Position numbers and translations under genes: made by a program. From Elusimicrobiota bacterium (lineage in GTDB: Bacteria; Elusimicrobiota; Elusimicrobia; JACQPE01), in NCBI GenBank assembly GCA_016180815.1, contig JACPAN010000016.1, positions 1 to 64,000 of the forward strand: 64,000 nt of DNA, written 5' to 3'. The notes under the pieces were generated by a model, which was not told where the DNA came from, ran no database searches, and was given only the letters and a program-made list of their open reading frames with translations. Position 1 is the first letter of the stretch, and each line of letters opens with the position of its first letter. Shown here in pieces: positions 1 through 64,000 of the stretch.

Positions 1-2
1 CA

Positions 3-803
3 TTTTTATTAATAGATAATAATTATCTTATTTTAACTAGTTTTCCGATGAGGTTTTATGGGACATCAGAAAACGATCCGCTCCTTGAAATAATTATTTA
101 TGTAAACCCGGATGCCAGGCCGCCCGTTTATTTTTCTGATATTACCGAAGTTCTGCCCGAGAGCGGGCAGATCCATAGAAGGTTTAAAGAAAACGGCTTT
201 AAAGAAATTTTAGTGGCTCCCACCAATTTGCAAGCCAAAATTCTTCAACTCATCAAACAGGAAATCCAATACCATGAAAAATCCGGCGCAGGCCGCATCA
301 TCGCCAAAATCAATTCACTCGTAGATACGGATATTATCCAAGCGCTTTACCGGGCTTCCCAGGTGGGGGTGCGCGTTGATCTGATCGTGCGGGGGATATG
401 CTGCCTGAGGCCGGGATTAAAAGGCTTAAGCGAAAATATCAAAGTGACGAGCATTATCGACCGTTTCCTGGAACACAGCCGCATCTTTTACTTTCGCCAA
501 GGCGGCGAGGAAAAAGTGTATCTTTCCAGCGGGGATTGGATGCCGAGAAATTTTTACGCGCGCTACGAAATCGCTTTTCCCGTCAAAGACCCTGTTTTAA
601 AAGTCTATCTCCGTGACACTGTATTGGGAAATTCGCTGGCGGATAACGCCAAAGCATGGACGCTGCAACCGGACAGCCGATATGTCCGCTCGGCGCGCAA
701 AGAGGACGAAAGCCCGTATCGCTCCCAATTCGTATTTACGGCCCTGGCGGATAATTTTTACAGGGATACCATCCTGGCGACCCGCGCCATCGAACTAAGT
801 TAA
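3..803 (+). CDS. ppk: Polyphosphate kinase 1, C-terminal part (partial)
   Basis: This is the C-terminal catalytic region of polyphosphate kinase 1, which moves the gamma phosphate of ATP onto a growing polyphosphate chain. Typical PPK1 signatures follow one another: LVAPTNL, IIAKINSLVD, ASQVGVRVDLIVRGICCLRP, FLEHSRIFYF (with the second conserved His) and YLSSGDWMPRN. PPK1 is normally about 700 residues; this piece is about 250, so the N, head and first phospholipase-D-like domains, with the autophosphorylated His, lie outside the window or are missing. The frame stays open to the left edge, so the ATG at 48 need not be the start and has no clear ribosome site. About 65 residues before LVAPTNL match PPK1 poorly and that stretch is AT-rich, so a 5' truncation is possible. 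It converges on the CYTH gene one base away. Confidence 0.8.
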   Translation, partial: FLLIDNNYLILTSFPMRFYGTSENDPLLEIIIYVNPDARPPVYFSDITEVLPESGQIHRRFKENGFKEILVAPTNLQAKILQLIKQEIQYHEKSGAGRIIAKINSLVDTDIIQALYRASQVGVRVDLIVRGICCLRPGLKGLSENIKVTSIIDRFLEHSRIFYFRQGGEEKVYLSSGDWMPRNFYARYEIAFPVKDPVLKVYLRDTVLGNSLADNAKAWTLQPDSRYVRSARKEDESPYRSQFVFTALADNFYRDTILATRAIELS

Positions 804-804
804 C

Positions 805-1578
805 TCAACCGCGTCGCGAATAACCGGACGCGCAGCGATGGTATTTGTCCATATGCTCGGCGCGCAGGCGAAACCGACGAATGACCGTGCGGTCGAAATC
901 CAATAATTTGTCCAGGTGATCGAGCTTGACCTCCAGATCATCGTCCTTGGCCTTGACCTCATTTTCGTATTCGCAAAATGAAGCCAGCGCATGAAGACCC
1001 GCGCCGTTGACATGAAAGGCGTGGACCCGGTCGATTGAAGGCTCCAAAAACGCCTCGCCGAGCTTCACCTCGAATTTATCCTTGTGATAGACGCAGAGAA
1101 TCGGGCCCCGCGAAATCCGGCCGACCACGCCGCGGCCCAAGTGCCGGCGCATGGCCCATTTCATGGCTAAGGGAATTCCCGTTTTTAAAATGCCGGGCAG
1201 GGTGATTCGAATTAAGCGCACCATCCCATCAGCGGCGGAAGGCTTGGGTAAATGATCGAGCTTGCCGGAGGAAAACTGGGACCGGTAAAGAATGCCCTGA
1301 TGATGATAACCGGGGCCTTTATATTGAAGGTAGACGTTACTGCCGTTGTTTTTGTAGCGCACCCTCAAGCTCGCCCCGCGTTTTAAAAGCTCCAGGCTTG
1401 GGGTATCCAAAAACTGATCGAAGAATGTCGCGGCTTTGACATGCTTGACTCTTTTGCGGCCTAGAAGAAATTCTTTAACGTCCTTTAAGTCTTTCTCCGC
1501 GATGCGGCGCTTGGTTTCAATTTCAATAAAACGCGGGTCGTCGATACGCAAACGGCGACAGATGCCTTCAATCTGCAT
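805..1578 (-). CDS. CYTH (triphosphate tunnel metalloenzyme) domain protein
   Basis: A 257-residue protein of the CYTH/triphosphate tunnel superfamily, whose members hydrolyse or transfer triphosphates and polyphosphate in a beta-barrel tunnel. The signature ExExK is present as EIETK near residue 20. It is followed by FLDTPSLELLKRGASLRVR, the usual pattern of the second and third tunnel strands, and by YLQYKGPG. The C-terminal part carries further acidic and basic strands (EYENEVKAK, LEVKLDHLDKLL). It is the last gene of the phosphate block and converges on the polyphosphate kinase, which makes a polyphosphate or triphosphate substrate attractive. The sequence does not tell a triphosphatase from a VTC-like polymerase. 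The start is the ATG at 1578; no better one is seen. Confidence 0.65.
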   Translation of the reverse strand: MQIEGICRRLRIDDPRFIEIETKRRIAEKDLKDVKEFLLGRKRVKHVKAATFFDQFLDTPSLELLKRGASLRVRYKNNGSNVYLQYKGPGYHHQGILYRSQFSSGKLDHLPKPSAADGMVRLIRITLPGILKTGIPLAMKWAMRRHLGRGVVGRISRGPILCVYHKDKFEVKLGEAFLEPSIDRVHAFHVNGAGLHALASFCEYENEVKAKDDDLEVKLDHLDKLLDFDRTVIRRFRLRAEHMDKYHRCASGYSRRG

Positions 1579-1606
1579 GGGTTGATTTTAACGTAGATTC
1601 CGGCAG

Positions 1607-2599
1607 CTAAGCCAGAAGCCTGGCAAGCTTTACGGCGACAAAACTGACGAACCCGCAGATGGGAAACGTCAATATCCAGGCCGTGATGATCTGGCCTGTG
1701 ACCCCCCAGCGCACCGCCGAAAAACGCCGGGCCGAACCTACGCCCATGATGGCCGTGCTGATGGTATGCGTCGTCGACAAGGGAACGCCCAAGCGCGAAG
1801 CCAGCTCAATAGTCGTCGCCGCGGCCAATTCCGCAGAAAAACCTTGATGCGTTGAAAGCTTGGTCATTTTCATCCCCATGGTTTTCATGATTTTCCAACC
1901 TCCGGTCATTGTGCCCACGGCCATTGTTCCGGCACATAAAAAAATCACCCAATGGGGCACCACGAATTCGCTCAACTGTCCTCCCAAAATCAGGGCCAAA
2001 GTAAAAGCGCCCATGAATTTTTGACCGTCATTGGAGCCGTGCCCGAAGGCCATAAACGCCGAGGATAATATCTGAAGATAACGAAATAGGCCTCTCACGG
2101 AACCAGGAGCCGCCTTGCGAAAAATCCAAAAAACGGCGCTCATCACCAACAGTCCGCCGCCAAAACCTAAAAAAGTCGAAAAAACGAGACCCAATAGAAC
2201 TTTTTTCCATCCGACCCACAAGAGAACGCCCGGACCGGCGGTCGCCAGCCCGGCGCCGGCTAATCCCGCCACCAAGGCATGCGACTCGCTGGTCGGAAGG
2301 CCCCACCTCGACGCCAATGTGCTCCAAAAAATAATACCCACCATGGCGCCGCCGATCGTGGTTAAGTCGACAACCTGGGCATCAATGATACCCTTGCCGA
2401 TCGTTTTGGCGACTTCCGTGCCCGAAAAGACCCCGGCCAGATTAAACACCGCGGCCATCAGAACGGCCTGAAAAGGCGACAAGGATCGCGTTGAAACGAC
2501 CGTGGCGATGGCATTGGGCGCATCCGTCCATCCGTTGACGAACTCCGCGCCTAAAATAAGAAGCAGGACAACGGCGAGCCCCAGACTTATTTCCGGCAT
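1607..2599 (-). CDS. pit: Low-affinity inorganic phosphate transporter, PiT family
   Basis: An inner-membrane PiT (PHO4) family permease of 330 residues that brings in phosphate, usually as a metal-phosphate complex with protons. Both signature repeats are visible. The N-terminal one is NGWTDAPNAIATVVSTRSLS near residue 25 and the C-terminal one is FGHGSNDGQKFMG near residue 185. About ten hydrophobic segments surround them. The length fits the short bacterial PiT class. It lies 26 bases after the DUF47 gene, an arrangement known from many genomes where the DUF47 protein modulates the transporter. The operon runs downstream of the PhoB-type site at 4491-4508, so phosphate limitation may control it by read-through from the porin. 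Confidence 0.92.
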   Translation of the reverse strand: MPEISLGLAVVLLLILGAEFVNGWTDAPNAIATVVSTRSLSPFQAVLMAAVFNLAGVFSGTEVAKTIGKGIIDAQVVDLTTIGGAMVGIIFWSTLASRWGLPTSESHALVAGLAGAGLATAGPGVLLWVGWKKVLLGLVFSTFLGFGGGLLVMSAVFWIFRKAAPGSVRGLFRYLQILSSAFMAFGHGSNDGQKFMGAFTLALILGGQLSEFVVPHWVIFLCAGTMAVGTMTGGWKIMKTMGMKMTKLSTHQGFSAELAAATTIELASRLGVPLSTTHTISTAIMGVGSARRFSAVRWGVTGQIITAWILTFPICGFVSFVAVKLARLLA

Positions 2600-2625
2600 A
2601 AAGCTAAATCAATCCTCCAGGTCTC

Positions 2626-3252
2626 TCAGCTATGTTTGACGATGATCGTCTCAATCGTATTTGAAACGTCTTCGCAATTGTCGATGGCGGCCTCGGCCAC
2701 CTCGAAAATTTCCTTCCATTTGATGATTTCAATGGGATTTTTTTCCTGAACGAATAGGCCCGACAGCGCATGGTCCAAAACGCGGTCACCCTCGTTTTCC
2801 AGGCGGTCGACCTCGATGCAATAATCAAGAATCCGGCGGGTATTGCCCATGTTTCTTAACTGCCCCACGGCTTTCACCAATGCCGAGACCGCCTGATCAA
2901 GAACATCCGCCTGCTCGATCAACTCCGGCCGTATCTCTTTGATTTGATAGCGATGCATCCTTTGAGTGACGGAATTAATCAAATCGAGAATATCATCCAA
3001 ATCCGAGGCCAACCCATGGATATCCTCCCGGTCCAAGGGCGTAACGAAGGTCCGGTTGAGCCGGTCAAAAATATCGTGGGCCATGGAGTCACCATCGTGC
3101 TCTAAGTCGCGGATCTGGCGGATGCGCGGGTCATCCAAATCCCACTTAGTCACCAATCCTTTAAAAGTGACCGCGACCTTGTAGACGTTGGCCGCCGCTT
3201 CCTCGAGTAAATCAAAAAATTTTTCTTCCCGGGGGATTAAACTAAAAGCCAT
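2626..3252 (-). CDS. DUF47 family PhoU-like protein, PiT accessory
   Basis: A soluble, all-helical 208-residue DUF47 (PhoU-like) protein. It opens with the typical IPREEKFFDLLEEAAANV and has the repeated acidic helix pattern EHDGDSMAHDI and ENEGDRVLDHAL, which in PhoU-fold proteins binds metal clusters. DUF47 genes almost always sit beside PiT genes, as here, and are thought to regulate phosphate uptake. A good ribosome site (AGGAGG) lies before the ATG at 3252. It sits between the porin and pit genes with short spacers, in keeping with one transcript. Confidence 0.9.
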   Translation of the reverse strand: MAFSLIPREEKFFDLLEEAAANVYKVAVTFKGLVTKWDLDDPRIRQIRDLEHDGDSMAHDIFDRLNRTFVTPLDREDIHGLASDLDDILDLINSVTQRMHRYQIKEIRPELIEQADVLDQAVSALVKAVGQLRNMGNTRRILDYCIEVDRLENEGDRVLDHALSGLFVQEKNPIEIIKWKEIFEVAEAAIDNCEDVSNTIETIIVKHS

Positions 3253-3286
3253 GGATCAACCTCCTTAACATAATGCATAGACCTTC

Positions 3287-4432
3287 TCAAAATCTAAGCG
3301 CGACGTCAAATTGCAGGCGCCTAATTCCATCTGCGTTAGGCGGCAAATTTTCGTTGATGACTTGCGTATCGAAATATTTTGTTTTCACCTGAATCCAATC
3401 CTCAGCGTTATAGGCCAGCCAAAGGATATGCCCTTTCCTATTGGTTCCGCCGTCGCCGAAATCGGCGTCCGCCACGTCGGCGACCGTCGCGTCGGTTTCC
3501 GTGCGCTTAAAAAAATAGCCTAGCTCCCACGCCCCGCGAATGGCCGCCCTCCCCAATCTAAAACCGGCTTGATAGCCCGAGTTCTCTTTGGGCGTTAAAT
3601 TTTTATCGGCCCGCACGTTCTCTATGAAACTGCCCTGGATGGAGCAGGGCAGACTTAAAATAGATGTGGAAAATTCCCCGCTTAGCTCCAGCACGCCGAA
3701 ATTATTTTGGAGAGCGCCTGTCCCCGTGCGGCGATTTCCTTCATTGGTTTTGGGTTGGTCGAAGGTTCCAATATTCTCGTTTTTCCATTGGTAATAAGCG
3801 CCGGCCGCGCGGGCGCGAGAGCCGGCAGGCAAAGGCGCTTCGGCGCCAAGCTGCTCGCCAAACATCCACTGATCCTTTTGCGTCTCCGGGTCCTCATCGG
3901 CGGCCATTTGCAGCAAATTGACGAAAAGACGCGCTCCGGCAACCGTGGGCCACTCAAAACTTTGGCTAAAACCCTCGGGATTAAAATCCTCGTCCCAAAC
4001 AATGTCGCTGGCATACGTTCTCCAGAATGGATTGCTCATGCGGCCGCCGGCTAGACGAAGGAATGGCCGCGGCTTCCACTCAAGAAAAGCCCAGTCAATC
4101 CATATCTCCTTCTCAGAAGACAGGCTGGTTAAAGACTGGTTCGTCGAGAATTGCTCGCCCGTGCCGGAAGCCAAGCGCGTTATGACGGCCATCTGCCTGG
4201 GCAATAAAAAATCAGCCTCCAGGCGCAAACGAAAACGCTGGCGATTGATATCCGCCTGCCCTTGGGCCTCCTTGGCGAACGTTTCCTGGCGCAGTCGCAA
4301 ATCCCCGGAGAATTGAACCTCCTGGACCCATGGACGCAAGACAATATTGGGAGTCGCCGCATCCCCCCGGCCGGCAACGATCGCGACCGCCGATAATGAG
4401 ACTGCGAGCGCACGCTTAACGAAATCTTTCAT
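3287..4432 (-). CDS. Putative outer-membrane porin (Porin_5-like)
   Basis: A secreted beta-barrel protein of about 381 residues. The start is taken at the ATG at 4432, which begins a signal peptide ending near GRGDA; the frame upstream of it is untranslated leader that contains the Pho-type site. The mature part begins FSGDLRLRQETF, then RQRFRLRLEADFLL, and has alternating polar/aromatic strands throughout. It ends in FDVALRF, with the terminal Phe typical of proteins recognised by the BAM machinery. The pattern fits the putative porin family often annotated as Porin_5. Its place between phoBR and the phosphate permease genes, behind a PhoB-like site, suggests uptake of phosphate or organophosphate across the outer membrane, as OprP/PhoE do; the substrate is inferred from context only. 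Confidence 0.75.
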   Translation of the reverse strand: MKDFVKRALAVSLSAVAIVAGRGDAATPNIVLRPWVQEVQFSGDLRLRQETFAKEAQGQADINRQRFRLRLEADFLLPRQMAVITRLASGTGEQFSTNQSLTSLSSEKEIWIDWAFLEWKPRPFLRLAGGRMSNPFWRTYASDIVWDEDFNPEGFSQSFEWPTVAGARLFVNLLQMAADEDPETQKDQWMFGEQLGAEAPLPAGSRARAAGAYYQWKNENIGTFDQPKTNEGNRRTGTGALQNNFGVLELSGEFSTSILSLPCSIQGSFIENVRADKNLTPKENSGYQAGFRLGRAAIRGAWELGYFFKRTETDATVADVADADFGDGGTNRKGHILWLAYNAEDWIQVKTKYFDTQVINENLPPNADGIRRLQFDVALRF

Positions 4433-4490
4433 ACCCCATGATTGTTCAATACGGTGAGCGATGGAACAATATTGTCCGCATAAAACCTGG

Positions 4491-4508
4491 ATGACAATCG
4501 CCTGACAG
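4491..4508 (-). promoter_or_regulatory. PhoB-type operator (Pho box) before the porin gene
   Basis: On the minus strand the sequence reads CTGTCAGGCGATTGTCAT. It holds two TGTCA half-sites exactly 11 bases apart, the period of the Escherichia coli Pho box (two 7-base CTGTCAT repeats separated by 4 bases). A TATGCG hexamer follows at about the distance of a -10 box in Pho promoters. The site is about 60 bases before the porin ATG at 4432, and phoR ends just upstream of it. Matching a consensus by eye is weak evidence, but the half-site quality, the spacing and the neighbours agree. Confidence 0.6.
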
Positions 4509-4547
4509 AAACCGGCGTTAAAACGCGATGAATGCAAAACGAACGAA

Positions 4548-5675
4548 TTATTTTTTTAAAGGAACGGTAAAGTGAAACATTGATCCGCGGCCGAGTTCGC
4601 TCATGACTCCGACTTGTCCGCCGTGCGCCTCGATAAGATGTTTAACGATGGAAAGACCGAGGCCGGTTCCACCAAGTTCCCGGGACCTGGCTTTATCCAC
4701 GCGGTAAAAACGCTCAAAAATTCGAGGCGCATCCTCTGTGGAAATACCTACGCCTGTATCCTGGATTTCGACCCGCCCCCACCCGTCTTGTTCATGGATT
4801 CGGATAGTTACACGCCCGCCGTCCAAATTATATTTGACGGCGTTATCCAAGAGATTAATCAGCACCTGGTCAAGCTGTTCCTTGTCCGCTCGCGCGCAAA
4901 TGCCGTTGTTTTCCGCCTCAACCCTTATGGTCACCTGACGCTTGGCCGCCAAGTTTCTCATCTTATCCGCCGCCTGTCTTGCGGCTTGGATCAAATCAAC
5001 ATACTCCCAGCGGGGTGAACGCTTCCCGGACTCGATAGCCTCAAGATCAAGCAAATCGTCAACCAAATGGCCCAGCCTGTCCGCGTCTTCCTTGATTGCT
5101 TGAACGAACTCCCCCCGGGGCCCGCGTTCTTCCAGGGCGCCGTCTAAAAGCGTTTCGGTCAAAGCCTTGATAGAAGCCAGAGGGGTGCGAAGTTCATGAG
5201 AAACGTTGGCGACAAAATCGCGGCGCATCTCTTCGAGCTGCCTCAGGCGCGTGATGTCTAGAAGAATCAGCAAGGCCCCCTCAACCTTGGCCTGCCTGAT
5301 CAAGGGCAACATGCTGGCTTCAAAAGCAAAATCGCCCGGGACAAATAAATGGATCTCCCGGCATTGCTTTCGTCCTTGCGCCAGAGCCAAACAAAGCATA
5401 TTGGTCAATATCGGATGACGAAACGCCTCCTCAAATGTTTGACCTAAAATATCGGAGCTGCTTTTTCTAAAAATTTTCAAAAAACCCGCATTGAAAGCGG
5501 CTATTTTATGGTCCCTGTCGACAACCAAGGCCGCGTCAGCCATAGCGGACAAAATAACCTCCGCCAGAGGCCCGTTCAACGAAAAATTTCCCTTCGAATT
5601 CTTGAAACGCCGCGCCAGGTTCATCGCCGCCGCTTTTATTGAAAGTTTACCGGAAGCTAAATCAGTGGAACTCAA
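4548..5675 (-). CDS. phoR: PhoR-like sensor histidine kinase without membrane segments
   Basis: A 375-residue histidine kinase. A PAS domain covers about residues 40-140, with VVDRDHKIAAFNAGF near its start. The HisKA helix follows, with the phospho-acceptor His160 in VSHELRTPLAS. The ATPase domain shows DNAVKYN, DTGVGI and GTGLGLSIVKHL. No transmembrane segment is visible, so it looks cytoplasmic, unlike the PhoR of E. coli. It would phosphorylate the PhoB protein encoded just upstream. The TTG at 5675 overlaps the phoB stop (TTGA), favouring coupled translation; the ATG at 5624 is the alternative. The phosphate role is inferred from the neighbours and the Pho-type site. Confidence 0.85.
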   Translation of the reverse strand: MSSTDLASGKLSIKAAAMNLARRFKNSKGNFSLNGPLAEVILSAMADAALVVDRDHKIAAFNAGFLKIFRKSSSDILGQTFEEAFRHPILTNMLCLALAQGRKQCREIHLFVPGDFAFEASMLPLIRQAKVEGALLILLDITRLRQLEEMRRDFVANVSHELRTPLASIKALTETLLDGALEERGPRGEFVQAIKEDADRLGHLVDDLLDLEAIESGKRSPRWEYVDLIQAARQAADKMRNLAAKRQVTIRVEAENNGICARADKEQLDQVLINLLDNAVKYNLDGGRVTIRIHEQDGWGRVEIQDTGVGISTEDAPRIFERFYRVDKARSRELGGTGLGLSIVKHLIEAHGGQVGVMSELGRGSMFHFTVPLKK

Positions 5676-6355
5676 TTGATCTTAATGCGGTAACCCACAT
5701 TCTTAACAGTAACAACGCGGCGAGCTTCGCAACCCAGCTTGTCGCGCAAACGGGCGATATGCTGATCCACGGTATTGGTGTCGATATCCATGGATTTGTC
5801 GTAGCCCCAGACTTTCTCCAAAATTTGATCCCTGGTCAGGGCCTTGCCGTCGGCCTGGATCAGGCACTTCAAAAATTCGAACTCCTTGGGGCTCAAGCCC
5901 ACGGATTTTTTATTGACCGTCACTTCGTAACGCTCCAAATCCACTTCCAGACTGCCGGCTCGAACAGCCGCGGACGACGCGCCCTGATCCACGCCCCTGC
6001 GCAGAATCGCCTTGATGCGGGCCAACAGCTCACGCACGCTGAAGGGCTTGGTCACGTAATCATCCGCTCCCAACTCAAGGCCTAACACGCGGTCCATTTC
6101 TTCCTTTCTGGCGGTCAGCATCAGAATGGGAACATTCGATTCTTTTCTGATGATTTTGCACAACTCGAATCCATTCAAACCCGGCAGCATAACGTCCAAA
6201 ACAACCAAACCGGGCTTCTCTTTCCTGAAGGCCGACAGAGCGCTTTCACCATCTTGGACGGCATGGGCCCGGTAGCCTTCCTTTTCGAGATTGTATTTCA
6301 AGACTTTGACGAGATGCTTCTCGTCTTCCACAATCAAAATTTTCTCGTTAACCAT
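5672..6355 (-). CDS. phoB: PhoB-like response regulator, OmpR family
   Basis: A 227-residue transcription factor with an N-terminal receiver domain (phospho-acceptor Asp54 in VVLDVMLPGL, signalling Lys in YVTKPFSVREL) and a C-terminal winged helix of the OmpR/PhoB type (LSPKEFEFLKCLI, DTNTVDQHIARLRDKLG). It begins the phosphate block on the minus strand and overlaps the kinase gene. When phosphorylated it should bind sites such as the one at 4491-4508. The start is the ATG at 6355. The family is certain; the name PhoB rests on context and overall likeness. Confidence 0.88.
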   Translation of the reverse strand: MVNEKILIVEDEKHLVKVLKYNLEKEGYRAHAVQDGESALSAFRKEKPGLVVLDVMLPGLNGFELCKIIRKESNVPILMLTARKEEMDRVLGLELGADDYVTKPFSVRELLARIKAILRRGVDQGASSAAVRAGSLEVDLERYEVTVNKKSVGLSPKEFEFLKCLIQADGKALTRDQILEKVWGYDKSMDIDTNTVDQHIARLRDKLGCEARRVVTVKNVGYRIKIN

Positions 6356-6395
6356 GGCCTTGATGATTTTTCATTTTATTTCCAGCCAAAGGCCG

Positions 6396-7097
6396 TTATG
6401 GTCCGATAAACCAGTCCTTGACCATGGCGATGCTGGGCGATTGCGGGCCGTTATTGAAATCGCCGGAAAAAAGAATCGGCTCGTCCGGATGATCCCTGGC
6501 GATGGTGCTTAAAATTTCCCGCGTCTGGGGCTCGCTGTATTTTCGCTGGGTATCCAAATGAGTCTGGTAAATAAAAAAGGAACGGCCGTCGGCCAACGTA
6601 GCGCGGCCGCGGCATAAAGATTTGACGATTTTCATGGGTCCCGTGTAATGCGCGGTTTTCAAATGCGCGCATTCGATATCCTCGAAACGCACGCGATCCG
6701 GCTTCCAATAAAAAGCGATGCCCTCCTCCCATAATCCCCTGGGGCCCTCGGATCTCCAAAACACATGCTGATAACCCGTCTTCTGTGCGATCAGGCGGTC
6801 GACCTCCAGCCATTTGCGCTCATTGAAAAACCAGCATCTGGTCATTTCCTGAAGCGACATAAAATCAGGGTTAAGCCGCCGAATCTCTTCAACAAGAAAA
6901 TCCATGCGCATCGTAAAATCATCATAATCTTCGTGATAGCCCAAAAAATCTTCTTCAGGGCCGAACGGCCGGCAATTTAAAATATTGAAATTGAGGAATT
7001 TAAAGGATGCGCTCGATTGATCGGCTCCCGCGGCCCATAAAAAAGAAGAACAGGCCCCAAGACCCAATGCGCTGATCCAGGCTTTTATAAAGCGCAT
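6396..7097 (-). CDS. Secreted endonuclease/exonuclease/phosphatase family protein
   Basis: A protein of about 233 residues of the EEP (DNase I-like) superfamily of metal-dependent phosphodiesterases. FKFLNFNILN near the N-terminus carries the metal-site Asn. SLQEM supplies the conserved Glu, and FSGDFNNGPQSP the Asp/Asn pair near the C-terminus. The ATG at 7097 starts a signal peptide (LGLGACSSFLWAAGA), so it acts outside the cytoplasm or as a lipoprotein. The frame continues far upstream, but that part lies inside the transporter gene and is not protein-like. It follows the DAB genes after 8 bases. The substrate (nucleic acid, lipid head group or sugar phosphate) cannot be told from the sequence. 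Confidence 0.75.
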   Translation of the reverse strand: MRFIKAWISALGLGACSSFLWAAGADQSSASFKFLNFNILNCRPFGPEEDFLGYHEDYDDFTMRMDFLVEEIRRLNPDFMSLQEMTRCWFFNERKWLEVDRLIAQKTGYQHVFWRSEGPRGLWEEGIAFYWKPDRVRFEDIECAHLKTAHYTGPMKIVKSLCRGRATLADGRSFFIYQTHLDTQRKYSEPQTREILSTIARDHPDEPILFSGDFNNGPQSPSIAMVKDWFIGP

Positions 7098-7105
7098 CAA
7101 CAACG

Positions 7106-8509
7106 CTATTCTAGCTTTTGCATATCCGGCATAACGGCCTCTCGGCTTTGCATAACGGCCGCGCCGGCGCGATCCAGAAGGCGGACCAGTTTCGCCGGGG
7201 CCATGCCGAATCCAAGCAAAAGCAGAGCGGCGATGCTGAAACCGAGGCCTTCCGTCCGCAGCATGCGCAGGCGGGCGCCGGTGCGCCGACGACCGCAGAA
7301 CAATGAAAAATACATCCGCATCACGACAAGTCCGGTCAGAGCGCCGGCCGCGACCACGGATAAGCCCAGGCCGGGGAAAGAATCCACCGCGCCCCGGACC
7401 AGCATTTCCTCGCCCACGAATCCCAGAGTAACCGGGAAGCCCATGATAGCCAGGCTCAGGATCAAAAAACACGCGGCCAAAATGGGCATCCTTTCATAAC
7501 CTCCATGGAAACGGTCCAAACTCAGTCTCCCGCGGCGCGCCTCAAGGACCAAGACGCAGCGGCTTAATCCGGCCAAGGCCAGGCCTGAGGAAACCCAAAG
7601 AATCAGAGCGCCGACCAACGCCTCAGGGCTGGGCAGGTCCAAGCCGGCGACCACGAGCGCCGATTGACTCACGAACAGATACCCGCAGGTCCGGCGCGCG
7701 TCCGTCTGATAGAGCGCCAGGAAAACGGCGTATAAAGCCGTAATGAGCCCCAGGACAGCGGCGGCCCGCAGCAACGCCGGCGAGCAATGAGGAACGACCA
7801 AGATCAGCGCCACGTACGTTCCCATCTGCGGCGCGCTGAATATGCTGGCCGGCCCGATGCGTCCGCGGTCGAAAATTTCAGGAATCCATGCGTGGAATGG
7901 AAATATGCCCTGGCGTATCAGCGCAGCCGCCAGAATCAGTCCGACGCCGATCTGTTCGATCTGTCCGCTTCGGCCGCTCCCTGAGGCGGCCGCAACAACG
8001 CCGGCCGCCAGAAGGACTGTGGACAGTCCCATGTAAACGACCGCGACCCGGCGCGCGCCGTTGAAATGCGGCCCTCCGTGGCCGGCCACGTACATCACGA
8101 CCGTCAACGCCCAGAAAAATACCAGAAGCCACGGGGATGCGGTCAAAAAGCTGCCCATCGTCAGCAGGCAGACCATAGCCGTGCGGGCCAAGCTGGCCTC
8201 ATCCAGGCGGCCGGCGGGAGTCACTAAGACGGTCAACACCCACAGGGTGGCCGCGAACGGGACCAAAACGAACGGCAGCGGCCCCAAGGGGTGCGCCAGC
8301 GAGCTTTCCAAAACAGCCGAAAAATCGCGAAAGCGGGGCGCAAAAAAATAAAACGCCAGAGGCGCCGGAGCCAAAATAGCGAGCAGGCAGGCTGAAGCGG
8401 CGGCCAGCGCATAGAATCGCTTGCCCCTGGAGCCCAAACCGTAGGCCGTCATCACGGCCGCGGGCGCAACAGCGAGCGCAACAACCCAGACGACGGCCTC
8501 AGTCCCCAT
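7106..8509 (-). CDS. Second proton-conducting (NuoM/MrpD-like) membrane subunit of the DAB locus
   Basis: A 467-residue integral membrane protein with about 13-14 hydrophobic segments, of the proton-conducting transporter family shared by complex I subunits NuoL/M/N and Mrp antiporters. IFPFHAWIPEIFD in the middle matches the core helix motif of this family. The start is the ATG at 8509, which has a strong ribosome site (GGAAGG) and overlaps the preceding gene by 11 bases. No other Nuo or Mrp genes are nearby. It is the third gene after dabA, so it probably belongs to the same complex as an additional ion channel. Most described DAB systems have only DabA and DabB, so its role is an inference. 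Confidence 0.7.
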   Translation of the reverse strand: MGTEAVVWVVALAVAPAAVMTAYGLGSRGKRFYALAAASACLLAILAPAPLAFYFFAPRFRDFSAVLESSLAHPLGPLPFVLVPFAATLWVLTVLVTPAGRLDEASLARTAMVCLLTMGSFLTASPWLLVFFWALTVVMYVAGHGGPHFNGARRVAVVYMGLSTVLLAAGVVAAASGSGRSGQIEQIGVGLILAAALIRQGIFPFHAWIPEIFDRGRIGPASIFSAPQMGTYVALILVVPHCSPALLRAAAVLGLITALYAVFLALYQTDARRTCGYLFVSQSALVVAGLDLPSPEALVGALILWVSSGLALAGLSRCVLVLEARRGRLSLDRFHGGYERMPILAACFLILSLAIMGFPVTLGFVGEEMLVRGAVDSFPGLGLSVVAAGALTGLVVMRMYFSLFCGRRRTGARLRMLRTEGLGFSIAALLLLGFGMAPAKLVRLLDRAGAAVMQSREAVMPDMQKLE

Positions 8510-9827
8510 CCCAATCCTTCCCCAAAAGACCGGGCAATGAGCCGCAAAGCCGCCGGTCCATACGGTCCAGCCACAGGGCCAAGCACGAGACCGGTCCCAC
8601 AACCCAGCGTTCGATCATTCCGTCCAGGAATCCGCGCTCGAGCGCGAACAAGTAGAGCTTGCGTCCGAAACCGGCCTGCGCAAAAGCGTCCGGCGAAGCA
8701 AAGCGGCCCCCCAGATCGTTTTCAAGCTCGTGGATGTCATGGAGAATATTCGGCGCGTTGAGAAATTGCAAAAGCCGATAAGAAGCGTTGCCGGCCATAT
8801 GGAGGAAAGCGAGGGTCTTCCAGCCGAACCCGATCTCGATGACGATGATCCCGACCTGAGTCAGCGACGCGAAGCAAAGGCGGGATTTGACATCCGTCTG
8901 CACTCGCGTGACAAGCGTGGCATAAACCGCCGTGCCCGCTCCGGCGGCCACGGCCATGACCCGCGCCGCGACGGAATGCTCCAGCAGCGAAGAGGCCCGC
9001 AAGAGCAGAAAACAGCCGGCGTGAATGGAGAGCGCCCCATAGTAAACGGCGCTTGATGGCGTGGGCCCTTCCATAGCGCGAGGCAGCCAAGTGGAAAAAG
9101 GAAGCAGCGCGCTTTTGGCCGCGGCGGCCCCGATCAGCAGCATGGCGATCACGCCGGCATGCTCCGGGCCGAGCTTTGCGGAAGCGGTTCCGGAAAACAA
9201 CATGCTCAGGCTGCCGCTGCCGGCCCAGTGATGCAGCAAGACGGCCGCGGAAAGCATGCAGGCGTCGCCGATCCTGTAGAAGGTCAAAACGCGCAATCCA
9301 TTCGCCACCGGCGACGGGCGCTCGTGGAAAAACGCCACCAAAAGCGCCGAACTCAACCCCAGGATTTCCCATCCCGCATAGAGAACCTCGATGCTGCCGG
9401 CCAGAGAAACCAGAAGAAGCCCGATGACGAAAGCGACCAGAAGCATGAAATACCTATGAAAACCGGGCTCCTGATGGAGGTATCGAAACGAAAACGCGGA
9501 CACGACGCCGCAGATCGTCACGGACAGAATCGCGAAGCCCAACGACCAGACGTCGATCAGCAAATCGAATGCAAAAATGCCGCCCGCGATCCATCCGCCG
9601 CCTAAGGACACGACGACGGACGGCCGGCCGGTGCGAATAAAAAGCAATGCCGCGGTCAGCAACGCGCCGAGGGATATCAGAAGCCCGGCCTGAATCAGCA
9701 TGCCGACCCGGTCTTCACGCCATGGACGCCCGACAAAAGAAAACGCCGCGATGATGAATAAAACCAGAGCCGGAACCCCGACGGCGGCCAAAATACCGGC
9801 TTCAAGCCAGGCAGCGGCGGAACTCAT
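8499..9827 (-). CDS. dabB: DabB-like proton channel subunit (NuoL family)
   Basis: A 442-residue membrane protein of the NuoL/ND5 type with about a dozen hydrophobic segments. Family motifs include YAGWEILGLSSALLVAFFHERPS, FSTWLPRAMEGPTPSSA and LHMAGNASYRLLQFL near the C-terminus, a tract seen in NuoL-like DAB subunits. In DAB complexes the DabB subunit is thought to couple proton flow to one-way hydration of CO2 by DabA. The ATG overlaps the dabA stop (ATGA), which implies coupled translation in a fixed ratio. It is somewhat shorter than typical DabB. The next gene encodes another protein of the same superfamily. Confidence 0.78.
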   Translation of the reverse strand: MSSAAAWLEAGILAAVGVPALVLFIIAAFSFVGRPWREDRVGMLIQAGLLISLGALLTAALLFIRTGRPSVVVSLGGGWIAGGIFAFDLLIDVWSLGFAILSVTICGVVSAFSFRYLHQEPGFHRYFMLLVAFVIGLLLVSLAGSIEVLYAGWEILGLSSALLVAFFHERPSPVANGLRVLTFYRIGDACMLSAAVLLHHWAGSGSLSMLFSGTASAKLGPEHAGVIAMLLIGAAAAKSALLPFSTWLPRAMEGPTPSSAVYYGALSIHAGCFLLLRASSLLEHSVAARVMAVAAGAGTAVYATLVTRVQTDVKSRLCFASLTQVGIIVIEIGFGWKTLAFLHMAGNASYRLLQFLNAPNILHDIHELENDLGGRFASPDAFAQAGFGRKLYLFALERGFLDGMIERWVVGPVSCLALWLDRMDRRLCGSLPGLLGKDWDGD

Positions 9828-12760
9828 GCCGTCGCCCCCTTCCCCTGGGCATCGCTGATGCCGGCAATCGGAAGATGGCCGCGTTTGTCGCGGTACCAGG
9901 CCAAGGAACCGCCGATGACCCGGGGGAGCTCCCTCTCATGGCTCCATGGCTGATAGGCGCTGCCTTCGCGCAGCCATAAAGCGTTGGAAGCAGGATCAAG
10001 ACAGGCGGCGAATATCCAGCGCCGATCCAGAAGCGCGCGCAAGTCCGGCTGATCCTCAAGAACGCGGTCAAAGCGCTCCGGCCGGCATTCCACGACAACG
10101 AAAAGGCGGACCGGCTCATGAATCTCAACCATCTGCCAAGGCAACCCCGTCCTTAAGTCGCTTTGTGCGCCGTCCATCACCCCCAACAGGCAAGCGATGT
10201 TATGGGGCAATTTCGTCCCGCAGCCGTACCCCGTCGGGTCGACGCGGCTGAAATAATACTCCAGGGAGATGCCCGCAACCACCGGGATAACGGCGCGCAG
10301 GATCCCCTCCAAGACTTGGCCGTCGTCTCGCGCCGGATCGTAAGAAACGAGGAAGGCGCGGCGATCGAGGAAAAGAGCCCGCGTCCTATCCCGGCGGCCG
10401 ACGATGCAAAAAGCGTTCGTGGCATGCCCATACTCGGGCCGAGGCTGGGCCAGATCGTGCGAGCGGGCCTCGGCATGACTTAAGGCGGCTCCAAAACCGC
10501 CCGAGAAAGATTCGAATCTCCGGCATCGCTCATGGGCTTCGCGCCGCCGCGCGCGCGTGAAGGCGGTGGCTGCGCGCTCGAACAGAACCCGATGGTTCTC
10601 GGGAAGAAAGTCGAGATCATAAAATTCCACGGAATTGTCGCAGCTATTGCGCTGGGCGCCGATGAACCAAGCGTCCTTCGGGATGCGAATTCCGTCTTGC
10701 GCCAGCAAATCCCTGACGGCGGGATCATTGGCCATGGCGGCGAAAACCCGGGCATTGGGGCCGCCGCGGCCGCCGCCGCAGGCGCCGCAATCATGCGCCG
10801 ATTCATGAGGGTTGTTCAGGCTCACGGAGCCATGGCCCGCCATAATGACCAGGGGCGCAAGCCGCCCGATGAGGCCGAGGTTGCGCAACTGCGACCCCAC
10901 GATGCCGGCCATTTCCTGCTTTGTATACCCGTAATAAAGCCCGATGGGCGGGGCGGTTTTCTCGCGGTCGATCCTCAGGCGCGTGGCGGGCGCCGTTTCC
11001 AGCGGAAACGAGGTTCCAATCCACCGGCTCAGCCGAGGAAAAAGAACGCGAACGATAAGGGGGATGATCGACAACGGGCCCAACACGGCCGTGACCACGG
11101 CCCCGCGCAGCAACGTAGCGCTGCCGAAATGCAGGGCTTTCCCGAAGCGGCCGGCCTCGCGCCTGCGAAAGCGGCGCCAGCGCACCGCCGCGGACGACGG
11201 ATCGACTTTAACCTCTCCGACATAATGATGCGGCTGCACGACGATGGGGCACAAAGGGCGCGGATGAGCGTCCGTAGCGCCTTGATAGTACATGGCTACG
11301 CCAAAAAATCCGGCCGTCCCGAACGTCTCCACACCGGGCGCGGCCTCTTCTAAATGCCTGCGAAACGACTCTTCGCGCTCATCGAGACAGAAAATCGCCT
11401 GGAATGAGGGCGGTTCCGGGCGGGCGGCGGGCGAGTACTGCGTGAGCGCATCGCACAAGCGGCTGCGCAGGTGGCGCTCATAGGCGCCGTGCAGGATGCG
11501 CCTTCTCTTGATGCTTGAAAAATCACGCAGGTACGCCTCCCAGACGGCGACCTGCGCGGCCGAGAGCGCGGCGACCTGCGCGGCCCCTAGCCCGCACAGT
11601 TGGGCCGCATGAAACAGCGGCCAGGCTCGATCCTCCAAAGACGCTTGTTCCGGGGCTCTTGATGATGCCCGTAAACTCTTAAAGAAACCCGAACAATCGG
11701 TAGCCTTGCCGCCTATATGCAAAAGCGCAGCCCGCTCCAAGAGAAGACTGACCGCCAAAAATTCCTCCAACGAAGCGGGCAGCGAACGCGCCGGCACCCT
11801 GTCGGGGCGCTTTTGGAGCTGCCGGATCATACCCGCCCAACCGCGCAGCGCCAACGCGGTCGCTTCAAGATAGGCTTCCCGTTCTCCGGCCTCAATTCCA
11901 AGCGCGTCAAGCGACAGGCGCACGGAGCTCAGCGGAGTATGCCCAAAGCGCCGCTCCTGCCGCAACAACGGCGGCAGTTGGGCCGCCCAACGGCCGCAGA
12001 AGCGGGCCCAGGGATGGGAATAAAGGTCGATAAAACAGTCGTAGAGCCCCCGCTGCCTGCCCGGCATGCTCCAATGCGCCAGCCCCTGATCAAGGAAAGC
12101 GCCGACGACCCGGATCAAAACCGGATGAATCCAAGCGTCCGTGTCCACGCCGCGCGCCTGCATCAACAAATCCCGCAGCCGCGGCGGGCGCGAGGCGATC
12201 GCGGCCGGAGCCTGCCCTAAAGCGGTAACGGCGGATACGCAGGCCTCCCAGAGCGCGCGAACGTTCGTTTCTTCCAATGCAGGATCCTCAGCGCCCGGAC
12301 CCCGGGCCGAGTCCGCGGCCTCGCGCGCGTCGGGAGGCAAATCGTCCCGGAATCGCCGCAGCGCGGAAGTCTCACGCAAAAGCCAGGATAGCGCCGGCCC
12401 GGCGGCGTCAGGAATGCCGTAACGCAAGACGCGCCGGCTCGATTCCAGCCGCGTTGTGGTCCCCACGACGGGCCGGGCGGCATCCGAACCCAATTCCCAA
12501 CGCAGCGCCGAATCCAGGTCCTGATCGTTGATTCTTCCGCGATCAAACTCGGCGCGGTATTCCTCTTCCGATAGGAAGGGTTTACATCCGAATTTTTCAC
12601 CGGCGTCTACGACCGCTTGTTCAAACGGCAACGATTCGAAAGCATGCAACGTATTGTGATGGATAAAAATGCTGATAGGCCCCTGCGCCGGCAGCAAATG
12701 AGCGACACGATCGATGATGCCGCCTAATTGCGCATCGTCGCCAGGCGAAGGCGTCGGCAT
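9824..12760 (-). CDS. dabA: DabA (DUF2309), inorganic carbon transporter subunit
   Basis: A 978-residue DUF2309 protein, the DabA subunit of DAB inorganic carbon accumulation complexes, a zinc protein with a beta-carbonic-anhydrase-like site. The family start (LLPAQGPISIFIHHNTLHAF) is present near residue 22. The four active-site residues are visible: Cys458 and Asp460 in FCLDEREESFRRHLE, His643 in GHGS, and Cys658 in HDCGACGGG. The spacings of two and fifteen residues equal those of the Halothiobacillus protein. DabA is peripheral on the inside of the membrane and works with DabB. DAB genes occur in autotrophs and in heterotrophs needing bicarbonate; no carbon fixation gene is in this window. 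The ATG at 12760 lacks a good ribosome site, so the start is less certain than the identity. Confidence 0.9.
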   Translation of the reverse strand: MPTPSPGDDAQLGGIIDRVAHLLPAQGPISIFIHHNTLHAFESLPFEQAVVDAGEKFGCKPFLSEEEYRAEFDRGRINDQDLDSALRWELGSDAARPVVGTTTRLESSRRVLRYGIPDAAGPALSWLLRETSALRRFRDDLPPDAREAADSARGPGAEDPALEETNVRALWEACVSAVTALGQAPAAIASRPPRLRDLLMQARGVDTDAWIHPVLIRVVGAFLDQGLAHWSMPGRQRGLYDCFIDLYSHPWARFCGRWAAQLPPLLRQERRFGHTPLSSVRLSLDALGIEAGEREAYLEATALALRGWAGMIRQLQKRPDRVPARSLPASLEEFLAVSLLLERAALLHIGGKATDCSGFFKSLRASSRAPEQASLEDRAWPLFHAAQLCGLGAAQVAALSAAQVAVWEAYLRDFSSIKRRRILHGAYERHLRSRLCDALTQYSPAARPEPPSFQAIFCLDEREESFRRHLEEAAPGVETFGTAGFFGVAMYYQGATDAHPRPLCPIVVQPHHYVGEVKVDPSSAAVRWRRFRRREAGRFGKALHFGSATLLRGAVVTAVLGPLSIIPLIVRVLFPRLSRWIGTSFPLETAPATRLRIDREKTAPPIGLYYGYTKQEMAGIVGSQLRNLGLIGRLAPLVIMAGHGSVSLNNPHESAHDCGACGGGRGGPNARVFAAMANDPAVRDLLAQDGIRIPKDAWFIGAQRNSCDNSVEFYDLDFLPENHRVLFERAATAFTRARRREAHERCRRFESFSGGFGAALSHAEARSHDLAQPRPEYGHATNAFCIVGRRDRTRALFLDRRAFLVSYDPARDDGQVLEGILRAVIPVVAGISLEYYFSRVDPTGYGCGTKLPHNIACLLGVMDGAQSDLRTGLPWQMVEIHEPVRLFVVVECRPERFDRVLEDQPDLRALLDRRWIFAACLDPASNALWLREGSAYQPWSHERELPRVIGGSLAWYRDKRGHLPIAGISDAQGKGATA

Positions 12761-12860
12761 GACTTACGAAACAGCCAGCGAGGAAGCAACGGCCATGCTC
12801 CAAATTCTATCTAACCCGTGAGAGAAACGGGGAAGTATCTTGGAGCTAAAGCTTTCGATG

Positions 12861-12882
12861 AACGGCGATTTGCCGTTTTTTT
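12861..12882 (+). terminator. Hairpin followed by a T-run, plus-strand orientation
   Basis: AACGGC and GCCGTT form a six-pair stem around GATTT, followed by seven T residues. This looks like a Rho-independent terminator for plus-strand transcription. No plus-strand gene lies upstream, because dabA and the stress-protein gene are both on the minus strand. It may stop antisense transcription or belong to an unseen short transcript. The rest of the 205-base gap from 12761 to 12965 shows nothing else clear. Confidence 0.4.
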
Positions 12883-12965
12883 ATTTTGATTGGCGTCCCT
12901 GAGGCTCCACGATCAGCCTCTCCAGAAGGCTTAAAAGGTCAATACGCCCACGGCCCGGCCGCCTA

Positions 12966-13862
12966 TCATGAAACATTGACGAACGCTCGGCCCTCCCAAT
13001 GGTCGGCCAAGTTCAACCGGCGATTTTTAAGTCTTCTCCCGGCGCCGGCGGCGCGCGGCGCAGGCAGGGCTAAGACAGGGGCCTTCGACAAACGCAAAAC
13101 CTGTTGAACGGTCATGCCTAAAACAAAGTCCTTCAACACGAACTTTTTATGCGCCGCCATGACCACAAGCTGATGCTTTTGGGATTCGGCGACAATGACG
13201 CGCACCGGTGATTTACCCTGGCGCACAAGCGTCGCAATCGGCGCTTCCGGGCGCACGTCTGCCGGCAGCCGGCTGATCATATCTTTGAACTCATCGGACA
13301 AAAAGGCAACTTTCTTCAAACTCGGCACAACATGCAAAAGCACAAGGCGCGCCCTCATCGCCTTAGCCAGGCGGGCCGCGGCTTCCAACGCCGCCTGCGC
13401 ATAAGGCGTGAAATTGACGGGAACCAGGATGGAGCGAACATGGGCGGGCTTTATTTTGACCGTCAGAACCGGCGCCGGGCTATAGCGGATAACGGACTCG
13501 ACCACCGAACCCAAGACCGCGTGCTCGAGTCCCCGGCGTCCGTGCGTCCCCATGACGATCAAATCCGCCTTGAAACGATGCGCGGCCTGGATAATGGAGG
13601 TCGGCGGATGGCCGTTGCCGACTGCAAGGCGGCCCCGGCCCAGAAACGACTTGATGCGGCGGACGATTGTTGATTTGGCCTTGCGCCACTCGACCTCGGC
13701 CAAATAATCCACGCCGGGCCAGACAATCGTCTGATGAACGTAAATCCCCTTAAGCGCAGCGCCCAACCTGGACGCCAGCGCCCGGGACCAACGCCAAGCG
13801 TTTTGCGACTGTCGCGATGAGTCCACGGCGACAAGTATTTTTTTCGGCGGCCAATGATTCAT
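12966..13862 (-). CDS. Tandem universal stress protein (two UspA domains)
   Basis: A 298-residue cytoplasmic protein made of two UspA domains. The first runs from KKILVAVDSS to VLTVKI and has the full ATP-binding pattern G-x2-G-x9-G-S in GTHGRRGLEHAVLGSV. The second runs from SILVPVNFTPYAQ to VLALPA and has a weaker version of the loop (HKKFVLKDFVLGMTV), so probably only one domain binds nucleotide well. The start is the ATG at 13862, seven bases after a strong AAGGAGG. Such proteins help survival under stress by unclear means. It is a single gene between two gaps. Confidence 0.88.
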   Translation of the reverse strand: MNHWPPKKILVAVDSSRQSQNAWRWSRALASRLGAALKGIYVHQTIVWPGVDYLAEVEWRKAKSTIVRRIKSFLGRGRLAVGNGHPPTSIIQAAHRFKADLIVMGTHGRRGLEHAVLGSVVESVIRYSPAPVLTVKIKPAHVRSILVPVNFTPYAQAALEAAARLAKAMRARLVLLHVVPSLKKVAFLSDEFKDMISRLPADVRPEAPIATLVRQGKSPVRVIVAESQKHQLVVMAAHKKFVLKDFVLGMTVQQVLRLSKAPVLALPAPRAAGAGRRLKNRRLNLADHWEGRAFVNVS

Positions 13863-13930
13863 CTCACTGCCCTCCTTATTGTCCTCACAGAATGACTTGC
13901 AACAATTCAGCCGGTAAAACCGCTGCAATT

Positions 13931-13983
13931 TTGTTTATTAAAAATAAACGGAGGCTCCCCGTCTAAACAGGGAACCTCCGTTT
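13931..13983 (-). terminator. Rho-independent terminator after the yceI unit
   Basis: AAACGGAGGCTCCC (13946-13959) and GGGAACCTCCGTTT (13970-13983) pair in 13 of 14 positions around a ten-base loop. On the minus strand the stem is followed by ATTTTTAATAAAC, a good U-tract. It closes the yceI transcript and lies 20 bases beyond the stop of the nine-codon frame at 14004-14033. Confidence 0.8.
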
Positions 13984-14003
13984 AATTGAAACGGCGGCAG
14001 CCG

Positions 14004-14033
14004 TCAGCAGCCGCAGGGTTTTTTGGGTCCCAT
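14004..14033 (-). CDS. Nine-codon frame MGPKKPCGC with strong ribosome site
   Basis: On the minus strand a TAAGGAGG lies seven bases before ATG GGA CCC AAA AAA CCC TGC GGC TGC TGA, coding for MGPKKPCGC. It sits 12 bases after the yceI stop codon and before the terminator, so it would be on the yceI transcript. Two Cys, two Lys and two Pro in nine residues could bind metal or be modified, but nothing shows this. A leader or stalling role, a small peptide, or a chance frame behind a purine-rich spacer are all possible. The ribosome site is better than that of most genes here. Confidence 0.35.
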   Translation of the reverse strand: MGPKKPCGC

Positions 14034-14045
14034 TGCCTTGCCTCC

Positions 14046-14651
14046 TTAATTCTTTTTAGCTATCCCCTCGATTTCCAACGTCACTTCGATCTCTTCGCCG
14101 ACGAGAAGACCGCCTGTTTCCAGCGCCTTGTTCCACGTGACGCCGAAATCCTTGCGATTAATCATCGTGGTAGCAGTCAGGCCCAGACGCTCATTGCCCC
14201 ACGGGTCTTTGGCCAGGCCGCCGATTTGAACGTCCAAGATGACGGGTTTGCTCACGCCGTTGATGGTCAAATCCCCATGAGCTTTGGCTTTCTGCTTTTT
14301 GGCTTTTTTGTCCTTGACGTAAACGACTTTGACGGTTTTAAAAAGAATCTTCGGATTCTTTTCCACGTTTAGAAAGTCCGCCGAGCGCAAATGTTTGTCC
14401 CGGGCGGGCTCATTGGTGTTGATGCTGGTCGCGTCGATAGTCGCCTCGGCTTTCCAATTTTTTGGATCGCCCGCAGAGTCGTACTCGATGACGCCGCTGA
14501 ATTTTTCGAAACGGCCGCTGACTTTTGAAATGACCAGGTGATCGACCCGGAACATAACGCCGCTGTGGGCCAAGTCGATTTCGTACGTTTTCGCGGCCAG
14601 GGGTCCCGCTAAGCAACCCAGGGCCAATGTTAAGGCTAATGTTTTTCGCAT
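14046..14651 (-). CDS. yceI: YceI family periplasmic lipid-binding protein
   Basis: A 201-residue secreted protein with a clear signal peptide (MRKTLALTLALGCLAGPLAA). The mature part is the YceI lipocalin-like barrel: YEIDLAHSGVMFRVDHLVIS, VSGRFEKFSGVI, a Lys-rich insertion near residue 115 and DFGVTWNKALETGG close to the end. Family members bind isoprenoid chains in the periplasm; some belong to stress responses or polyprenoid transport. A GGGAGG ribosome site precedes the ATG. It is followed by the short Cys frame and then a strong terminator. The binding partner is not shown by the sequence. Confidence 0.92.
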   Translation of the reverse strand: MRKTLALTLALGCLAGPLAAKTYEIDLAHSGVMFRVDHLVISKVSGRFEKFSGVIEYDSAGDPKNWKAEATIDATSINTNEPARDKHLRSADFLNVEKNPKILFKTVKVVYVKDKKAKKQKAKAHGDLTINGVSKPVILDVQIGGLAKDPWGNERLGLTATTMINRKDFGVTWNKALETGGLLVGEEIEVTLEIEGIAKKN

Positions 14652-14673
14652 AAACGACCTCCCTCTTGCTTCA

Positions 14674-15360
14674 TCAGCTTACAAGTTTAACTTGGGCCTT
14701 CGAAAGAGCGGTGTTCTCGAGAAGCGGCCAACGGCAAGCCAGCCAAGCCAAACAAAAACCGCCGGCCACGTCGCTCATCCAATGGTCCCCGATATAAACG
14801 CGACTGACGGCCATCAACACGGACAGCGCCCAAGCCGCGCCGGCCATGATGCGCCGGCCGGACGAACTGCCCGGCGCCCACAAACGCGCCGCTAAAAAAA
14901 ATAAAAAAACGCTACGAAAGGTATGCCCGCTGGGAAAGCTGTTCGGCGTGTCCAGATGAACGAAACCTCCGGGAAGAGACCGCCGGCAGAAACGATGAAC
15001 GCCTTCGGGAATAGGCATTTGCGGCAGATATAACTTAGCGGCCAACTCAATAACCGTTCCCAGGGCCATGGCTGCGATCACGGCCAGGGCGGCGGCCGGA
15101 CCGAAACGATGATATGCGGTCAACGCAAAGAACAGGGCCGCTAAACCCGTCAACTCGGCCGAACCCAAGTAGCCGAACGCCGCCACAAAACAATCGAGCC
15201 CCTTGGAGCCGAAGGATTGAAGAAAACGCATGGAGGACCAGTCGAAACTCTCCAGGCGTCCGGCGCCGACGATGACGCATAGCGCCGCAAAAAAACCAAG
15301 GCCGATCAATGACGGCCGCGAAATCAGCCGATGAACAAACTCAAGAATCCCGGTTTTCAC
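14674..15360 (-). CDS. PAP2 family membrane phosphatase
   Basis: A 228-residue membrane protein with about six hydrophobic segments and the PAP2 signature in three parts. The first motif is weak (KLYLPQMPIP), the second is SFPSGHT with the catalytic His, and the third is SRVYIGDHWMSDVAGG with the nucleophilic His and Asp. PAP2 enzymes remove phosphate from lipid phosphates such as undecaprenyl diphosphate or phosphatidate at the outer face of the inner membrane. Its ATG overlaps the stop of the TPR gene by four bases. The weak first motif leaves the exact substrate open. Confidence 0.85.
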   Translation of the reverse strand: MKTGILEFVHRLISRPSLIGLGFFAALCVIVGAGRLESFDWSSMRFLQSFGSKGLDCFVAAFGYLGSAELTGLAALFFALTAYHRFGPAAALAVIAAMALGTVIELAAKLYLPQMPIPEGVHRFCRRSLPGGFVHLDTPNSFPSGHTFRSVFLFFLAARLWAPGSSSGRRIMAGAAWALSVLMAVSRVYIGDHWMSDVAGGFCLAWLACRWPLLENTALSKAQVKLVS

Positions 15361-16055
15361 CGCCGCCGCATCATTTCCAATCTTGATCGGGCCAATTCCC
15401 GGTAGTCCGCCTCCGGCGCATCAGAGGCCATCCACTCAAAAATCGCGGCGGCTTTGTTGATTTGACCGGTTTTGATATAGGTATTGGCGAGGATGTTCTT
15501 GAGCATGGTCGGGCATTCCGGCAATGGATAGACCGTCTCTAAAAATCGGATGATTTCGGGAAAATCCCGGGTCTTCTTGTAAGCAATGGCGGAAAGATTC
15601 AACGAATACGGCCAATAGTCCGGGTCGCGTTTTAAGGCTGATTTCAAAATTTCGACGGCCTGCTGAAAACGGCCCTCATTGAAGGCCAAGGCGCCCGCGC
15701 CGTAAAGCACCCCATGTCGGAAAAAAGGATCCAAGCCGATCATGCGCTTGGTCATGGGCAGCAAATCCCGATACATGTTCGTGTCCCGACCGAACCCGGA
15801 GGCATGATCCCAATCCCCTGCCGTTTCATCCGGGGAACCGTAATAAATCAACAGATCGAGCATAGCCAAATCCGCCGCCAGACGGCGTAAACCAAAACCC
15901 ACCAGAACCAAATCGCGCGTTCCGCCTACAAAACCGCGCGTCGCCTCAAAAGCGCGGGGGAGCTCTTCAGGAAACCGCTCCGGATGCCAATGAGCAATCA
16001 AACCGTTTAAACCGAAAATAAAAGCGATGACGGCGGCGAGCGCGGCTCTCATCAA
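15357..16055 (-). CDS. Membrane-anchored TPR protein
   Basis: A 232-residue protein with one N-terminal hydrophobic segment (residues 4-22) and tetratricopeptide-like helices after it. GALAFNEGRFQQAVEILKSALKRDPDY near residue 115 is a recognisable TPR, and NTYIKTGQINKAAAIFEWM near residue 195 is a second. It would face the periplasm as a scaffold. It lies four bases after the ABC permease gene and overlaps the PAP2 gene, so it may be an accessory part of the exporter. No specific family name can be given. Confidence 0.7.
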   Translation of the reverse strand: MMRAALAAVIAFIFGLNGLIAHWHPERFPEELPRAFEATRGFVGGTRDLVLVGFGLRRLAADLAMLDLLIYYGSPDETAGDWDHASGFGRDTNMYRDLLPMTKRMIGLDPFFRHGVLYGAGALAFNEGRFQQAVEILKSALKRDPDYWPYSLNLSAIAYKKTRDFPEIIRFLETVYPLPECPTMLKNILANTYIKTGQINKAAAIFEWMASDAPEADYRELARSRLEMMRRR

Positions 16056-16059
16056 CGCA

Positions 16060-16860
16060 TCAGCCGGGAGAAATTTCCGTCTTTGAAAATAAAAAGGCGG
16101 ATATGGCCGTCAACGCGCCGGCATAGAAAACCGTGTAACAAACGGCCAAACCGACATCGCCCCAAGCAAAAGCCACTCCCCTGCCGATCAAGGCATCCAG
16201 ATTGTTCACCGTCGCATAGAGAGAAAAATTAGGCAGCAGATAGGTCAACGGCTTAATCAACAACATGGAAACAAAATCCGAACCGGGTTTCGCTTCAAGC
16301 AAAGCCCTCAACAGATGCATCACATGCCCGCTGGCGTACACCAACAAACCGGAAACAAAGTAGCTGGCCTGAGAAGTGGTGACGACGGCCAGAACCGCGG
16401 TCACGGCAATGACAACCATCAGCTTTAAATAAACCTCAAGATAGGCGATCACATAAAACCAGTGAAACCCGAAGCCTTTGGCTGCGGTCAACCCTAGCTG
16501 AACCCCGGCCATCACCGCCAAGCCGACCCATAGCAAAATGGAAACGCCGATTAAACGCCCGACCAAATACTCCCATCGCGACAACGGCCGCACGAAAAAC
16601 ATCTCAACGGCCGAGCCTTTGCGCACGTCCTGGCGCACGACGCGATAGACGCTTTGAAAAATAATGGCCAAGCCGAAGAGCTCGATCATGGTAAAGGCCA
16701 CATCGCGGAAAAAACGGGCCTCAAAGCCTTGGGCCAGCGTGGTAATGACCAAGCCGAAGTAAACCAGCACGCCCGCGAACAGAAACGTGGCGTTTAACAC
16801 CTTGGACCTGACTTCTTCCAGCGTGGTCAGTTGAGCCACGGTGATCAAGCGCCTAATCAT
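16060..16860 (-). CDS. ABC-2 type transporter permease
   Basis: A 266-residue inner-membrane protein with six to seven hydrophobic segments. The start (EEVRSKVLNATFLFAGVLVYFG) and the amphipathic stretch DVRKGSAVEMFFVRPLSRWEYLVGR resemble ABC-2 type exporter subunits that work with the ATPase encoded just upstream; the two genes overlap by eight bases. Substrates of such two-gene exporters range from drugs to polysaccharides and proteins, and nothing here narrows this. A TPR protein and a PAP2 phosphatase follow in the same transcription unit. Confidence 0.78.
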   Translation of the reverse strand: MIRRLITVAQLTTLEEVRSKVLNATFLFAGVLVYFGLVITTLAQGFEARFFRDVAFTMIELFGLAIIFQSVYRVVRQDVRKGSAVEMFFVRPLSRWEYLVGRLIGVSILLWVGLAVMAGVQLGLTAAKGFGFHWFYVIAYLEVYLKLMVVIAVTAVLAVVTTSQASYFVSGLLVYASGHVMHLLRALLEAKPGSDFVSMLLIKPLTYLLPNFSLYATVNNLDALIGRGVAFAWGDVGLAVCYTVFYAGALTAISAFLFSKTEISPG

Positions 16861-17650
16861 CCAATTTCACCTCACGGCCCAACTGCTGGCTGTAAAGGGT
16901 TTGAGCGCATTCCAAAAAATGTTTCTCCAGGCTTGTTTTGCCTGAGCCGTCCCAATCCTTGCGCATGAGCAACCGTTGAAGGCAGTTGCCGGTCACAATC
17001 GCCGCGCGATGAGACACCTTTTCCACCTCGCCGATGGAATGCGAAGAAAACACCACGGTCATGCCCAGCTCTTTATTTAATTTGAGGAACAGCTCGCGCA
17101 TTTCAACGATGCCCAGAGGATCAAGCCCGGAGGCGGGCTCATCTAAGACCAGCAGCTTGGGCTCATGCAGAATCGCCTGAGCGATGCCCAAACGCTGCGT
17201 CATGCCCTTTGAAAAAGAGCTGATTTTTCTGTCAGCGGCCTGCTCCAGGCCGACGATTTTAAGCACGTGGTGGATTCGGCGCTGAAGTTTGGCTCTGTCC
17301 GGAAATTTATTTCGATCAATGCGGCCTAAAAAACGCAAAAACTCCACCGGGGTTAGGGCCGGAGGCAAAGTCGCGTTTTCCGGCAAATACCCAAGATGGG
17401 AGCGCACGCCGGAGTCTTTGGCCGCCTCCCGGCCCAAAACCAAGGCGCGCCCGGCGCTCGCGGCGATGAGCCCCAGCATCAAACGAATCGTGGTGGTCTT
17501 GCCGCTGCCGTTTAGACCTAAAAGGCCGAAAACCTCTCCCTCTTCGATTTCAAGATTCAAATCATGGATGCCTACGACTTCCCTGGATTTTAAAAACCCG
17601 GGCAACCGGTAGACTTTGGTTAGGTTTTCAAACCGAACGATGACGGACAT
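16853..17650 (-). CDS. ABC exporter ATP-binding protein
   Basis: A 265-residue ABC ATPase of the exporter type. Walker A is LLGLNGSGKTTTI, the signature loop is SSFSKGMTQRLGIAQAIL (SKGM in place of SGGQ, usual for this exporter class), and Walker B is LLVLDEPASGLDP. The start is set at the ATG at 17650, which has GGAG six bases before it. This gives a 31-base overlap with the aminotransferase gene upstream. The partner permease gene overlaps its 3' end. It powers the export complex at the inner membrane. Confidence 0.88.
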   Translation of the reverse strand: MSVIVRFENLTKVYRLPGFLKSREVVGIHDLNLEIEEGEVFGLLGLNGSGKTTTIRLMLGLIAASAGRALVLGREAAKDSGVRSHLGYLPENATLPPALTPVEFLRFLGRIDRNKFPDRAKLQRRIHHVLKIVGLEQAADRKISSFSKGMTQRLGIAQAILHEPKLLVLDEPASGLDPLGIVEMRELFLKLNKELGMTVVFSSHSIGEVEKVSHRAAIVTGNCLQRLLMRKDWDGSGKTSLEKHFLECAQTLYSQQLGREVKLDD

Positions 17651-18747
17651 TGAACTCCATGTTTTTGATAAACATCCACAAGGGCGCTCAATCCCTGATC
17701 CACATCGTCTTTGGTGATGGCGCCCATGTGGGCGATACGGAAAATTTTCCCCTTCAAGTCCCCTTGGCCGTCCGCGATGGTGATTTTGTAATGATCCCGA
17801 AGCTCCTTCAACACGGCCGAGGTGGACAAAGAGGCCGGCGTCTGAGGCGGCGGATAAAAAGCGGTCAACACATTGGCCGGCCACTTGGAGAAGAGGCGCG
17901 CGCCCAAGCGTTCCCCCGCCGCTTGACGCGTGTATTGGGCAAGCATCCGGCACCGCTCAATGCGGGCCTCCAACGTCTCCGCTTCGATCATGGCCAGGGC
18001 CTGGGCCAATCCGGTCAATAGCGACACCGGCGGGGTAAACGGCGTCTCCGGGACGCTTTTAGCCTCCTGATAATATTTCAAATCAAAATAAAAACGCGGC
18101 AATTTGGCTTTTTTCATGCGTTCCAAGGCCTTGGGGCCGGCGGATAAAAAAGCGATGCCGGGCGGGCACATCAACCCCTTTTGGCTGCCCGAAGCCGCCA
18201 CGTCGATCCCCCAATCATCCTGGCGGAATTCTTCGCCGCCCAAGGAGCTGACCGCGTCCACCAGATAAAGGGCGTTATGGCGTTTCACGATCTCGCCGAT
18301 TTCACGGATGGGATTAACCGTGGCCGTCGATGTTTCGGAGTGAGTGATGAAAACCCCCGCCGTATCCGGATGGCTCTGCAAATGCTTGTTGACTTGTTCG
18401 GGTTCGGCGGCCTCGCCCCATTTGGCGCTGATCACATCCACGTTCAAGCCATAGGTCCGGGCGATCGCCGCCCATCGATCCCCAAAAGCGCCGATGGAAT
18501 AAACCAGCACGCGCTCCCCGGATGAAAAAAAGTTGACGACCGCGGCTTCCAACGCCGCCGTGCCCGAACCGGATAAAACGAAAGCCTCGGCCCGCTTGGT
18601 TTGATAAACGTATTTCAATTTCTCGAAAACAAAATTGAGGATTTTCCCGAACTCAGGCGTGCGATGGTGCAGAATGGGCTCAGCGAGCTTCTGAAGGATT
18701 TCATGCGGGACCGGAGTCGGTCCCGGCGTCAGCAGAATATAACTCAT
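17620..18747 (-). CDS. Class V aminotransferase (serine/alanine-glyoxylate type)
   Basis: A 375-residue PLP enzyme of the alanine-glyoxylate/serine-pyruvate aminotransferase group. LLTPGPTPVP at the start is the family hallmark. LSGSGTAALEAAVVN follows, then VDAVSSLGGEEF with the PLP-binding Asp and SGSQKGLMCPPG with the Schiff-base Lys. In bacteria lacking classic SerC, such enzymes can serve serine synthesis with SerA; others act in glyoxylate or aminophosphonate metabolism. The next gene is an ABC exporter, which gives no hint. Of two adjacent ATG codons, the one at 18747 is better spaced from GGGAG than that at 18750. Confidence 0.8.
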   Translation of the reverse strand: MSYILLTPGPTPVPHEILQKLAEPILHHRTPEFGKILNFVFEKLKYVYQTKRAEAFVLSGSGTAALEAAVVNFFSSGERVLVYSIGAFGDRWAAIARTYGLNVDVISAKWGEAAEPEQVNKHLQSHPDTAGVFITHSETSTATVNPIREIGEIVKRHNALYLVDAVSSLGGEEFRQDDWGIDVAASGSQKGLMCPPGIAFLSAGPKALERMKKAKLPRFYFDLKYYQEAKSVPETPFTPPVSLLTGLAQALAMIEAETLEARIERCRMLAQYTRQAAGERLGARLFSKWPANVLTAFYPPPQTPASLSTSAVLKELRDHYKITIADGQGDLKGKIFRIAHMGAITKDDVDQGLSALVDVYQKHGVQCPSSFGLKT

Positions 18748-18763
18748 CATCTCTCCCTTTGGT

Positions 18764-21214
18764 TTAACTTAAAGCGAATTCGATGACCTCATCCATGTGA
18801 GCCACCGGATGAATCCGCACTTTTCGGCGCACTTCCTCGGGCACGTCTTCCAAATCTTTCTCATTTTCCTTAGGCACAAGCACCATGTCAATGCCGTGGC
18901 GGCTGGCCGCGATTAATTTCTCGCGGATGCCGCCGACCGGAAGCACGCGCCCCATGAGGGTCACCTCCCCGGTCATGGCCAAGGAAGCCTTGATGGGGCG
19001 CTGCGTCAAAAACGAAGCCAAACAGACCGCCATGGCAATGCCGGCGGACGGCCCGTCCTTGGGCACGGCGCCTTCGGGCACATGCAAATGAAAATCATGG
19101 GTCTTCAAACCTTCGAGCTTAAGCGCCAGACGATCCGCTTTGGAACGGATATAGGTGAACGCCGCCTGAGCCGACTCCTGCATGGTGGGCCCCAACTGGC
19201 CCGTCAACATCAGCTGGCCTTTGCCCGGAACCTGGGAGACTTCGATGGTCAGGATTTCCCCGCCATGCTCGGTCCAAGCCAACCCCGTGGCCACGCCGAC
19301 GCCGTTGGCCGCCGCCTTCGCCTTGATGAATTTAGGAACGCCCAGATATTTGCGGATTTCCTCGATGGTTTTAATGGATCGGGGAGCCGGCGCTTCGTCA
19401 CGGCGCTTTTTGTCTTTTAAGGACGGGGCGATTTCTTTGGCGATTTTGCGGGACAGATTCGCGATTTCCCGCTCCAGATTTCTGACGCCCGCTTCCCGCG
19501 TGTAATGCTCGACGATAAAAGCCAAGGTTTCATCGCTCAAGGAAAGATCGACCCAGTCCTTGAGTCCATGCTCGTCCAATTGTTTGGGGACCAAATAACG
19601 CCTGCTGATCTCGATTTTTTCCTTCAGCGTGTAATCCGAAAACCGGATGATCTCCATCCGGTCCCTCAAGGTCGCCGGGATGGTGAACGTGGTGTTGGCC
19701 GTGCAAATAAAAAAGATATCGGAAAGATCGAAACCCACGTCCAAGTAATGATCGACGAAATTATTATTTTGCTCCGGGTCCAAGACCTCCAGCAAAGCCG
19801 AGGCCGGGTCCCCGCGCCAATCCGTGCCCATTTTGTCGATTTCATCCAAGAGAAACACGGGATTGCGGCTGTCCGCCTTCCTTAATTGCTGCATGATGCG
19901 CCCGGGCAAGGCCCCGATATAGGTGCGCCGGTGGCCGCGGATTTCCGCCTCATCGCGCATGCCGCCTACGGCCACGCGGATAAAATTCCTGCCCAAGGCC
20001 CGGGCGATGGAACGGCCCAGGGAGGTTTTCCCGACGCCCGGAGGCCCCACAAAACACAAAATCGGCCCGCGAAGTTTTTTCTTTAACAGGCAAACGGACA
20101 GGTACTCCAGAATCCGTTCTTTGACTTTGTCGATGCCGTAATGATCTTCGTTTAAAACTTGCGAGGCTTGATCGATATCAAGACGGTCTTTCGTGGCTTT
20201 GGTCCAGGGAAGGGCCAAAAGCCAATCCACATACGTCCGGGCCACCGTGGCCTCCGGCGAATAAGGCATCATTTTTTCAAGGCGGACGATTTCCTTTTCC
20301 GCGGCCTGGGCCGCTTCTTTGGACAATCCGGCCTTCTTGATTTTCGCGCGAAGCTCTTCAAGCTCTTTGCTTGAGTCGTCCCTTTGGCGCAATTCCTTTT
20401 GGATGGCCTTCATCTGCTCCTGAAGGAGGTATTCCTTCTGAGTTTTTTCGATTTGAGAGCGCACGCGGTTTTGAATCTTCTTCTCAAGATTCAGAACGTC
20501 GATTTCCCCAAGCAGCAAGGCGTAAATTTTTTCCAGGCGCTCCTTCGTATCCGTCATCTCGAGCAACTTCTGCTTATCCTCGATTTTCAACGTGATATTG
20601 GCGGCCAAAACATCAGCCAAGCGATCGGCGTCTTGCACGTTGGCGACCAAGGCCCCGATTTCCTGAGGGACGTTGGGGTTGAGCTGAGCGTATTGAGTGA
20701 AGGCCTGTTTGAGAAGGCGAATCAGCGCCTCGGCCTCGCCGCCGGCGGGCAGGGGCGCCGGGACCAACGATTCGATGGCCGCTTCCCAGTAGCCCTGATC
20801 GTTGTAAAGCGTCTGCTTGCGGCGCGCGCGCCAAAGCCCTTGGACGAAGGTTTTGACGCTGCCGTCGGGCATTTTGAAAACCTGAACGACCTCGCCGACC
20901 GTGCCCACCGGCCAGATATCATCCGCCCCCGGGTCCTCCACCTGGGGCGATTTTTGAGCGACGACGAAAATCCGCCTGTTGAAATGCGCGCCCGCGGCTT
21001 CCAGCGCTCGAACTGATTTGTCGCGGCCCACGGCGATGGGCAGCACCATGTAGGGAAACAGCGCCACGTCGCGGACCGCCAATAACGGCAGCCGCTCAAC
21101 ATCCGGCTCGCCCGCGGATGGCGCCGGGATGTCCGAACGTCCGGCCGCCTGATCAGCGTCAGGCATGATTGCCGCGGGCGTGACCCTTAGTTTGCCCGTT
21201 GTTCCTGGACTCAA
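18764..21214 (-). CDS. lon: Lon protease
   Basis: An 816-residue ATP-dependent serine protease that degrades damaged and regulatory proteins in the cytoplasm. The substrate-binding N domain begins at [19 protein letters not shown]. Walker A is GPPGVGKTS (390-398) and Walker [11 protein letters not shown]. The catalytic dyad is Ser723 in DGPSAGIAM and Lys766 in GGIREKLI, 43 residues apart as in E. coli Lon. The TTG at 21214 is preferred because GAGGAG lies five bases before it, formed partly by the clpP stop; the ATG at 21166 has no ribosome site. It follows tig and clpP on one strand with very short gaps. Confidence 0.96.
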
Positions 21215-21221
21215 CGTCTCC

Positions 21222-21839
21222 TCATTTGTTGCTCTTGCGGATCATGATGATTTCGTCGATGACGCCGTATTTCTTGGCTTCCTCGGCGCTGAGGTAAAGA
21301 TTGCGTTCGGTGTCCGCTTTGACCTTCTCGTAAGTCTGGCCGGTATGAAAAGCCAAAATCTCGGTCAGCTTCTGCTTGGTCAAGAGCAGTTCCTTGGCTT
21401 CGATATCGATGTCCGACACAGGGCCTGAGAGCCCTTCGCCTGAGATCAACGGCTGGTGCATCATGACGCGCGAATGGGGCAGGGCAAAACGCCTCCCCTT
21501 GGTGCCCGCGGCCAGCAATAAAGCGCCGAAGGACATGGCCATGCCGATGCAAATCGTGCTGATCGGCGTGGTCAGGTAACGCATCGTGTCATAAACGGCC
21601 AAACCCGCGGTGACCATGCCGCCCGGAGAATTGATGAACATCTGGACTTCCCGCTCCGGGTCTTCCGCCTGAAGATAAAGAAGCTGGGCGATTAAGACAT
21701 TGGCCGAGTCCGTGGTGACCACGCCCTCATAGCCGCCCACGAAGATGATGCGGTCTTTCAGCAGCCGCGAATAAATATCGTATCCCGCGGCCGCGCCCTG
21801 ATTCCACCGTTCAATGACTGTCGGTACGATTGTCGGCAT
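21222..21839 (-). CDS. clpP: ATP-dependent Clp protease proteolytic subunit
   Basis: A 205-residue ClpP, the barrel-forming serine peptidase that works with ClpX or ClpA. The catalytic triad is Ser103 in [19 protein letters not shown], His128 in RVMMHQP and Asp176 in ADTERN. The surrounding sequences ([27 protein letters not shown]) are typical. The serine motif reads MSFGA where most have ASMGA, a mild variation. The gene lies between tig and lon. The usual clpX gene is not between them, so the unfoldase partner must be encoded elsewhere. Confidence 0.96.
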
Positions 21840-21876
21840 TTTGTTCTACCTCCCCACGATTAGAATTTAATATCAA

Positions 21877-23154
21877 TCAGACTTCGACGTCCGTGATCTT
21901 GGCGCCGGCGATCAGAAGGTCGAAAACTTTCTCGGTGAGAATATCATAAAGCACGCTTTCCTTATGCTTAAGGTAATATTGGCGCTCTTTTTCATCCTCG
22001 ACGGATTCGATCTTCTTGCGAAAATCATCCTCGTTCACCTTGACGGCCTCGCGCCGGGCGATTTCGCGCATAAAGTAGCCCAGGCGGATGTCATTGGCCG
22101 CCTCAATCGCGTATTTGACCCTGAGCTCCCCCTCGTGTTCCTTAGCCAGCTCCTTGCCGGACAATGCGAACAGCCCGCGCGCCCTGTTTAACAATTCCTG
22201 GGTCCGCAGTTCCACTTCCGCCTGCGGCACGTCCATGGGATTTTCCCGCAAAAGATCCGCGGTGATTTGCTCCTCAAGGTGCCGCCGCGCCACCGCTTCC
22301 CGGCGCTTGACGATTTGGCGGCGGACTTCTTCCTTGAACTTGGGGATTTCGTCTTTGTGGGCCTCAAGAGGATTCCCATTGTCGCCGGATAAACGCTTTA
22401 AATCGAGAAGCTCCATCTCGATGGACATGGTCTGCCCCGCCCATGCGGCCGTGGGGCAATCTTCATCCAATGAAATGCTCCATGCTTTCTTTTGTCCCGG
22501 GCGCAGGCCGATCAAAGCGTTGTTAAACCCCGCGGGCGCCTGATCGCTGTCGACGCTGAGCAATTCTCCATCCCAACTCCAAACCGTTTCCCCTTTGATC
22601 TTGCCTGTTAAATTCACCAGCGCCCACTCTTCGGCGTCCGCTTCAGCCGCTTTCTCCACCGGAACCAAATATTGGGGATGCCCTTGCTTGAGGATACGCT
22701 CGAGCTCGGCCGTGACTTCATCCTCGGTGACCGGCTTCTGCCGCCGCTCGACTTCCAAACCCTTGTAATTTTTCACGGTGACGGTGGGTTCGATTTCAAA
22801 AACCGCTTCAAAGGCCAGGCGATCGCCGTATTTGTAATCGATTTTGGCGATCACCGGGTTGTAAACAAGCTTGAGGCTTTCTTTTTTGACGATTTCCTCG
22901 ACCACCGAACTCATGACTTCCCGGCTGGCGCGCTCTTTGATCCAATCGCCCATTTGGCCCAAAATCACCTCGGCCGGCAAATGCCCTTTGCGGAAACCGG
23001 GCAGCTTGGCATGGTCCCGGGCCGCGGCCAGCCACTTCTCTTCGATGATTTTCAGGCGCTCCCCGCCCAATGAAATCTCGTAACGCTTTTTAGTCGGCTC
23101 CGAAGCCGTTAATTTGACCTCGGCGCCTATGTTCTCAGCGACAAAGTTAGCCAT
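21877..23154 (-). CDS. tig: Trigger factor, ribosome-associated chaperone
   Basis: A 425-residue trigger factor, which meets nascent chains at the ribosome exit. The N domain contains FRKGHLPAEVI, the ribosome-binding loop (usually FRKGKxP). The middle FKBP-like domain (about residues 150-235) is recognisable but divergent (FNNALIGLRPGQKKAW), so prolyl isomerase activity is uncertain. The C-terminal helical arms follow. The start is put at the ATG at 23154; sequence before it belongs to the tRNA region. It begins the tig-clpP-lon group. Confidence 0.92.
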   Translation of the reverse strand: MANFVAENIGAEVKLTASEPTKKRYEISLGGERLKIIEEKWLAAARDHAKLPGFRKGHLPAEVILGQMGDWIKERASREVMSSVVEEIVKKESLKLVYNPVIAKIDYKYGDRLAFEAVFEIEPTVTVKNYKGLEVERRQKPVTEDEVTAELERILKQGHPQYLVPVEKAAEADAEEWALVNLTGKIKGETVWSWDGELLSVDSDQAPAGFNNALIGLRPGQKKAWSISLDEDCPTAAWAGQTMSIEMELLDLKRLSGDNGNPLEAHKDEIPKFKEEVRRQIVKRREAVARRHLEEQITADLLRENPMDVPQAEVELRTQELLNRARGLFALSGKELAKEHEGELRVKYAIEAANDIRLGYFMREIARREAVKVNEDDFRKKIESVEDEKERQYYLKHKESVLYDILTEKVFDLLIAGAKITDVEV

Positions 23155-23214
23155 GAAACGGTATTTTACCCCTTTCGCAATGATTTGCCCACTACCCCAA
23201 CCCGCCGCCTCTCG

Positions 23215-23296
23215 TGGGCAGAGAGGGACTTGAACCCACACGCCTTTCGGCATACGGTCCTAAGCCGTACGCGTCTGCCAGTTCCGCCATCTGCCC
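23215..23296 (-). tRNA. tRNA-Leu (UAG)
   Basis: An 82-base tRNA on the minus strand. Acceptor stem GGGCAGA pairs fully with TCTGCCC. The anticodon loop is CTTAGGA with anticodon TAG on a TACGG/CCGTA stem. A long variable arm (TGCCGAAAGGCGT) marks the class II type. The T arm has one mismatch around TTCAAGT. The CCA end is not encoded. The gene serves CUA codons. Confidence 0.93.
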
Positions 23297-23318
23297 GCGA
23301 GAAGCGGCGGGAAGGATA

Positions 23319-23392
23319 TGGGCCGCCCGAGACTCGAACTCGGAACCTTGCGCTTAAGAGGCGCCTGCTCTAGCCGATTGAGCTAGCGGCCC
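23319..23392 (-). tRNA. tRNA-Lys (CUU)
   Basis: A 74-base tRNA. Acceptor GGGCCGC pairs with GCGGCCC. The D arm is GCTCAATCGGCTAGAGC, the anticodon loop CTCTTAA with anticodon CTT, and the T loop TTCGAGT. CCA is not encoded. It lies 22 bases upstream of tRNA-Leu, probably in one transcript, and just downstream of ispG. Confidence 0.95.
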
Positions 23393-23424
23393 GGAGCTAA
23401 GATTTTAGTTTTTAGGAATGGACT

Positions 23425-24567
23425 TTAAGCCGACCGCCCGGCGAGGGCCGCTCGCGCTTCGATCAAACCATCCAACTCCCGCTTCAGGCGAGGCAAAATT
23501 TCGTCATAAGAGAAAACGCCCATTTCAACGCTTTTCTTTTTCAGATGAACCGTCGTGGGCCCGCACCAAAGCCCCAAATCCGCGTCATCCGTTTCCCCGG
23601 GGCCGTTGACCCGGCAGCCCATCACCGCGATGGTGATTTTATGTCGTTCGGCATAGGCGCTCATGGCCTTGACATCCTGAGCCAGTTCCACGAAACGCTC
23701 GTTTTCCACCCTGGAACAGCTGGGGCAGGAAATAATGTTCAACCCTTGGCCGAAATTGGGCACGGAGATGAAACGCCCTTCCTCAACGTCGCGGACGATT
23801 TGAAGGCCGACTAAAACCTCTTCATGCTTCCTATCATTGGGCAAGGTCAAGGACACGCGCAAGGTGTCCCCGATGCCTTGCGACAACAGCTGCTCGAAAG
23901 CGATGCGCGTTTTAATGACGCCGTCCGGCGGCAACCCGGCTTCCGTCACCCCCAAATGAACCGGAATATCCGGACGGGCCGAAGAAAAACGGCGATTCGC
24001 CTCAACGACCTTGGCCGGATCGGAATCTTTAAGCGACACGACAAAATTGGTGAATCCCAGGCTCTCCAGAAGTCCGGCATGGAATAAGGCCGACTGCACG
24101 ATGGCCTCCATATGATCCGGATAACGGATCAAAAAATCAGGCGCCACGGAGCCGCAATTGACCCCGACGCGCAAGGCGCAGCCGTTGCCCTTGGCCACGT
24201 TGACGAGCCAACCCACTTTCTCTTCGACGCTTTTTTCTTTCTCGATATGATGCAAATGGCCCGGGTTGTAGCGGATTTTATCCACATGCGGCGCGACCTT
24301 GGCCGCTAACACATAATTTTCCTGAAGATCGACGACCAAATTGGCTTTGGTCTGGCGGCGAATTTCAATCAAAGCCTCGGCGTCCCGGTCATTATCGATG
24401 GCCACGCGCACCAACCCGGCCCCCGCCTCCCGCAAACGCTCGGCCTGAGCCACGGTCAAATCAATATCCTTGGTCCTGGTGGCGCACATGGATTGCACGA
24501 CGATGGGAGCGCCGCCGCCGATTTGAATGCTTCCCGCGCGCACGGAGCGAGTTAAAAGACGTGTCAT
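23425..24567 (-). CDS. ispG: 4-hydroxy-3-methylbut-2-enyl diphosphate synthase (IspG/GcpE)
   Basis: A 380-residue IspG, the iron-sulfur enzyme that turns methylerythritol cyclodiphosphate into HMBPP in the MEP pathway of isoprenoid synthesis. Conserved parts are [19 protein letters not shown] at the start, [17 protein letters not shown], the cluster cysteines in ISCPSC and in [11 protein letters not shown], and the Glu of the latter motif. The length is that of the short bacterial type without the extra domain of plant and chlamydial enzymes. The start is the ATG at 24567. It is divergent from speD, with a 106-base shared gap. Confidence 0.95.
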
Positions 24568-24673
24568 GAAACCTATTTTACCACGACGCATGATCCGCCT
24601 AAACCGGCGAATGAAGTAGAATATCGCCGACATTAAATGTCTGCCAAGCGCATAAAAGAGGAGGTTCGAACAC

Positions 24674-25045
24674 TTGGAAGGACTCGGAACGCATACCCTG
24701 CTTGAACTCAACGACTGCAACCCTAAATTAATCGACGACCTGGCCTTCGTGCAAAAACTCCTGATCAACGCCACCAAAAAAATGGGCGCCACCATCATCG
24801 GCCAAGCGTTCCATAAATTCAGCCCCCAGGGCGTCACCGGCGTCATCTCCATCGCCGAGTCCCACTTGTCGATCCATACCTGGCCCGAGTACGGCTACGC
24901 GGCCGTGGATATTTTTTCCTGCGGGCATAAATTGGATCCGCAAAAAGCCACCTCGCTCATTGTCGAGAAACTTGAATGCAAGGCGCCCAGCCTCTTGGAG
25001 GTCCGCCGCGGCATCCGCATGACGCAGCCGGCGCTCGCCCAATGA
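24674..25045 (+). CDS. speD: S-adenosylmethionine decarboxylase proenzyme
   Basis: A 123-residue proenzyme of the short prokaryotic SpeD class. It cuts itself before Ser63 in [12 protein letters not shown], the serine becoming the pyruvoyl cofactor. His68 and Cys83 (FSCGHKLDP) complete the processing and catalytic set. The product, decarboxylated SAM, feeds the spermidine synthase encoded next. The start codon is TTG at 24674, behind AGAGGAGG. Its stop overlaps the speE ATG (ATGA). A 13-base perfect inverted repeat (GACAT-TAA-ATGTC, 24629-24641) lies just upstream, and could be an operator. Confidence 0.95.
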
Positions 25046-25947
25046 GCAAGCTCTGGTTCCACGATTACCCCGATCCTAAATTAACGGTCAACCATGCCCT
25101 GAAAAAAATCATCCATGCCGGCAGGACCAAATTTCAAAGCATCGAAATCCTGGACCTGGAGCTCTTCGGCCTCTGTCTGGTTTTAGACGGCAAACCGCAG
25201 TCAACCGAGGCGGATGAATTCATCTATCATGAAGCCCTGGTCCACCCGGCTCTGACCGCGCATCCTAATCCCAAAAAAGTTTTGATTGCAGGCGGCGGCG
25301 AAGGCGCCACGCTAAGGGAAGCCCTGCGTCTTAACACGGTCGAACAAGCGGTGATGGTGGATTTAGACGGCGACGTCGTCCGGCTTTGCCGGGAACATTT
25401 GCCTCAATGGCAGCAAGGCGCTTTTGATAATCCCAAAGCCAAAGTGATCATCGGCGACGCGCTTGTTTATTTAAAAGAAAGCCGGGAAGAATTCGATCTC
25501 ATCGTCAGCGACTTGACCGACCCCATGGAAGAAGGCCCTTCGTTGATGCTCTTCACTAAGGAATTTTTCGAGTTGGCTAAAAAACGCTTGAGCCCGGACG
25601 GTTTATTCGTGGTTCAATCGGGGTTTACCACGATCCTCAATTGCAAACCCTTCCCAGCCATTGTCAGCACGCTTAAATCAGTGTTCCCGGTTGTCGCCCC
25701 CTATCAGACTTATGTTCCCTCATTCGGCGGCAATTGGGGATTCACCATCGGCTCGAACAAATATGATCCCTTGGCTTTAAGCCCCGCTGAAATCGACAAA
25801 AGGCTCGCCGCGCGCTTAACATCCCCTCTGCGCTTTTATGACGGCATCACGCACCATGGCCTGTTCGCCCTGCCCAAATTCCTACGCCAAGCCACCGGCC
25901 AAGAAAAACGAGTCATCACCGAAAAAGAGCCGGTTTTCATCGATTAA
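25042..25947 (+). CDS. speE: Polyamine aminopropyltransferase (spermidine synthase)
   Basis: A 301-residue aminopropyltransferase. It carries the SpeE sequence LVLDGKPQSTEADEFIYHEALVHPAL, the nucleotide-binding VLIAGGGEGATLREAL, and the catalytic-loop region VSDLTDPMEEGPSLMLFTKEFFE. The Asp of SDLTDP is the catalytic base in the family. It transfers the aminopropyl group from decarboxylated SAM to putrescine or a similar amine. It is translationally coupled to speD. The position before LTDP and the absence of the usual LxTDPxGP form leave the exact amine substrate open. Confidence 0.93.
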   Translation: MSKLWFHDYPDPKLTVNHALKKIIHAGRTKFQSIEILDLELFGLCLVLDGKPQSTEADEFIYHEALVHPALTAHPNPKKVLIAGGGEGATLREALRLNTVEQAVMVDLDGDVVRLCREHLPQWQQGAFDNPKAKVIIGDALVYLKESREEFDLIVSDLTDPMEEGPSLMLFTKEFFELAKKRLSPDGLFVVQSGFTTILNCKPFPAIVSTLKSVFPVVAPYQTYVPSFGGNWGFTIGSNKYDPLALSPAEIDKRLAARLTSPLRFYDGITHHGLFALPKFLRQATGQEKRVITEKEPVFID

Positions 25948-25994
25948 GCGGCTAACTCATTCATCATCTTCGTCATCCGCATTGCATCCAGGGT

Positions 25995-26137
25995 CTAGTG
26001 TAGTGTCCCATAAATCGCTTTACATTTGTCACCCCCGCGAAGGCGGGGGTCCAGTCCATATAAAAAGAAATGCTCTGGATTCCCGCCTTCGCGGGAATGA
26101 CAAAATAAGTAAAGAAGCGTTGGGGACACTCCACTAG
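25995..26137. mobile_element. MITE-like palindromic element, 143 bp
   Basis: The ends ctagtgtagtgtccc and gggacactccactag are inverted repeats with 14 of 15 matches. Inside lies a second long palindrome: TGTCACCCCCGCGAAGGCGGGGGTCCAG against CTGGATTCCCGCCTTCGCGGGAATGACA. There is no coding potential. The inner part resembles the widespread GTCATTCCCGCGAAxGCGGGAATCCAG repeats of bacterial genomes. The structure is that of a non-autonomous element moved by a transposase encoded elsewhere. CTAG at both outer edges may be part of the target site. It fills the gap between speE and the HD-GYP gene; nothing else is seen in the gap. Confidence 0.75.
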
Positions 26138-26203
26138 CGGCGACTCCCGGCAAGTCCTCGGTCTGACTTTTTCACCTTATCCTGCGGTTTAGTCTTGACT
26201 TTC

Positions 26204-27349
26204 TCAACGACTCACCTCTCTACTCGCCCGGCAAGCTTCTTCAAATTGCTTCTTGTTTTTTAGGAAAGCGTCCGCCAGCATCGGGTCGAATTGCCGGCCG
26301 GAATGATTGCGGATTTCTTCCGCCGCCTGCTCAAAAGACAAGGCCGCCTTGTAAACCCTTTTTGAAGTCATGGCGTCGAAGGAGTCGGCCAAGGTGACGA
26401 TCCTGGCTTCCAAGGGGATTTGCTCGCCTTTTAATTTATTCGGGTACCCGGTGCCGTCGAATTTTTCATGATGCGAAAGCGCAATTTGACCGGCTTTTCG
26501 CAACAACGGGGAACGGAAATTTTGAAGCATTTCATAACCGCGAATCGCGTGTTTTTTCATTTCAGCCGCTTCCTCCGGCGTAAAAGCGCCCGGTTTCCTT
26601 AATATTTCATCCCGGATCGCCACCTTCCCGATATCATGCAACGGGCTGATCACCCGGATCACCTCAACCTCCCCAGCCGGCAAATTGATGACTTGAGCCA
26701 ACAGGGCCGAATACGTGCTCACTCTGTTGATATGAGGTCCCGTGTCCTCCTGATCGCGGAATTCGGCGGTTTGCGCCAAGGCATGAATGGATTCCAGGCT
26801 GGACAGCTTCAACTCTTCTAACAGCTGAAAAATCTCATAGGTGGCCGCCAATTGGCTGGCTAGGAGAAGCAGCAAGCCTTCGTCTTCATCGCTGAATGCT
26901 TTGCCGCCGAGCTTATTGAAAGCGGCCAGCACGCCCAGCACTCTGCCCCCTGAATCTTTCAGAGGCGCGGCCACCACGGAATGGGTCTTGAAACCCGTGA
27001 TCTTGTCGAATTCGGGATTGAAATAAGGACTTTGATAGGCATCGATAACATTAATAGGCAATCCCGTGCGGGCCACGTAACCGGCGATGCCTTGACTGAC
27101 AGGGAAACGCAGAGCCTTGAGATGGTCTTTTTTAAGTCCCAAAGCCAATTTTCCGTAAAGCTCGTTTTTCGCCGTATCCAGCATGAAAAATGTGGCCCGG
27201 TCCGCCTCCAAAATCTCCTTGATTTCCAGGCTGATGAGCTCGATTAATTTTTCACGATCCCGGGTCAGGAGGCTTTTGCGGTGAAAAGAAATGAGCAGGC
27301 GCAGCTTTTTGCTGTCATCGGCCGGAATCTTTGTTCGCTTCAAAGCCAT
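26204..27349 (-). CDS. GAF and HD-GYP domain protein, likely c-di-GMP phosphodiesterase
   Basis: A 381-residue signalling protein. A GAF domain (about residues 20-165, with DRATFFMLD and VVAAPLKDSGGRVLGVLAAFNK) senses a small ligand. The HD-GYP domain follows, with SPLHDIGKVAI, KKHAIRGYEML, LSHHEKFDGTGYP and the intact GTGYP triad region, then LADSFDAMTSKRVYK. HD-GYP domains with these residues hydrolyse cyclic di-GMP. No membrane segment is visible. The ATG at 27349 is the start. The gene stands alone, so the pathway it controls is unknown. Confidence 0.88.
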   Translation of the reverse strand: MALKRTKIPADDSKKLRLLISFHRKSLLTRDREKLIELISLEIKEILEADRATFFMLDTAKNELYGKLALGLKKDHLKALRFPVSQGIAGYVARTGLPINVIDAYQSPYFNPEFDKITGFKTHSVVAAPLKDSGGRVLGVLAAFNKLGGKAFSDEDEGLLLLLASQLAATYEIFQLLEELKLSSLESIHALAQTAEFRDQEDTGPHINRVSTYSALLAQVINLPAGEVEVIRVISPLHDIGKVAIRDEILRKPGAFTPEEAAEMKKHAIRGYEMLQNFRSPLLRKAGQIALSHHEKFDGTGYPNKLKGEQIPLEARIVTLADSFDAMTSKRVYKAALSFEQAAEEIRNHSGRQFDPMLADAFLKNKKQFEEACRASREVSR

Positions 27350-27454
27350 GGCTTTCTCCAGTTTAAGGGCAAAACAGAAAAAATGCCAGGATATTTTTCA
27401 ACGATCCCCGCACCCGGCGGGCTTTAGTAAAATTTAGACGTTTCTTCGTTTTAT

Positions 27455-27526
27455 GCGCCCATAGCTCAATGGATAGAGTAGCAGCCTTCGAAGCTGTTGG
27501 TGTAGGTTCGATTCCTACTGGGCGCA
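27455..27526 (+). tRNA. tRNA-Arg (UCG)
   Basis: A 72-base tRNA with acceptor GCGCCCA/TGGGCGC, anticodon loop CTTCGAA (anticodon TCG) on GCAGC/GCTGT with a wobble pair, and T loop TTCGATT. CCA is not encoded. A tRNA-His gene follows 39 bases later in the same direction. Confidence 0.95.
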
Positions 27527-27565
27527 AAGACAAATTTTCTTTTTTATACTTCTTAGCCGATTCGT

Positions 27566-27642
27566 GGCGGGCGTAGCTCAATGGTTAGAGCGTCTGGCTG
27601 TGGCCCAGAAGGCTGCGGGTTCGATCCCCGTCGCTCGCCCCA
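27566..27642 (+). tRNA. tRNA-His (GUG), CCA encoded
   Basis: A 77-base tRNA including the extra G(-1), at 27566, that pairs with C73, as expected for tRNA-His. Acceptor is GCGGGCG with CGCTCGC (one wobble), the anticodon loop CTGTGGC (anticodon GTG) and the T loop TTCGATC. Unlike the other tRNAs in this window, the CCA end is encoded (27640-27642). Confidence 0.95.
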
Positions 27643-27720
27643 CACCCGGACAAGCGGATAATTGAAGGAAAAAACATTAAAAACAAAACGGACCCAGCGT
27701 CTTTGAAGGTAATCCCCCTA

Positions 27721-28143
27721 ATGCGGGACCCTACCCCCACCTTCGTGATGACCGCCGTGGTTTATCTTGTCCTGGGCGGGGTCCTTGGAATCATGATGCC
27801 GCTCAGCCGCCTGGGAAGCGAATGGACTGGCTGGGAGTACTATCTTATTCCAAGCCATACCCACCTCATGCTCCTGGGATGGGTTTCCATGTCCATCTTC
27901 GGGGTTGCCTACCGGATGTTTCCGGCGGTCTTGACTAAAAAACTCTACTCCATACGCCTGGCCTGGGCGCACTACTGGATTGCCAATGCCGCTCTTGTGG
28001 GGATGGCCCTATTTTTCTGGCTCAACAGAATCCAGGAGGGGCGGTGGATCGTTCCCCTGGCCCTGTCGGCCCTTCTTCAATTTGCCGGCATCCTCATCTT
28101 TGCCTGCAACATCCTGAGGACGGCGCTGACGCCGCGCGGTTAA
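27721..28143 (+). CDS. Small heme-copper-oxidase-like membrane protein
   Basis: A 140-residue membrane protein with four hydrophobic segments. The tract SHTHLMLLGWVSMSIFGVAYRMFP holds paired His residues in a helix and resembles a piece of cytochrome oxidase subunit I or NnrS-like proteins. Short stand-alone proteins of this sort are known, but their function is unclear. No copper-site His triad is present, so it is not an oxidase itself. The start could also be the TTG at 27703; the ATG at 27721 is preferred, though AAGG is 11 bases away. No other oxidase genes are nearby. Codon use is richer in CTG and GGG than in the neighbours, a weak sign of transfer. Confidence 0.6.
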   Translation: MRDPTPTFVMTAVVYLVLGGVLGIMMPLSRLGSEWTGWEYYLIPSHTHLMLLGWVSMSIFGVAYRMFPAVLTKKLYSIRLAWAHYWIANAALVGMALFFWLNRIQEGRWIVPLALSALLQFAGILIFACNILRTALTPRG

Positions 28144-28357
28144 AGCGAGAACTTGCGCCAAACTGCCGGCGCCGCGACGAGAAAAGAGCTTTTCTCTGCC
28201 GTCGTTTAAAAAACGAACGCTACTCCCCGCGCATTGAAATAACTGCCCTTGCAAAAACAGAACCCAAGAGGGATACTACTTATAGCCGCGCTGATTACGC
28301 GGCGACCTATCGGAGATTGCGACGGCCGAGCAAAGGAAGAGAGGTCATAGTGGTGGA
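28144..28357 (+). other. Gene-free stretch before a terminator; possible small RNA
   Basis: About 210 bases without a convincing gene. It holds small hairpins such as CCGCG-CTGATTA-CGCGG near 28282 and a purine-rich tract before the terminator at 28358-28388. It could be the 3' untranslated part of the oxidase-like gene or a small RNA. A frame of about 50 codons crosses it but runs through the terminator and does not look like a protein. Confidence 0.3.
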
Positions 28358-28388
28358 GGGAGAGCGAAATGCTCTCCCCCGTTTTTTT
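28358..28388 (+). terminator. Rho-independent terminator
   Basis: GGGAGAGC and GCTCTCCC form a perfect eight-pair stem around GAAAT, followed by CCGTTTTTTT. It ends plus-strand transcription coming from 27721 or from the stretch after it. It lies just before the stop of the convergent ICMT-like gene. Confidence 0.85.
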
Positions 28389-28394
28389 AAGGGC

Positions 28395-28955
28395 CTACCA
28401 AACTAAAGGAATCAATCGAGCGGTGCGCGAAGCGTACTCCCGATAGGGCTCGCCCAGGGTTTCCAGAAGAAATTTATCCTCTTTATACAGCCGCAGGGCA
28501 TAAGCCATGCCCGTGGGGATGGTCAAGAAAAAAATGCCCAACCAGCTATGCGCCAACAGCGGCAGCCCGATCACACCCAAAAACGAGCCCAAATAAAGAG
28601 GGTGGCGAATGAAGCGATACGGGCCGCGCTCGATGACGGTATGATTTTCCCTTAAATCGATCGAGAATGTGTAGTAATAACCCAGCGTCCATTTCCCCCA
28701 ATTGCGAAATAGGATGCTGCCCGCGCACAAGAGCGAACCCGAAGCGATCACAAACCAATTGGGCTCAACCGGCTGGCGCAGCCAGCACTCCAGATTAATG
28801 GCCAGCACACCCAGCGCAGGCAAACTGCCCAGGGACACGGTCAACCAGTCGCCTTTGGGGATATCCAACTGCTCGCGGCGCTTCGGGTGAGACAATCCCT
28901 CAACCGCGATGCCCATCAACGTAACGCCGAATACGATTAATGCAACGATATTCAT
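28395..28955 (-). CDS. Isoprenylcysteine carboxyl methyltransferase family membrane protein
   Basis: A 186-residue membrane protein with four to five hydrophobic segments. The C-terminal half has the SAM-binding signature of the ICMT/PEMT group: ERGPYRFIRHPLYLGSFL, then KEDKFLLETLGEPYREYASRTARLIP. In bacteria such proteins methylate small molecules or lipids, or are uncharacterised; protein prenylation is not expected. The gene stands alone and converges on a terminator. The substrate is unknown. Confidence 0.85.
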   Translation of the reverse strand: MNIVALIVFGVTLMGIAVEGLSHPKRREQLDIPKGDWLTVSLGSLPALGVLAINLECWLRQPVEPNWFVIASGSLLCAGSILFRNWGKWTLGYYYTFSIDLRENHTVIERGPYRFIRHPLYLGSFLGVIGLPLLAHSWLGIFFLTIPTGMAYALRLYKEDKFLLETLGEPYREYASRTARLIPLVW

Positions 28956-29040
28956 ATGTTCATCTTGATTAAAAAGCCGATGGGAGTATTCGCAAGGATG
29001 CTATGGCAAGACACCCGGCCTTCACCTTACAATTATATCA

Positions 29041-29565
29041 ATGCGAACGACGACTCCGTTGCGCCTCATCGTCATTATCGCGGCCAGCGTAGCCCTCACC
29101 TTCATCGTCCGGGATTACTTCCTTGAGCGCATTTACATCGCCACTCCCTCCATGGAGCCCACGTTGCCCGCCGGTTCAAAATGGTGGGTCGACAAACTAT
29201 CCTTAAGGTTCAGGGCGGCGCGCCGGGGCGAGATCGTAGTTCTGGCCTCGCCCGTTTCATCGGAGAAAGGATTGGTCAAGCGCGTCATCGCCGTGGGCGG
29301 CGATACCTTGCAAATCAGCAACAAAACCGTGCTGATCAACAACAGCCGGATCGAGGAGCCCTATGTCCAACACACGCGATCGGAAGAAATCTTAATAGGC
29401 GATAATCTGGGGCCCCTGGAAATACCCCAGGGGCATGTTTTCGTCATGGGGGACAATCGCGACGAATCAGGCGATTCCCGGGATTGGAAGGACCCGACGA
29501 GCAACAAACCGATCCGTTTTATCATGAATAGCCAAATTCAGGGCCGTTTGATGGATACGCCATGA
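29041..29565 (+). CDS. lepB: Signal peptidase I
   Basis: A 174-residue signal peptidase with one N-terminal membrane anchor (residues 8-23). The catalytic Ser37 lies in TPSMEPTL and the general base Lys80 in GLVKRVIAVGGD. The third box is MGDNRDESGDSRDW. It removes signal peptides at the outer face of the inner membrane. The gene starts at an ATG without a visible ribosome site; TACAAT lies eight bases upstream, so a leaderless transcript is possible. Its stop overlaps the start of the next gene (ATGA), tying it to an unknown large membrane protein. Confidence 0.94.
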   Translation: MRTTTPLRLIVIIAASVALTFIVRDYFLERIYIATPSMEPTLPAGSKWWVDKLSLRFRAARRGEIVVLASPVSSEKGLVKRVIAVGGDTLQISNKTVLINNSRIEEPYVQHTRSEEILIGDNLGPLEIPQGHVFVMGDNRDESGDSRDWKDPTSNKPIRFIMNSQIQGRLMDTP

Positions 29566-31484
29566 GCAGATTTCTTTTAATGGCCGCGATCGCCATCGCC
29601 GCATCGGGCGCTGCTGCGGAAAAAACCGATCCGCGCGTGGGCCCTGTTCTTGAGTCCGGAAGCCGGTGGGTCGAAACCACGGATAAAAAAATCATGATTT
29701 TCGCCCCCAAGGAGTGGCGCTTGAAACCCCCGACGGACACGCACGCGGTCCTGACCTTGGAACATGAAGCTCCGCCGGGCGCCATCTTGACCATCCGCAA
29801 ATTAAGCTCAACGGGAGAAGGAAGCCCGTCTCCCTTTGCCGCGGCTGAAACTTACTACGAAACCCTGCGCCAAAGGGACCCCCCGCTTCAAGAAGCCAAA
29901 AGCCGCCTGCCCAACGGCCATGAAATCCGCCATCTGGTTTATAAAGACAAAATCGAGGGCGCGCTGGTCTGGAACAACTCTTTGCCCTACGGCTTCACGG
30001 CCATTCCTTCGCCCAAGGCGCCGTGGAACGATATCCGCAATCTCTTGGGAACGATTTCCGATCCCCGGGACGATGCCTTTCGCACAACCCCCAAGCCCCA
30101 GCCCCGGCGTTTGGCCGCCGGAGATTGGACGGCGGCCGTGGACCATTCCTGGATGATTCAGGCGAACAAAGAAGGATGGACCGCCGAGACCCCGCAAAAT
30201 GAAGACCTCATTTTTTTGACGGGCAGTTTTGAAACGTCTCTTCTCAACGTCACGATCGGCAAAGAGCCGCCCAACCCGGAGCCGCCGGACACCCGCCTGG
30301 CGCATTGGGGCGAAACCCTGGGGGCCAAGAGCAAGGCGCCCATTATTTTGGGGCTGCCCAATGAAGCCAGGCTGCGCTATTACTCAAGCCCGGATCAGAC
30401 GGAATTGATCGGGCATTTGGAATACAGGAATAACATTTACATCGTCAATGCCTACGGTCAGCCGACCATCGATTTTCAAGAAATGAAACGGCTCCTGGGC
30501 TCCATCAGCGATCCCAACCCCACGCTGTTGGCTAAAACAACGCAGGCCGCGGAATTGCCGGCGCCGCCGGGCGCCCCGACGTCTTGGAGCGAAGCCCAGC
30601 AGCAAGCCTTGGCCAATTTGCCCCAGCCTGACCCGCGCATTAAAGCCATCGTGGAAAAATACAGCGTTTATCTTATGGTGGCGGCCGTTCTCTTGGGCGG
30701 CGGCTATGTTGTTTTTCTGAGGTTAAACGATCAGCGCTTGCTCAAATTCGGCGAGGAATTCGCATCGGGCCAGGAGGGCTCGAAACTTGAATTGCTGGCC
30801 GGCGGCTGGTACCTGACGCTGTTTCCCACCGTCGTGGTTTACGCGCCGGGCGGGTTGCGCTTAGCCGCCCATTACAGGAAACCCCCCATGCTTCAAGCCG
30901 TCATCGCGATTTACCTTTTGCGCTGGGCGGCCCTCTACATGGGAGTCTCCAACATTTTGCTCATCGCCCTGTCCGTTCTGTTGGTCATTTTTTCCGTTCT
31001 TCTGGGAGTCACCATCGGCTGGTCCATCCGCGGCACGCCCTGCTGGATCTACGACGACAAAGGCCATGTCGCGTTTAAAATCAAACGCAAAATGGGTTTA
31101 CTCGCCTATCGCTTCGTGGTCACGGACGCGAACAAGGAAACTTTGGGTTTTCTCAAAATGTCCTCGCTCTCAAATTTTATCCGCAAGCAATGGTGGATTT
31201 TAGACGTCAAGGGAAACGTGGTCGGGCATGTGATTGAAGATTCCATCGCCAAATCCATCGCGCGCCGCTTCATCGGGCATCTTTGGGGGCTGTTCCGGGC
31301 GGACTTTAATGTCATGGCGCAGGGCAAAACGATCGGCGCCATCAAAAGCACGCGTTCGCCGTTTAACCGCATGAAGCTTTCAGCGCAATTGCCGCCGAAC
31401 CTGGATCCGCGCATGCTGTTCGCCTGCCTGGTGGGCATCAATATTTTCGATCGAGACCGATGGTATCCCTTCTGGTCGAGCTAG
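29562..31484 (+). CDS. Unknown tripartite membrane protein, coupled to lepB
   Basis: A 640-residue protein of no family I can name. A signal peptide (MSRFLLMAAIAIAASGAAA) is followed by about 330 residues with two similar sandwich-like units, each beginning near a Trp (KEWRLKPPTDTH; SWMIQANKEGW) and containing LTIRK or NVTIGK strands. A membrane segment lies near residue 370 (YLMVAAVLLGGGYVVFL) and two or three more at 445-490. The C-terminal 150 residues (KIKRKMGLLAYRFVVTD, GFLKMSSLSNFIRKQWWILD, GKTIGAIKS) look like the beta-barrel of LURP/scramblase-like proteins, a weak match. Its ATG overlaps the lepB stop and an M48 protease follows, so it may act in protein or lipid quality control at the membrane. 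Confidence 0.6.
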   Translation: MSRFLLMAAIAIAASGAAAEKTDPRVGPVLESGSRWVETTDKKIMIFAPKEWRLKPPTDTHAVLTLEHEAPPGAILTIRKLSSTGEGSPSPFAAAETYYETLRQRDPPLQEAKSRLPNGHEIRHLVYKDKIEGALVWNNSLPYGFTAIPSPKAPWNDIRNLLGTISDPRDDAFRTTPKPQPRRLAAGDWTAAVDHSWMIQANKEGWTAETPQNEDLIFLTGSFETSLLNVTIGKEPPNPEPPDTRLAHWGETLGAKSKAPIILGLPNEARLRYYSSPDQTELIGHLEYRNNIYIVNAYGQPTIDFQEMKRLLGSISDPNPTLLAKTTQAAELPAPPGAPTSWSEAQQQALANLPQPDPRIKAIVEKYSVYLMVAAVLLGGGYVVFLRLNDQRLLKFGEEFASGQEGSKLELLAGGWYLTLFPTVVVYAPGGLRLAAHYRKPPMLQAVIAIYLLRWAALYMGVSNILLIALSVLLVIFSVLLGVTIGWSIRGTPCWIYDDKGHVAFKIKRKMGLLAYRFVVTDANKETLGFLKMSSLSNFIRKQWWILDVKGNVVGHVIEDSIAKSIARRFIGHLWGLFRADFNVMAQGKTIGAIKSTRSPFNRMKLSAQLPPNLDPRMLFACLVGINIFDRDRWYPFWSS

Positions 31485-31489
31485 GGCCT

Positions 31490-32191
31490 GTGAAGAAGCT
31501 CGGCCTTATTTTTCTGCTCGCAACCCTTGGCTGCCAATCAAAACCCGGGCCGGGATCAACGACCATTTGGATTCCCGAAGACCTTGAGATCGTGCTGGGC
31601 TCGCTCACCAGCCAATCATTCGCCGCGCTGTTTCCTCCCTACGAAGACAGCCGCTGGCAGGGCTATATTCAGGAGCTGGGCAAAAAAATCACCCGCGTTT
31701 CCGAGCGCCCGGACTTCGGCTATCGCTTCGTGGTCGCGGCCTCGACCATCCCCAACGCCTTCTCCGCGCCGGACGGAACGATTTTCATCACCACCGGGCT
31801 TTTAAAAATCTGCGCGGACAACGAACAGGAAATCGCGGCCGTATTAAGCCATGAGGTGGCTCACGTGGCCAGGCGCCATGGCGCGCTGCTCCTTCAACAA
31901 CGGACCGGGTGGAGGCTGTTGCTGCTGGCTCTCTTCGGCGTGGACACCCCGGCCTTGGCCGTGGCCGGGCACTTGGCCGGAACGCTCAAATCATTGGGCT
32001 ACGGGCGGGAAATGGAGTTGGACGCGGATCAAGCGGCCATCAGGTACCTTAAAAAACTGGGTTATCCCCCCGCCGCCCTCCATCATTTTTTGGTGAAAAT
32101 GGCCGGCCAAGAAAAACGCCTGGGCATCCCCGGAGAAAATTATTTGGTCTCCCATCCCCCCATCGGGGAACGCCTCAAAGCCCTGCAATAA
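31490..32191 (+). CDS. M48 family zinc metalloprotease, secreted
   Basis: A 233-residue protease of the M48 (BepA/LoiP-like) group. HEVAH at about residues 121-125 supplies two zinc ligands and the catalytic Glu; GREMELDADQAAIRYL gives the third Glu. An N-terminal hydrophobic stretch ends in LATLGC, perhaps a lipoprotein site, though the box is not ideal. The GTG at 31490, just after the preceding stop, starts this signal sequence cleanly; the ATG at 31460 overlaps the previous gene. Relatives clip misfolded outer-membrane proteins in the periplasm. It ends the lepB unit. Confidence 0.85.
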   Translation: MKKLGLIFLLATLGCQSKPGPGSTTIWIPEDLEIVLGSLTSQSFAALFPPYEDSRWQGYIQELGKKITRVSERPDFGYRFVVAASTIPNAFSAPDGTIFITTGLLKICADNEQEIAAVLSHEVAHVARRHGALLLQQRTGWRLLLLALFGVDTPALAVAGHLAGTLKSLGYGREMELDADQAAIRYLKKLGYPPAALHHFLVKMAGQEKRLGIPGENYLVSHPPIGERLKALQ

Positions 32192-32203
32192 CCCGAAAAA
32201 ACT

Positions 32204-32275
32204 TGTCCCCGCCAGGAATCGAACCTGGATAACAGGCTTAGAAGGCATGTGCTCTATCCATTGAGCTACGGGGAC
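32204..32275 (-). tRNA. tRNA-Arg (UCU)
   Basis: A 72-base tRNA with acceptor GTCCCCG/CGGGGAC, anticodon loop CTTCTAA (anticodon TCT) and T loop TTCGATT. CCA is not encoded. A 23-base part of its 5' half (32251-32273) recurs identically at 33660-33682, bounding the Bro-N/VOC genes. Confidence 0.95.
32251..32273 (-). repeat. 23-bp direct repeat inside tRNA-Arg (att-like)
   Basis: The minus strand reads CCCCGTAGCTCAATGGATAG followed by AGC, covering the acceptor end, D arm and D loop of tRNA-Arg. An identical copy in the same orientation lies at 33660-33682. The pair encloses 1.4 kb with two genes, as left by site-specific integration at a tRNA gene, although many tRNA genes share parts of this sequence. 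Confidence 0.55.
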
Positions 32276-32311
32276 GTAAATTTTTGTTTTCTATGGATAA
32301 CTTAATACTTT

Positions 32312-32707
32312 TCAGCTCCTTGCCGCAGCGCCTGCTCTCGCGAACGCTAACACATGGCCATCGGGATCAAGACAATACGCCGCCTCATGCCCCCAGTCGC
32401 GCTGCAGCAGCGGGCTCAACTCGCGTGCGCCATTTTCAATGGCGCGCCGATGGAAGAGTTCCGGCTCGTCAGATAGCAGATAAACTTCGGCGCGCGGGAT
32501 TGCCCTCCCAATCATTGGATCAGGAAGACGGTCGCCGATCAGCCGTTTTATTCCGGCAGCGGGCATTAGACCTAGGACGGCGCCGTCATTAAGATGAAAC
32601 TCGGTCATGCCCAGCACGTCGAGCTCGGGCTGCTTGCCTAGAACGGCCCCATAGAATTTACCGCTCGCTTTCTGGTCCGAAACATACAGTATAAAGTGCG
32701 CTTTCAT
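32312..32707 (-). CDS. VOC (glyoxalase/bleomycin-resistance) family protein
   Basis: A 131-residue single-unit VOC protein. The start ILYVSDQKASGKFYGAVLG and the end AAYCLDPDGHVLAFAR are hallmarks of the fold, which dimerises to bind a metal or a drug. The metal ligands are only partly kept: a Glu before F in MTEFHL and a Glu in AEVYLL may serve. Its ATG follows the Bro-N stop codon directly, with AAGAGG three bases before it, so the two are cotranscribed. It is annotated widely as a bleomycin-resistance-like or glyoxalase-like protein; the substrate is unknown. Confidence 0.82.
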   Translation of the reverse strand: MKAHFILYVSDQKASGKFYGAVLGKQPELDVLGMTEFHLNDGAVLGLMPAAGIKRLIGDRLPDPMIGRAIPRAEVYLLSDEPELFHRRAIENGARELSPLLQRDWGHEAAYCLDPDGHVLAFARAGAAARS

Positions 32708-33592
32708 TTACCTCTTGCTCCTTTTACGCCTCGTGCCGGTTTTCTGTGTCAGCTGCCTGACCTGCTTCGTTGATTGCGCGAGGGTGAGATGGTTCTCGCG
32801 AGTGACGACCTTTCGTCCGCTTTTCTTTTCCAGTTCGCGACGCGCATTGCCAGCCACCGTGCCTCCGGCGTTGGCCGCTTGTTTGTTTTGCGGGAAGCCC
32901 TGGGCATCGCGGTTGCGGGCGATCTCGGTCGTAGCGGCTTCGCCCAGCATCGAGAAAATCAGCTCGAGGTCGGTCATGTGGTCTCGGAGATTCTCGCGCC
33001 TGAGGCGTTTGAACTCAGCGTACTGGCTCGGTGTCAGGCCGAAGGCGGCTTTAGATATCTCGGCCGTGAGAATGGCGTACTCCCGGCGCTCTCTTACGCC
33101 GCGCTTCTTCCATTCATCGGTCAATTCGTCGCGAATGGCGATGGAGCGCATGCGTTTCTCAATCCAGTCATTAGAGTAGCCCTTGGCCTTGTACAGCGCG
33201 CGGGTGCGCTTCGTGGCAAGTTCGGGGTCCTCGATCTCCTGGATGCGCTCGTAGCCGACCTTGGCGAGCCAGCGCTTGAACGGCTCGGCCTTGGGGCTTG
33301 GAATCGATTGGATCAGGCGGAAGACTCCCTCGGTATTGGCGCAGAGCATCGCCTGCGGGCCCCCTACGGTCGGAATGGGAAGGGTATGTACAATCTGTAC
33401 CCACCCTTTCTGCAATTCGGGGTCGCGTTGTTTCATTCGCTGGATATATTGCTTTGCGTCGCGAGAATCGATCAATGCCAACACAACATCTTCCACGACG
33501 AACCACCATTCGTTGTTGTGGATGGCTCGGCGAACTTCTTTCCGCTGGAACAGGGCGATGCGGGTCTCGGGATTTTGATCGGAGGTGCTCAT
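32708..33592 (-). CDS. Bro-N domain protein (DinD/phage antirepressor-like)
   Basis: A 294-residue protein with an N-terminal Bro-N domain (about residues 10-110), recognised by RIALFQRKEVRRAIHNNEWWFVVEDVVLAL, by DSRDAKQYIQRMKQRD and by ANTEGVFRLIQSIPSPKAEPFKRWLA. Bro-N domains bind DNA in phage antirepressors and in DinD-type proteins. The C-terminal half is charged and helical, ends in RRKRSKR and resembles the DinD tail. The start is the ATG at 33592; a TTG lies five codons upstream. It belongs to a small island next to tRNA-Arg and its codon use differs from the neighbours. A link to SOS or mobile elements is likely but not shown. Confidence 0.8.
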   Translation of the reverse strand: MSTSDQNPETRIALFQRKEVRRAIHNNEWWFVVEDVVLALIDSRDAKQYIQRMKQRDPELQKGWVQIVHTLPIPTVGGPQAMLCANTEGVFRLIQSIPSPKAEPFKRWLAKVGYERIQEIEDPELATKRTRALYKAKGYSNDWIEKRMRSIAIRDELTDEWKKRGVRERREYAILTAEISKAAFGLTPSQYAEFKRLRRENLRDHMTDLELIFSMLGEAATTEIARNRDAQGFPQNKQAANAGGTVAGNARRELEKKSGRKVVTRENHLTLAQSTKQVRQLTQKTGTRRKRSKR

Positions 33593-33652
33593 AGTTGATT
33601 CAGCCAATGAAAATTATCTGTTTTTACTGCGTTTCTTTCCATCCGTAGCAGT

Positions 33653-33684
33653 TACAGGCGCTCTATCCATTGAGCTACGGGGGC
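33653..33684 (-). pseudogene. tRNA 5'-half remnant, att-like repeat
   Basis: On the minus strand GCCCCCGTAGCTCAATGGAT continues to AGAGCGCCTG and then departs from tRNA sequence: no anticodon arm or T arm follows. The 23 bases at 33660-33682 are identical to part of tRNA-Arg(UCU). It marks the far edge of the Bro-N/VOC island. It lies between the Bro-N start and the TolC-like gene; the remaining gap shows nothing else. Confidence 0.65.
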
Positions 33685-33742
33685 ACTGCGTCCACTCTCC
33701 CTTGATTTTAGATTAAACGCCGCCCCGGCTTATCTGAAAAAA

Positions 33743-35224
33743 GTGAATCAGGCCGGACAAAACGCTAAAGTATCGTCAATAGTGAATACGATCCTCATTG
33801 TTTTTACCGGAACGCTCCAGGCTGCCTCATTGACGCTGGGGACGGCCGCCAGGGAGGCGCTTCAAAAAAGCCCTGAAATTCGCGCAGCCGCCGCCCAATG
33901 GCAAAAAAGCGCGCTTGAGGAGCCTGGGCTGTTGGCCTTGACCGATCCGGTGTTCGGCGCCCGATATTCCCAAACCGACGACCGCTCTGCGCGCTCCGCC
34001 CCCGCTTTTCAGGGCGCCTTCAGCAAATCCAAAGACTGGGAGGCTTCCCTCACGCAGGACCTGTTGATCGGCACCGAGTCGCGCCTTTTTTTCAGGACTC
34101 AGGAATTACAGAATCCCTCGCTTTTTCGCCCGATCGATCCAACGCATACCTCAAGCTTGGGCGTGGAGATACGCCAGCCGCTTCTTCGCTATTTCTGGGG
34201 GCGACCGGACAAAGCCAAGCGCCGGCAAGCCCGCGCCGGCGTCAAGGCCGCGGCAAACGCCTTGAAACAAACGCGGGAAAAAGAAGCGGCGCAGGCCATG
34301 CTGGCCTATGTCGAGGTGTTTACGGCCCAAGAACAGATTTCCATCAGGGAAGCGGCGCTGGCCGATGCGCGCAAATTGTTGGACAATTACAAAGAAAAAC
34401 GGCGCTACGGCTTGGTGGAATCCTCGGATTTGCTTCAAGCCGAAGTCTCGGTGCGCGCTCAAGAAACCGAGCTTAGGCTGGCTCAATCCCAATTAAAGCA
34501 AGCCGAAGAAACGCTGCGCCGGGCTCTCTACCGGCGAGGCGAGGAACCCTTTGAAAAACTCCGGCTGCCGGAAATCCCTCAACGAACACCACCGGCCATG
34601 GAAGAAGCCTGGGCAACGGCCGAGGCTAATCGCGGGGATTATTTATCCGCCCAGCACTTGGTCGAACGCGCGGAGAGCTTCGTCCGCGTGGAACACTTAA
34701 GCACCCTGCCTGATTTATCCGTATTCGGCTCCTATGCCTGGGGCGGCTTGGATTCCCGCTTTTCACCGTCATGGAGCCAGGTCAACAAAGGTGATTTTCC
34801 CATCTATACCACGGGCGTGCAGCTTAAAATTCCCCTGTTCTGGAAAAAAGAGCGCATCCGCCGCGCCGAAACCGCCTTGAACCTGGAATCCGCGCGCGCT
34901 GAGCGCGACCGAACAGCGGCGGATATACGCCGGGAAATCGGCGATGCCCTGGAGAACCTGCGCCTCAGCCGCGACCGCGCGTCCGCCTACGAGGAGCTGC
35001 TGACCCTGGAGAAGGAAAAATTTCAGGCGGCGCAAGAAGACTTCAACCGGGGCCGGGCCAACACCGATTTGCTGATCCGTTTTCAAAACGATATCCGCCG
35101 CACGGAGTCCCTTGTGATCAACGCCAAAGCCCAGGCCTTGGCGGGCTGGGCCCGGCTGGGATTTGCCACCGGCAATTTGATCGAAGGCTTCGCGGATTTG
35201 ACCGGGGAGGCGATTGAGCCATGA
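33743..35224 (+). CDS. TolC family outer-membrane efflux channel
   Basis: A 493-residue outer-membrane factor with the two repeated TolC halves of coiled helices. Recognisable are TLGTAAREALQKSPEIRAAAAQ, YKEKRRYGLVESSDLLQAEV and KEKFQAAQEDFNRGRANTDLLIRFQNDIRRTE. The signal peptide (ILIVFTGTLQAAS) sits after a short polar start. The GTG at 33743 or the GTG at 33782 could begin translation; neither has a clear ribosome site. Its stop overlaps the ATG of the RND pump (ATGA). No adaptor gene is adjacent. The channel would carry the pump's substrates across the outer membrane. Confidence 0.85.
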   Translation: MNQAGQNAKVSSIVNTILIVFTGTLQAASLTLGTAAREALQKSPEIRAAAAQWQKSALEEPGLLALTDPVFGARYSQTDDRSARSAPAFQGAFSKSKDWEASLTQDLLIGTESRLFFRTQELQNPSLFRPIDPTHTSSLGVEIRQPLLRYFWGRPDKAKRRQARAGVKAAANALKQTREKEAAQAMLAYVEVFTAQEQISIREAALADARKLLDNYKEKRRYGLVESSDLLQAEVSVRAQETELRLAQSQLKQAEETLRRALYRRGEEPFEKLRLPEIPQRTPPAMEEAWATAEANRGDYLSAQHLVERAESFVRVEHLSTLPDLSVFGSYAWGGLDSRFSPSWSQVNKGDFPIYTTGVQLKIPLFWKKERIRRAETALNLESARAERDRTAADIRREIGDALENLRLSRDRASAYEELLTLEKEKFQAAQEDFNRGRANTDLLIRFQNDIRRTESLVINAKAQALAGWARLGFATGNLIEGFADLTGEAIEP

Positions 35225-38200
35225 TTCAGTTTTTCTTGAATCGCCGCGTTTTGACCAATTTGATGACCATCCTGATCGTGGGCATCGGCCTGCGCCAATT
35301 CATGACCATGAAGCGCGAGGCGTTCCCGGAAGTGACGTTTGACATCGTCACCGTGCAAACCGTCTATCCCGGAGCGTCGCCGGAAGAAGTGGAACGCCTC
35401 GTGACGATCCCCATCGAAGATTCCTTGAAAATCGTGGACAACGTGGATTACGTGGAATCCTATTCGATCGAAGGCATTTCCATGATCGTCCTGCGTTTAT
35501 ATGAAAACTTGAATCGCCAGGAAGTGGGCCGCGTGGTTTCCGACGTGCAGCAGGCGGCCGGCAACGTCGAAGATTTGCCGGAGGAAGCCAAAGCCCCCGT
35601 CGTCCAGGAGATGACATCCAACCGGCCCCTCATCGTCCTCTCCGTAGCCGGAGGCGACGCGCTGACGCGCGATGAATTCGCCAAGCGCCTGAAGGATGCG
35701 ATCGAGGACATCCCGGACGTTGCCCGGGTGGATCAAGACGGCGATTTGGCGCGCGAAATCTGGGTCGAAGTGGACCCGGCGAAACTGGCGCGTTACCGGC
35801 TGACCATCGGCGAAATCGCCAATACGCTCAGGCAGGAGAACATCGATCTTTCCGCGGGTTCGATCGAGTCCGGCGGGCAGGATCTCTTGATCCGCACCGT
35901 GGGCTCGTTTAAAACCGCCGGCGATGTGGCCGGCGTCATTTTGCGCGGCAATGATGAGCGCAGTTTCGTGCGGGTCAAGGACGTGGCGCGCGTGCGGGAA
36001 ACGTTCGCGGAAGCCAAGGTTTTGGCGCGCGCGGCCGGCGACCCGTCGATCAACCTTCAAGTCCGAAAGACCAGGGACGGGGATGCGATCCACATGGCGG
36101 ATGAAGTGAAAAAAGTCATGGCTCAAAATCAAGAAAAAGCGCAAAAGCTCGGGCTGCGCATGATGATTTCCGACGACATCTCTTTCTTCATCAAGCGCCG
36201 CTTGCGCGTCATGAAATCCAACATGATCCAAGGCGGATTCCTGATCGTTTTGGCCTTATTCTTATTTCTTGATTGGCGCCTGGCCTTAGTGGCGGCCGGC
36301 GGCGTGCCGATTTCCTTCGGTCTGGCCATGATCGGCGGCGCCCCTTTCGGCCTGACCATCAATCTCCTCTCGCTCCTGGGGTTCATCATCGTTTTGGGCA
36401 TGCTTGACGATGACTCCGTGGCCGTCGCGGAAAACATTTACCGGCATTTGGAAATGGGCAAACCGCCGATGAAAGCGGCGATCGAGGGCGTCAAGGAAGT
36501 GATGCTGCCGGTTCTAGGGTCCGTCGGCGCGACATCTTCGGCTTTTATCCCATTCGCCATCATGAAGGGCATCATGGGCAAATTCCTGTTCATGATCCCG
36601 GTGATCGTGATTCTTTGCTTCATCGCCAGCGTCTTGGAGGCTTTTTTCATCCTGCCCTCGCATGTTTTGGACATTCTTCCTTATGGAAAGCCGGTTTCTG
36701 AAAAAAAGGACGGACGCTGGTATGCCGAGCTCATTATGCGCTACCGAACAGCGCTCGCCTGGAGTCTCGATCACCGCTATAAATTTCTGGGCATCGCCGT
36801 AGGATTTCTTGTGTTGACCGCCGTGGTCGCCGGGCTGCGCCTGAAAATGGTGATGTTCCCCCCGGGGCTGATCGACCAATTTTTCGTGCAAATGGAGCTT
36901 CCGGAGGGCGCGGCGTTAAGTGAAACCGAACGAGCGGTCATTGAAGCCGAACGAATCATGTTGTCTCTGCCTTCGGAAGATCTCGAGGGAATCACCGCCA
37001 CCGTCGGCCTGACGGGCTATGAAGAATCCGCGCGCCGGGGCACGCATTACGGACAAATCCGCGTTTTTCTTGTCCCGCAGGAAAACCGCGAGCGCAAAAC
37101 CGACGACATCATTAATGAACTGAGGCCCAAACTCCAAGCCATCCCGGGCGTCAAAAAAATGGCCATCGAGAAACTGCGCCCGGGTCCGCCGGTCGGCCGG
37201 GCCGTGCAGGTTAAAATCCGCGGCGACGACACGCGGACGCTGCAAACAATCGCCGATGAAGTAAAAATGGAGTTGGCGGCGATGACGGGGGTCACGGACA
37301 TCAAAGATAATTTTGAAGGCGGCAAAACCGAACTGCGCGTGATCGTCAATAAAAAAGAAGCGGCTTACGCGGGCGTTCCCACCTCGCAGGTCGCCCGGCA
37401 TATCCTTTATGCGTTCGAAGGCGGCGAAGCCACCAAAATACGCCGGATGGACGAGGAAGTCATCGTCAAAGTAAAATTAAGCCCGGAGCACAGAAAAAAC
37501 GCGGAATCCCTCGACGGCCTATTGGTTCTCAATAACCGGGGCCAACAGATCAATCTGGCTCCCTTGGTGCGCATCGAACGCGCCAAAAGCCCGCCTTATA
37601 TCGAGCATTACAATTTTAAACGCGCCATCCAGGTCACGGCGGATGTGGACAACGTCAACATCACGTCCTATCAAGCCAATGCCCGCGTCAAAGAATTATT
37701 TAAAAACTTAAAAGAACGTTATCCAGGCTATGACGCCGTCTACGGCGGCGAGGAAGAACGCACGCAAGAGTCCATGCAATCGCTCAAGATGGGATTCTTG
37801 CTGGCGATTTTCCTGGACATCATTATTTTAGCCACGCTGTTTAATTCTTATGTTCAGCCGCTGATCATTCTATTGACCATCCCCATCGGCCTGACCGGCG
37901 TGACCTGGGCGCTGATTTTTCACGGACAGCCGGCTTCTTTTATGGCGCTTCTAGGCGCAGTGGCCATGACCGGGGTCGTGGTCAATAACGCCATTGTTCT
38001 GGTGGATTTCATCAACAACCGGCGCGCCACGGGGCTGCCCTTAAGAGAGGCTGCCATCGAAGCGGGCGCCATCCGCCTAAGGCCTATTTTCGCAAGCTCC
38101 ATCACCACGCTCTTGGGGCTATTCCCCACCGCTTACGGCATCGGCGGCTACGAGCCTTTTGTGGCGCCCTTATGTTTGACCTTGGCCTGGGGCCTGGCCT

Positions 38201-38322
38201 TGGCCATGCCCCTGACGCTTTTTGCGATCCCGACGGCCACGGTGATCGTGGACGATATTCTCGGCTGGTTGGGCCGGAAAAAAGAATCGTTATCCAAAAA
38301 ATTACCTTCGTTCTTGTTGTAA
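35221..38322 (+). CDS. RND family efflux transporter, inner-membrane pump
   Basis: A 1033-residue AcrB-type pump with twelve membrane helices and two large periplasmic loops. TM4 keeps acidic relay residues (Asp396-398 in GMLDDDSVAVAENIYRH). In TM10 the AcrB Lys940 position is Asn (VVVNNAIVLVDF, about residue 922), a feature of many RND proteins outside the AcrB group. Start FFLNRRVLTNLMTILIVGIGL is typical. It is driven by proton flow and coupled to the TolC-like gene. No membrane-fusion protein gene is next to it. The substrate cannot be inferred. Confidence 0.9.
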   Translation: MIQFFLNRRVLTNLMTILIVGIGLRQFMTMKREAFPEVTFDIVTVQTVYPGASPEEVERLVTIPIEDSLKIVDNVDYVESYSIEGISMIVLRLYENLNRQEVGRVVSDVQQAAGNVEDLPEEAKAPVVQEMTSNRPLIVLSVAGGDALTRDEFAKRLKDAIEDIPDVARVDQDGDLAREIWVEVDPAKLARYRLTIGEIANTLRQENIDLSAGSIESGGQDLLIRTVGSFKTAGDVAGVILRGNDERSFVRVKDVARVRETFAEAKVLARAAGDPSINLQVRKTRDGDAIHMADEVKKVMAQNQEKAQKLGLRMMISDDISFFIKRRLRVMKSNMIQGGFLIVLALFLFLDWRLALVAAGGVPISFGLAMIGGAPFGLTINLLSLLGFIIVLGMLDDDSVAVAENIYRHLEMGKPPMKAAIEGVKEVMLPVLGSVGATSSAFIPFAIMKGIMGKFLFMIPVIVILCFIASVLEAFFILPSHVLDILPYGKPVSEKKDGRWYAELIMRYRTALAWSLDHRYKFLGIAVGFLVLTAVVAGLRLKMVMFPPGLIDQFFVQMELPEGAALSETERAVIEAERIMLSLPSEDLEGITATVGLTGYEESARRGTHYGQIRVFLVPQENRERKTDDIINELRPKLQAIPGVKKMAIEKLRPGPPVGRAVQVKIRGDDTRTLQTIADEVKMELAAMTGVTDIKDNFEGGKTELRVIVNKKEAAYAGVPTSQVARHILYAFEGGEATKIRRMDEEVIVKVKLSPEHRKNAESLDGLLVLNNRGQQINLAPLVRIERAKSPPYIEHYNFKRAIQVTADVDNVNITSYQANARVKELFKNLKERYPGYDAVYGGEEERTQESMQSLKMGFLLAIFLDIIILATLFNSYVQPLIILLTIPIGLTGVTWALIFHGQPASFMALLGAVAMTGVVVNNAIVLVDFINNRRATGLPLREAAIEAGAIRLRPIFASSITTLLGLFPTAYGIGGYEPFVAPLCLTLAWGLALAMPLTLFAIPTATVIVDDILGWLGRKKESLSKKLPSFLL

Positions 38323-38402
38323 AATAATTTCACATTGAAGACATCTTCTTTGATTATCTCAACCATTGTTGCGCAATATTTGAAGAGATAAAGCATCCCG
38401 CC

Positions 38403-39896
38403 TTGAAACCCCCGCCCTCCGGCTTACTTCTTTCCATTTTATTGACGCTCGGCTTATTGGCGCCGAGGGTTGACGCGGGCGAGGCGTGGGAACGGATTCA
38501 AAAAACAGGGGAGCTGCGCTGGGGCGCTGATTCGGTCGGCGGCGCCCCCTATATATTCCCGGATGAAAAAAATCCGGGGCAAATGATGGGCTTTGAGCTC
38601 GACATCATGGAAGCCGTCAGCCGGCGCTTGGGCGTCAAAACCAAAATGGTGGACGTCGGTTGGGACCAGCTTGTGCCGGCTCTCCTGCGCGGTGATTTCG
38701 ATATCGCCTTCAACGGTTTGGAACCCACCGAAGAACGAAAACAAGTCATCAAATTTACCGATCCCTATTATCTGTTCTCCCAGCAAATCACGGTTCGGGC
38801 CGGGGAACGCCGCATCGCTCGTTTCGAAGACCTGCGCGGGCGCAGGGTCGGCACGCTCAACGCCTCGCTGGCTCACTCCATGCTGCTGGCCGACGGCAAA
38901 ATCAAAGTGGTGGACTATCCTGGGCCGGTGGAAGTGTACAAGGATTTGGAAATCGGCCGCATTGAGGCGGGCTTCATGGACGTGCCCATGGCGGTTTTCT
39001 ACGCCGGCCCCAACCCCAGGCTCGACAACGTGGGCCGGCCCGTGGGCGAGGCTTTTTATTCGGGCGGCATCCGCAACGATTCCCCTGTGTTCGAGGCCAA
39101 GATGAATCAAGTTTTCCGGGACATGCGGGCTTCAGGCGAAATGAAAACGATTTACGAGAAATGGGGGCTTTGGAACGACGCGCAAAAAAAACTTTCGGCT
39201 CCCGCCGCAGCGCCGGCTACGGCGCCGGCTCCGATGGGGCTCAAAAAATTCATTCCGTTGTTGGCCAAAGGCGCGGCCATGACCGTGGCCATTTCCATTT
39301 TAGCCATGGCCCTGGCGGTTGTGGCGGGCTTCGGGCTTTGCGTGGGCAAGCTCTACGGAAACCGCCTGGTTCGTTTTTTAGCCGGCGCCTATATCGAACT
39401 GGTGCGCGGCACGCCGCTGCTCATTCAGCTTTACCTCATTTATTACGGCCTGCCCAATATCGGCATCGAGCTTCACCCGCTGGTTGCCGCGGTGCTAGGC
39501 ATCGGCTTAAATTACGCGGCTTGCGAAGCCGAAATCTACCGGGCCGGCCTGTTGTCCATCCCCAAGGGCCAGGATGAAGCCGCGCGTTCCATCGGCATGA
39601 ATGGACGCCAAAGCCTCTTTCACATTGTCCTGCCTCAGGCCGTGCGCACCATTTTGCCGCCGTCAACCAGCGATTTCATCGCGCTTTTTAAAGATACTTC
39701 CTTGGTCTCGGTGATCACCGTCGTCGAGTTGACCAAGGCTTACAGCCAAGCGGCCACGACCACGTTTCGCTTTTTGGAGCTCGGCCTCCTCACCGCGGCG
39801 CTTTATTTCATCATGAGCTACCCCCTCGCTCTTTGGTCCCGCCGCCTGGAAGCCAAACAGCGCGAAACTTTTGAAGGCATCCGGTCATGGGCTTAA
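38403..39896 (+). CDS. Amino-acid ABC importer: substrate-binding protein fused to permease
   Basis: A 497-residue fusion. After a signal peptide (LLLSILLTLGLLAPRVDA), residues 30-265 form a family 3 solute-binding domain (PGQMMGFELDIMEAVSRRLG, GDFDIAFNGLEPTEERKQVIKFTDPYY). An Ala/Pro linker follows. Residues 285-490 form a polar amino-acid permease domain with five helices and the coupling loop SIPKGQDEAARSIGMNGRQSLFHIVLPQAVR. Such fusions are known from other bacteria. The start is a TTG at 38403; no better codon is seen. The partner ATPase gene overlaps its end by ten bases. Confidence 0.9.
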   Translation: MKPPPSGLLLSILLTLGLLAPRVDAGEAWERIQKTGELRWGADSVGGAPYIFPDEKNPGQMMGFELDIMEAVSRRLGVKTKMVDVGWDQLVPALLRGDFDIAFNGLEPTEERKQVIKFTDPYYLFSQQITVRAGERRIARFEDLRGRRVGTLNASLAHSMLLADGKIKVVDYPGPVEVYKDLEIGRIEAGFMDVPMAVFYAGPNPRLDNVGRPVGEAFYSGGIRNDSPVFEAKMNQVFRDMRASGEMKTIYEKWGLWNDAQKKLSAPAAAPATAPAPMGLKKFIPLLAKGAAMTVAISILAMALAVVAGFGLCVGKLYGNRLVRFLAGAYIELVRGTPLLIQLYLIYYGLPNIGIELHPLVAAVLGIGLNYAACEAEIYRAGLLSIPKGQDEAARSIGMNGRQSLFHIVLPQAVRTILPPSTSDFIALFKDTSLVSVITVVELTKAYSQAATTTFRFLELGLLTAALYFIMSYPLALWSRRLEAKQRETFEGIRSWA

Positions 39897-40642
39897 GCAA
39901 CAAAAATTTCATCGAAGTCCGCGGACTTTGGAAGCGCTTCGCCGATCATTGGGTGATCAAGAATCTCAGCCTGTCCATTGACGAAGGCGAAATCGTGGTG
40001 ATTCAGGGCGCTTCAGGCGTGGGCAAAAGCACATTTTTAAGATGCCTGACTTATCTTGAGCCGTTCGATAAAGGTTGTGTGCGCGTGGGGCCGTTGGCGC
40101 TCGAAGCAGGGATGGATGAGAACAAACATCATCAAACTATTTTGGGCGTTCGCCAGCAGCTGGGCTTCGTGTTTCAAAATTTCAACCTGTTCCCCCATTT
40201 GACCGTGCTTGAAAATCTGACCATCGGGCCGGTGCGGGTCCTGGGGCAATCCAATCAAAAGGCCAAACGGGAAGCGGCGGCGCTTCTAAAACGCGTGGGG
40301 CTAAAACACAAGGCGGATGAATACCCCAAGTCTCTCTCCGGCGGACAACAGCAACGAGTGGCCATCGCCAGGGCGTTGGCCATGCGGCCTAAAGGCGTGC
40401 TTTTTGACGAACCCACGTCCAGCCTTGACCCGGCCATGAAAGGCGAAATCGTGGAAGTCATGGAAGATTTTGCGCAGGACGGATTAACCATGGTGATCGT
40501 CACTCATGAACCCGACGTGGTTGAACGCGTGACGACGCGCGCCATCGAGTTCGGCCCGAACTGCTCGATTATCGCCGAGAAAACTCAGCCGCCGATCCCG
40601 GCGCTACCGCTTGAGCGACCCCAAGAACTCGTCCAAAAATAG
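39887..40642 (+). CDS. Amino-acid ABC importer ATP-binding protein (GlnQ-like)
   Basis: A 251-residue ATPase of the polar amino-acid uptake group. Walker A is IQGASGVGKSTFLR, the signature LSGGQQQRVAIARAL, and Walker B VLFDEPTSSLDP, followed by the switch His in VTHEPD. QLGFVFQNFNLFPHLTVLENL is the Q-loop region typical of GlnQ/HisP proteins. It powers the fused binding protein and permease encoded before it; as the permease is single, it likely forms a homodimer. Confidence 0.92.
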   Translation: MGLSNKNFIEVRGLWKRFADHWVIKNLSLSIDEGEIVVIQGASGVGKSTFLRCLTYLEPFDKGCVRVGPLALEAGMDENKHHQTILGVRQQLGFVFQNFNLFPHLTVLENLTIGPVRVLGQSNQKAKREAAALLKRVGLKHKADEYPKSLSGGQQQRVAIARALAMRPKGVLFDEPTSSLDPAMKGEIVEVMEDFAQDGLTMVIVTHEPDVVERVTTRAIEFGPNCSIIAEKTQPPIPALPLERPQELVQK

Positions 40643-40724
40643 ACAATCACCGACGATGAATACCTGCGTTGGGTTAAAAATCACTATTGAAAAATTAAAA
40701 CATTCCTGGTATGTTTATAAAGGT

Positions 40725-41708
40725 ATGGAGAAAGCCGGCGGGATTGCAAAAAAGTCGCTTGTGTTGGCGGCGGTTTTTGCCGTAACAAGCGCTTCCACCA
40801 TCGGCGTTATCCACCTGATCGATCGCTGGTCGCGGCCGCGGCAAGAACCGGTCAAAGCGGCCGCCATCTCCGATCCGCGCTGGACTCAATTGACCGCCGA
40901 GCTTGAATCAACCGTTGCGCGCTACCCGGGACGCGTGGGCGTTTACTTGAAAGATTTAAATTCCGACAGGATATGGTCCCATCAGCCCGATCAATTGATG
41001 CCCAGCGCCAGCCTCATCAAAGTTCCGATCATGGCCGCGGTATTAAAGAAAGTGGAAGAAGGCGAAATTTCCTTGGAAGAAAATTTGACCGTCACCCGCA
41101 AGACCAGGGCCGGCGGCTCGGGCCGCTTGAAATGGGCCAGGGCCGGCAGCAAATTCACGGTCGCCGAACTTCTATACTACTTGATCACCGAAAGCGACAA
41201 CACCGCCATGCGGCTGTTGATCGCGCGCCTGGGCCTCGATTATTTCCAAAACGCTTTTTCGGAATTGGGGCTTTTAGCCACCAATATCGAAAACGAAGGG
41301 CTCAAGCTATCGTCACGCCCCGTGTTGAAAGAAAACTACACGACGGCGCGGGAAATGGCCGAACTTCTGGAAAAAATTTACGAAGGCCAATTAGTCACCA
41401 AAGAATCCAGCGGCATCATGCTTGAATTGATGAAACACCTCAAACACAGAGAGCGCCTGGCCCGAACGCTTCCCTCCGGTTGGCAAATTGCGCATAAAAC
41501 AGGACTCCTGCGGCGCGCCTGTCATGACGCGGGCATCGTGTTTAGCCCTTCCGGCGATTATGTTTTGGTTGTGCTGACGTGGAAAGGTCCCGATTACAGG
41601 ACCGCGAAACGCTACATCTCTTACCTCGGCCAAGTCACCTATCGCTACTATAGCGGAGAAAGCGATTTGGCCACCAGCTACCCCCGCTCCCGCGTGCAGG
41701 GAATTTAA
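40725..41708 (+). CDS. Beta-lactamase class A-like serine hydrolase
   Basis: A protein of about 327 residues with one N-terminal membrane anchor and a periplasmic class A beta-lactamase fold. The three motifs are present: Ser96-Leu-Ile-Lys99 in PSASLIKVPIMA, Ser157-Asp-Asn in TESDNTAMRLL, and Lys258-Thr-Gly in AHKTGLLRRACHDAG. The omega loop lacks the ExxLN pattern of true class A enzymes (RPVLKENYTTAREM instead), so strong penicillin hydrolysis is doubtful and a peptidoglycan role is possible. The ATG at 40725 gives a compact anchor; earlier starts at 40656 or 40611 cannot be excluded. It follows the ABC genes on the same strand. Confidence 0.78.
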   Translation: MEKAGGIAKKSLVLAAVFAVTSASTIGVIHLIDRWSRPRQEPVKAAAISDPRWTQLTAELESTVARYPGRVGVYLKDLNSDRIWSHQPDQLMPSASLIKVPIMAAVLKKVEEGEISLEENLTVTRKTRAGGSGRLKWARAGSKFTVAELLYYLITESDNTAMRLLIARLGLDYFQNAFSELGLLATNIENEGLKLSSRPVLKENYTTAREMAELLEKIYEGQLVTKESSGIMLELMKHLKHRERLARTLPSGWQIAHKTGLLRRACHDAGIVFSPSGDYVLVVLTWKGPDYRTAKRYISYLGQVTYRYYSGESDLATSYPRSRVQGI

Positions 41709-41713
41709 TTTCT

Positions 41714-42760
41714 TTACGGCTCCTTCGCCTTCGCCGAACCCCGACAACCGCCGTACCAATAACGCAGGACGTATTCGGCGGGTTTATTTTGCGGGGTGTA
41801 ATCATCATCGGTTGAGCCGCCCTCGGTGATTGTGGCGCCCCAAACCCACCAAAACATGCCGGCCAGCCAAGGCCTGCGGCCTAAGGCGCGCAACGTCGCC
41901 TGGTAACAATCCGCCTGCTCGTTTAAATCCACAAGGCCCGGTTCTCCCCATGCCCAAGGCCGTTGATTCGCGCCGTCAACGCTGCGAAAACCGGCCTCGG
42001 TAAAAATAACGGGCTTGCCCGCGGCCAACGACGTTATGGCATCGCTATGACGCCGCCAGCCCGCAATCAATTGCTCCATCGTTGGATCGCTGACGGAAGT
42101 CAAGGGATAATAGGCGTCAATGCCCACATAATCAACGCCGTCCCACCACCTGATGCGCGGCGCTTCAGCCGTTGTCGCGGCATAAGTGATGGGGCCCGAA
42201 TAAACCCCTCGCACGGAATCAATGAGTTCACGCCACCGGCGTTCGCGTCCGGACGTGCCTTCAAGCTCCGTGCCTATGGAAAAAAGATCAACGCCTTGCT
42301 CCTCGGCCATTCGGGCGTAATGCGCGATCATGCGGCCATAAGACTCAAACCAACGATTCCAATGAGCCTCGGTAAAACCCTCGCCGATTTGGCCGCGCCA
42401 TTGACCGGGGGCTCGCGTATCCACATGGGGCTTAAGCATCACCTTGATCCCCAGCGATTTGGCTTTGCCGATGGCATGAATCAAATCATCATCGGTCGGC
42501 GTGGTCCCGGTGCGAAAAATTTCGGTCGTCATCTTTGACGTTTGATATTGGGTAACAATCAATGAAATCCAATCAGCGCCCACGGATCTAATCTTCTCCA
42601 ACGAACGATCAGACTCGGCGCTTGCATACTGGCCCGGCCACCAAGAGGCATAAGTCAGCCCCTTCATCAACGAGGGATTAAGACAAGGCGCGGATACGAC
42701 TTGAGCCCTAAGAACCCCGGAAACGCCGAGGCAACAAGCGGCCGCCCAAAACAAACGCAT
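41714..42760 (-). CDS. Secreted glycoside hydrolase, GH113-like
   Basis: A 348-residue secreted TIM-barrel protein with a signal peptide (FWAAACCLGVSGVLRAQ). KGLTYASWWPGQYASAES near the start, AIGKAKSLGIKVMLKPHVD, FSIGTELEG (acid/base Glu165 likely) and KPVIFTEAGFRS (nucleophile Glu255 likely) match family GH113, which contains beta-mannanases. YVGIDAYYPL lies between them, as expected. It would act on a mannan-like or similar glycan outside the cytoplasm. It stands alone between convergent and divergent neighbours. The exact substrate is not proven by the sequence. Confidence 0.78.
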   Translation of the reverse strand: MRLFWAAACCLGVSGVLRAQVVSAPCLNPSLMKGLTYASWWPGQYASAESDRSLEKIRSVGADWISLIVTQYQTSKMTTEIFRTGTTPTDDDLIHAIGKAKSLGIKVMLKPHVDTRAPGQWRGQIGEGFTEAHWNRWFESYGRMIAHYARMAEEQGVDLFSIGTELEGTSGRERRWRELIDSVRGVYSGPITYAATTAEAPRIRWWDGVDYVGIDAYYPLTSVSDPTMEQLIAGWRRHSDAITSLAAGKPVIFTEAGFRSVDGANQRPWAWGEPGLVDLNEQADCYQATLRALGRRPWLAGMFWWVWGATITEGGSTDDDYTPQNKPAEYVLRYWYGGCRGSAKAKEP

Positions 42761-42832
42761 ATGATTAGGTTAACATCCGAATCAGCAATGATCCAGCATC
42801 GCCGGATGGCGAGGGAAAGAAGGGCTAAAGAA

Positions 42833-43312
42833 TCAGTTTTGCTTTAAAAACTCGAGGATTTCCTGGGCGTGACCGTCGGGTTTGACCTTCCTATAAACCT
42901 TTTCTATTTTTCCGTCTTTGCCGATCACAAACGTGGTGCGCTCAACGCCCATGTACTCCTTGCCGTAAAGCTTTTTCTTGGCCCAAACGCCGTACGCCCG
43001 GCAGATTTTTTTATCCTCATCGGCCAACAGCAAAAACGGCAGCTTGAATTTTTCGGTGAATTTTTGATGAGAGGCTACGGAGTCCGGGCTGACGCCCAGC
43101 ACCACGGCGCTTTCATCCTCGATGGCCGCGCGTTGATCTCTTAACTGACAGGCTTCCACCGTGCAGCCGGGGGTATCGTCTTTGGGGTAAAAATACAAAA
43201 TGACGCGCTTTTTGCCCAAATAATCCTTGAGCGCAATTTCTTTTCCATCCGTGGCCAAGGCGCAAAATTCAGGCGCGGCCATTTGGGCTTCAAGAACGGT
43301 TTCCGTCGGCAT
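42833..43312 (-). CDS. bcp: Thiol peroxidase, Bcp/PrxQ type
   Basis: A 159-residue peroxiredoxin of the Bcp (PrxQ) class. The peroxidatic Cys50 and resolving Cys55 are in YPKDDTPGCTVEACQLRD, five residues apart as in the atypical two-Cys form. ADEDKKICRAYGVW and GVERTTFVIGKDGKI are also typical. It reduces peroxides with thioredoxin. The ATG at 43312 has GGGAG six bases before it; an earlier ATG at 43387 would add 25 unlike residues. It follows another peroxiredoxin gene on the same strand, 83 bases away. Confidence 0.92.
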   Translation of the reverse strand: MPTETVLEAQMAAPEFCALATDGKEIALKDYLGKKRVILYFYPKDDTPGCTVEACQLRDQRAAIEDESAVVLGVSPDSVASHQKFTEKFKLPFLLLADEDKKICRAYGVWAKKKLYGKEYMGVERTTFVIGKDGKIEKVYRKVKPDGHAQEILEFLKQN

Positions 43313-43395
43313 CACAATCTCCCTGTCGATGATTCGCTGAGCGGCGCGCGTGACGAGAAGATTCAGCTTCTCGCGCACGCGCCCCATGACGAATG

Positions 43396-43989
43396 TCAGT
43401 CCTTAGCGGCTAAGGCGAAGTATTCCTTGGAATCCTGCGGATTGGGTTTGATGGTCTTGGCGCCGGGCTTCCAGTTGGCCGGGCAAACCTCTCCGGTCTT
43501 CTCGTTCTCTTGGAACGCGGCGATCACCCGCAAAACCTCTTGGACGGAGCGGCCCACGCCCAGATCATGAACGACCTGATACGCGACTTTGCCTTTGGGG
43601 TTGATCACAAAAAGACCCCGCAAAGCGAGGCCCGCTTCGGTCAATACCCCGTAATCAGCCGCCACCTTTTTGGTGAGGTCCGCCAACAGCGGATAGCCGA
43701 GCGGCCCCAAGCCGCCGTTTTTCCGGGGAACCTGGGTCCAAGCCAGGTGCGAATATTTGCTGTCGACCGAGCAGCCCACGACCTCGGCGCCTAATTTTTT
43801 AAATTCACCCAGCGCCTCGTCGAACGCGGTGATTTCCGTAGGGCAGACAAAAGTGAAATCCAGCGGATAGAAAAAAAGGACAAGCCACTTGCCCTGATAA
43901 TCCGCCAGCTTGATTTCCTTGAAATTGCCGTCGACGACGGCTTGGCCGATAAAATCCGGCGCGTCTTTTTGAACAAGAGATTGGGACAT
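43396..43989 (-). CDS. Typical 2-Cys peroxiredoxin (AhpC/Prx1 type)
   Basis: A 197-residue peroxiredoxin with the peroxidatic Cys49 in [13 protein letters not shown] and the resolving Cys in [12 protein letters not shown] near residue 171. [13 protein letters not shown] carries the GGLG loop that makes some of these enzymes prone to over-oxidation. It forms dimers or decamers in the cytoplasm and removes hydrogen peroxide and alkyl peroxides. An AGGAGG site precedes the ATG. It is the middle one of three peroxiredoxin genes in a row. Confidence 0.94.
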
Positions 43990-44035
43990 CCGATGATCCT
44001 CCTTAAATTATTGAACGGAAGGCTCTTATTATAGC

Positions 44036-44521
44036 CTACCCAAGCTTTTTCAAGGCTTCAAAAATTTCAGCGTCTTCGCGGGCCGTAGTGATGGCCGGCT
44101 GCACCTTCACCCAGGCGACGTTGCCCTGCTTATCAACGATAACGGTCGCGCGTTGGGCGAAATTCTTATCGGTCAATAAAAGCCCGTACTTTTTTGAAAC
44201 CTCGCGCTGAAAATCGGATAACAGCTTATGGCGAAAGTCCATCACCTTGGCCCAGGCCTTGAGCGTCCATCCCGAATCAACGGAAATCCCCAGCACCTCG
44301 GCGCCGGCTTGGGCGAATTGATCAAAGTCCCGGCTGAAGCACTCGTTTTCCTTGGTGCAGACAGGGCTGAACGCCAATGGAAAAAAAGCCAGCACCACGT
44401 TTTTCTTCCCCTTGAAATCGGATAAACGGATATCCTGGTCGCCCTGATCCTTTAAACTGAAATCCGGGGCCGGATCACCGACTTTGACCAAATCCTGCGC
44501 GGCAACTGTTGACATCGACAT
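44036..44521 (-). CDS. Peroxiredoxin, AhpE-like
   Basis: A 161-residue peroxiredoxin of the AhpE-like group. The peroxidatic Cys55 is in FFPLAFSPVCTKENECFSRD; another Cys lies at 61. GDPAPDFSLKDQGDQDIRLSDFKGKKNVVLAFFP is the usual N-terminal strand and helix order. No distant resolving Cys exists, so it is a one-Cys or atypical enzyme. The start is the ATG at 44521, seven bases after GGAGG. It heads the run of three peroxiredoxin genes. Confidence 0.9.
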   Translation of the reverse strand: MSMSTVAAQDLVKVGDPAPDFSLKDQGDQDIRLSDFKGKKNVVLAFFPLAFSPVCTKENECFSRDFDQFAQAGAEVLGISVDSGWTLKAWAKVMDFRHKLLSDFQREVSKKYGLLLTDKNFAQRATVIVDKQGNVAWVKVQPAITTAREDAEIFEALKKLG

Positions 44522-44558
44522 TGTTTAACCTCCAGTTTGATATGCTTCATCCTACAAA

Positions 44559-45737
44559 ATGAATTATCCGCAAATCGTCTTGAAGCCGGCCGAGGAGCGC
44601 CGCATCATCGGCGCCCAAGGCCATCCCTGGATATTCTCCAACGAAATCGCCGAATTTTCGCCTCAAGCCGAGGCGCCCATCGTCGCCGCCTATTCACGAA
44701 GCGGCAAATTCATCGGCCTGGCCCTGTATAACCCCAATAGCTTGATCGTCGGACGTGTTCTGGCGAGAAGCGAAATTAAAATCGACGTTGATTTTTGGAC
44801 AAAGCGTTTGGGCGCGGCCTGGGTGCTCAGGCAGCGATGGTATCCGGAGTCAACCATGTTTCGATGGATTTTCGGCGAATCGGACCAATGCCCGGGCTTA
44901 ATCATTGACCGCTACGGCGATTACTGCGTGATGGAAATTCTATCCAAGGCCCTGGAAAGCCAACTGCCCCAAATCCTTGAGGCCTTACTCGGCGTCTTCC
45001 CGGCCAAAGGCGTTTTATTGAAACGCGACAACGGCTTAAGAAAACTCGAAGGCCTGGAATTGGGCCCGCCCAAAATTTTATCCGGGCAAGTGCCTAAACA
45101 GCCCTTCGAAGCGCCCATGGACGGACTGGTTTTTCTCGTTGATCCCTGGGAAGGCCAGAAAACAGGATTTTATCTCGACCAACGCGATAACCGCGCCTTT
45201 TTAAGACCTCTGGCCGCAGGCAAAAGAGTCCTTGATTGCTACGCCTATACCGGAGCCTTCGGTTTAACGCTGGCTAAGGCGGGAGCGCTGGAAGTCATCT
45301 GCATTGATTCCTCCGAGCGAGCCGCCGACATTTGCGCCCAGCAAGCCAAGCGCAACAATCTTTCCGAGCGCATTAAAATCATTCATGCGGATGCGGAGTC
45401 CTGTTTGGCCTCAGGCGCCGACAAATTCGATTTGGTGCTCATCGACCCGCCGAATTTGGCCCCCAACAAGAAAAGCGTGGGCGCGGCCGGACGCAAGCTG
45501 GAAAAAATCACGGCCCTGGCCATGGAGTTGGTGGATAAAGACGGATTTCTGGCGGTGTCGATTTGCTCGCATCATATCAGCCTGGACACTTGCCTGGAAA
45601 CCCTCAGGCAGGCGGCGCGGAAAAGCCAAAAGGCGTTCCGCATCGTGACCGTGCGTTCCCAGGCTCAGGATCACCCGGTCCTGCTTCAAATGCCTGAGAC
45701 GCAATATCTAAAATTTATTCTGTTGGAACGGGCCTAG
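44559..45737 (+). CDS. RlmI-like 23S rRNA (cytosine-C5) methyltransferase family protein
   Basis: A 392-residue SAM-dependent methyltransferase with an N-terminal PUA-like domain (IVLKPAEERRIIGAQGHPWIFSNEI), a central linker domain (PGLIIDRYGDYCVMEILS) and a Rossmann domain with TGFYLDQRDNR, VLDCYAYTGAFGLTLAKAG and VLIDPPNLAP. This order is that of RlmI, which methylates C1962 of 23S rRNA. The late CSHHIS motif is present, as in the family. Divergent from the peroxiredoxin genes. The exact target base is inferred from family likeness. Confidence 0.88.
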   Translation: MNYPQIVLKPAEERRIIGAQGHPWIFSNEIAEFSPQAEAPIVAAYSRSGKFIGLALYNPNSLIVGRVLARSEIKIDVDFWTKRLGAAWVLRQRWYPESTMFRWIFGESDQCPGLIIDRYGDYCVMEILSKALESQLPQILEALLGVFPAKGVLLKRDNGLRKLEGLELGPPKILSGQVPKQPFEAPMDGLVFLVDPWEGQKTGFYLDQRDNRAFLRPLAAGKRVLDCYAYTGAFGLTLAKAGALEVICIDSSERAADICAQQAKRNNLSERIKIIHADAESCLASGADKFDLVLIDPPNLAPNKKSVGAAGRKLEKITALAMELVDKDGFLAVSICSHHISLDTCLETLRQAARKSQKAFRIVTVRSQAQDHPVLLQMPETQYLKFILLERA

Positions 45738-45739
45738 GC

Positions 45740-46432
45740 TTAAATACAGCCTCTGGCCGTGGGATGAGCCCGGCAAGCCCGGTCCATGTCATCCATGGCC
45801 TTTTGATAAGCCCTCTGCGCGCGCTCATGAGCGGCTTGATCGCGGGCCAAATTGGCGGCTAGATTATCATCCGCCAAATACGCCAAAGCGTTTTTGATGG
45901 TCCCCCATTCACTCGTGTTTAGGATATCATCACGGATGCTGTAAGCAAAAAGGCTGGTATCATCGATCAAGGCAGTCAATTGCCCGGCCGTGACCCGTTC
46001 TCTGGTCGCAGCAGCAGGGACATGCAAACCATTGTATTCGCTGTTAAGCTCGCCGACAGCCTCGCCGACTCTATCAATAGAGACCCGCAGGGGCACAAAT
46101 CCGCCCGAGCGCTTATAAGCCTCAACCTCGCTGATGACCTGAGCGAGCATGGCCGCCGCCAATTGATAATTGGCGTCAAATTCGATTAATCGCCCGCGCA
46201 ATTCGTCAACACTGAGCGCCGGGCGCACATAGAAGGGATTGACGCAACCCTTTTCCTCCATGCAAAAACGACGCTCCTCATACCTATATAGATCGCCGCG
46301 GCGCGCGGCGTTTTCCGCGTTGGCCATCGCGGTTTTGGCTGTTTTGGACAGCTGGATAATTTCAGGAACCCCGGCTTGAGCCGAAAGGCAAAAAACGAAT
46401 GCGATCAAGGCGGCGAGCGTCACATTTTTCAT
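45740..46432 (-). CDS. Secreted protein of unknown function with Cys pairs
   Basis: A 230-residue protein with a signal peptide (MKNVTLAALIAFVFCLSAQA) and a mostly helical mature part, with two Cys pairs: FCMEEKGC near residue 60 and DRACRAHPTARGC at the end. The pairs would form disulfides in the periplasm. No family is recognised. The start is the ATG at 46432, five bases after GGAGG. Upstream lie three ACTTT(A/G)G-type sites (46497-46553), which also occur before the secreted-protein genes near 61,800. Size, Cys pattern and helical character resemble the unknown proteins at 60,916 and 62,470. Confidence 0.7.
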   Translation of the reverse strand: MKNVTLAALIAFVFCLSAQAGVPEIIQLSKTAKTAMANAENAARRGDLYRYEERRFCMEEKGCVNPFYVRPALSVDELRGRLIEFDANYQLAAAMLAQVISEVEAYKRSGGFVPLRVSIDRVGEAVGELNSEYNGLHVPAAATRERVTAGQLTALIDDTSLFAYSIRDDILNTSEWGTIKNALAYLADDNLAANLARDQAAHERAQRAYQKAMDDMDRACRAHPTARGCI

Positions 46433-46496
46433 ATCAACCTCCATGGTCCATAGACCATGCTTCTAGTGTGACTGACGTGGGTTAAATTGAAAAGGG

Positions 46497-46553
46497 ACTT
46501 TAGGGCTGAAAAATGAAAACTTTAGACCTACTCAAAACAGAGACTTTGGTCCC
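46497..46553 (-). promoter_or_regulatory. Three ACTTT(A/G)G-type sites, likely operator array
   Basis: On the plus strand GGGACTTTAGGG, AAAACTTTAGACC and GAGACTTTGGTCCC lie in a row, their ACTTT cores starting at 46497, 46519 and 46543, so 22 and 24 bases apart (about two helix turns). The array is 65-120 bases upstream of the ATG at 46432. A related pair with the same 22-base spacing occurs at 61792-61823. The first site is preceded by GGGTTAAA in both places. The binding factor is unknown. Confidence 0.4.
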
Positions 46554-46563
46554 ATGGTGAATT

Positions 46564-46636
46564 TCGGGGCAACAGGATTTGAACCTGTGACCTCTCGGTC
46601 CCAAACCGAGCGCTCTACCAGCTGAGCTATGCCCCG
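46564..46636 (-). tRNA. tRNA-Pro (UGG)
   Basis: A 73-base tRNA with acceptor CGGGGCA/TGCCCCG, anticodon loop TTTGGGA (anticodon TGG) on CTCGG/CCGAG and T loop TTCAAAT. CCA is not encoded. Its first ten bases overlap the end of recR: the recR stop codon TAG is T8-A9-G10 of the tRNA. Confidence 0.95.
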
Positions 46637-47292
46637 ATAACGGACGATTTCTCGCCGGTCACCGGCTTAACGGAAATTTCCATGCGGGCCGCCAACGCCT
46701 GCTTGAGCGTCGCCGGATCGCCGTATTGGACTTCCCCGCCGAACGGGATGCCCACGCCGATGCGCGTGATCCTCAGGCACGGAAAATTCTTCTGAATTTC
46801 ACGCACCAGATATAGGCTGGTCAACTCTCCGGATGTATCTTGATCCAGAGCCAAAATAATCTCGCCTAACTGCGCATCCTCTTCAAGGCGCAGCCATAAA
46901 GCCTTCAGCGTCAAGGGGGTTTTTCCGCTGGTCGAGACTTCCTCCATCCGCGCATCCAGACTGCCGTGAAGAACATGGTAAAGCCCTCGGTAACTCCCGC
47001 TGGCCTCGATGGCGTCGACATCCTGGGGATTTTCAACGACGCAGAGAACGCTCCGCTGGCGCGAGGGGCTGGAGCAAATCGGGCAGCGCACGGCCTCGGT
47101 CAAGTCCTGGCAATGTTCGCAGCGGATGACGCGGCTTCGGGCCTGGCGCATGGATTCAATCAAACGCAGGAAATCCTTCTCCTCGATGGAAAGCAGCTTC
47201 AGCGCCATGCGTTCGCTTTGGCGGGGGCCGACATGCGGGAATGAAAAACGCAAGGCTTGAGCCAGCGTGTCCAGGGATCGCGAACGGCCCAT
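46627..47292 (-). CDS. recR: Recombination mediator RecR
   Basis: A 221-residue RecR, which with RecO and RecF loads RecA at gaps. The N-terminal helix-hairpin-helix is altered (FPHVGPRQSERMALKLL). The zinc finger is CEHCQDLTEAVRCPIC (four Cys). The Toprim domain begins VLCVVENPQDVDAIEASGSYRGLYHVLHG and ends in GGEVQYGDPATLKQALAAR, both typical. It is about 20 residues longer than usual. The ATG follows the dnaX stop directly. Its last codons run into the tRNA-Pro gene. Confidence 0.93.
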   Translation of the reverse strand: MGRSRSLDTLAQALRFSFPHVGPRQSERMALKLLSIEEKDFLRLIESMRQARSRVIRCEHCQDLTEAVRCPICSSPSRQRSVLCVVENPQDVDAIEASGSYRGLYHVLHGSLDARMEEVSTSGKTPLTLKALWLRLEEDAQLGEIILALDQDTSGELTSLYLVREIQKNFPCLRITRIGVGIPFGGEVQYGDPATLKQALAARMEISVKPVTGEKSSVIGA

Positions 47293-48951
47293 TTAGGTTT
47301 TCTTAAATCGCTTGATTTTGCCGCCGAAGACTTTCGCTATTTTTTTCAAGTCTTCGGGCACTTCCACCGGTTTTTCCTGGGGGACGGTTTCGGGTTCGCA
47401 GCCGGCATCGGCGGGCGATCGGGAGGCGCCCGGCGCATCGGCCCTCATGCTGAAACTTAATTTGCTGTTTTCACCGGCCAAGCCCCGCCATAGGGCCGAA
47501 ATTTGATCCCAATTTTTTTCAACGCCCAAAAAATTGAAACGGCCGGTCACTAAAAGCTCGTAACCGGCGCCGGGTTTGATCTGAAGATCGGCGTCTCTCA
47601 TGTAAAGGCCCCAATTTTTTTCCTGCATGGCCTTGCTCAAACGATTCAGCAAAACCTCGGGCGTCAGGGCGGCCGCAAGATCGGGCGCGGGGGACTCTTG
47701 CGCGACGGCGCCTAAAGCCGCCGTCGCCGCGATAGGCGGCGCTTGCGGTTTTTTAACCGGAGGCGGCTCGATGGGCTTATCCCCGGCAACGGGAGCGGCT
47801 TTTGGCAAAAGCGCGGGGCGCGCGGCTTCCAGGCGGGGTTCAACCGGCGCCGCCGCGACCATGGGCGCGCCTTGATCACACAGAGGCTCGCCCTGATTCA
47901 CCAAAAAACCGGCGAGCCCGACCTCGCAAGCTAAAATCGGATCGGACGCAAAACGCAATTCCCCCTGGAGCTTTAAAATATGCTCGCAAAGCATGTACAG
48001 ACGCCCGGCGGAGTTCTCCACCCGGTTTTTTTGGAGCGTGTTTAAAAGCGCCGCCGAGGACTCTCGAAACAAACTCCCCAGCAATTGAGCCGGGGAGTGG
48101 CCCTTTTGATACAAAATCTCCTGGATCAACCGCTGCGTTGATTCAAAGTCGGCGTTGACGGCCAACGCCTCAACCAAGGCCGCGGACATCTCGCCTTCGA
48201 CAAAACCCAACAGCTGGGTCAAATCCCGGCGCTCGATGGTGACGTCTTTGGAACCCGCCAGATTCAACAGCTGTTCCAAAATACTCAACGCATCCCTGAG
48301 CGAGCCCCCCGCGGAGCGGGCGATTTCATCCAGAGCGTCGGCGGCCACCGCAATTTGCTCGCGCTCGATGACGAATTTCAAGCGTTCAACGATTTCCCCC
48401 ACCGCAAAAGCGCGGAAAGGGAAGCTTTGAGTCCGCGAAACCACGGTCGCCGGGACCTTGTGCAATTCGGTCGTCGCCAAAATAAAAACCACGTGATCAG
48501 GCGGCTCTTCAAGGGTCTTAAGCATCGCGTTGAACGAGGCGGAAGAGAGCATATGCACTTCGTCGATAATGAAGATACGGTAGCGATCGCGCGCCGGCGC
48601 CAAATTGACGGTATCCAACACCACCTCGCGGATATGATCCACCTGGGTATGGCTGGCGGCGTCGATTTCCATGACATCCAAGGAACGGCCCCCGGCGATT
48701 TCGCCGCAGGCGGCGCACTCACCGCACGGTTCCCCATCGGTGGAACGTTCGCGGCAATTCAAGGCTTTAGCGAAAATGCGCGCGGTCGACGTTTTACCCG
48801 AGCCCCGGGAGCCGTGGAAAATATACGCAGGATGAATCCGGCTGGAGGCCACGGCATTGAGCAAAGCCCGCGAAACAGCTTCTTGGCCGACCACGTCCCG
48901 GAAAAAAGCCGGACGGTATTTAAGCGTCAGAGAACGGTCATTGAGCGCCAT
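47293..48951 (-). CDS. dnaX: DNA polymerase III subunit gamma/tau
   Basis: A 552-residue clamp-loader ATPase. Walker A is HGSRGSGKTSTA (residues 46-57), followed by the zinc module (Cys66, 76, 79, 82), Walker B in IFIIDEVHMLS, the SRC-like motif in VVSRTQSFPFRA and sensor 2 in AGGSLRDALSILEQLL. After residue 360 a Pro/Ala-rich linker leads to a C-terminal domain with VLLNRLSKAMQEKNWGLYM, as in tau. It directly precedes recR; the small ybaB gene often found between the two is absent. Its start overlaps the end of the AsmA-like gene by 14 bases. Confidence 0.94.
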   Translation of the reverse strand: MALNDRSLTLKYRPAFFRDVVGQEAVSRALLNAVASSRIHPAYIFHGSRGSGKTSTARIFAKALNCRERSTDGEPCGECAACGEIAGGRSLDVMEIDAASHTQVDHIREVVLDTVNLAPARDRYRIFIIDEVHMLSSASFNAMLKTLEEPPDHVVFILATTELHKVPATVVSRTQSFPFRAFAVGEIVERLKFVIEREQIAVAADALDEIARSAGGSLRDALSILEQLLNLAGSKDVTIERRDLTQLLGFVEGEMSAALVEALAVNADFESTQRLIQEILYQKGHSPAQLLGSLFRESSAALLNTLQKNRVENSAGRLYMLCEHILKLQGELRFASDPILACEVGLAGFLVNQGEPLCDQGAPMVAAAPVEPRLEAARPALLPKAAPVAGDKPIEPPPVKKPQAPPIAATAALGAVAQESPAPDLAAALTPEVLLNRLSKAMQEKNWGLYMRDADLQIKPGAGYELLVTGRFNFLGVEKNWDQISALWRGLAGENSKLSFSMRADAPGASRSPADAGCEPETVPQEKPVEVPEDLKKIAKVFGGKIKRFKKT

Positions 48952-51205
48952 TTTTTCGATGGAAGATTTTATCCAACAGTTGTCTGGTCGTTTGCCTTAA
49001 GGCGGTCAGCTGCTCGCTGATCTCGCTAAGCATATCTTTTTTGTGGCTCAAGACGGGATAGACAGGAGGTTTTTTAAGCGGCCCCTTGATCTTAATATGC
49101 AGGTACGGGTTGCCATGCTCATCCATGAACGCGTCCGCCAACGGCCAGCGGATTTTTTCGCGCGGCATGCTGATGGCCACCAACAAGTTGATCTGATCCT
49201 GCGGAAAATTAACCATGCCGCTGACCTGCACGTTGCTCAAGGGCCCCCTGACCGTGATTTTTTCAAGATTCATCCGGCCTCGCTCGAAATAATAATCGCT
49301 TTGCATGGATTCCATGGGGATGGATTTAAAATCCTGGCCGTCGAGTTTGAGGATGCCCCAGTCATTTAAATCCTCGGTAATGCGCAAAGGATAAACCAAA
49401 AATTTCATGAACGGCGCGCGTTGGACCAAATCAGGCACGCCCCTTAAAACTCCTGAAGACAAATGAACATGAATTTCCCCGTCAATCGGAGGGTCGCGCT
49501 GATTGCTGATGCCCCGTAGATCAGCCCTGCCCACCAGCTCCCGGCAAGCCAAAAACGTCGTATCCGCCCGGGCCAGCGTCAACGCTCCGGCCACATCCAA
49601 TTCCCAAAAAGGCCGGGGCGAACGAAACGCCAGGCGCTCGACGCCAAGCTCGACGCTGCTGATTTTGTCTTTCGGATTGTTCAAACGCGCGCCCTGCAAG
49701 CGTAAATTTTGACCGCTCAAATTCCAGGATCCGCCCTTCCCCCAGAGGCGCAGCTCGTCGGCCTTAATCAACCCTCGGGTGATCCGAAAATTCTTATCCA
49801 TGAAAGGAAACAACGACGGCAGCCCCTGAGGATAACACGTCAACGAAGAAACGGTCAGCTCCCAATCCGAAAGTTCGGAAGAAACCGGAACCGGCCACGG
49901 AGCTTGGGCCGACGGCCATTCGGGGAACGCCTCATCGTCGTCTTCCTTTTGGTCCTCGATGTCCGGTTTAAGGAGAACCTGGCGCCGGAAAATAAACGCC
50001 AAATTTTTAATGCCGCCTTTAGCCGCTTCGGCGAATTCAAACTCCACCTTGCCGTTTAGGTGATAAGCCAGAGTCGCCGTCGACGCAACGACCGGGCCGG
50101 ATGAACCGGGGGGTTTAGGCAGGGGTGCGGGCAGAGTCCACCGTCCGTCAACGCTCATTTCAAAGGGCACACGGGCTTTTTTCTGGAATCGATCCCCCCA
50201 AAAAACGCCGAGTTCCGTGGCCGTCACGTCAACGCTGAACATATGCTTATCCATTCCCAGATTGAGCAAAACTTGCCCCTGGCCGTCCATTGTCAACGGC
50301 GCGCTACCGTGGCCCATCTCAAACTTGTCGAACCCTGCGCTGATTTTTAACCCGGCGCGCGGACGAAAAGCGGACTCGAGCGTTCCTTCCGCCGAAATTT
50401 TCCAAGTGGCGGCCTCAATTTTGAACTCTTTCAAACTGGCGTTGGCTTGATCCAGGTTCCAGCCGCCCGCGTTGACCCAGCCGTTCAAGTGCACCGCCAT
50501 TGTCGAACGCGACAACAGCTCGACCCACTGGTTTTGCCCAACGGCGGCGACGGCGCCGGTCGACGGGCGCTCAACCTGCGCCTCAAGAGAAAGAAAGGTG
50601 GAAAACGAGGCGTTGGGAGAGAATCCCTTGGCCCTAAGGACGACGTTGTTGAGCGTCACCGTGGGAATTTTCCCTAGTTCGTCTTTTAGAATGAAATTAG
50701 TCCGGGACAGCTCGATATCATCGATATCCAAATAACCGCCGGCGCCGTTTGACGAGGGTTCCAAATTAAGCACTTTGGGACCCTGCGGACGCCGGGCAAT
50801 ATGTTGAATATTCCAGCGGCCCTTGGTATTGCGCACGAAGCGAACCTTGGCGCCCTCGAGCTTCAATTCATCGATGACAATGCGCCCCAAAAGAAGATGG
50901 ACGAACTTCGGCTCAAGCACCAAGCGCTCGCCCTCAAGGAACGTGCCTTCTTTAAACGTCGGGTGTTCGGAAATTTTAACGTCCTGAAAATCGATCTTGC
51001 CCAGCAGGCTCAGATGAGCCTGGCCCACAAAAATCTGCCGGTGAAGGGCCTCGGAAATCTCAGCCAAGGCCCAGGAGACGATCGCATCGACGCCGATCAC
51101 TCTGGTGACCACGATCGGGAACACCGTAAGGATGACCACGCCGCTCAATAGAAAAGCCCAAAATGAAGACCGAACGACGTGCTTTAATCCCCTCTTTTTA
51201 CGCAT
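48938..51205 (-). CDS. AsmA-like (DUF748-type) envelope protein
   Basis: A 755-residue protein with one N-terminal membrane helix (SSFWAFLLSGVVILTVFPIVV), the rest lying in the periplasm. The start of the mature part is AsmA-like: HRQIFVGQAHLSLLGKIDFQDVKISEHP, VLEPKFVHLLLGRIVIDELKLEGAKVRFVRNTKGRWNI. The long middle is rich in beta strands, and the end has a second AsmA-type repeat (FERGRMNLEKITVRGPLSNVQVSGMVNFPQDQINLLVAIS). Such proteins form bridge-like grooves that carry phospholipids toward the outer membrane. The ATG at 51205 lacks a good ribosome site. It lies upstream of dnaX and just downstream of a MITE. Confidence 0.75.
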   Translation of the reverse strand: MRKKRGLKHVVRSSFWAFLLSGVVILTVFPIVVTRVIGVDAIVSWALAEISEALHRQIFVGQAHLSLLGKIDFQDVKISEHPTFKEGTFLEGERLVLEPKFVHLLLGRIVIDELKLEGAKVRFVRNTKGRWNIQHIARRPQGPKVLNLEPSSNGAGGYLDIDDIELSRTNFILKDELGKIPTVTLNNVVLRAKGFSPNASFSTFLSLEAQVERPSTGAVAAVGQNQWVELLSRSTMAVHLNGWVNAGGWNLDQANASLKEFKIEAATWKISAEGTLESAFRPRAGLKISAGFDKFEMGHGSAPLTMDGQGQVLLNLGMDKHMFSVDVTATELGVFWGDRFQKKARVPFEMSVDGRWTLPAPLPKPPGSSGPVVASTATLAYHLNGKVEFEFAEAAKGGIKNLAFIFRRQVLLKPDIEDQKEDDDEAFPEWPSAQAPWPVPVSSELSDWELTVSSLTCYPQGLPSLFPFMDKNFRITRGLIKADELRLWGKGGSWNLSGQNLRLQGARLNNPKDKISSVELGVERLAFRSPRPFWELDVAGALTLARADTTFLACRELVGRADLRGISNQRDPPIDGEIHVHLSSGVLRGVPDLVQRAPFMKFLVYPLRITEDLNDWGILKLDGQDFKSIPMESMQSDYYFERGRMNLEKITVRGPLSNVQVSGMVNFPQDQINLLVAISMPREKIRWPLADAFMDEHGNPYLHIKIKGPLKKPPVYPVLSHKKDMLSEISEQLTALRQTTRQLLDKIFHRKNGAQ

Positions 51206-51221
51206 GGGCGGAAGTATTGTA

Positions 51222-51390
51222 TTAGAACTGACACGGAAAGTATCGTCGGCAGCGAAACAATTTTTCGGGAGCCGAGGCCAGGCGCCGCGAGGTGCGGCGT
51301 GCCTGAAAGGCACGTAAGCCTCGCGGCAACGCAGCCGCAGGCCACGAAAAATTCGTTGCAGCCCGAGGAGACTTTCCGTGTCAGTTCTAA
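51222..51390. mobile_element. MITE, 169 bp, with 20-bp perfect terminal repeats
   Basis: TTAGAACTGACACGGAAAGT (51222-51241) and its exact reverse complement (51371-51390) bound the element. The inside is a further imperfect palindrome, with runs such as CAATTTTTCG opposite CGAAAAATTCG. No gene is inside. TA lies at each edge of the inverted repeats, as expected for IS630/mariner-type target duplication. It sits between the TPR gene and the AsmA-like gene; the TPR stop codon lies within its right terminal repeat. Confidence 0.82.
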
Positions 51391-52343
51391 GACCGGTGGG
51401 CTTCGCGCAGGGCCGCGATGTCGGTGACGCCAAGGGGAAGGCCGGCCCAGACTTGGCAAAGCGCAAGCCCCCGCCGGTCTTTTGTTTTTTTGAAAAGACC
51501 CAACGCGCGCTTTAAATCGCGGCCGGCCTCAGAGCGACGGCCCAAGGCTCTCAGGCAAACGTAGCGGCCCCAACACACATAGCCTTCGTTGACCGCGTCG
51601 CGCAAACGCCGGTAAATCCGATGGGCGCGATTGTAATGAGCGACGGCCCGGCGAAAACGCCCAAGACGTCTTAAGGCGTTGCCTGAACCGCAATTGGCAT
51701 AAGCCAAACCATAAGGATCGTCTTTTTCCCGCTGAAACAAGGCGAGCGCGCGGCGATAATAGCCCAGCGAAGCCTGCGGCCGGTTCATCAGCCGGGTGAC
51801 GCCCGCCAAGCCGCTCATCGCATAAGCCAAACCGGAGGCATCCCCCGTCGACTCAAAAATTCGCGCGGCGCGATGAAAAAAGAAAGCCGCCCGGTCAAGC
51901 TTCAGCAGCATTCTTAAGGCGAACGCCAAATTCCAGCAAGCGTAGCCCGACAATTGACGGTCTTTTGTCAGCGCCCGATGCCCGATGACGCCCGTCAGCG
52001 CGGCCGCCGCGCGCTCATGCTCCCCCAATGTCCGCCATAACGCGGCCTGCCGGATTTGAGCTTCCAGCCTCAATCGCTCATCGCCGGAACAACGGGCCAA
52101 GCGCGAGGCTCTCCTCTCCACGGAACAAAGAAGGCCGCGACGCTCGGGATGAAGCGCCTTCAAATCCTCGAGCAATTCCCAATAAGCCTCCAGTTCGAGA
52201 TCGGGCATTTTTCCGCGCCCGGCCATCCGGGCCAAAGCGCGCGCCGATTCGGCCCCCCGGTGATACCGGCCGCCGAGCCTTAGGGCGCGGGTTTTATCCA
52301 ACAGCTCGCTTAAACGCCTCCTGCGCGCGACGGCGATCATCAT
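51387..52343 (-). CDS. TPR repeat protein, 3' end formed by a MITE
   Basis: A 318-residue all-helical protein made of tetratricopeptide-like repeats. AYCWNLAFALRMLLKLDRA-type units recur about every 38-40 residues (YAMSGLAGVTRLMNRPQASLGYYRRALALF; YANCGSGNALRRLGRFRRAVAHYNRAHRIY; YVCWGRYVCLRALGRRSEAGRDLKRALGLF). No signal peptide is seen. The ATG at 52343 overlaps the nuclease gene stop (ATGA). Its own stop lies inside the terminal repeat of the MITE, so the natural C-terminus may have been changed by the insertion. Its partner is unknown. Confidence 0.75.
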   Translation of the reverse strand: MMIAVARRRRLSELLDKTRALRLGGRYHRGAESARALARMAGRGKMPDLELEAYWELLEDLKALHPERRGLLCSVERRASRLARCSGDERLRLEAQIRQAALWRTLGEHERAAAALTGVIGHRALTKDRQLSGYACWNLAFALRMLLKLDRAAFFFHRAARIFESTGDASGLAYAMSGLAGVTRLMNRPQASLGYYRRALALFQREKDDPYGLAYANCGSGNALRRLGRFRRAVAHYNRAHRIYRRLRDAVNEGYVCWGRYVCLRALGRRSEAGRDLKRALGLFKKTKDRRGLALCQVWAGLPLGVTDIAALREAHRS

Positions 52344-53068
52344 GTCTTGGAGCGCTCCGTCGAATACGCGCAGCTTCGCTTCATTTCGCAATAAGGACAA
52401 TAGCGTCTGTCGGGATCAAAAAATCCCTGCTTGACTTTCAGGGCCACGTCCTCAAGCGCGCGGCGAGCCTCAAGCCACTGTTGCTTCCCGCGGCTGACCT
52501 CGACGGCGCGGCCTTGAGACACGAAAAAAAAGAAAAGCTTAAGCGGTGAAAGCCCAAGCGCCTGCTCAGCGGCGCGGCTGTAAATCGTCATTTGAAGATC
52601 ATCGGCCAGGCGCGTTTCGGCCCACGGCGCGGCATGGGTTTTATATTCAATCAAAGCAAAAGAGCCGTCCGGCATTTGATCGATACGATCCATGATGCCG
52701 ATGAGTTTCAAATTCGACTCCGGCAAAGTCAGCTCGAAATTTTTCTCAATTTCCTTGACTCGGCCCGGCCATGAGGCGGCGATATCGCGCAGATAACGCT
52801 CCAACAGTTCGCGGGCGCGGTCATAGAAGGCCAGTTCTTCCTCGGCGTTGCGGTACCCCGCGCGGTCCCAGACCTCATCCAAAGCCGCCATGGCCGCCTC
52901 GCCGCCGGAGGCGGCGCGTTGATGATAAAGCTCGAGCGCCTTGTGGACGGAAAGCCCCAAACTCGCCTCCGGCGAAGGCGGCGCTTTCCAATCGTCGATA
53001 AATTTTAATTTGTAAAGCCACGGGCAGTTGAGATAAGCGCGGACCTTGGTGTAGGAAATCTCAAACAC
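52340..53068 (-). CDS. PD-(D/E)XK nuclease with iron-sulfur cysteines (RecB/Cas4-like)
   Basis: A 242-residue nuclease of the RecB/AddB/Cas4 group. His42 (SVHKALELYH), Asp127 (IGIMDRID), Glu141 and Lys143 (LIEYKT) form the metal site, and QMTIYSRA matches the QxxxY box. Cys15 (YLNCPWLYK) and three C-terminal Cys (YCPYCEMKRSC) form the 4Fe-4S cluster seen in such nucleases. It stands alone without a helicase or CRISPR genes, so a role in DNA repair or processing is likely but not defined. Its start is the ATG at 53068. Confidence 0.85.
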   Translation of the reverse strand: MFEISYTKVRAYLNCPWLYKLKFIDDWKAPPSPEASLGLSVHKALELYHQRAASGGEAAMAALDEVWDRAGYRNAEEELAFYDRARELLERYLRDIAASWPGRVKEIEKNFELTLPESNLKLIGIMDRIDQMPDGSFALIEYKTHAAPWAETRLADDLQMTIYSRAAEQALGLSPLKLFFFFVSQGRAVEVSRGKQQWLEARRALEDVALKVKQGFFDPDRRYCPYCEMKRSCAYSTERSKT

Positions 53069-53083
53069 GGAATGATTCCGGAT

Positions 53084-54085
53084 TCATTCGGGGATATACG
53101 TCCCGAAATAAACCCGGTAAAGCTCGGTCCGGTCGCCCCAACCCAAAGACTCCGGCGTCACGCCCAGGCGTTCCTTGAGCGTCGTTTCCCGGACACCGTC
53201 TTTCTCTCCGGCCGCTTCGATGATTTTTCCGTCGCCGGCGTAAATCATGACATGGCTAAAATTCTCCGGATCCTCCCGCGTCGATAAAAAAATAAGATCG
53301 CCGGGTTTAAGGTTTTTGGCCTCGATACGCCGGGATTTCAAAAACTGCTCATGCGCGTCCCGTGGAACATCCAAGCCGTTGATCCGGTAGCTCAAATAAA
53401 CGAGCCCCGAACAGTCCACTCCGGTCATCACTTTCTTGTTTCGTTTATCGTAAAAACTGCGCCCGCCCCAAAAATAGGGGCCGCCCAAAAAACGCCGGGC
53501 CGTGTCCACGATGGAAGAACGGCTGCCCTCGTGAATGAAGGGCAAATCGCTAAGCATGCGAATATCGCCTGTTCGAACCCAGCCCCGGCGTCCATCGGCC
53601 AAAAGAACGCGGCTCCATCCTTTTTTCGACTTTTCCGCCTCAACGATCACCAGACGCGTGCCTAGGGATAATTTCGCGAGGCGTCCGGAAAAAAACGATG
53701 TCCCTTTTTTTAGTGCCGCATAACCGGCGATGACCACGGCATTAGGCCGGGGGAACTCCGCCACCTCAACAAGCGCCTTACGCTGGACCCAGCCGGGATA
53801 ACCCTCCCAGCGGTGATTGTGGGTAAATTCCTGCTGTTCGACGGCCTCGACGCTAACCCAACCGTCCTTCTCTTCATAGGCCAGCACATGCTCGCCGAAA
53901 AGCAATTGAGTCTCCTGGTCGAAATCCTGTTTTCGATCCAACGCGCGGGGCTTGGGCTCCTTGCGCAAATCCGCCACCGCCGTGATCACGACCATTTTTT
54001 TGGGCGTCAAGGCATTCTCCTGCGCATCAGCCGGGACAACGCAGCTAAAAGCGAGGCAAATTCCAAATGCCGGCGATTTCACCAT
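53084..54085 (-). CDS. Secreted NlpC/P60 peptidoglycan hydrolase with SH3 domains
   Basis: A 333-residue protein with a signal peptide (PAFGICLAFSCVVPADAQ), two bacterial SH3 domains (about residues 30-110 and 118-178, each with a GWV turn) and a C-terminal NlpC/P60 domain with Cys225 in GVDCSGLVY and His278 in NFSHVMIYAG. Such enzymes cut the D-Glu to diamino-acid bond of peptidoglycan stems. The ATG at 54085 overlaps the end of the fused dipeptidase gene by 41 bases, more than usual, but no better start keeps the signal peptide. With its upstream neighbour it forms a peptidoglycan-peptide unit. Confidence 0.9.
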   Translation of the reverse strand: MVKSPAFGICLAFSCVVPADAQENALTPKKMVVITAVADLRKEPKPRALDRKQDFDQETQLLFGEHVLAYEEKDGWVSVEAVEQQEFTHNHRWEGYPGWVQRKALVEVAEFPRPNAVVIAGYAALKKGTSFFSGRLAKLSLGTRLVIVEAEKSKKGWSRVLLADGRRGWVRTGDIRMLSDLPFIHEGSRSSIVDTARRFLGGPYFWGGRSFYDKRNKKVMTGVDCSGLVYLSYRINGLDVPRDAHEQFLKSRRIEAKNLKPGDLIFLSTREDPENFSHVMIYAGDGKIIEAAGEKDGVRETTLKERLGVTPESLGWGDRTELYRVYFGTYIPE

Positions 54086-55313
54086 AAACTTTTTCAGGCA
54101 ATTGAACGACGACGGGTTTTTTGGCCGGATCAAGCCATTCCACGATGAACTCAATGTCTTTTTGGGCGAACGCCGTGCAACCTGCAGTGCCGGAATTCTT
54201 ATCCTTCCAGATATGGAAAAAAATGCAAGATCCCCGGCCGGGCTTCGGAGGATTGCTGTTGTGCTCAACGATGATAAGACGGCGGTACAGATCGTCTTTT
54301 CTAAGCATATCTTCGGCGGACGACCAGTCCTGGGGCCCTGATTTTAAGATCACGCGGTTGTAATAGCCGGACTTGGGATCATCCACGCAGATCAAATCGG
54401 GCGTCGCCTGAGCGTAGGGCCAGCGATGGTCAAACGGCAGGCGTTGATCATAACCATAGGCGTCGACCATGGCAAAAACGCCGGCCGGCGATCTTAGGTC
54501 TCCCTCTCTTTTTTGAGGCTCGCGATCAATCTGAGGATGAAGCCCCAAACCCCATCCTAAACCCTTCCGGCCCAAAACAGCAGGCATGGATTTGACGCGG
54601 CGCCAACCCTTGGCCGAGCGCTCGAATAAATAAACCTTGGCCGCGGTCTGATCCCAATCCTTGGCCCCAACGACGATCAACTGACCGGCTTCGTCAATGG
54701 CCGGGATGCGCTCTAAGGGCAAATCCATCACCGGATAATTCTGCCATCCTTTATAGTCGAAATGCCACCATTCCGTGTCAAGACCGATAAATCCATGGCG
54801 GCTCATCACCACTTCAAGAAGACGCCGGTTGGCCTTCTCCTCTTGAGTGACGTCTTCAAAATTTCGATGCGCCTTCTCGGTAAAATCGTCATAAGCCGTG
54901 GGCATGGGCAATTCCCTGCCCAGGGCATCGACCAGCGTCAAATCCACGGCCGCGCCGCGATTATGGCGGGAACCGTTGGCGGGATTCGCCACATAGCGTT
55001 CATCCGGAACCTTGGCCCAAAGCTTGTATTGGACGGCCAACGGCCGGTAGCAATCCCAGACCTTAAGGCCAAGCCGGCGTTTCTCGAGTTCGCGCTGAAC
55101 CTTGGCCAGAGACTCGGCCGCGCGGGTCCACAGAAGGCAGCGGCTTTGCGGATAAAGCGCCTCGCCGACAAAATTGTCCTTGGTCGCGTAACGAATATCA
55201 ACGCCGACGGTCGGGGCAGCGGCTTGAATATCGATCAGGGATTCGGCGGGCAAGGCTAAGCTCGGGCTCAGCAGCAAAACCATCGCATGAGCCAAGCAAC
55301 GGATTTTGTTCAT
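54045..55313 (-). CDS. Fusion of VanX-like D-Ala-D-Ala dipeptidase and YkuD-type L,D-transpeptidase
   Basis: A 422-residue secreted fusion. After a signal peptide (MVLLLSPSLALPA), residues 25-190 form an M15D dipeptidase: Arg89 in DCYRP, His117 and Asp124 in SRHNRGAAVDLT, Glu181 and His184 in EWWHFD, matching VanX/DdpX. Residues 210-410 form an L,D-transpeptidase-like (YkuD) domain, with His367 in FFHIWK and Cys379 in SGTAGCTAF; KREGDLRSPAGVF precedes it. The first half would hydrolyse D-Ala-D-Ala, the second would handle peptidoglycan cross-links or lipoprotein attachment. The next gene is an NlpC/P60 hydrolase and rsmD lies upstream (ATGA overlap). Confidence 0.85.
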   Translation of the reverse strand: MNKIRCLAHAMVLLLSPSLALPAESLIDIQAAAPTVGVDIRYATKDNFVGEALYPQSRCLLWTRAAESLAKVQRELEKRRLGLKVWDCYRPLAVQYKLWAKVPDERYVANPANGSRHNRGAAVDLTLVDALGRELPMPTAYDDFTEKAHRNFEDVTQEEKANRRLLEVVMSRHGFIGLDTEWWHFDYKGWQNYPVMDLPLERIPAIDEAGQLIVVGAKDWDQTAAKVYLFERSAKGWRRVKSMPAVLGRKGLGWGLGLHPQIDREPQKREGDLRSPAGVFAMVDAYGYDQRLPFDHRWPYAQATPDLICVDDPKSGYYNRVILKSGPQDWSSAEDMLRKDDLYRRLIIVEHNSNPPKPGRGSCIFFHIWKDKNSGTAGCTAFAQKDIEFIVEWLDPAKKPVVVQLPEKVYGEIAGIWNLPRF

Positions 55314-55903
55314 GGTTCAAATTTTAAATAAGTCAGCATGGATTCGCCGAATTTTGCCTTTTTTATTTCATGGAATCCGCCGGGCCAGGCGGCCATGGGC
55401 TCCTTTTGATGATGTTGGCACACGACCCAGGCTCCGGGAGCCAGCAAACGCGCGGACCCGATTTTTTCAATGGTCGGGACAGTCATGACCAATACCTGAC
55501 CGCGCCGGTCCTCGCCTAAATACGGCGGCGCGCAAAATACCAAATCAAAAAGAAAATCCGGTTCAAGCTTGGACCGTAAAAAAAGAAGCGAACCGCCTAA
55601 AATATCTCCCTGCAAGATCAAACTTTTTTGCTTGGCGCCCAACTTATCGATGTTTTGTTCGATCAGCCTCAATCCTTCCCGGCCTTTTTCCACAAAAACC
55701 ACGAATTGGGCACCCCGTGAAAGGGCTTCCAAACCCACGATGCCCGAGCCGGCGTAAAGGTCTAAAAAATTGCTGCCCATGACTTTGGGACGGATGCTGT
55801 CGAATAGGGATTGCCTAATCCTGGAAAGAATAGGGCGGATCATGGAATCGCGCTTAGGCGCTTTCAGGCGCCGTCCCTTGGCTGATCCCGCGATAATTCT
55901 CAT
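55310..55903 (-). CDS. rsmD: 16S rRNA (guanine966-N2)-methyltransferase RsmD
   Basis: A 197-residue methyltransferase. MRIIAGSAKGRRLKAPK and IRPILSRIRQSLFDSIRP are the RsmD start, and FLDLYAGSGIVGLEALSRGA is the SAM-binding motif. The catalytic motif IV reads FCAPPYLGED, with Ala where most N2-methyltransferases have Asp or Asn. The start is the ATG at 55903. It lies divergent from the release-factor-like gene and its stop overlaps the fused dipeptidase start by four bases. Confidence 0.85.
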   Translation of the reverse strand: MRIIAGSAKGRRLKAPKRDSMIRPILSRIRQSLFDSIRPKVMGSNFLDLYAGSGIVGLEALSRGAQFVVFVEKGREGLRLIEQNIDKLGAKQKSLILQGDILGGSLLFLRSKLEPDFLFDLVFCAPPYLGEDRRGQVLVMTVPTIEKIGSARLLAPGAWVVCQHHQKEPMAAWPGGFHEIKKAKFGESMLTYLKFEP

Positions 55904-55960
55904 ATCAAACGAGGCACATAAAGCATTCTCATTAAGCATAGCTATTTTTATAATTCACCC

Positions 55961-56278
55961 ATGGACATGATCTTCGGCGTGAGTCCGGAAAAAGAAACCG
56001 CGCTTCGGGCCCGCATGCAGCGCCTGGGCATCCGCGAGGCGGAAATCGAAGAACATTTTGTGCGCTCAGGCGGCAAGGGCGGACAAAACGTCAACAAAAC
56101 AGCCACCTGCGTTTACTTGAAGCACCGCCCCACGGGCCTTGAGGTCAAATGCCAAGAATCCCGCTCCCAAGCAATCAATCGATTTCTGGCGCGGCGCATC
56201 CTAACGGATCTCAAAGACAAACATCATCAATCTTTGAAAAAAGAGCTCCGCCACGGCGTCCGCCGGGATGATTTTTAG
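55961..56278 (+). CDS. Release-factor-like GGQ protein (ribosome rescue type)
   Basis: A 105-residue protein consisting only of the catalytic domain of class I release factors. The GGQ motif is at residues 40-42 in RSGGKGGQNVNKTATCVYLKH, followed by CQESRSQAINRFLARRIL, both family hallmarks. It lacks the codon-recognition domains. Small proteins like this (ArfB/YaeJ and PrfH-like groups) free stalled ribosomes. The C-terminal tail (LRHGVRRDDF) is short and less basic than the ArfB tail, so the exact class is uncertain. It is divergent from rsmD. Confidence 0.82.
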   Translation: MDMIFGVSPEKETALRARMQRLGIREAEIEEHFVRSGGKGGQNVNKTATCVYLKHRPTGLEVKCQESRSQAINRFLARRILTDLKDKHHQSLKKELRHGVRRDDF

Positions 56279-56343
56279 GCCCGCCCAAAATTATCAAATT
56301 GACCCTTGAAAAAATCCCAAACAAACCTTAAGCTCCTAGCAGG

Positions 56344-57372
56344 ATGACCATGAATAAGGTGTCAGGCGTCCGGCGCGCGTTGATCTTCTCGATATCGGCC
56401 GTTTTGCTGGCCAACGGCGCCCTGGAGGCCGCGAACAAAAAAGCCAGAAAGGCGCCCGCAACCGCCGCGCCGGCCGGCGAAGACGACGTCTATGTTCCCG
56501 CCGCAGCCCATGAAATAGACCAAATCGAATTAAAGAGCCACCAAAACCTGAACAATTACGTCAAAAACCTGCGCGCCCAATATGAAAATCAGCTTAAAGA
56601 AATGGCTCAGTCGCGGGACCTGGAGTTAAAAGCTGCGGCCGCGAAATTTAGTTTCCAGGCTCCGCCCAGGGAGACGGGATTCTGCGACAGAATCCCCAAA
56701 CTTCCCTCCAGCGAGCATGAAATTTATTACCCCGACGCCTCGCTGTTGATGCGCATCGAAGATTTGCGAAGCTTTCAAAATGCCGTCAACACCATCCGCA
56801 TCCGCTACGCCAATAAGGCTAATAGAATACGCGATCAATACACGCATGATATTCAAGAATTCAAAGTCGCCGGAGAACTGACCAAGCCGCTGACCTTCGC
56901 TTTGCCCAATGCCAATGACACGGGGATCGCCAATTCCTATGCCGCGGTGCGCGCGGCGGCCACGGGATTGGCCAAAGATGCCAGGAATCTGGAAATGAGC
57001 GTGATCGACGTTCTTAAAAAGGTCGGGCAAGCCCAAGGCGCGCGCATCCGGCCCAAGACGTTTTATTCCCAGGAATCACGATATCTTTGCCTTGAACGGA
57101 TTTACGGACGGCTTCAGGGCCTTTCCGCGGGCAAAGGCGGCAAAGCGGACGTCGATAATGCCATCAGGCGCGCTAAAGAAGTCCTGGAGCAAGCCCGGCG
57201 CTTCCTGGAACCGCCCAAACTTCAGCATACCGACACGGATCGCGGTCCAGTCCCCAATCAAACCGCCGAGTACGATGATGAACATTTCAGCCACGAAACC
57301 CACGATGAGCATCGATATGATGAGCGGGGATTCGACGACACATACACTCGCGAGCCGGTTCATCGACACTAA
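56344..57372 (+). CDS. Secreted coiled-coil protein with His-rich tail, unknown
   Basis: A 342-residue protein with a signal peptide (IFSISAVLLANGALEAA), an Ala/Lys linker, and a long helical part with likely coiled coils (ELKSHQNLNNYVKNLRAQYENQLKEMAQ). Two Cys (near residues 114 and 249) may form a disulfide. The last 40 residues are rich in His, Asp and Glu (DDEHFSHETHDEHRYDERGF...VHRH) and could bind metal. No known family is recognised. The second ATG at 56350 is an alternative start. It begins a run of envelope genes continuing with the lipase. Confidence 0.65.
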   Translation: MTMNKVSGVRRALIFSISAVLLANGALEAANKKARKAPATAAPAGEDDVYVPAAAHEIDQIELKSHQNLNNYVKNLRAQYENQLKEMAQSRDLELKAAAAKFSFQAPPRETGFCDRIPKLPSSEHEIYYPDASLLMRIEDLRSFQNAVNTIRIRYANKANRIRDQYTHDIQEFKVAGELTKPLTFALPNANDTGIANSYAAVRAAATGLAKDARNLEMSVIDVLKKVGQAQGARIRPKTFYSQESRYLCLERIYGRLQGLSAGKGGKADVDNAIRRAKEVLEQARRFLEPPKLQHTDTDRGPVPNQTAEYDDEHFSHETHDEHRYDERGFDDTYTREPVHRH

Positions 57373-57402
57373 CTCCCCAATTGCGTATGCTGGACATTCA
57401 CC

Positions 57403-58269
57403 ATGCTTTCCCCTCTGGTATTCGCCCACGGCTTTCTGGGCTTTAAAGAAATCGGAAAAACCGCCTACTTCAACAATTTAGACGGGCATCTCAAGCGGCG
57501 ATTCCCCGGGCGGCCCGTTTATTTCACCCAGGTCGATCCCGGCGCCTCCATCGAACGCCGCGCCGGGCAAATCAAAGCCCAAATCGTTCAATGGCTGGCC
57601 CGGCCGCAGTTGCAACCCCGGCAAAAAGCCCTGCTCATCGCGCATAGCATGGGCGGCTTGGACGCACGTTTCTTGATCAGCCGCTTGGGGGGCCATGAAA
57701 TCATCGGCGCATTGGCTACCATCGGTTCCCCCCATTGGGGAACGCCATTGGCCGATCTCGCGGTCAAAGCCAAACAACACTGGCCCATCGTTGAGCTTGA
57801 GGCATTGATTGATGCGCGCGCCTGGATTCACGGCGAACGCTGGCTGCGCGACTTGGTGCTTCCCTTCGAGGGCGGGTTGGCGCAAATGACGCCCGACGCC
57901 ATGGAGCGTTTTAATCAAGAAACGCCGCAAGCCGGCGGCGTCATTTACCTCGCTTTTGCCGGAGCAGCCTCGCCTTGGGCCGGGGGCCTGATGCCGCCGG
58001 CGCTTCAAATCCCCCATCATTTTATCAGCCGCTACCCCCATGCCAAAGCCGGCGGCCCCAACGACGGCTTGGTGGCCCAAGCATCGGCCCTGGGCCAAGG
58101 ACTCGGCTTCGATTATGCGGAAACCGTGGAGGCCGATCACTTCGCCCAAATCGGCCACAGCTTTAGTTTAATAGCCCAAACCGTCCGGGCTGCGACGCGC
58201 TCGGGCTTCGATCATTTGGCCTTTTATGACCGTATTATCAACGAACTTGACCGAAGAAACCATGATTGA
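57403..58269 (+). CDS. Alpha/beta hydrolase, triacylglycerol lipase-like
   Basis: A 288-residue alpha/beta hydrolase. The start has LVFAHGFLGF (oxyanion loop). The nucleophile is Ser82 in IAHSMGGLDARFL. The likely acid is in GGPNDGLV and the catalytic His in VEADHFAQIGHSF. The layout is that of bacterial true lipases of family I. A signal peptide is not obvious, so it may be cytosolic or use another route. The lipid kinase gene overlaps its end by eight bases, which suggests both act in lipid turnover. Confidence 0.85.
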   Translation: MLSPLVFAHGFLGFKEIGKTAYFNNLDGHLKRRFPGRPVYFTQVDPGASIERRAGQIKAQIVQWLARPQLQPRQKALLIAHSMGGLDARFLISRLGGHEIIGALATIGSPHWGTPLADLAVKAKQHWPIVELEALIDARAWIHGERWLRDLVLPFEGGLAQMTPDAMERFNQETPQAGGVIYLAFAGAASPWAGGLMPPALQIPHHFISRYPHAKAGGPNDGLVAQASALGQGLGFDYAETVEADHFAQIGHSFSLIAQTVRAATRSGFDHLAFYDRIINELDRRNHD

Positions 58270-59176
58270 ATCCGTTTTTGACATCAAAAATTCAAAACTA
58301 CTGTGCATCATCAACCCCATTTCCGGGCAGCGAAAAATCGCCTCTTACGAAGAAACGGTCAAACGCTTATTGGGCCCCAAAGCCCGGTCCTTGGAAATTG
58401 CCCATACCAAATTCCGCGGCCATGCGGCTGAAATCGCCCGGCAAGGGGCGGATGAAGGCCGGATTATTCTGGTTGTCGGCGGCGACGGCACATTCAACGA
58501 AGTGGGCTCTGTTTTGGTCAAAACCAATGCGGTCATCGGCTTGATCCCCAAAGGATCAGGCAACGGCCTGGCCTGCGAATGGAAAATCCCCCTTGAGCCC
58601 GAAGCCGCCTGTAAAGGTCTCCTCAACTCCAAGATACTGACTATTGACGCCGGAAAATTCAATAGCCGCTATTTTTTCAATATCGCGGGTATCGGGCTGG
58701 ACGCCCAGGTCGGCTGGGCCTTCGATAAACATCCGACCAGAGGAAAACTCCCCTATTATTACCTAACACTCAAGGAAATGGCCTTTCATAAAATGCCGGC
58801 CATAGAGGTTACAATCAACGGCCATGAACGCGTCATGAAACCGCTGTTAGTTGCATTCGCCAACGGTAAACAATACGGCGACGGCGCTGAAATCGCTCCC
58901 AAGGCCTCAATGACGGACGGACTGCTGCACGCCGTTATGATTCCCGAGACGCCCATTTGGAAAGTGGCGATAGAGGCTTCCCGACTTTTTAATAAGACCA
59001 TGGACCAATGCTCATTCGCCGAAACGCTGACCCTCAAGGAAGCTGTTTTGCATTTGCCCGAACCATTGCCCTATCATCTCGACGGCGAGCCTTTTTGTGA
59101 TGCCCAGGAGATTCGCGTCGGCATTCTCCCCGAAGCCTTAAGGGTTTTGGTGCCGCAGGATTACCCGCTGAAATAG
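58262..59176 (+). CDS. Diacylglycerol kinase family lipid kinase (DagK/YegS-like)
   Basis: A 304-residue lipid kinase of the DAGK catalytic superfamily. LCIINPISGQRK near residue 14 and VVGGDGTFNEV (GGDGT, residues 73-77) form the nucleotide site; IPKGSGNGLACEW and FNIAGIGLDAQVGWAFD are also typical. It phosphorylates diacylglycerol or a related lipid. The ATG at 58262 overlaps the lipase stop; an earlier GTG or ATG start would add 12 residues. It fits a short lipid-recycling unit with the lipase. Confidence 0.9.
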   Translation: MIESVFDIKNSKLLCIINPISGQRKIASYEETVKRLLGPKARSLEIAHTKFRGHAAEIARQGADEGRIILVVGGDGTFNEVGSVLVKTNAVIGLIPKGSGNGLACEWKIPLEPEAACKGLLNSKILTIDAGKFNSRYFFNIAGIGLDAQVGWAFDKHPTRGKLPYYYLTLKEMAFHKMPAIEVTINGHERVMKPLLVAFANGKQYGDGAEIAPKASMTDGLLHAVMIPETPIWKVAIEASRLFNKTMDQCSFAETLTLKEAVLHLPEPLPYHLDGEPFCDAQEIRVGILPEALRVLVPQDYPLK

Positions 59177-59226
59177 CGTTCCGCTCTGATCACCTGATTT
59201 CTTTGCTTGAACGTGGAATAAAAATT

Positions 59227-60315
59227 CTACGGGCAGGGCGAGCGATGGACGCCGCCGAAGACATCCGCCGAGGAAAGCTGTGCGCAATCGCCGACTTGAG
59301 CATCGCCAAAAACCAAAATAGAGCCGTAAACTCTGGCGTTGCCGCCGATCTGCGCCGTGTCAAAAACTTGCGCTTCGCCGTAAACCGAGGCCTCATCCAT
59401 AATTTTCGCCTCGCCTGAGATGACGGCCTTGCCGGAAACCATAGGATTGGCTCCGTAAACGCGGGCTTTCCAAAGAATCACGGCTTCGTCAAAAATTTTC
59501 GCGTTGCCGTAAATCATGGCCTCGCCGCTGATTTTGGCATGGCCCTTGACGATGGCGTGATCGAAAATTTTGACTTGGCCTTTGACGCTCGAATATTCAT
59601 GCACCTGGGCATAACCGCCGACCTGCGCGTCATCGGCAAGCACGGCCAATCCATGCACTTGGGCGCCGTCCGCAATCAAAACTCGGTCAGAAATAACAGC
59701 CTCTCCAAAAACTCGCGCATCGTCACGGATGTTGACGTGACCGGCAATTTTCGGCCGGCCGAAAATCCAAACTCGATTGTTGATTCTCGCTTGGCCGCCG
59801 ATTAAGGCTGCGCCGTCTATTTTCGCCTCGCCGGAAATCGTAGCGCTGTCCGCCGCCTGCGCGTAAGCGATCACCTTCGCCTGTTCTTTGACGACGGCAC
59901 CCCCGAACACGCGCGCATAGTCCCTGATCTCGGCGTTGTCGCTGACCTGAGCCTGACCGTAAACTTTAGCCTCATCCAAAATTTTGGCGTTGCCTGACAC
60001 TCGGGCATGGCCGAAAACAACAGCCTGGCTATCCACATAAGCCGTTTGATCCACTCTGGCCGTTGCCGCAACCCAACCCCCGCCGTTGCCGTGCCGGCGA
60101 GCGGCAACGGGGCCGCGGCCGTCGTCAAAATCAATATTGACGATGCGACGCTTTTGCACTCGAAGCGATTGTCCGGTTCGAACCCGAACTCCCTGATCAA
60201 AAGCTCCGCTTGAGTCAGACCAATCGCTATCGCTGGACTGGGCCGACAATAATCCGGCTCCCAAAAAAGCCGCCCATAAAAAAATAAAAAAAGGTTTCAA
60301 TGATGACTGATTCAT
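59227..60315 (-). CDS. Secreted left-handed beta-helix protein (hexapeptide repeats)
   Basis: A 362-residue protein. A signal peptide (FFIFLWAAFLGAGLLSAQ) and a polar linker of about 80 residues are followed by some 40 imperfect hexapeptide repeats of the form [AV]-x-[VI]-x-[GDN]-x (VFGHARVSGNAKILDEAKVYG...). This pattern builds a left-handed beta-helix as in LpxA-type acyltransferases and YdcK. No transferase loop or catalytic His is visible, and a secreted helix this long is unusual; it may be structural. The ATG is six bases after GGAGG. It is convergent with the lipid kinase. Confidence 0.75.
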   Translation of the reverse strand: MNQSSLKPFFIFLWAAFLGAGLLSAQSSDSDWSDSSGAFDQGVRVRTGQSLRVQKRRIVNIDFDDGRGPVAARRHGNGGGWVAATARVDQTAYVDSQAVVFGHARVSGNAKILDEAKVYGQAQVSDNAEIRDYARVFGGAVVKEQAKVIAYAQAADSATISGEAKIDGAALIGGQARINNRVWIFGRPKIAGHVNIRDDARVFGEAVISDRVLIADGAQVHGLAVLADDAQVGGYAQVHEYSSVKGQVKIFDHAIVKGHAKISGEAMIYGNAKIFDEAVILWKARVYGANPMVSGKAVISGEAKIMDEASVYGEAQVFDTAQIGGNARVYGSILVFGDAQVGDCAQLSSADVFGGVHRSPCP

Positions 60316-60417
60316 AATGCCTCCATCAACTCAATTAATCCCCGTTTAAGTTATGGAGCATACCACATCACATCATCCGCTTTTATATTGAGTTACGCTC
60401 CTGAGGCAAACCACATA

Positions 60418-60915
60418 TCAAAGAGTCTCGATCCAACGGCCGAGCACCACAAGCTCGGCCGCCACAGCCAACGCCGTCACTTCAAGGGGGATGACGGCGG
60501 CTGCCGTCCAGCCCATGGCCGCCGCAGACAAAAGCCCGGCGGCCAATGTTCCCCCAATAAGAAGAACGGCCAGGGCAATGGCGCCGACCTTAGGCCAGTT
60601 AAATTGGAACCCTCCGGATGATTGATTATATTGAGCAGCCGGACGCCACGGAAGATAAGGCCCGTCCCAGGACAACCCGGACGCAGACGGGTCGGCTCCC
60701 CGTGTCTTCAAAAACGGTGTCTCCAGTCGAGCAAGAAGCAGACCTTCTTGCTTGTTTTTTCCCCGATCAAAGATGCGCATGAGTTCTTCGGCGCCAGGGG
60801 CCTCCCCGCCGTCTTCGGCATAAGCCGGCAGAGCAAATAACCCGTATAGGATAAGGGCGGACACCAGAGGGCCCTGTCTTAAAAATCCAACCATGGTCGA
60901 CACCAAATTTCTCAT
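60418..60915 (-). CDS. Small secreted protein with C-terminal membrane segments, unknown
   Basis: A 165-residue protein with a signal peptide (LVSALILYGLFALPAYA), a polar middle (GEAPGAEELMRIFDRGKNKQEG) and two hydrophobic stretches near residues 110-155. It directly follows the stop of the next gene (TAAATG), so the two are cotranscribed. No family is recognised. The hairpin of two membrane segments suggests an anchor for secreted partners. The ATG at 60894 is an alternative start but would shorten the signal peptide. Confidence 0.6.
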   Translation of the reverse strand: MRNLVSTMVGFLRQGPLVSALILYGLFALPAYAEDGGEAPGAEELMRIFDRGKNKQEGLLLARLETPFLKTRGADPSASGLSWDGPYLPWRPAAQYNQSSGGFQFNWPKVGAIALAVLLIGGTLAAGLLSAAAMGWTAAAVIPLEVTALAVAAELVVLGRWIETL

Positions 60916-61719
60916 TTAAGGTTGGCAGCAAATAACACCGGTCCCGTGGCTATGGCAGCCGTTGTCAAAGCGGGATGACGGCGCCTGATTTGTCTGAACC
61001 GGCCATTCGCCGCCGTCCGTCTGACCGGAGGCCTGATTGGCAACCTGCTGATTATAAAAACCGCCTTGCCCGGGCCTGCGCACGCAGTCGTAATCCGCCG
61101 GACGCCGATGGCCGCCGGAAAACCCCGCGTCCGCCCCATCGACATTCCCTGGAGTATCAGGAGTTTTAGGCAAAACCCAAGGGTTCAGCATTTGCACTTC
61201 CCTGCGGCCGTCCTGTTTGGGTTGATCAATTTCCCGCCAAAGCCTGCTTCGCTGCTCGGTTAATTTATTGATTGTGTTCATGATTTCCTTCTGCCGCTCG
61301 CTCAAATCCGTGGCTGTGCGGCCGACATCACCGCGCGAGCGGTTCAATTCCTCACGATAGTAATCCAAGGCTTGCTGAGTTTTTTGCAATTCCTGTTCTT
61401 GGGAGGTCCCGCCGTCGGGCCTTGCCTTGGACCATTCTCCGCCTGCCGGCACCACCGGCATCGTCCCTAAATGGGGATCGGAATCTTGATGAATGCATTG
61501 TGTTCCCCGGCAGTTATTCGTCCGGCCTTCGCCCAACGATAATCCGGCGCTACCGCCGTCAAAAGATGATTGGGCCTGCCCTGCAGCATCGGCCTGCCGG
61601 CGAAGCTGCTGTTTCACAGTGGCGCAAGTGCCATAACCATCGCTGGTTTCAGCCTTTAAGAACACGGCAGCCATAAAAATTGTGACCAGCGTCCCTAAGG
61701 AAACTCGTTTAATCTTCAT
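60916..61719 (-). CDS. Secreted Cys- and Gln-rich protein, unknown
   Basis: A 267-residue secreted protein with a signal peptide (LGTLVTIFMAAVFLKA). The mature chain has Cys in GTCATVKQQL, NNCRGTQC, YDCVRR and at the end GCHSHGTGVICCQP, a coiled coil near residues 110-165 (QELQKTQQALDYYREEL), and Gly/Gln-rich low-complexity parts. No known domain is recognised. A GGAGG ribosome site precedes the ATG. It is divergent from 61922 with a shared 202-base regulatory gap that carries ACTTT(A/G)G-type sites. Confidence 0.65.
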   Translation of the reverse strand: MKIKRVSLGTLVTIFMAAVFLKAETSDGYGTCATVKQQLRRQADAAGQAQSSFDGGSAGLSLGEGRTNNCRGTQCIHQDSDPHLGTMPVVPAGGEWSKARPDGGTSQEQELQKTQQALDYYREELNRSRGDVGRTATDLSERQKEIMNTINKLTEQRSRLWREIDQPKQDGRREVQMLNPWVLPKTPDTPGNVDGADAGFSGGHRRPADYDCVRRPGQGGFYNQQVANQASGQTDGGEWPVQTNQAPSSRFDNGCHSHGTGVICCQP

Positions 61720-61791
61720 CGTATTGTCCTCCTATCCCAACTCGGGCCTCTCCCTGCCTATTAAGATGACAAAAAGAACGATTTTTCTCTT

Positions 61792-61823
61792 GAGTCTTGG
61801 GGGTTAAACAACCGGGACTTTGG
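61792..61823. promoter_or_regulatory. Paired sites of the ACTTT(A/G)G type in a divergent promoter gap
   Basis: GAGTCTTGGGG (61792) and GGGACTTTGGT (61814) are 22 bases apart, the spacing seen in the array at 46497-46553. GGGTTAAA lies just before the second site, as it does before the first site there. The gap separates divergent genes for secreted proteins, so one factor could control both. The rest of the gap shows a possible GTTTGG/CCAAAC stem and nothing else clear. Confidence 0.4.
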
Positions 61824-61921
61824 TTTGGTTTCGTGCGGCTCTCCCAAACGACCACCGGAGGTAACTTCTAATTAATAGCAAGGAACAAAAATTCCATCGG
61901 CAAGAAAGGAGACGGCCGGCG

Positions 61922-62434
61922 ATGCTTAAAAAGAAAAATTTAATCTTCCTATCGACGCTGTTTTTAATCCCGGCTCTATCAGCCACGGTTCAAGCAAATT
62001 CCGGTTATTTGGACGTTGTTTTCGAAAGTTCAGCGCGAGGTCCCAAATTGCAATTTAGGCCTCAAGAAATTACGGCCTTGATTGACAATGACGCTTCGCC
62101 GATGCAAGCAGTGCGCGCCCAGGTCAAGGGTTCATGGAGAAGCCCCGGCAACAAGAACCCTGTTCTGCTTCAATATACGGGCATGAATATTAACGTTTTA
62201 AACTCTGCGGGGACGCAGGCTTACCCCGGAGTAACCTTGCGTTTGACGCCCAATACCGAAGCCTCGATCCTGAAATCCGCCAGGCCGTCGCGCTTATCGT
62301 TAAACGCCCGCCATGTTTTGGACGGGGACATAAGACTCGAACGAGGAATGCAGGCGGTCATCACCATTTTCGTGAAGCTGGGCAAAAGGACGGGCAGAGT
62401 TATTCTTCCCAATGTCGCTTTCCGCTATTGGTAA
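61922..62434 (+). CDS. Secreted beta-rich protein, unknown
   Basis: A 170-residue protein with a signal peptide (NLIFLSTLFLIPALSATVQA) and a beta-rich mature part of about 145 residues (YLDVVFESSARGPKLQF, VLLQYTGMNINVLN, RGMQAVITIFVKLGKR). No Cys is present after the signal. It has no recognisable family; a sandwich fold is plausible. AGGAG lies nine bases before the ATG. The next gene begins 35 bases later on the same strand, so both are probably cotranscribed. Confidence 0.65.
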   Translation: MLKKKNLIFLSTLFLIPALSATVQANSGYLDVVFESSARGPKLQFRPQEITALIDNDASPMQAVRAQVKGSWRSPGNKNPVLLQYTGMNINVLNSAGTQAYPGVTLRLTPNTEASILKSARPSRLSLNARHVLDGDIRLERGMQAVITIFVKLGKRTGRVILPNVAFRYW

Positions 62435-62469
62435 ATCTGATCCCGGTAAAAACAACAAGGAGAATGCAA

Positions 62470-63066
62470 ATGACGCAAAAAATAAAAGGATTATTGGCAG
62501 CCGCCGGCTTTTTTGTTTTGGGAGAAACAAAAATTCTGGCTGCTGACAACCGCGATTGGCAAAACTGGTCAATCGTTTCAGCCGTTCATGATCGAGCCGC
62601 CTTGCCGCGCTTTGTGCAGGCCACGGCCGCAGCCGCTCCTGCGAGCGTAACCGTTTCGCTTCCGGAAAGCCCGGCGCCGGCGCGGGTGTCCATCATGAAC
62701 CTGACTGAAAGCCTGACCCAACGGCTGTCCGCCGTTGATCAGGAAATGACTCAATTAAATCAACGGGAAATCACTCTACTGGGCGCCGTCAATTATCGAA
62801 TGAACAGGCTATGCCGGGGTTGCGGCTGCGTCGAAGGCCCCCAATTTACAAACCTAGCCGCGCTGCTCGAATACCACAAGGCCTCCGGAGGCGCCAAGGG
62901 CCTGCTGAAAGAAATCGAAAGCTGGCATTGGAAACCGGCCATGACCGTAGCCACGGTGATCGCCGAAGCAAACGTAATCGTTGGGCGGCGAAATGAGCTT
63001 CACGCGGAAAAAGAAAACATTAGAACCATGCTCAATCAACTGGTTGAGCCCATGAAACAGCAATAG
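62470..63066 (+). CDS. Secreted coiled-coil protein with CxxCxC motif, unknown
   Basis: A 198-residue protein with a signal peptide (IKGLLAAAGFFVLGETKILAA), a variable Ala/Pro stretch, a coiled coil near residues 80-115 (SLTQRLSAVDQEMTQLNQREITLL), the motif LCRGCGCVEG (three Cys, residues 122-128), and a C-terminal helical region. The Cys cluster could bind metal or form disulfides. No family is recognised. The ATG at 62470 follows AAGGAG. It is partnered with the preceding beta-rich protein. Confidence 0.65.
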   Translation: MTQKIKGLLAAAGFFVLGETKILAADNRDWQNWSIVSAVHDRAALPRFVQATAAAAPASVTVSLPESPAPARVSIMNLTESLTQRLSAVDQEMTQLNQREITLLGAVNYRMNRLCRGCGCVEGPQFTNLAALLEYHKASGGAKGLLKEIESWHWKPAMTVATVIAEANVIVGRRNELHAEKENIRTMLNQLVEPMKQQ

Positions 63067-63101
63067 CTGGGGATTATAAAGCCAAGCGTAAGGCCCGGTG
63101 A

Positions 63102-63350
63102 ATGATCGGACGAAAAATAAGACCCAGTTTAGAAAAGGATAATTTTTCGTAGCGGCCGGCCAAGGAACGGGGGCGGGTTTTTGACATCCGTTTTGCCGGA
63201 ACGCGGGTGGATATGGCCAAACTGGAGGGCTGTATCTCCTATTTTCGGGACGCCATTCGAACCGTCAACGCTTACACAACGCTGGAAGAAACGGAAAAAT
63301 CCGCGCTGATTTTCATCGAAGGCAAAATTCTGAAGCTATTCGATTTCTGA
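63102..63350 (+). pseudogene. Small gene broken by an in-frame TAG
   Basis: An 83-codon frame starts at the ATG at 63102, eight bases after AAGG. It reads MIGRKIRPSLEKDNFS, then TAG at 63150-63152, then continues in the same frame as RPAKERGRVFDIRFAGTR and VDMAKLEGCISYFRDAIRT to a TGA at 63348. The part after the TAG has coding-like codon use, including before the GTG at 63207 and ATG at 63213, which could restart translation. TAG is used as a normal stop by other genes here. A nonsense mutation is the simplest reading; a chance frame or a real 45-residue protein are the alternatives. Confidence 0.4.
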
Positions 63351-63398
63351 ATCAATAATGAATCATGATGAGTCAAATTACTATCATGTGGTGAAACC

Positions 63399-64000
63399 AT
63401 GGTAACGGCATTCTCCCGCGTCTTCGCCAAGCTGCGCAAAGAAGCGGGTTTTGAAACCGCCTATCAGTTTTTTCACAAAAACGGCGGCGCCAAAGTTTTC
63501 AAATGCAGCTTCCCTAATTACCTGCGCATCGAGAAAGGGACGCATTTGCCCCAGCCCAAACGCCTGCCGCTTTTATGCACGCTATTGAGACTCCCCCTTA
63601 AATCGAACGAACTTAAAGAACTGATCCTGGCGTACCTGACGACATGGCTCGGTTCCAAAGACTTGACGGATTGGGTGCTGGGTCCATTCACAAACGGCGT
63701 CGGCCAAGCCATGGCCAGCGATCCCGGCGCTCAAGCGCTTCGCAAAGTCATCCGCGATTCGGCCCAGCCTCTGGCCTTGGCTCAATATGAAACGATTATG
63801 AAAAACCGGGCCAGTTATTGGTGCTACCGGGTTTTAACCAGCGCCAAGGAGCCTTTCGGCGTCCAGGAATTGACCAAACTGCTCGGGCTTAGAACTGATG
63901 AAATCCAAACGGCTTTGACCGCCCTGGAAAAACAACTGATCGTCAAAAAAACTAAAAACGGACGATACGAGAGCCCCCTGGCCGGACAATTTCTGGTCTT
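63399..64000 (+). CDS. Helix-turn-helix regulator, TIGR02147-like (runs off the window)
   Basis: The frame from the ATG at 63399 is open for 200 codons to the end of the window. The first 70 residues form an XRE-like helix-turn-helix: FAKLRKEAGFETAYQFF and SFPNYLRIEKGTHLPQPKRLPLLCTLL. After a helical link a winged-helix-like part begins near residue 140 (SYWCYRVLTSAKEPFGVQELTKLLGL, ALTALEKQLIVKKTKNGRY). This layout recalls TIGR02147-type proteins of Fibrobacter and Elusimicrobia-like bacteria. It likely controls nearby genes. The missing 3' end prevents a firm name. Confidence 0.7.
   Translation, partial: MVTAFSRVFAKLRKEAGFETAYQFFHKNGGAKVFKCSFPNYLRIEKGTHLPQPKRLPLLCTLLRLPLKSNELKELILAYLTTWLGSKDLTDWVLGPFTNGVGQAMASDPGAQALRKVIRDSAQPLALAQYETIMKNRASYWCYRVLTSAKEPFGVQELTKLLGLRTDEIQTALTALEKQLIVKKTKNGRYESPLAGQFLV

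Follow-up and report, generated by a model that had tools for sequence, protein, structure and literature searches.

tRNA-dependent lysogeny has been described for actinobacteriophages that use a tyrosine integrase and carry a tRNA gene of their own, with the dependence shown (Guerrero-Bustamante and Hatfull 2024, PMC10865867). The authors of that paper ask how common the phenomenon is outside actinobacteriophages and name the Lactobacillus prophage Lj965. Compared with their system, the locus described here would follow the same logic but differs in its serine integrase, in its host phylum (Elusimicrobiota), in its target (the tRNA D-arm) and in the position of the tRNA inside the integrase frame; moreover, dependence is here deduced, and a weak tRNA-like form at attR is possible. 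In contrast to a temperate phage with a tyrosine integrase, one of the relatives carrying the element (genome G247) combines a serine recombinase with conjugation-type genes upstream.

Suicidal (SSV-type) integrases have attP inside their gene and are called exclusive to archaea in a review (PMC8371274). Like them, the integrase considered here would have attP in its own gene and would be altered by integration; however, the SSV-type enzymes are, according to that review, tyrosine recombinases cut into two pseudogene halves, whereas here a bacterial serine integrase would lose its C-terminal tail alone. With the large serine recombinases (LSRs) SPbeta YokA, TP901-1 and phiC31, all of which it matches among PDB sequences, it shares the order Resolvase, Recombinase and Zn ribbon, a short core and inverted-repeat arms (attP being a reconstruction), but it departs from known LSRs in targeting a tRNA D-arm, in having its 3' end fused to a tRNA and in being 25-33% identical to other LSRs of the phylum. 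In mycobacteriophages with integration-dependent immunity attP lies in the repressor gene; there, as would be the case here, recombination restructures a gene at its own attP, but the gene restructured here would be that of the integrase itself. This form of immunity is also mentioned in PMC10865867.

Among the matches listed from the open PMC literature, none describes a serine integrase whose gene contains attP or encloses a replacement tRNA; this is weak evidence of novelty. On the strength of sequence comparison, we consider it likely that the tRNA repeat analysed below is the attL of an Elusimicrobiota integrative element, which an LSR inserted into the D-arm of a tRNA-Arg(TCT) gene.

The half tRNA-Arg gene and its counterparts in Elusimicrobiota

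The DNA analysed (the window) is a 64-kb stretch, C16, of genome G000 (2.85 Mb, 39 contigs), which has G003 as a family-mate and G024 as a class-mate. All the window features discussed here lie on the reverse strand. The initial annotation had seen a mini-island of two genes bounded by a tRNA-Arg and by a 23-base direct repeat of its 5' half, and this description holds. The repeat (32251-32273 and 33660-33682) is exact, and no other exact repeat of 23 nt or longer occurs on the same strand anywhere in the window; it covers the acceptor and the D-arm, that is the 5' half of tRNA-Arg(TCT), unlike the classical tRNA 3'-end genomic island. An intact tRNA-Arg(TCT) (32204..32275) forms the right boundary, and between the copies of the repeat a VOC (glyoxalase-like) gene (32312..32707; E 8.1e-7) and a Bro-N gene (32708..33592; E 3.3e-14) abut stop to start. 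For Bro-N we judge the ATG at 33592 a better start than the TTG at 33607. Codon use had been called deviant for both genes; this proved correct for VOC, which comes fourth for atypical usage among 56 ORFs picked mechanically from the window, whereas Bro-N ranks 27th and has a GC3 of 0.73, like the neighbours.

The second copy does not amount to another full tRNA gene, as ARAGORN detects none at any attL site of the 17-site survey described below. Instead, the half tRNA continues directly into a conserved arm (GCCTGTAACTGCTACG). By comparison of patterns with relatives, the putative attL (33643-33684) divides into a host side, the tRNA-Arg 5' half with acceptor and D-arm (GCCCCCGTAGCTCAATGGATAGAGC, 33660..33684), and an element side, the conserved right arm of attP (GCCTGTAACTGCTACGG, 33643..33659), which repeats, in inverted orientation, the left arm of attR in relatives. 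The last six nucleotides of the host side (33660-33665) are the core TAGAGC, common to attR in relatives. An 18-codon frame, MDRAPVTATDGKKRSKNR followed by a stop (33614..33670), would represent the severed C-terminal tail of an LSR and no stand-alone gene, a reading that draws on loci L199-L202.

The bases adjoining the half tRNA (33659-33643) are conserved in other genomes; the arm GCCTGYAACTGCTRCG, for instance, follows the half tRNA both in the window genome and in that of L027 (Elusimicrobia). A pattern search allowing up to three mismatches recovered the chimera at 17 sites in 10 of 294 Elusimicrobiota genomes, with up to five copies per genome, and the reversed control pattern gave no match in the same 294. 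Five of these 10 genomes (G000, G024, G235, G265 and G276) have tRNA-Arg(TCT) on the attL contig, and in all five attL lies 1.4-4.1 kb upstream of it on the same strand; in G247, G257, G297 and G279 the tRNA is on another contig, and in G178 just its cut 3' part was found. Non-tRNA matches of the tRNA-Arg(TCT) pattern (L147, L148, L160) were left out. The window's plan of an attL and an intact tRNA with neither LSR nor attR recurs in G235, G265 and G276. Copies can also stand close together, as a tandem attL pair in G024 and as two attL on one G297 contig. At L027 the half tRNA stands before Bro-N and again after it, followed by a Gp49/RelE-like and HTH pair, remains of an LSR and tRNA-Arg(TCT). 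Synteny revealed no empty site in the window's own family, where the tRNA-Arg of G001 lies in a different neighbourhood.

In G279, a flank of about 100 nt and the 5' half are common to two contigs, which then split, one continuing as attL and the other as an intact tRNA; they are either empty and occupied forms in one population or a direct repeat.

A serine recombinase in frame with a complete tRNA, and the right junction

The initial annotation, which noted that the window has no integrase, had suggested looking for integrase-bearing elements at the same tRNA in relatives, and such elements are present. A query with the C-terminus of an LSR matched 4 of 294 genomes (G024, G247, G257, G297), all of them among the 10 with attL, a co-occurrence with a hypergeometric probability of 7e-7 if genomes are treated as unrelated. 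The full-length query (the G247 protein, L143, with Resolvase, Recombinase and Zn ribbon domains) matched 24 of 340 genomes at E 1e-25, with close relatives confined to five: G247 itself, G373 (80% identity), G024 (71%), G297 (70%) and G257 (67%), the remaining matches falling in the 25-33% range. The G024 copy is without most of the N-terminal part, and those of G257 and G297 run off contig ends. The family has no match in the window genome with either query (E 1e-6 for the C-terminus, E 1e-25 for the full length) and none in viral_contigs, and the phylum of an Omnitrophota locus (L067) yielded 2 matches in 285 genomes at E 1e-30, with 27-32% identity. A structure model of the LSR was poor (pLDDT 63, five sequences, residues 450-545 low) and was left unused; recombination at the att sites proposed here is a prediction from sequence.

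In all five genomes the LSR abuts tRNA-Arg(TCT) on the same strand, with its reading frame entering the tRNA. The tRNAs behind an LSR remain open in the LSR frame in 5 of 5 cases, for 43-70 codons, whereas the other tRNA rows close within 4-9 codons in 21 of 21, in 19 cases at the anticodon-loop TAA, although a contrast of 5 with 21 overstates independence, since one G010 gene is counted twice and G257 and G297 are near-identical. These 26 are what remained of 31 tRNA loci after a T-loop filter dropped five (G021, G014, G070b, G028, G017). The open frame is due to one extra D-loop C, present at two different places (GGATCAGAGC, GGATAGCAGC). Codons of the linker between tRNA and arm differ largely synonymously across three lineages (V as GTT, GTG or GTC; P as CCT or CCA; L as CTA or TTG), and the 30 codons that start with ARLFNEK and precede the tRNA show purifying selection, with changes in one example at 11.0 of 20.8 synonymous but 3.0 of 69.2 non-synonymous sites; the "core" alignment rows are not codon-aligned and were not used.

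The evidence on the putative tail at attL is more mixed. At 12 of 17 sites its frame stops 16-18 codons in; four of the remaining tails are longer, and that of G235 is stopped after 2 codons. Over 12 of the 15 distinct tails (L108 and L109, with an early stop, and the shifted L112 were left out), pN/pS was 0.67, against 1.07 and 0.63 in the other frames, so that the tail's own frame is not singled out; the same 12 have no stop in 16 codons in the tail frame (other two frames: 9 and 8). Searches for the tail peptide in plasmids gave no match.

The right junction is found in the relatives. In G247, G257, G297 and G373 an arm (for example CGTAGCCAAGTTACAGGCGC) comes 28-34 nt after the complete tRNA that adjoins the LSR; next to this arm lie the core TAGAGC and then a second tRNA-Arg(TCT), of which just the 3' part is present. 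Among 340 genomes this attR arm pattern occurs in five, these four and G178, all of which have an LSR or attL; the window genome has no attR by the same search. The arms at attR and attL are inverted repeats of one another, with a common run that 5-20 of 20,000 shuffles per genome reach, and in G247 the arm variant CTATGCG recurs at both attL and attR, on separate contigs. When the attL and attR halves were joined, ARAGORN recognized a regular tRNA-Arg(TCT) in all four genomes with both junctions (G247, G257, G297, G178), whereas the five right halves alone gave no tRNA. Eight joins were made (7 + 1), using two of the five G297 attL copies, the others being off the script pattern or found elsewhere. 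Integration thus splits the host gene in the D-arm, and the complete tRNA next to the LSR belongs to the element itself; attB, as reconstructed from the joined halves in relatives, overlaps the host tRNA gene. The tRNA-Arg(TCT) pattern has one match each in G247, G257 and G297, and this sole match is the complete tRNA by the LSR, consistent with dependence on it.

When attR was scanned together with its arm, ARAGORN made a call in four of five genomes: a tRNA-Arg(tct) with three poor acceptor pairs in G373, a tRNA-Arg(cct) with a poor anticodon stem in G178, and an unassigned gene whose anticodon has four bases (tccg) in G257 and G297; G247 gave none. The arm begins with an acceptor-like CCCCGTAGCC in G257, G297 and G178. 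A tRNA may be partly rebuilt at attR. These forms have extra bases between the D-stem and the anticodon stem and look non-functional by eye; they nevertheless count against a clean replacement of the tRNA.

All genomes are drafts, and in none do attL and attR share a contig. G373, whose genome is 77% complete, has attR but yielded no attL. An uncut attP was found neither in viral_contigs, where the arm itself has no match, nor among the five arm matches in 340 genomes, all of which continue as attR.

Cargo between the boundaries

The initial annotation had proposed that Bro-N and VOC form a pair serving in defence, the SOS response or the response to drugs, and co-transfer of such an operon could be the very point of the island. 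The genes do run stop to start on one strand, and Bro-N offers some encouragement of its own. It matches the profile PDC-S13 with E 2.8e-111 over residues 14-288 of 299, and also phrog_15286; PDC-S13 is, by name only, a candidate defence protein, and no publication naming it was found in the open PMC literature. Its predicted structure (pLDDT 76.7) aligns over both domains with DdrC of D. radiodurans (PDB 7udi, 8u0g, 7qvb; Z 13.3 over 214 residues), a DNA-damage response protein of Deinococcus, the best structural match outside DdrC having a Z of 8.2. Bro-N nevertheless differs from DdrC in sequence (12% identity), by an rmsd of 11-14 angstrom and in domain arrangement, and likeness in fold is no proof of function; PDB searches by sequence gave short, weak flavivirus NS5 matches, which we take as chance. 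Bro-N is most likely a DNA-binding accessory protein related to damage or phage, and a DNA-damage role for Bro-N alone is possible. As for the pair, Bro-N has numerous relatives, which are conserved across phyla (at least 565 of 575 matched stretches were confirmed), and in the best 80 of these at least 565 loci (67-92% identity, many cut by contig ends; L027, at 92%, is the closest among the matches listed) no relative of the window VOC was detected (tblastn, E 1e-6). Furthermore, the unit between the two attL sites of G024 contains Bro-N, and att-bounded cargo differs in the relatives. We regard a functional Bro-N and VOC operon as very unlikely.

The cargo is probably incidental. In the stretch from attL to the following boundary or the end of the contig, G276 carries a haem peroxidase (which we take from its look to be KatG), G265 a KaiC ATPase and CheB, G178 a histidine-kinase-type ATPase, G235 an SNF2 helicase, G297 TetR and EamA genes, and G257 an MFS gene, transporters thus being among the att-bounded cargo of relatives; Bro-N holds this position in G000 and G024. 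As to whether the two window genes are core genes at this place, Bro-N at least is present in two of four genomes of the family, the window's own counted. Bro-N had also been considered as the carrier of mobility, a candidate that was rejected with the arm in none of 45 genomes with Bro-N relatives (45 of the best 80 loci).

In G247, a TraG/TraC-like gene (E 2e-35) lies 5-9 kb upstream of the LSR on the same contig, as do TrbL- and TraL-like matches that are weaker and fall short of the Pfam cut-offs. The full element may thus be an integrative conjugative element; its left end in G247 is off the LSR contig.

Proposed course of integration and its alternatives

At the level of sequence, attL and attR are in place, as are the division of the host tRNA and the complete tRNA that follows the LSR in its frame, and these features occur together. 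In the sequences, attL consists of the 5' half of the host tRNA, the core TAGAGC and the element arm, and attR, in the relatives, of an inverted copy of that arm, TAGAGC and the 3' half of the host tRNA; next to attR the element has its complete tRNA-Arg(TCT), immediately behind the LSR gene, whose frame continues through both this tRNA and the left arm. The location of attP, to judge from this arrangement, is probably inside the integrase gene. In the circular form the LSR frame would then cross attP into the basic tail now stranded at attL, giving a product that ends in VTGARAPVTAT, basic residues and a stop; integration would exchange this C-terminus for VTGARASAF, the stop of which would be the UAA of the host anticodon loop. 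The host would then depend on the element's tRNA, and the severed promoter of the host tRNA may drive the cargo.

Tentatively, and with somewhat less than even confidence, we go a step further: a single frame might combine a recombinase, a functional tRNA-Arg(TCT) and attP, such that one recombination event would destroy the host tRNA, substitute the nested copy (a form of addiction), swap the integrase tail and turn the host promoter toward the element. The exchanged tail could act as an off-switch or as a sensor of integration, and RNase P, in processing the nested tRNA, could cleave the integrase mRNA as well. Units without an LSR but with a tRNA of their own could stack at the site like cassettes, as the attL pairs of G024 and G297 would suggest. 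Capture of the promoter is put forward as a suggestion only, given that the first ORFs inside attL lie on the opposite strand in G257 (C40) and at the second G297 site and that no consensus promoter precedes the half tRNA of the window; in G000, G024, G265 and G276 the cargo does start a short way from attL, and on its strand. The five attL genomes that have an intact tRNA and no attR also require an extra step in the model.

If the proposal is right, tRNA-dependent integration would reach beyond phages with tyrosine integrases to include a serine integrase, and this in a phylum that metagenomes have mostly brought to light. There would be a bacterial counterpart to self-altering integrases, which one review calls exclusive to archaea (PMC8371274), an example of a tRNA gene retained within a protein-coding frame, and a system in which to test how the C-terminal tail of an integrase governs direction. 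It would also explain 5'-half tRNA repeats, which searches for tRNA 3'-end repeats would miss.

Could the chimera instead be a stand-alone transcribed element, with the half tRNA as leader and promoter for a short basic peptide or a small RNA? The -10-like boxes seen by eye upstream of many attL copies, the 16-18-codon frame at 12 of 17 sites, the multiple copies per genome and the fact that, of the 17 fetched attL stretches, the window's alone has a tRNA nearby would all suit such an element. However, the frame continues that of the LSR in the attP as reconstructed, the copies accompany an LSR or tRNA-Arg where contigs allow, and the chimera RNA folds no better than shuffles (z 0.33), which makes this reading very unlikely. 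The narrower candidate of a stand-alone micro-ORF or sRNA had been dropped once tRNA-Arg and the LSR were found beside the chimera.

Decay of a second tRNA-Arg after tandem duplication, with Bro-N and VOC arriving by unrelated recombination, strikes us as a shade less probable still. The repeat in the window is, taken by itself, simply without the tRNA 3' half, and two tRNA-Arg(TCT) pattern matches on one G010 contig indicate that duplication may occur; yet decay would not produce the same fusion point and the same arm in 10 genomes spread over several families, and there is a right junction to match. Least probable of all is a conventional tyrosine-integrase island that used the 5' end of the tRNA and lost its integrase, for although L034 (Elusimicrobia) has Bro-N between direct repeats resembling the 3' end of a tyrosine integrase, beside tRNA-Arg(CCT), its genome (G305) has no arm-pattern match, and the recombinase abutting tRNA-Arg(TCT) is an LSR in five cases, in a search aimed at LSRs. 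An isolated att remnant of a lost tyrosine integrase was likewise dropped as a candidate.

Under the preferred reading of an LSR-inserted element, the window would be an integrase-less derivative that retains attL, Bro-N, VOC and an intact tRNA; it has neither LSR nor attR nor the altered D-loop, and its history is thus read from the relatives. The intact tRNA, the one match to the tRNA-Arg(TCT) pattern in its genome, would be either the substitute borne by the element or a recombinant with the host 3' half.

The D-loop of this tRNA is normal, and its anticodon stem has, by eye, a U-C mismatch, which would fit a hybrid, but position 2 of the half tRNA is a C, which is unfit for the T2-A71 pair of the window tRNA.

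Possible empty and occupied sites, and multiple attL copies

Two contigs of genome G279, C33 and C42 (loci L169 and L140), have about 100 nt in common, as far as the anticodon stem of the tRNA gene, and part beyond it: one continues into an intact tRNA and the other into attL, in which the 5' half of tRNA-Arg is joined to an arm of the element. The pair may represent a mixed population with an empty and an occupied site. In genomes G257 and G297, attL is present in four to five copies per genome (L136, at 5071 and 8014; contigs C35, C40, C46 and C56 of G257), several of them preceded on the 5' side by the same promoter-like stretch, which suggests cassettes that are stacked or duplicated.

tRNA-like forms at the junctions

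By eye, the window's tRNA-Arg(TCT), at 32204-32275 (-), carries a U-C mismatch in its anticodon stem (CAUGC/GCCUG), perhaps the mark of a hybrid tRNA. Across attR, where an inverted arm copy and the core precede the tRNA-Arg 3' half, ARAGORN calls odd tRNA-like genes in four of five genomes (L199, about 4243; L201, about 1201; L208). The left arm in G257, G297 and G178 contains the acceptor-like CCCCGTAGCC, as if it mimicked a tRNA 5' half.

Probable genes of the full element and surroundings of Bro-N

Upstream of the large serine recombinase gene, a Gp49/RelE-like and an HTH gene form a pair in three genomes (L141, about 4450-5180, by Pfam; L200, about 8628-9382, and L199, about 397-1151, both by eye), which is likely a toxin-antitoxin module of the full element.

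Among the best 80 of at least 565 Bro-N relatives, eight loci (L055, L059, L061, L062, L082, L089, L091 and L100; by record title seven Omnitrophota/Omnitrophica and one Falkowbacteria) have a co-oriented tRNA-Ser or tRNA-Leu gene about 8-91 nt before the Bro-N start, and several share a linker resembling ATTGACGCTCAGGCGAACCCTGG. Bro-N may use tRNA promoters in further ways too.

In L034, adjoining a tRNA-Arg(CCT), Bro-N is flanked by direct repeats (1639-1682 and 2584-2627) that apparently correspond to the 3' terminus of a gene for a tyrosine integrase; it looks like a single-gene unit inserted at the end of an integrase gene. In five desulfobacterial or Geobacter-like loci (L064, L068, L069, L070 and L077), frames 5' of Bro-N resemble, by eye, the terminal parts of Cas6- or Cas4-like CRISPR-associated proteins.
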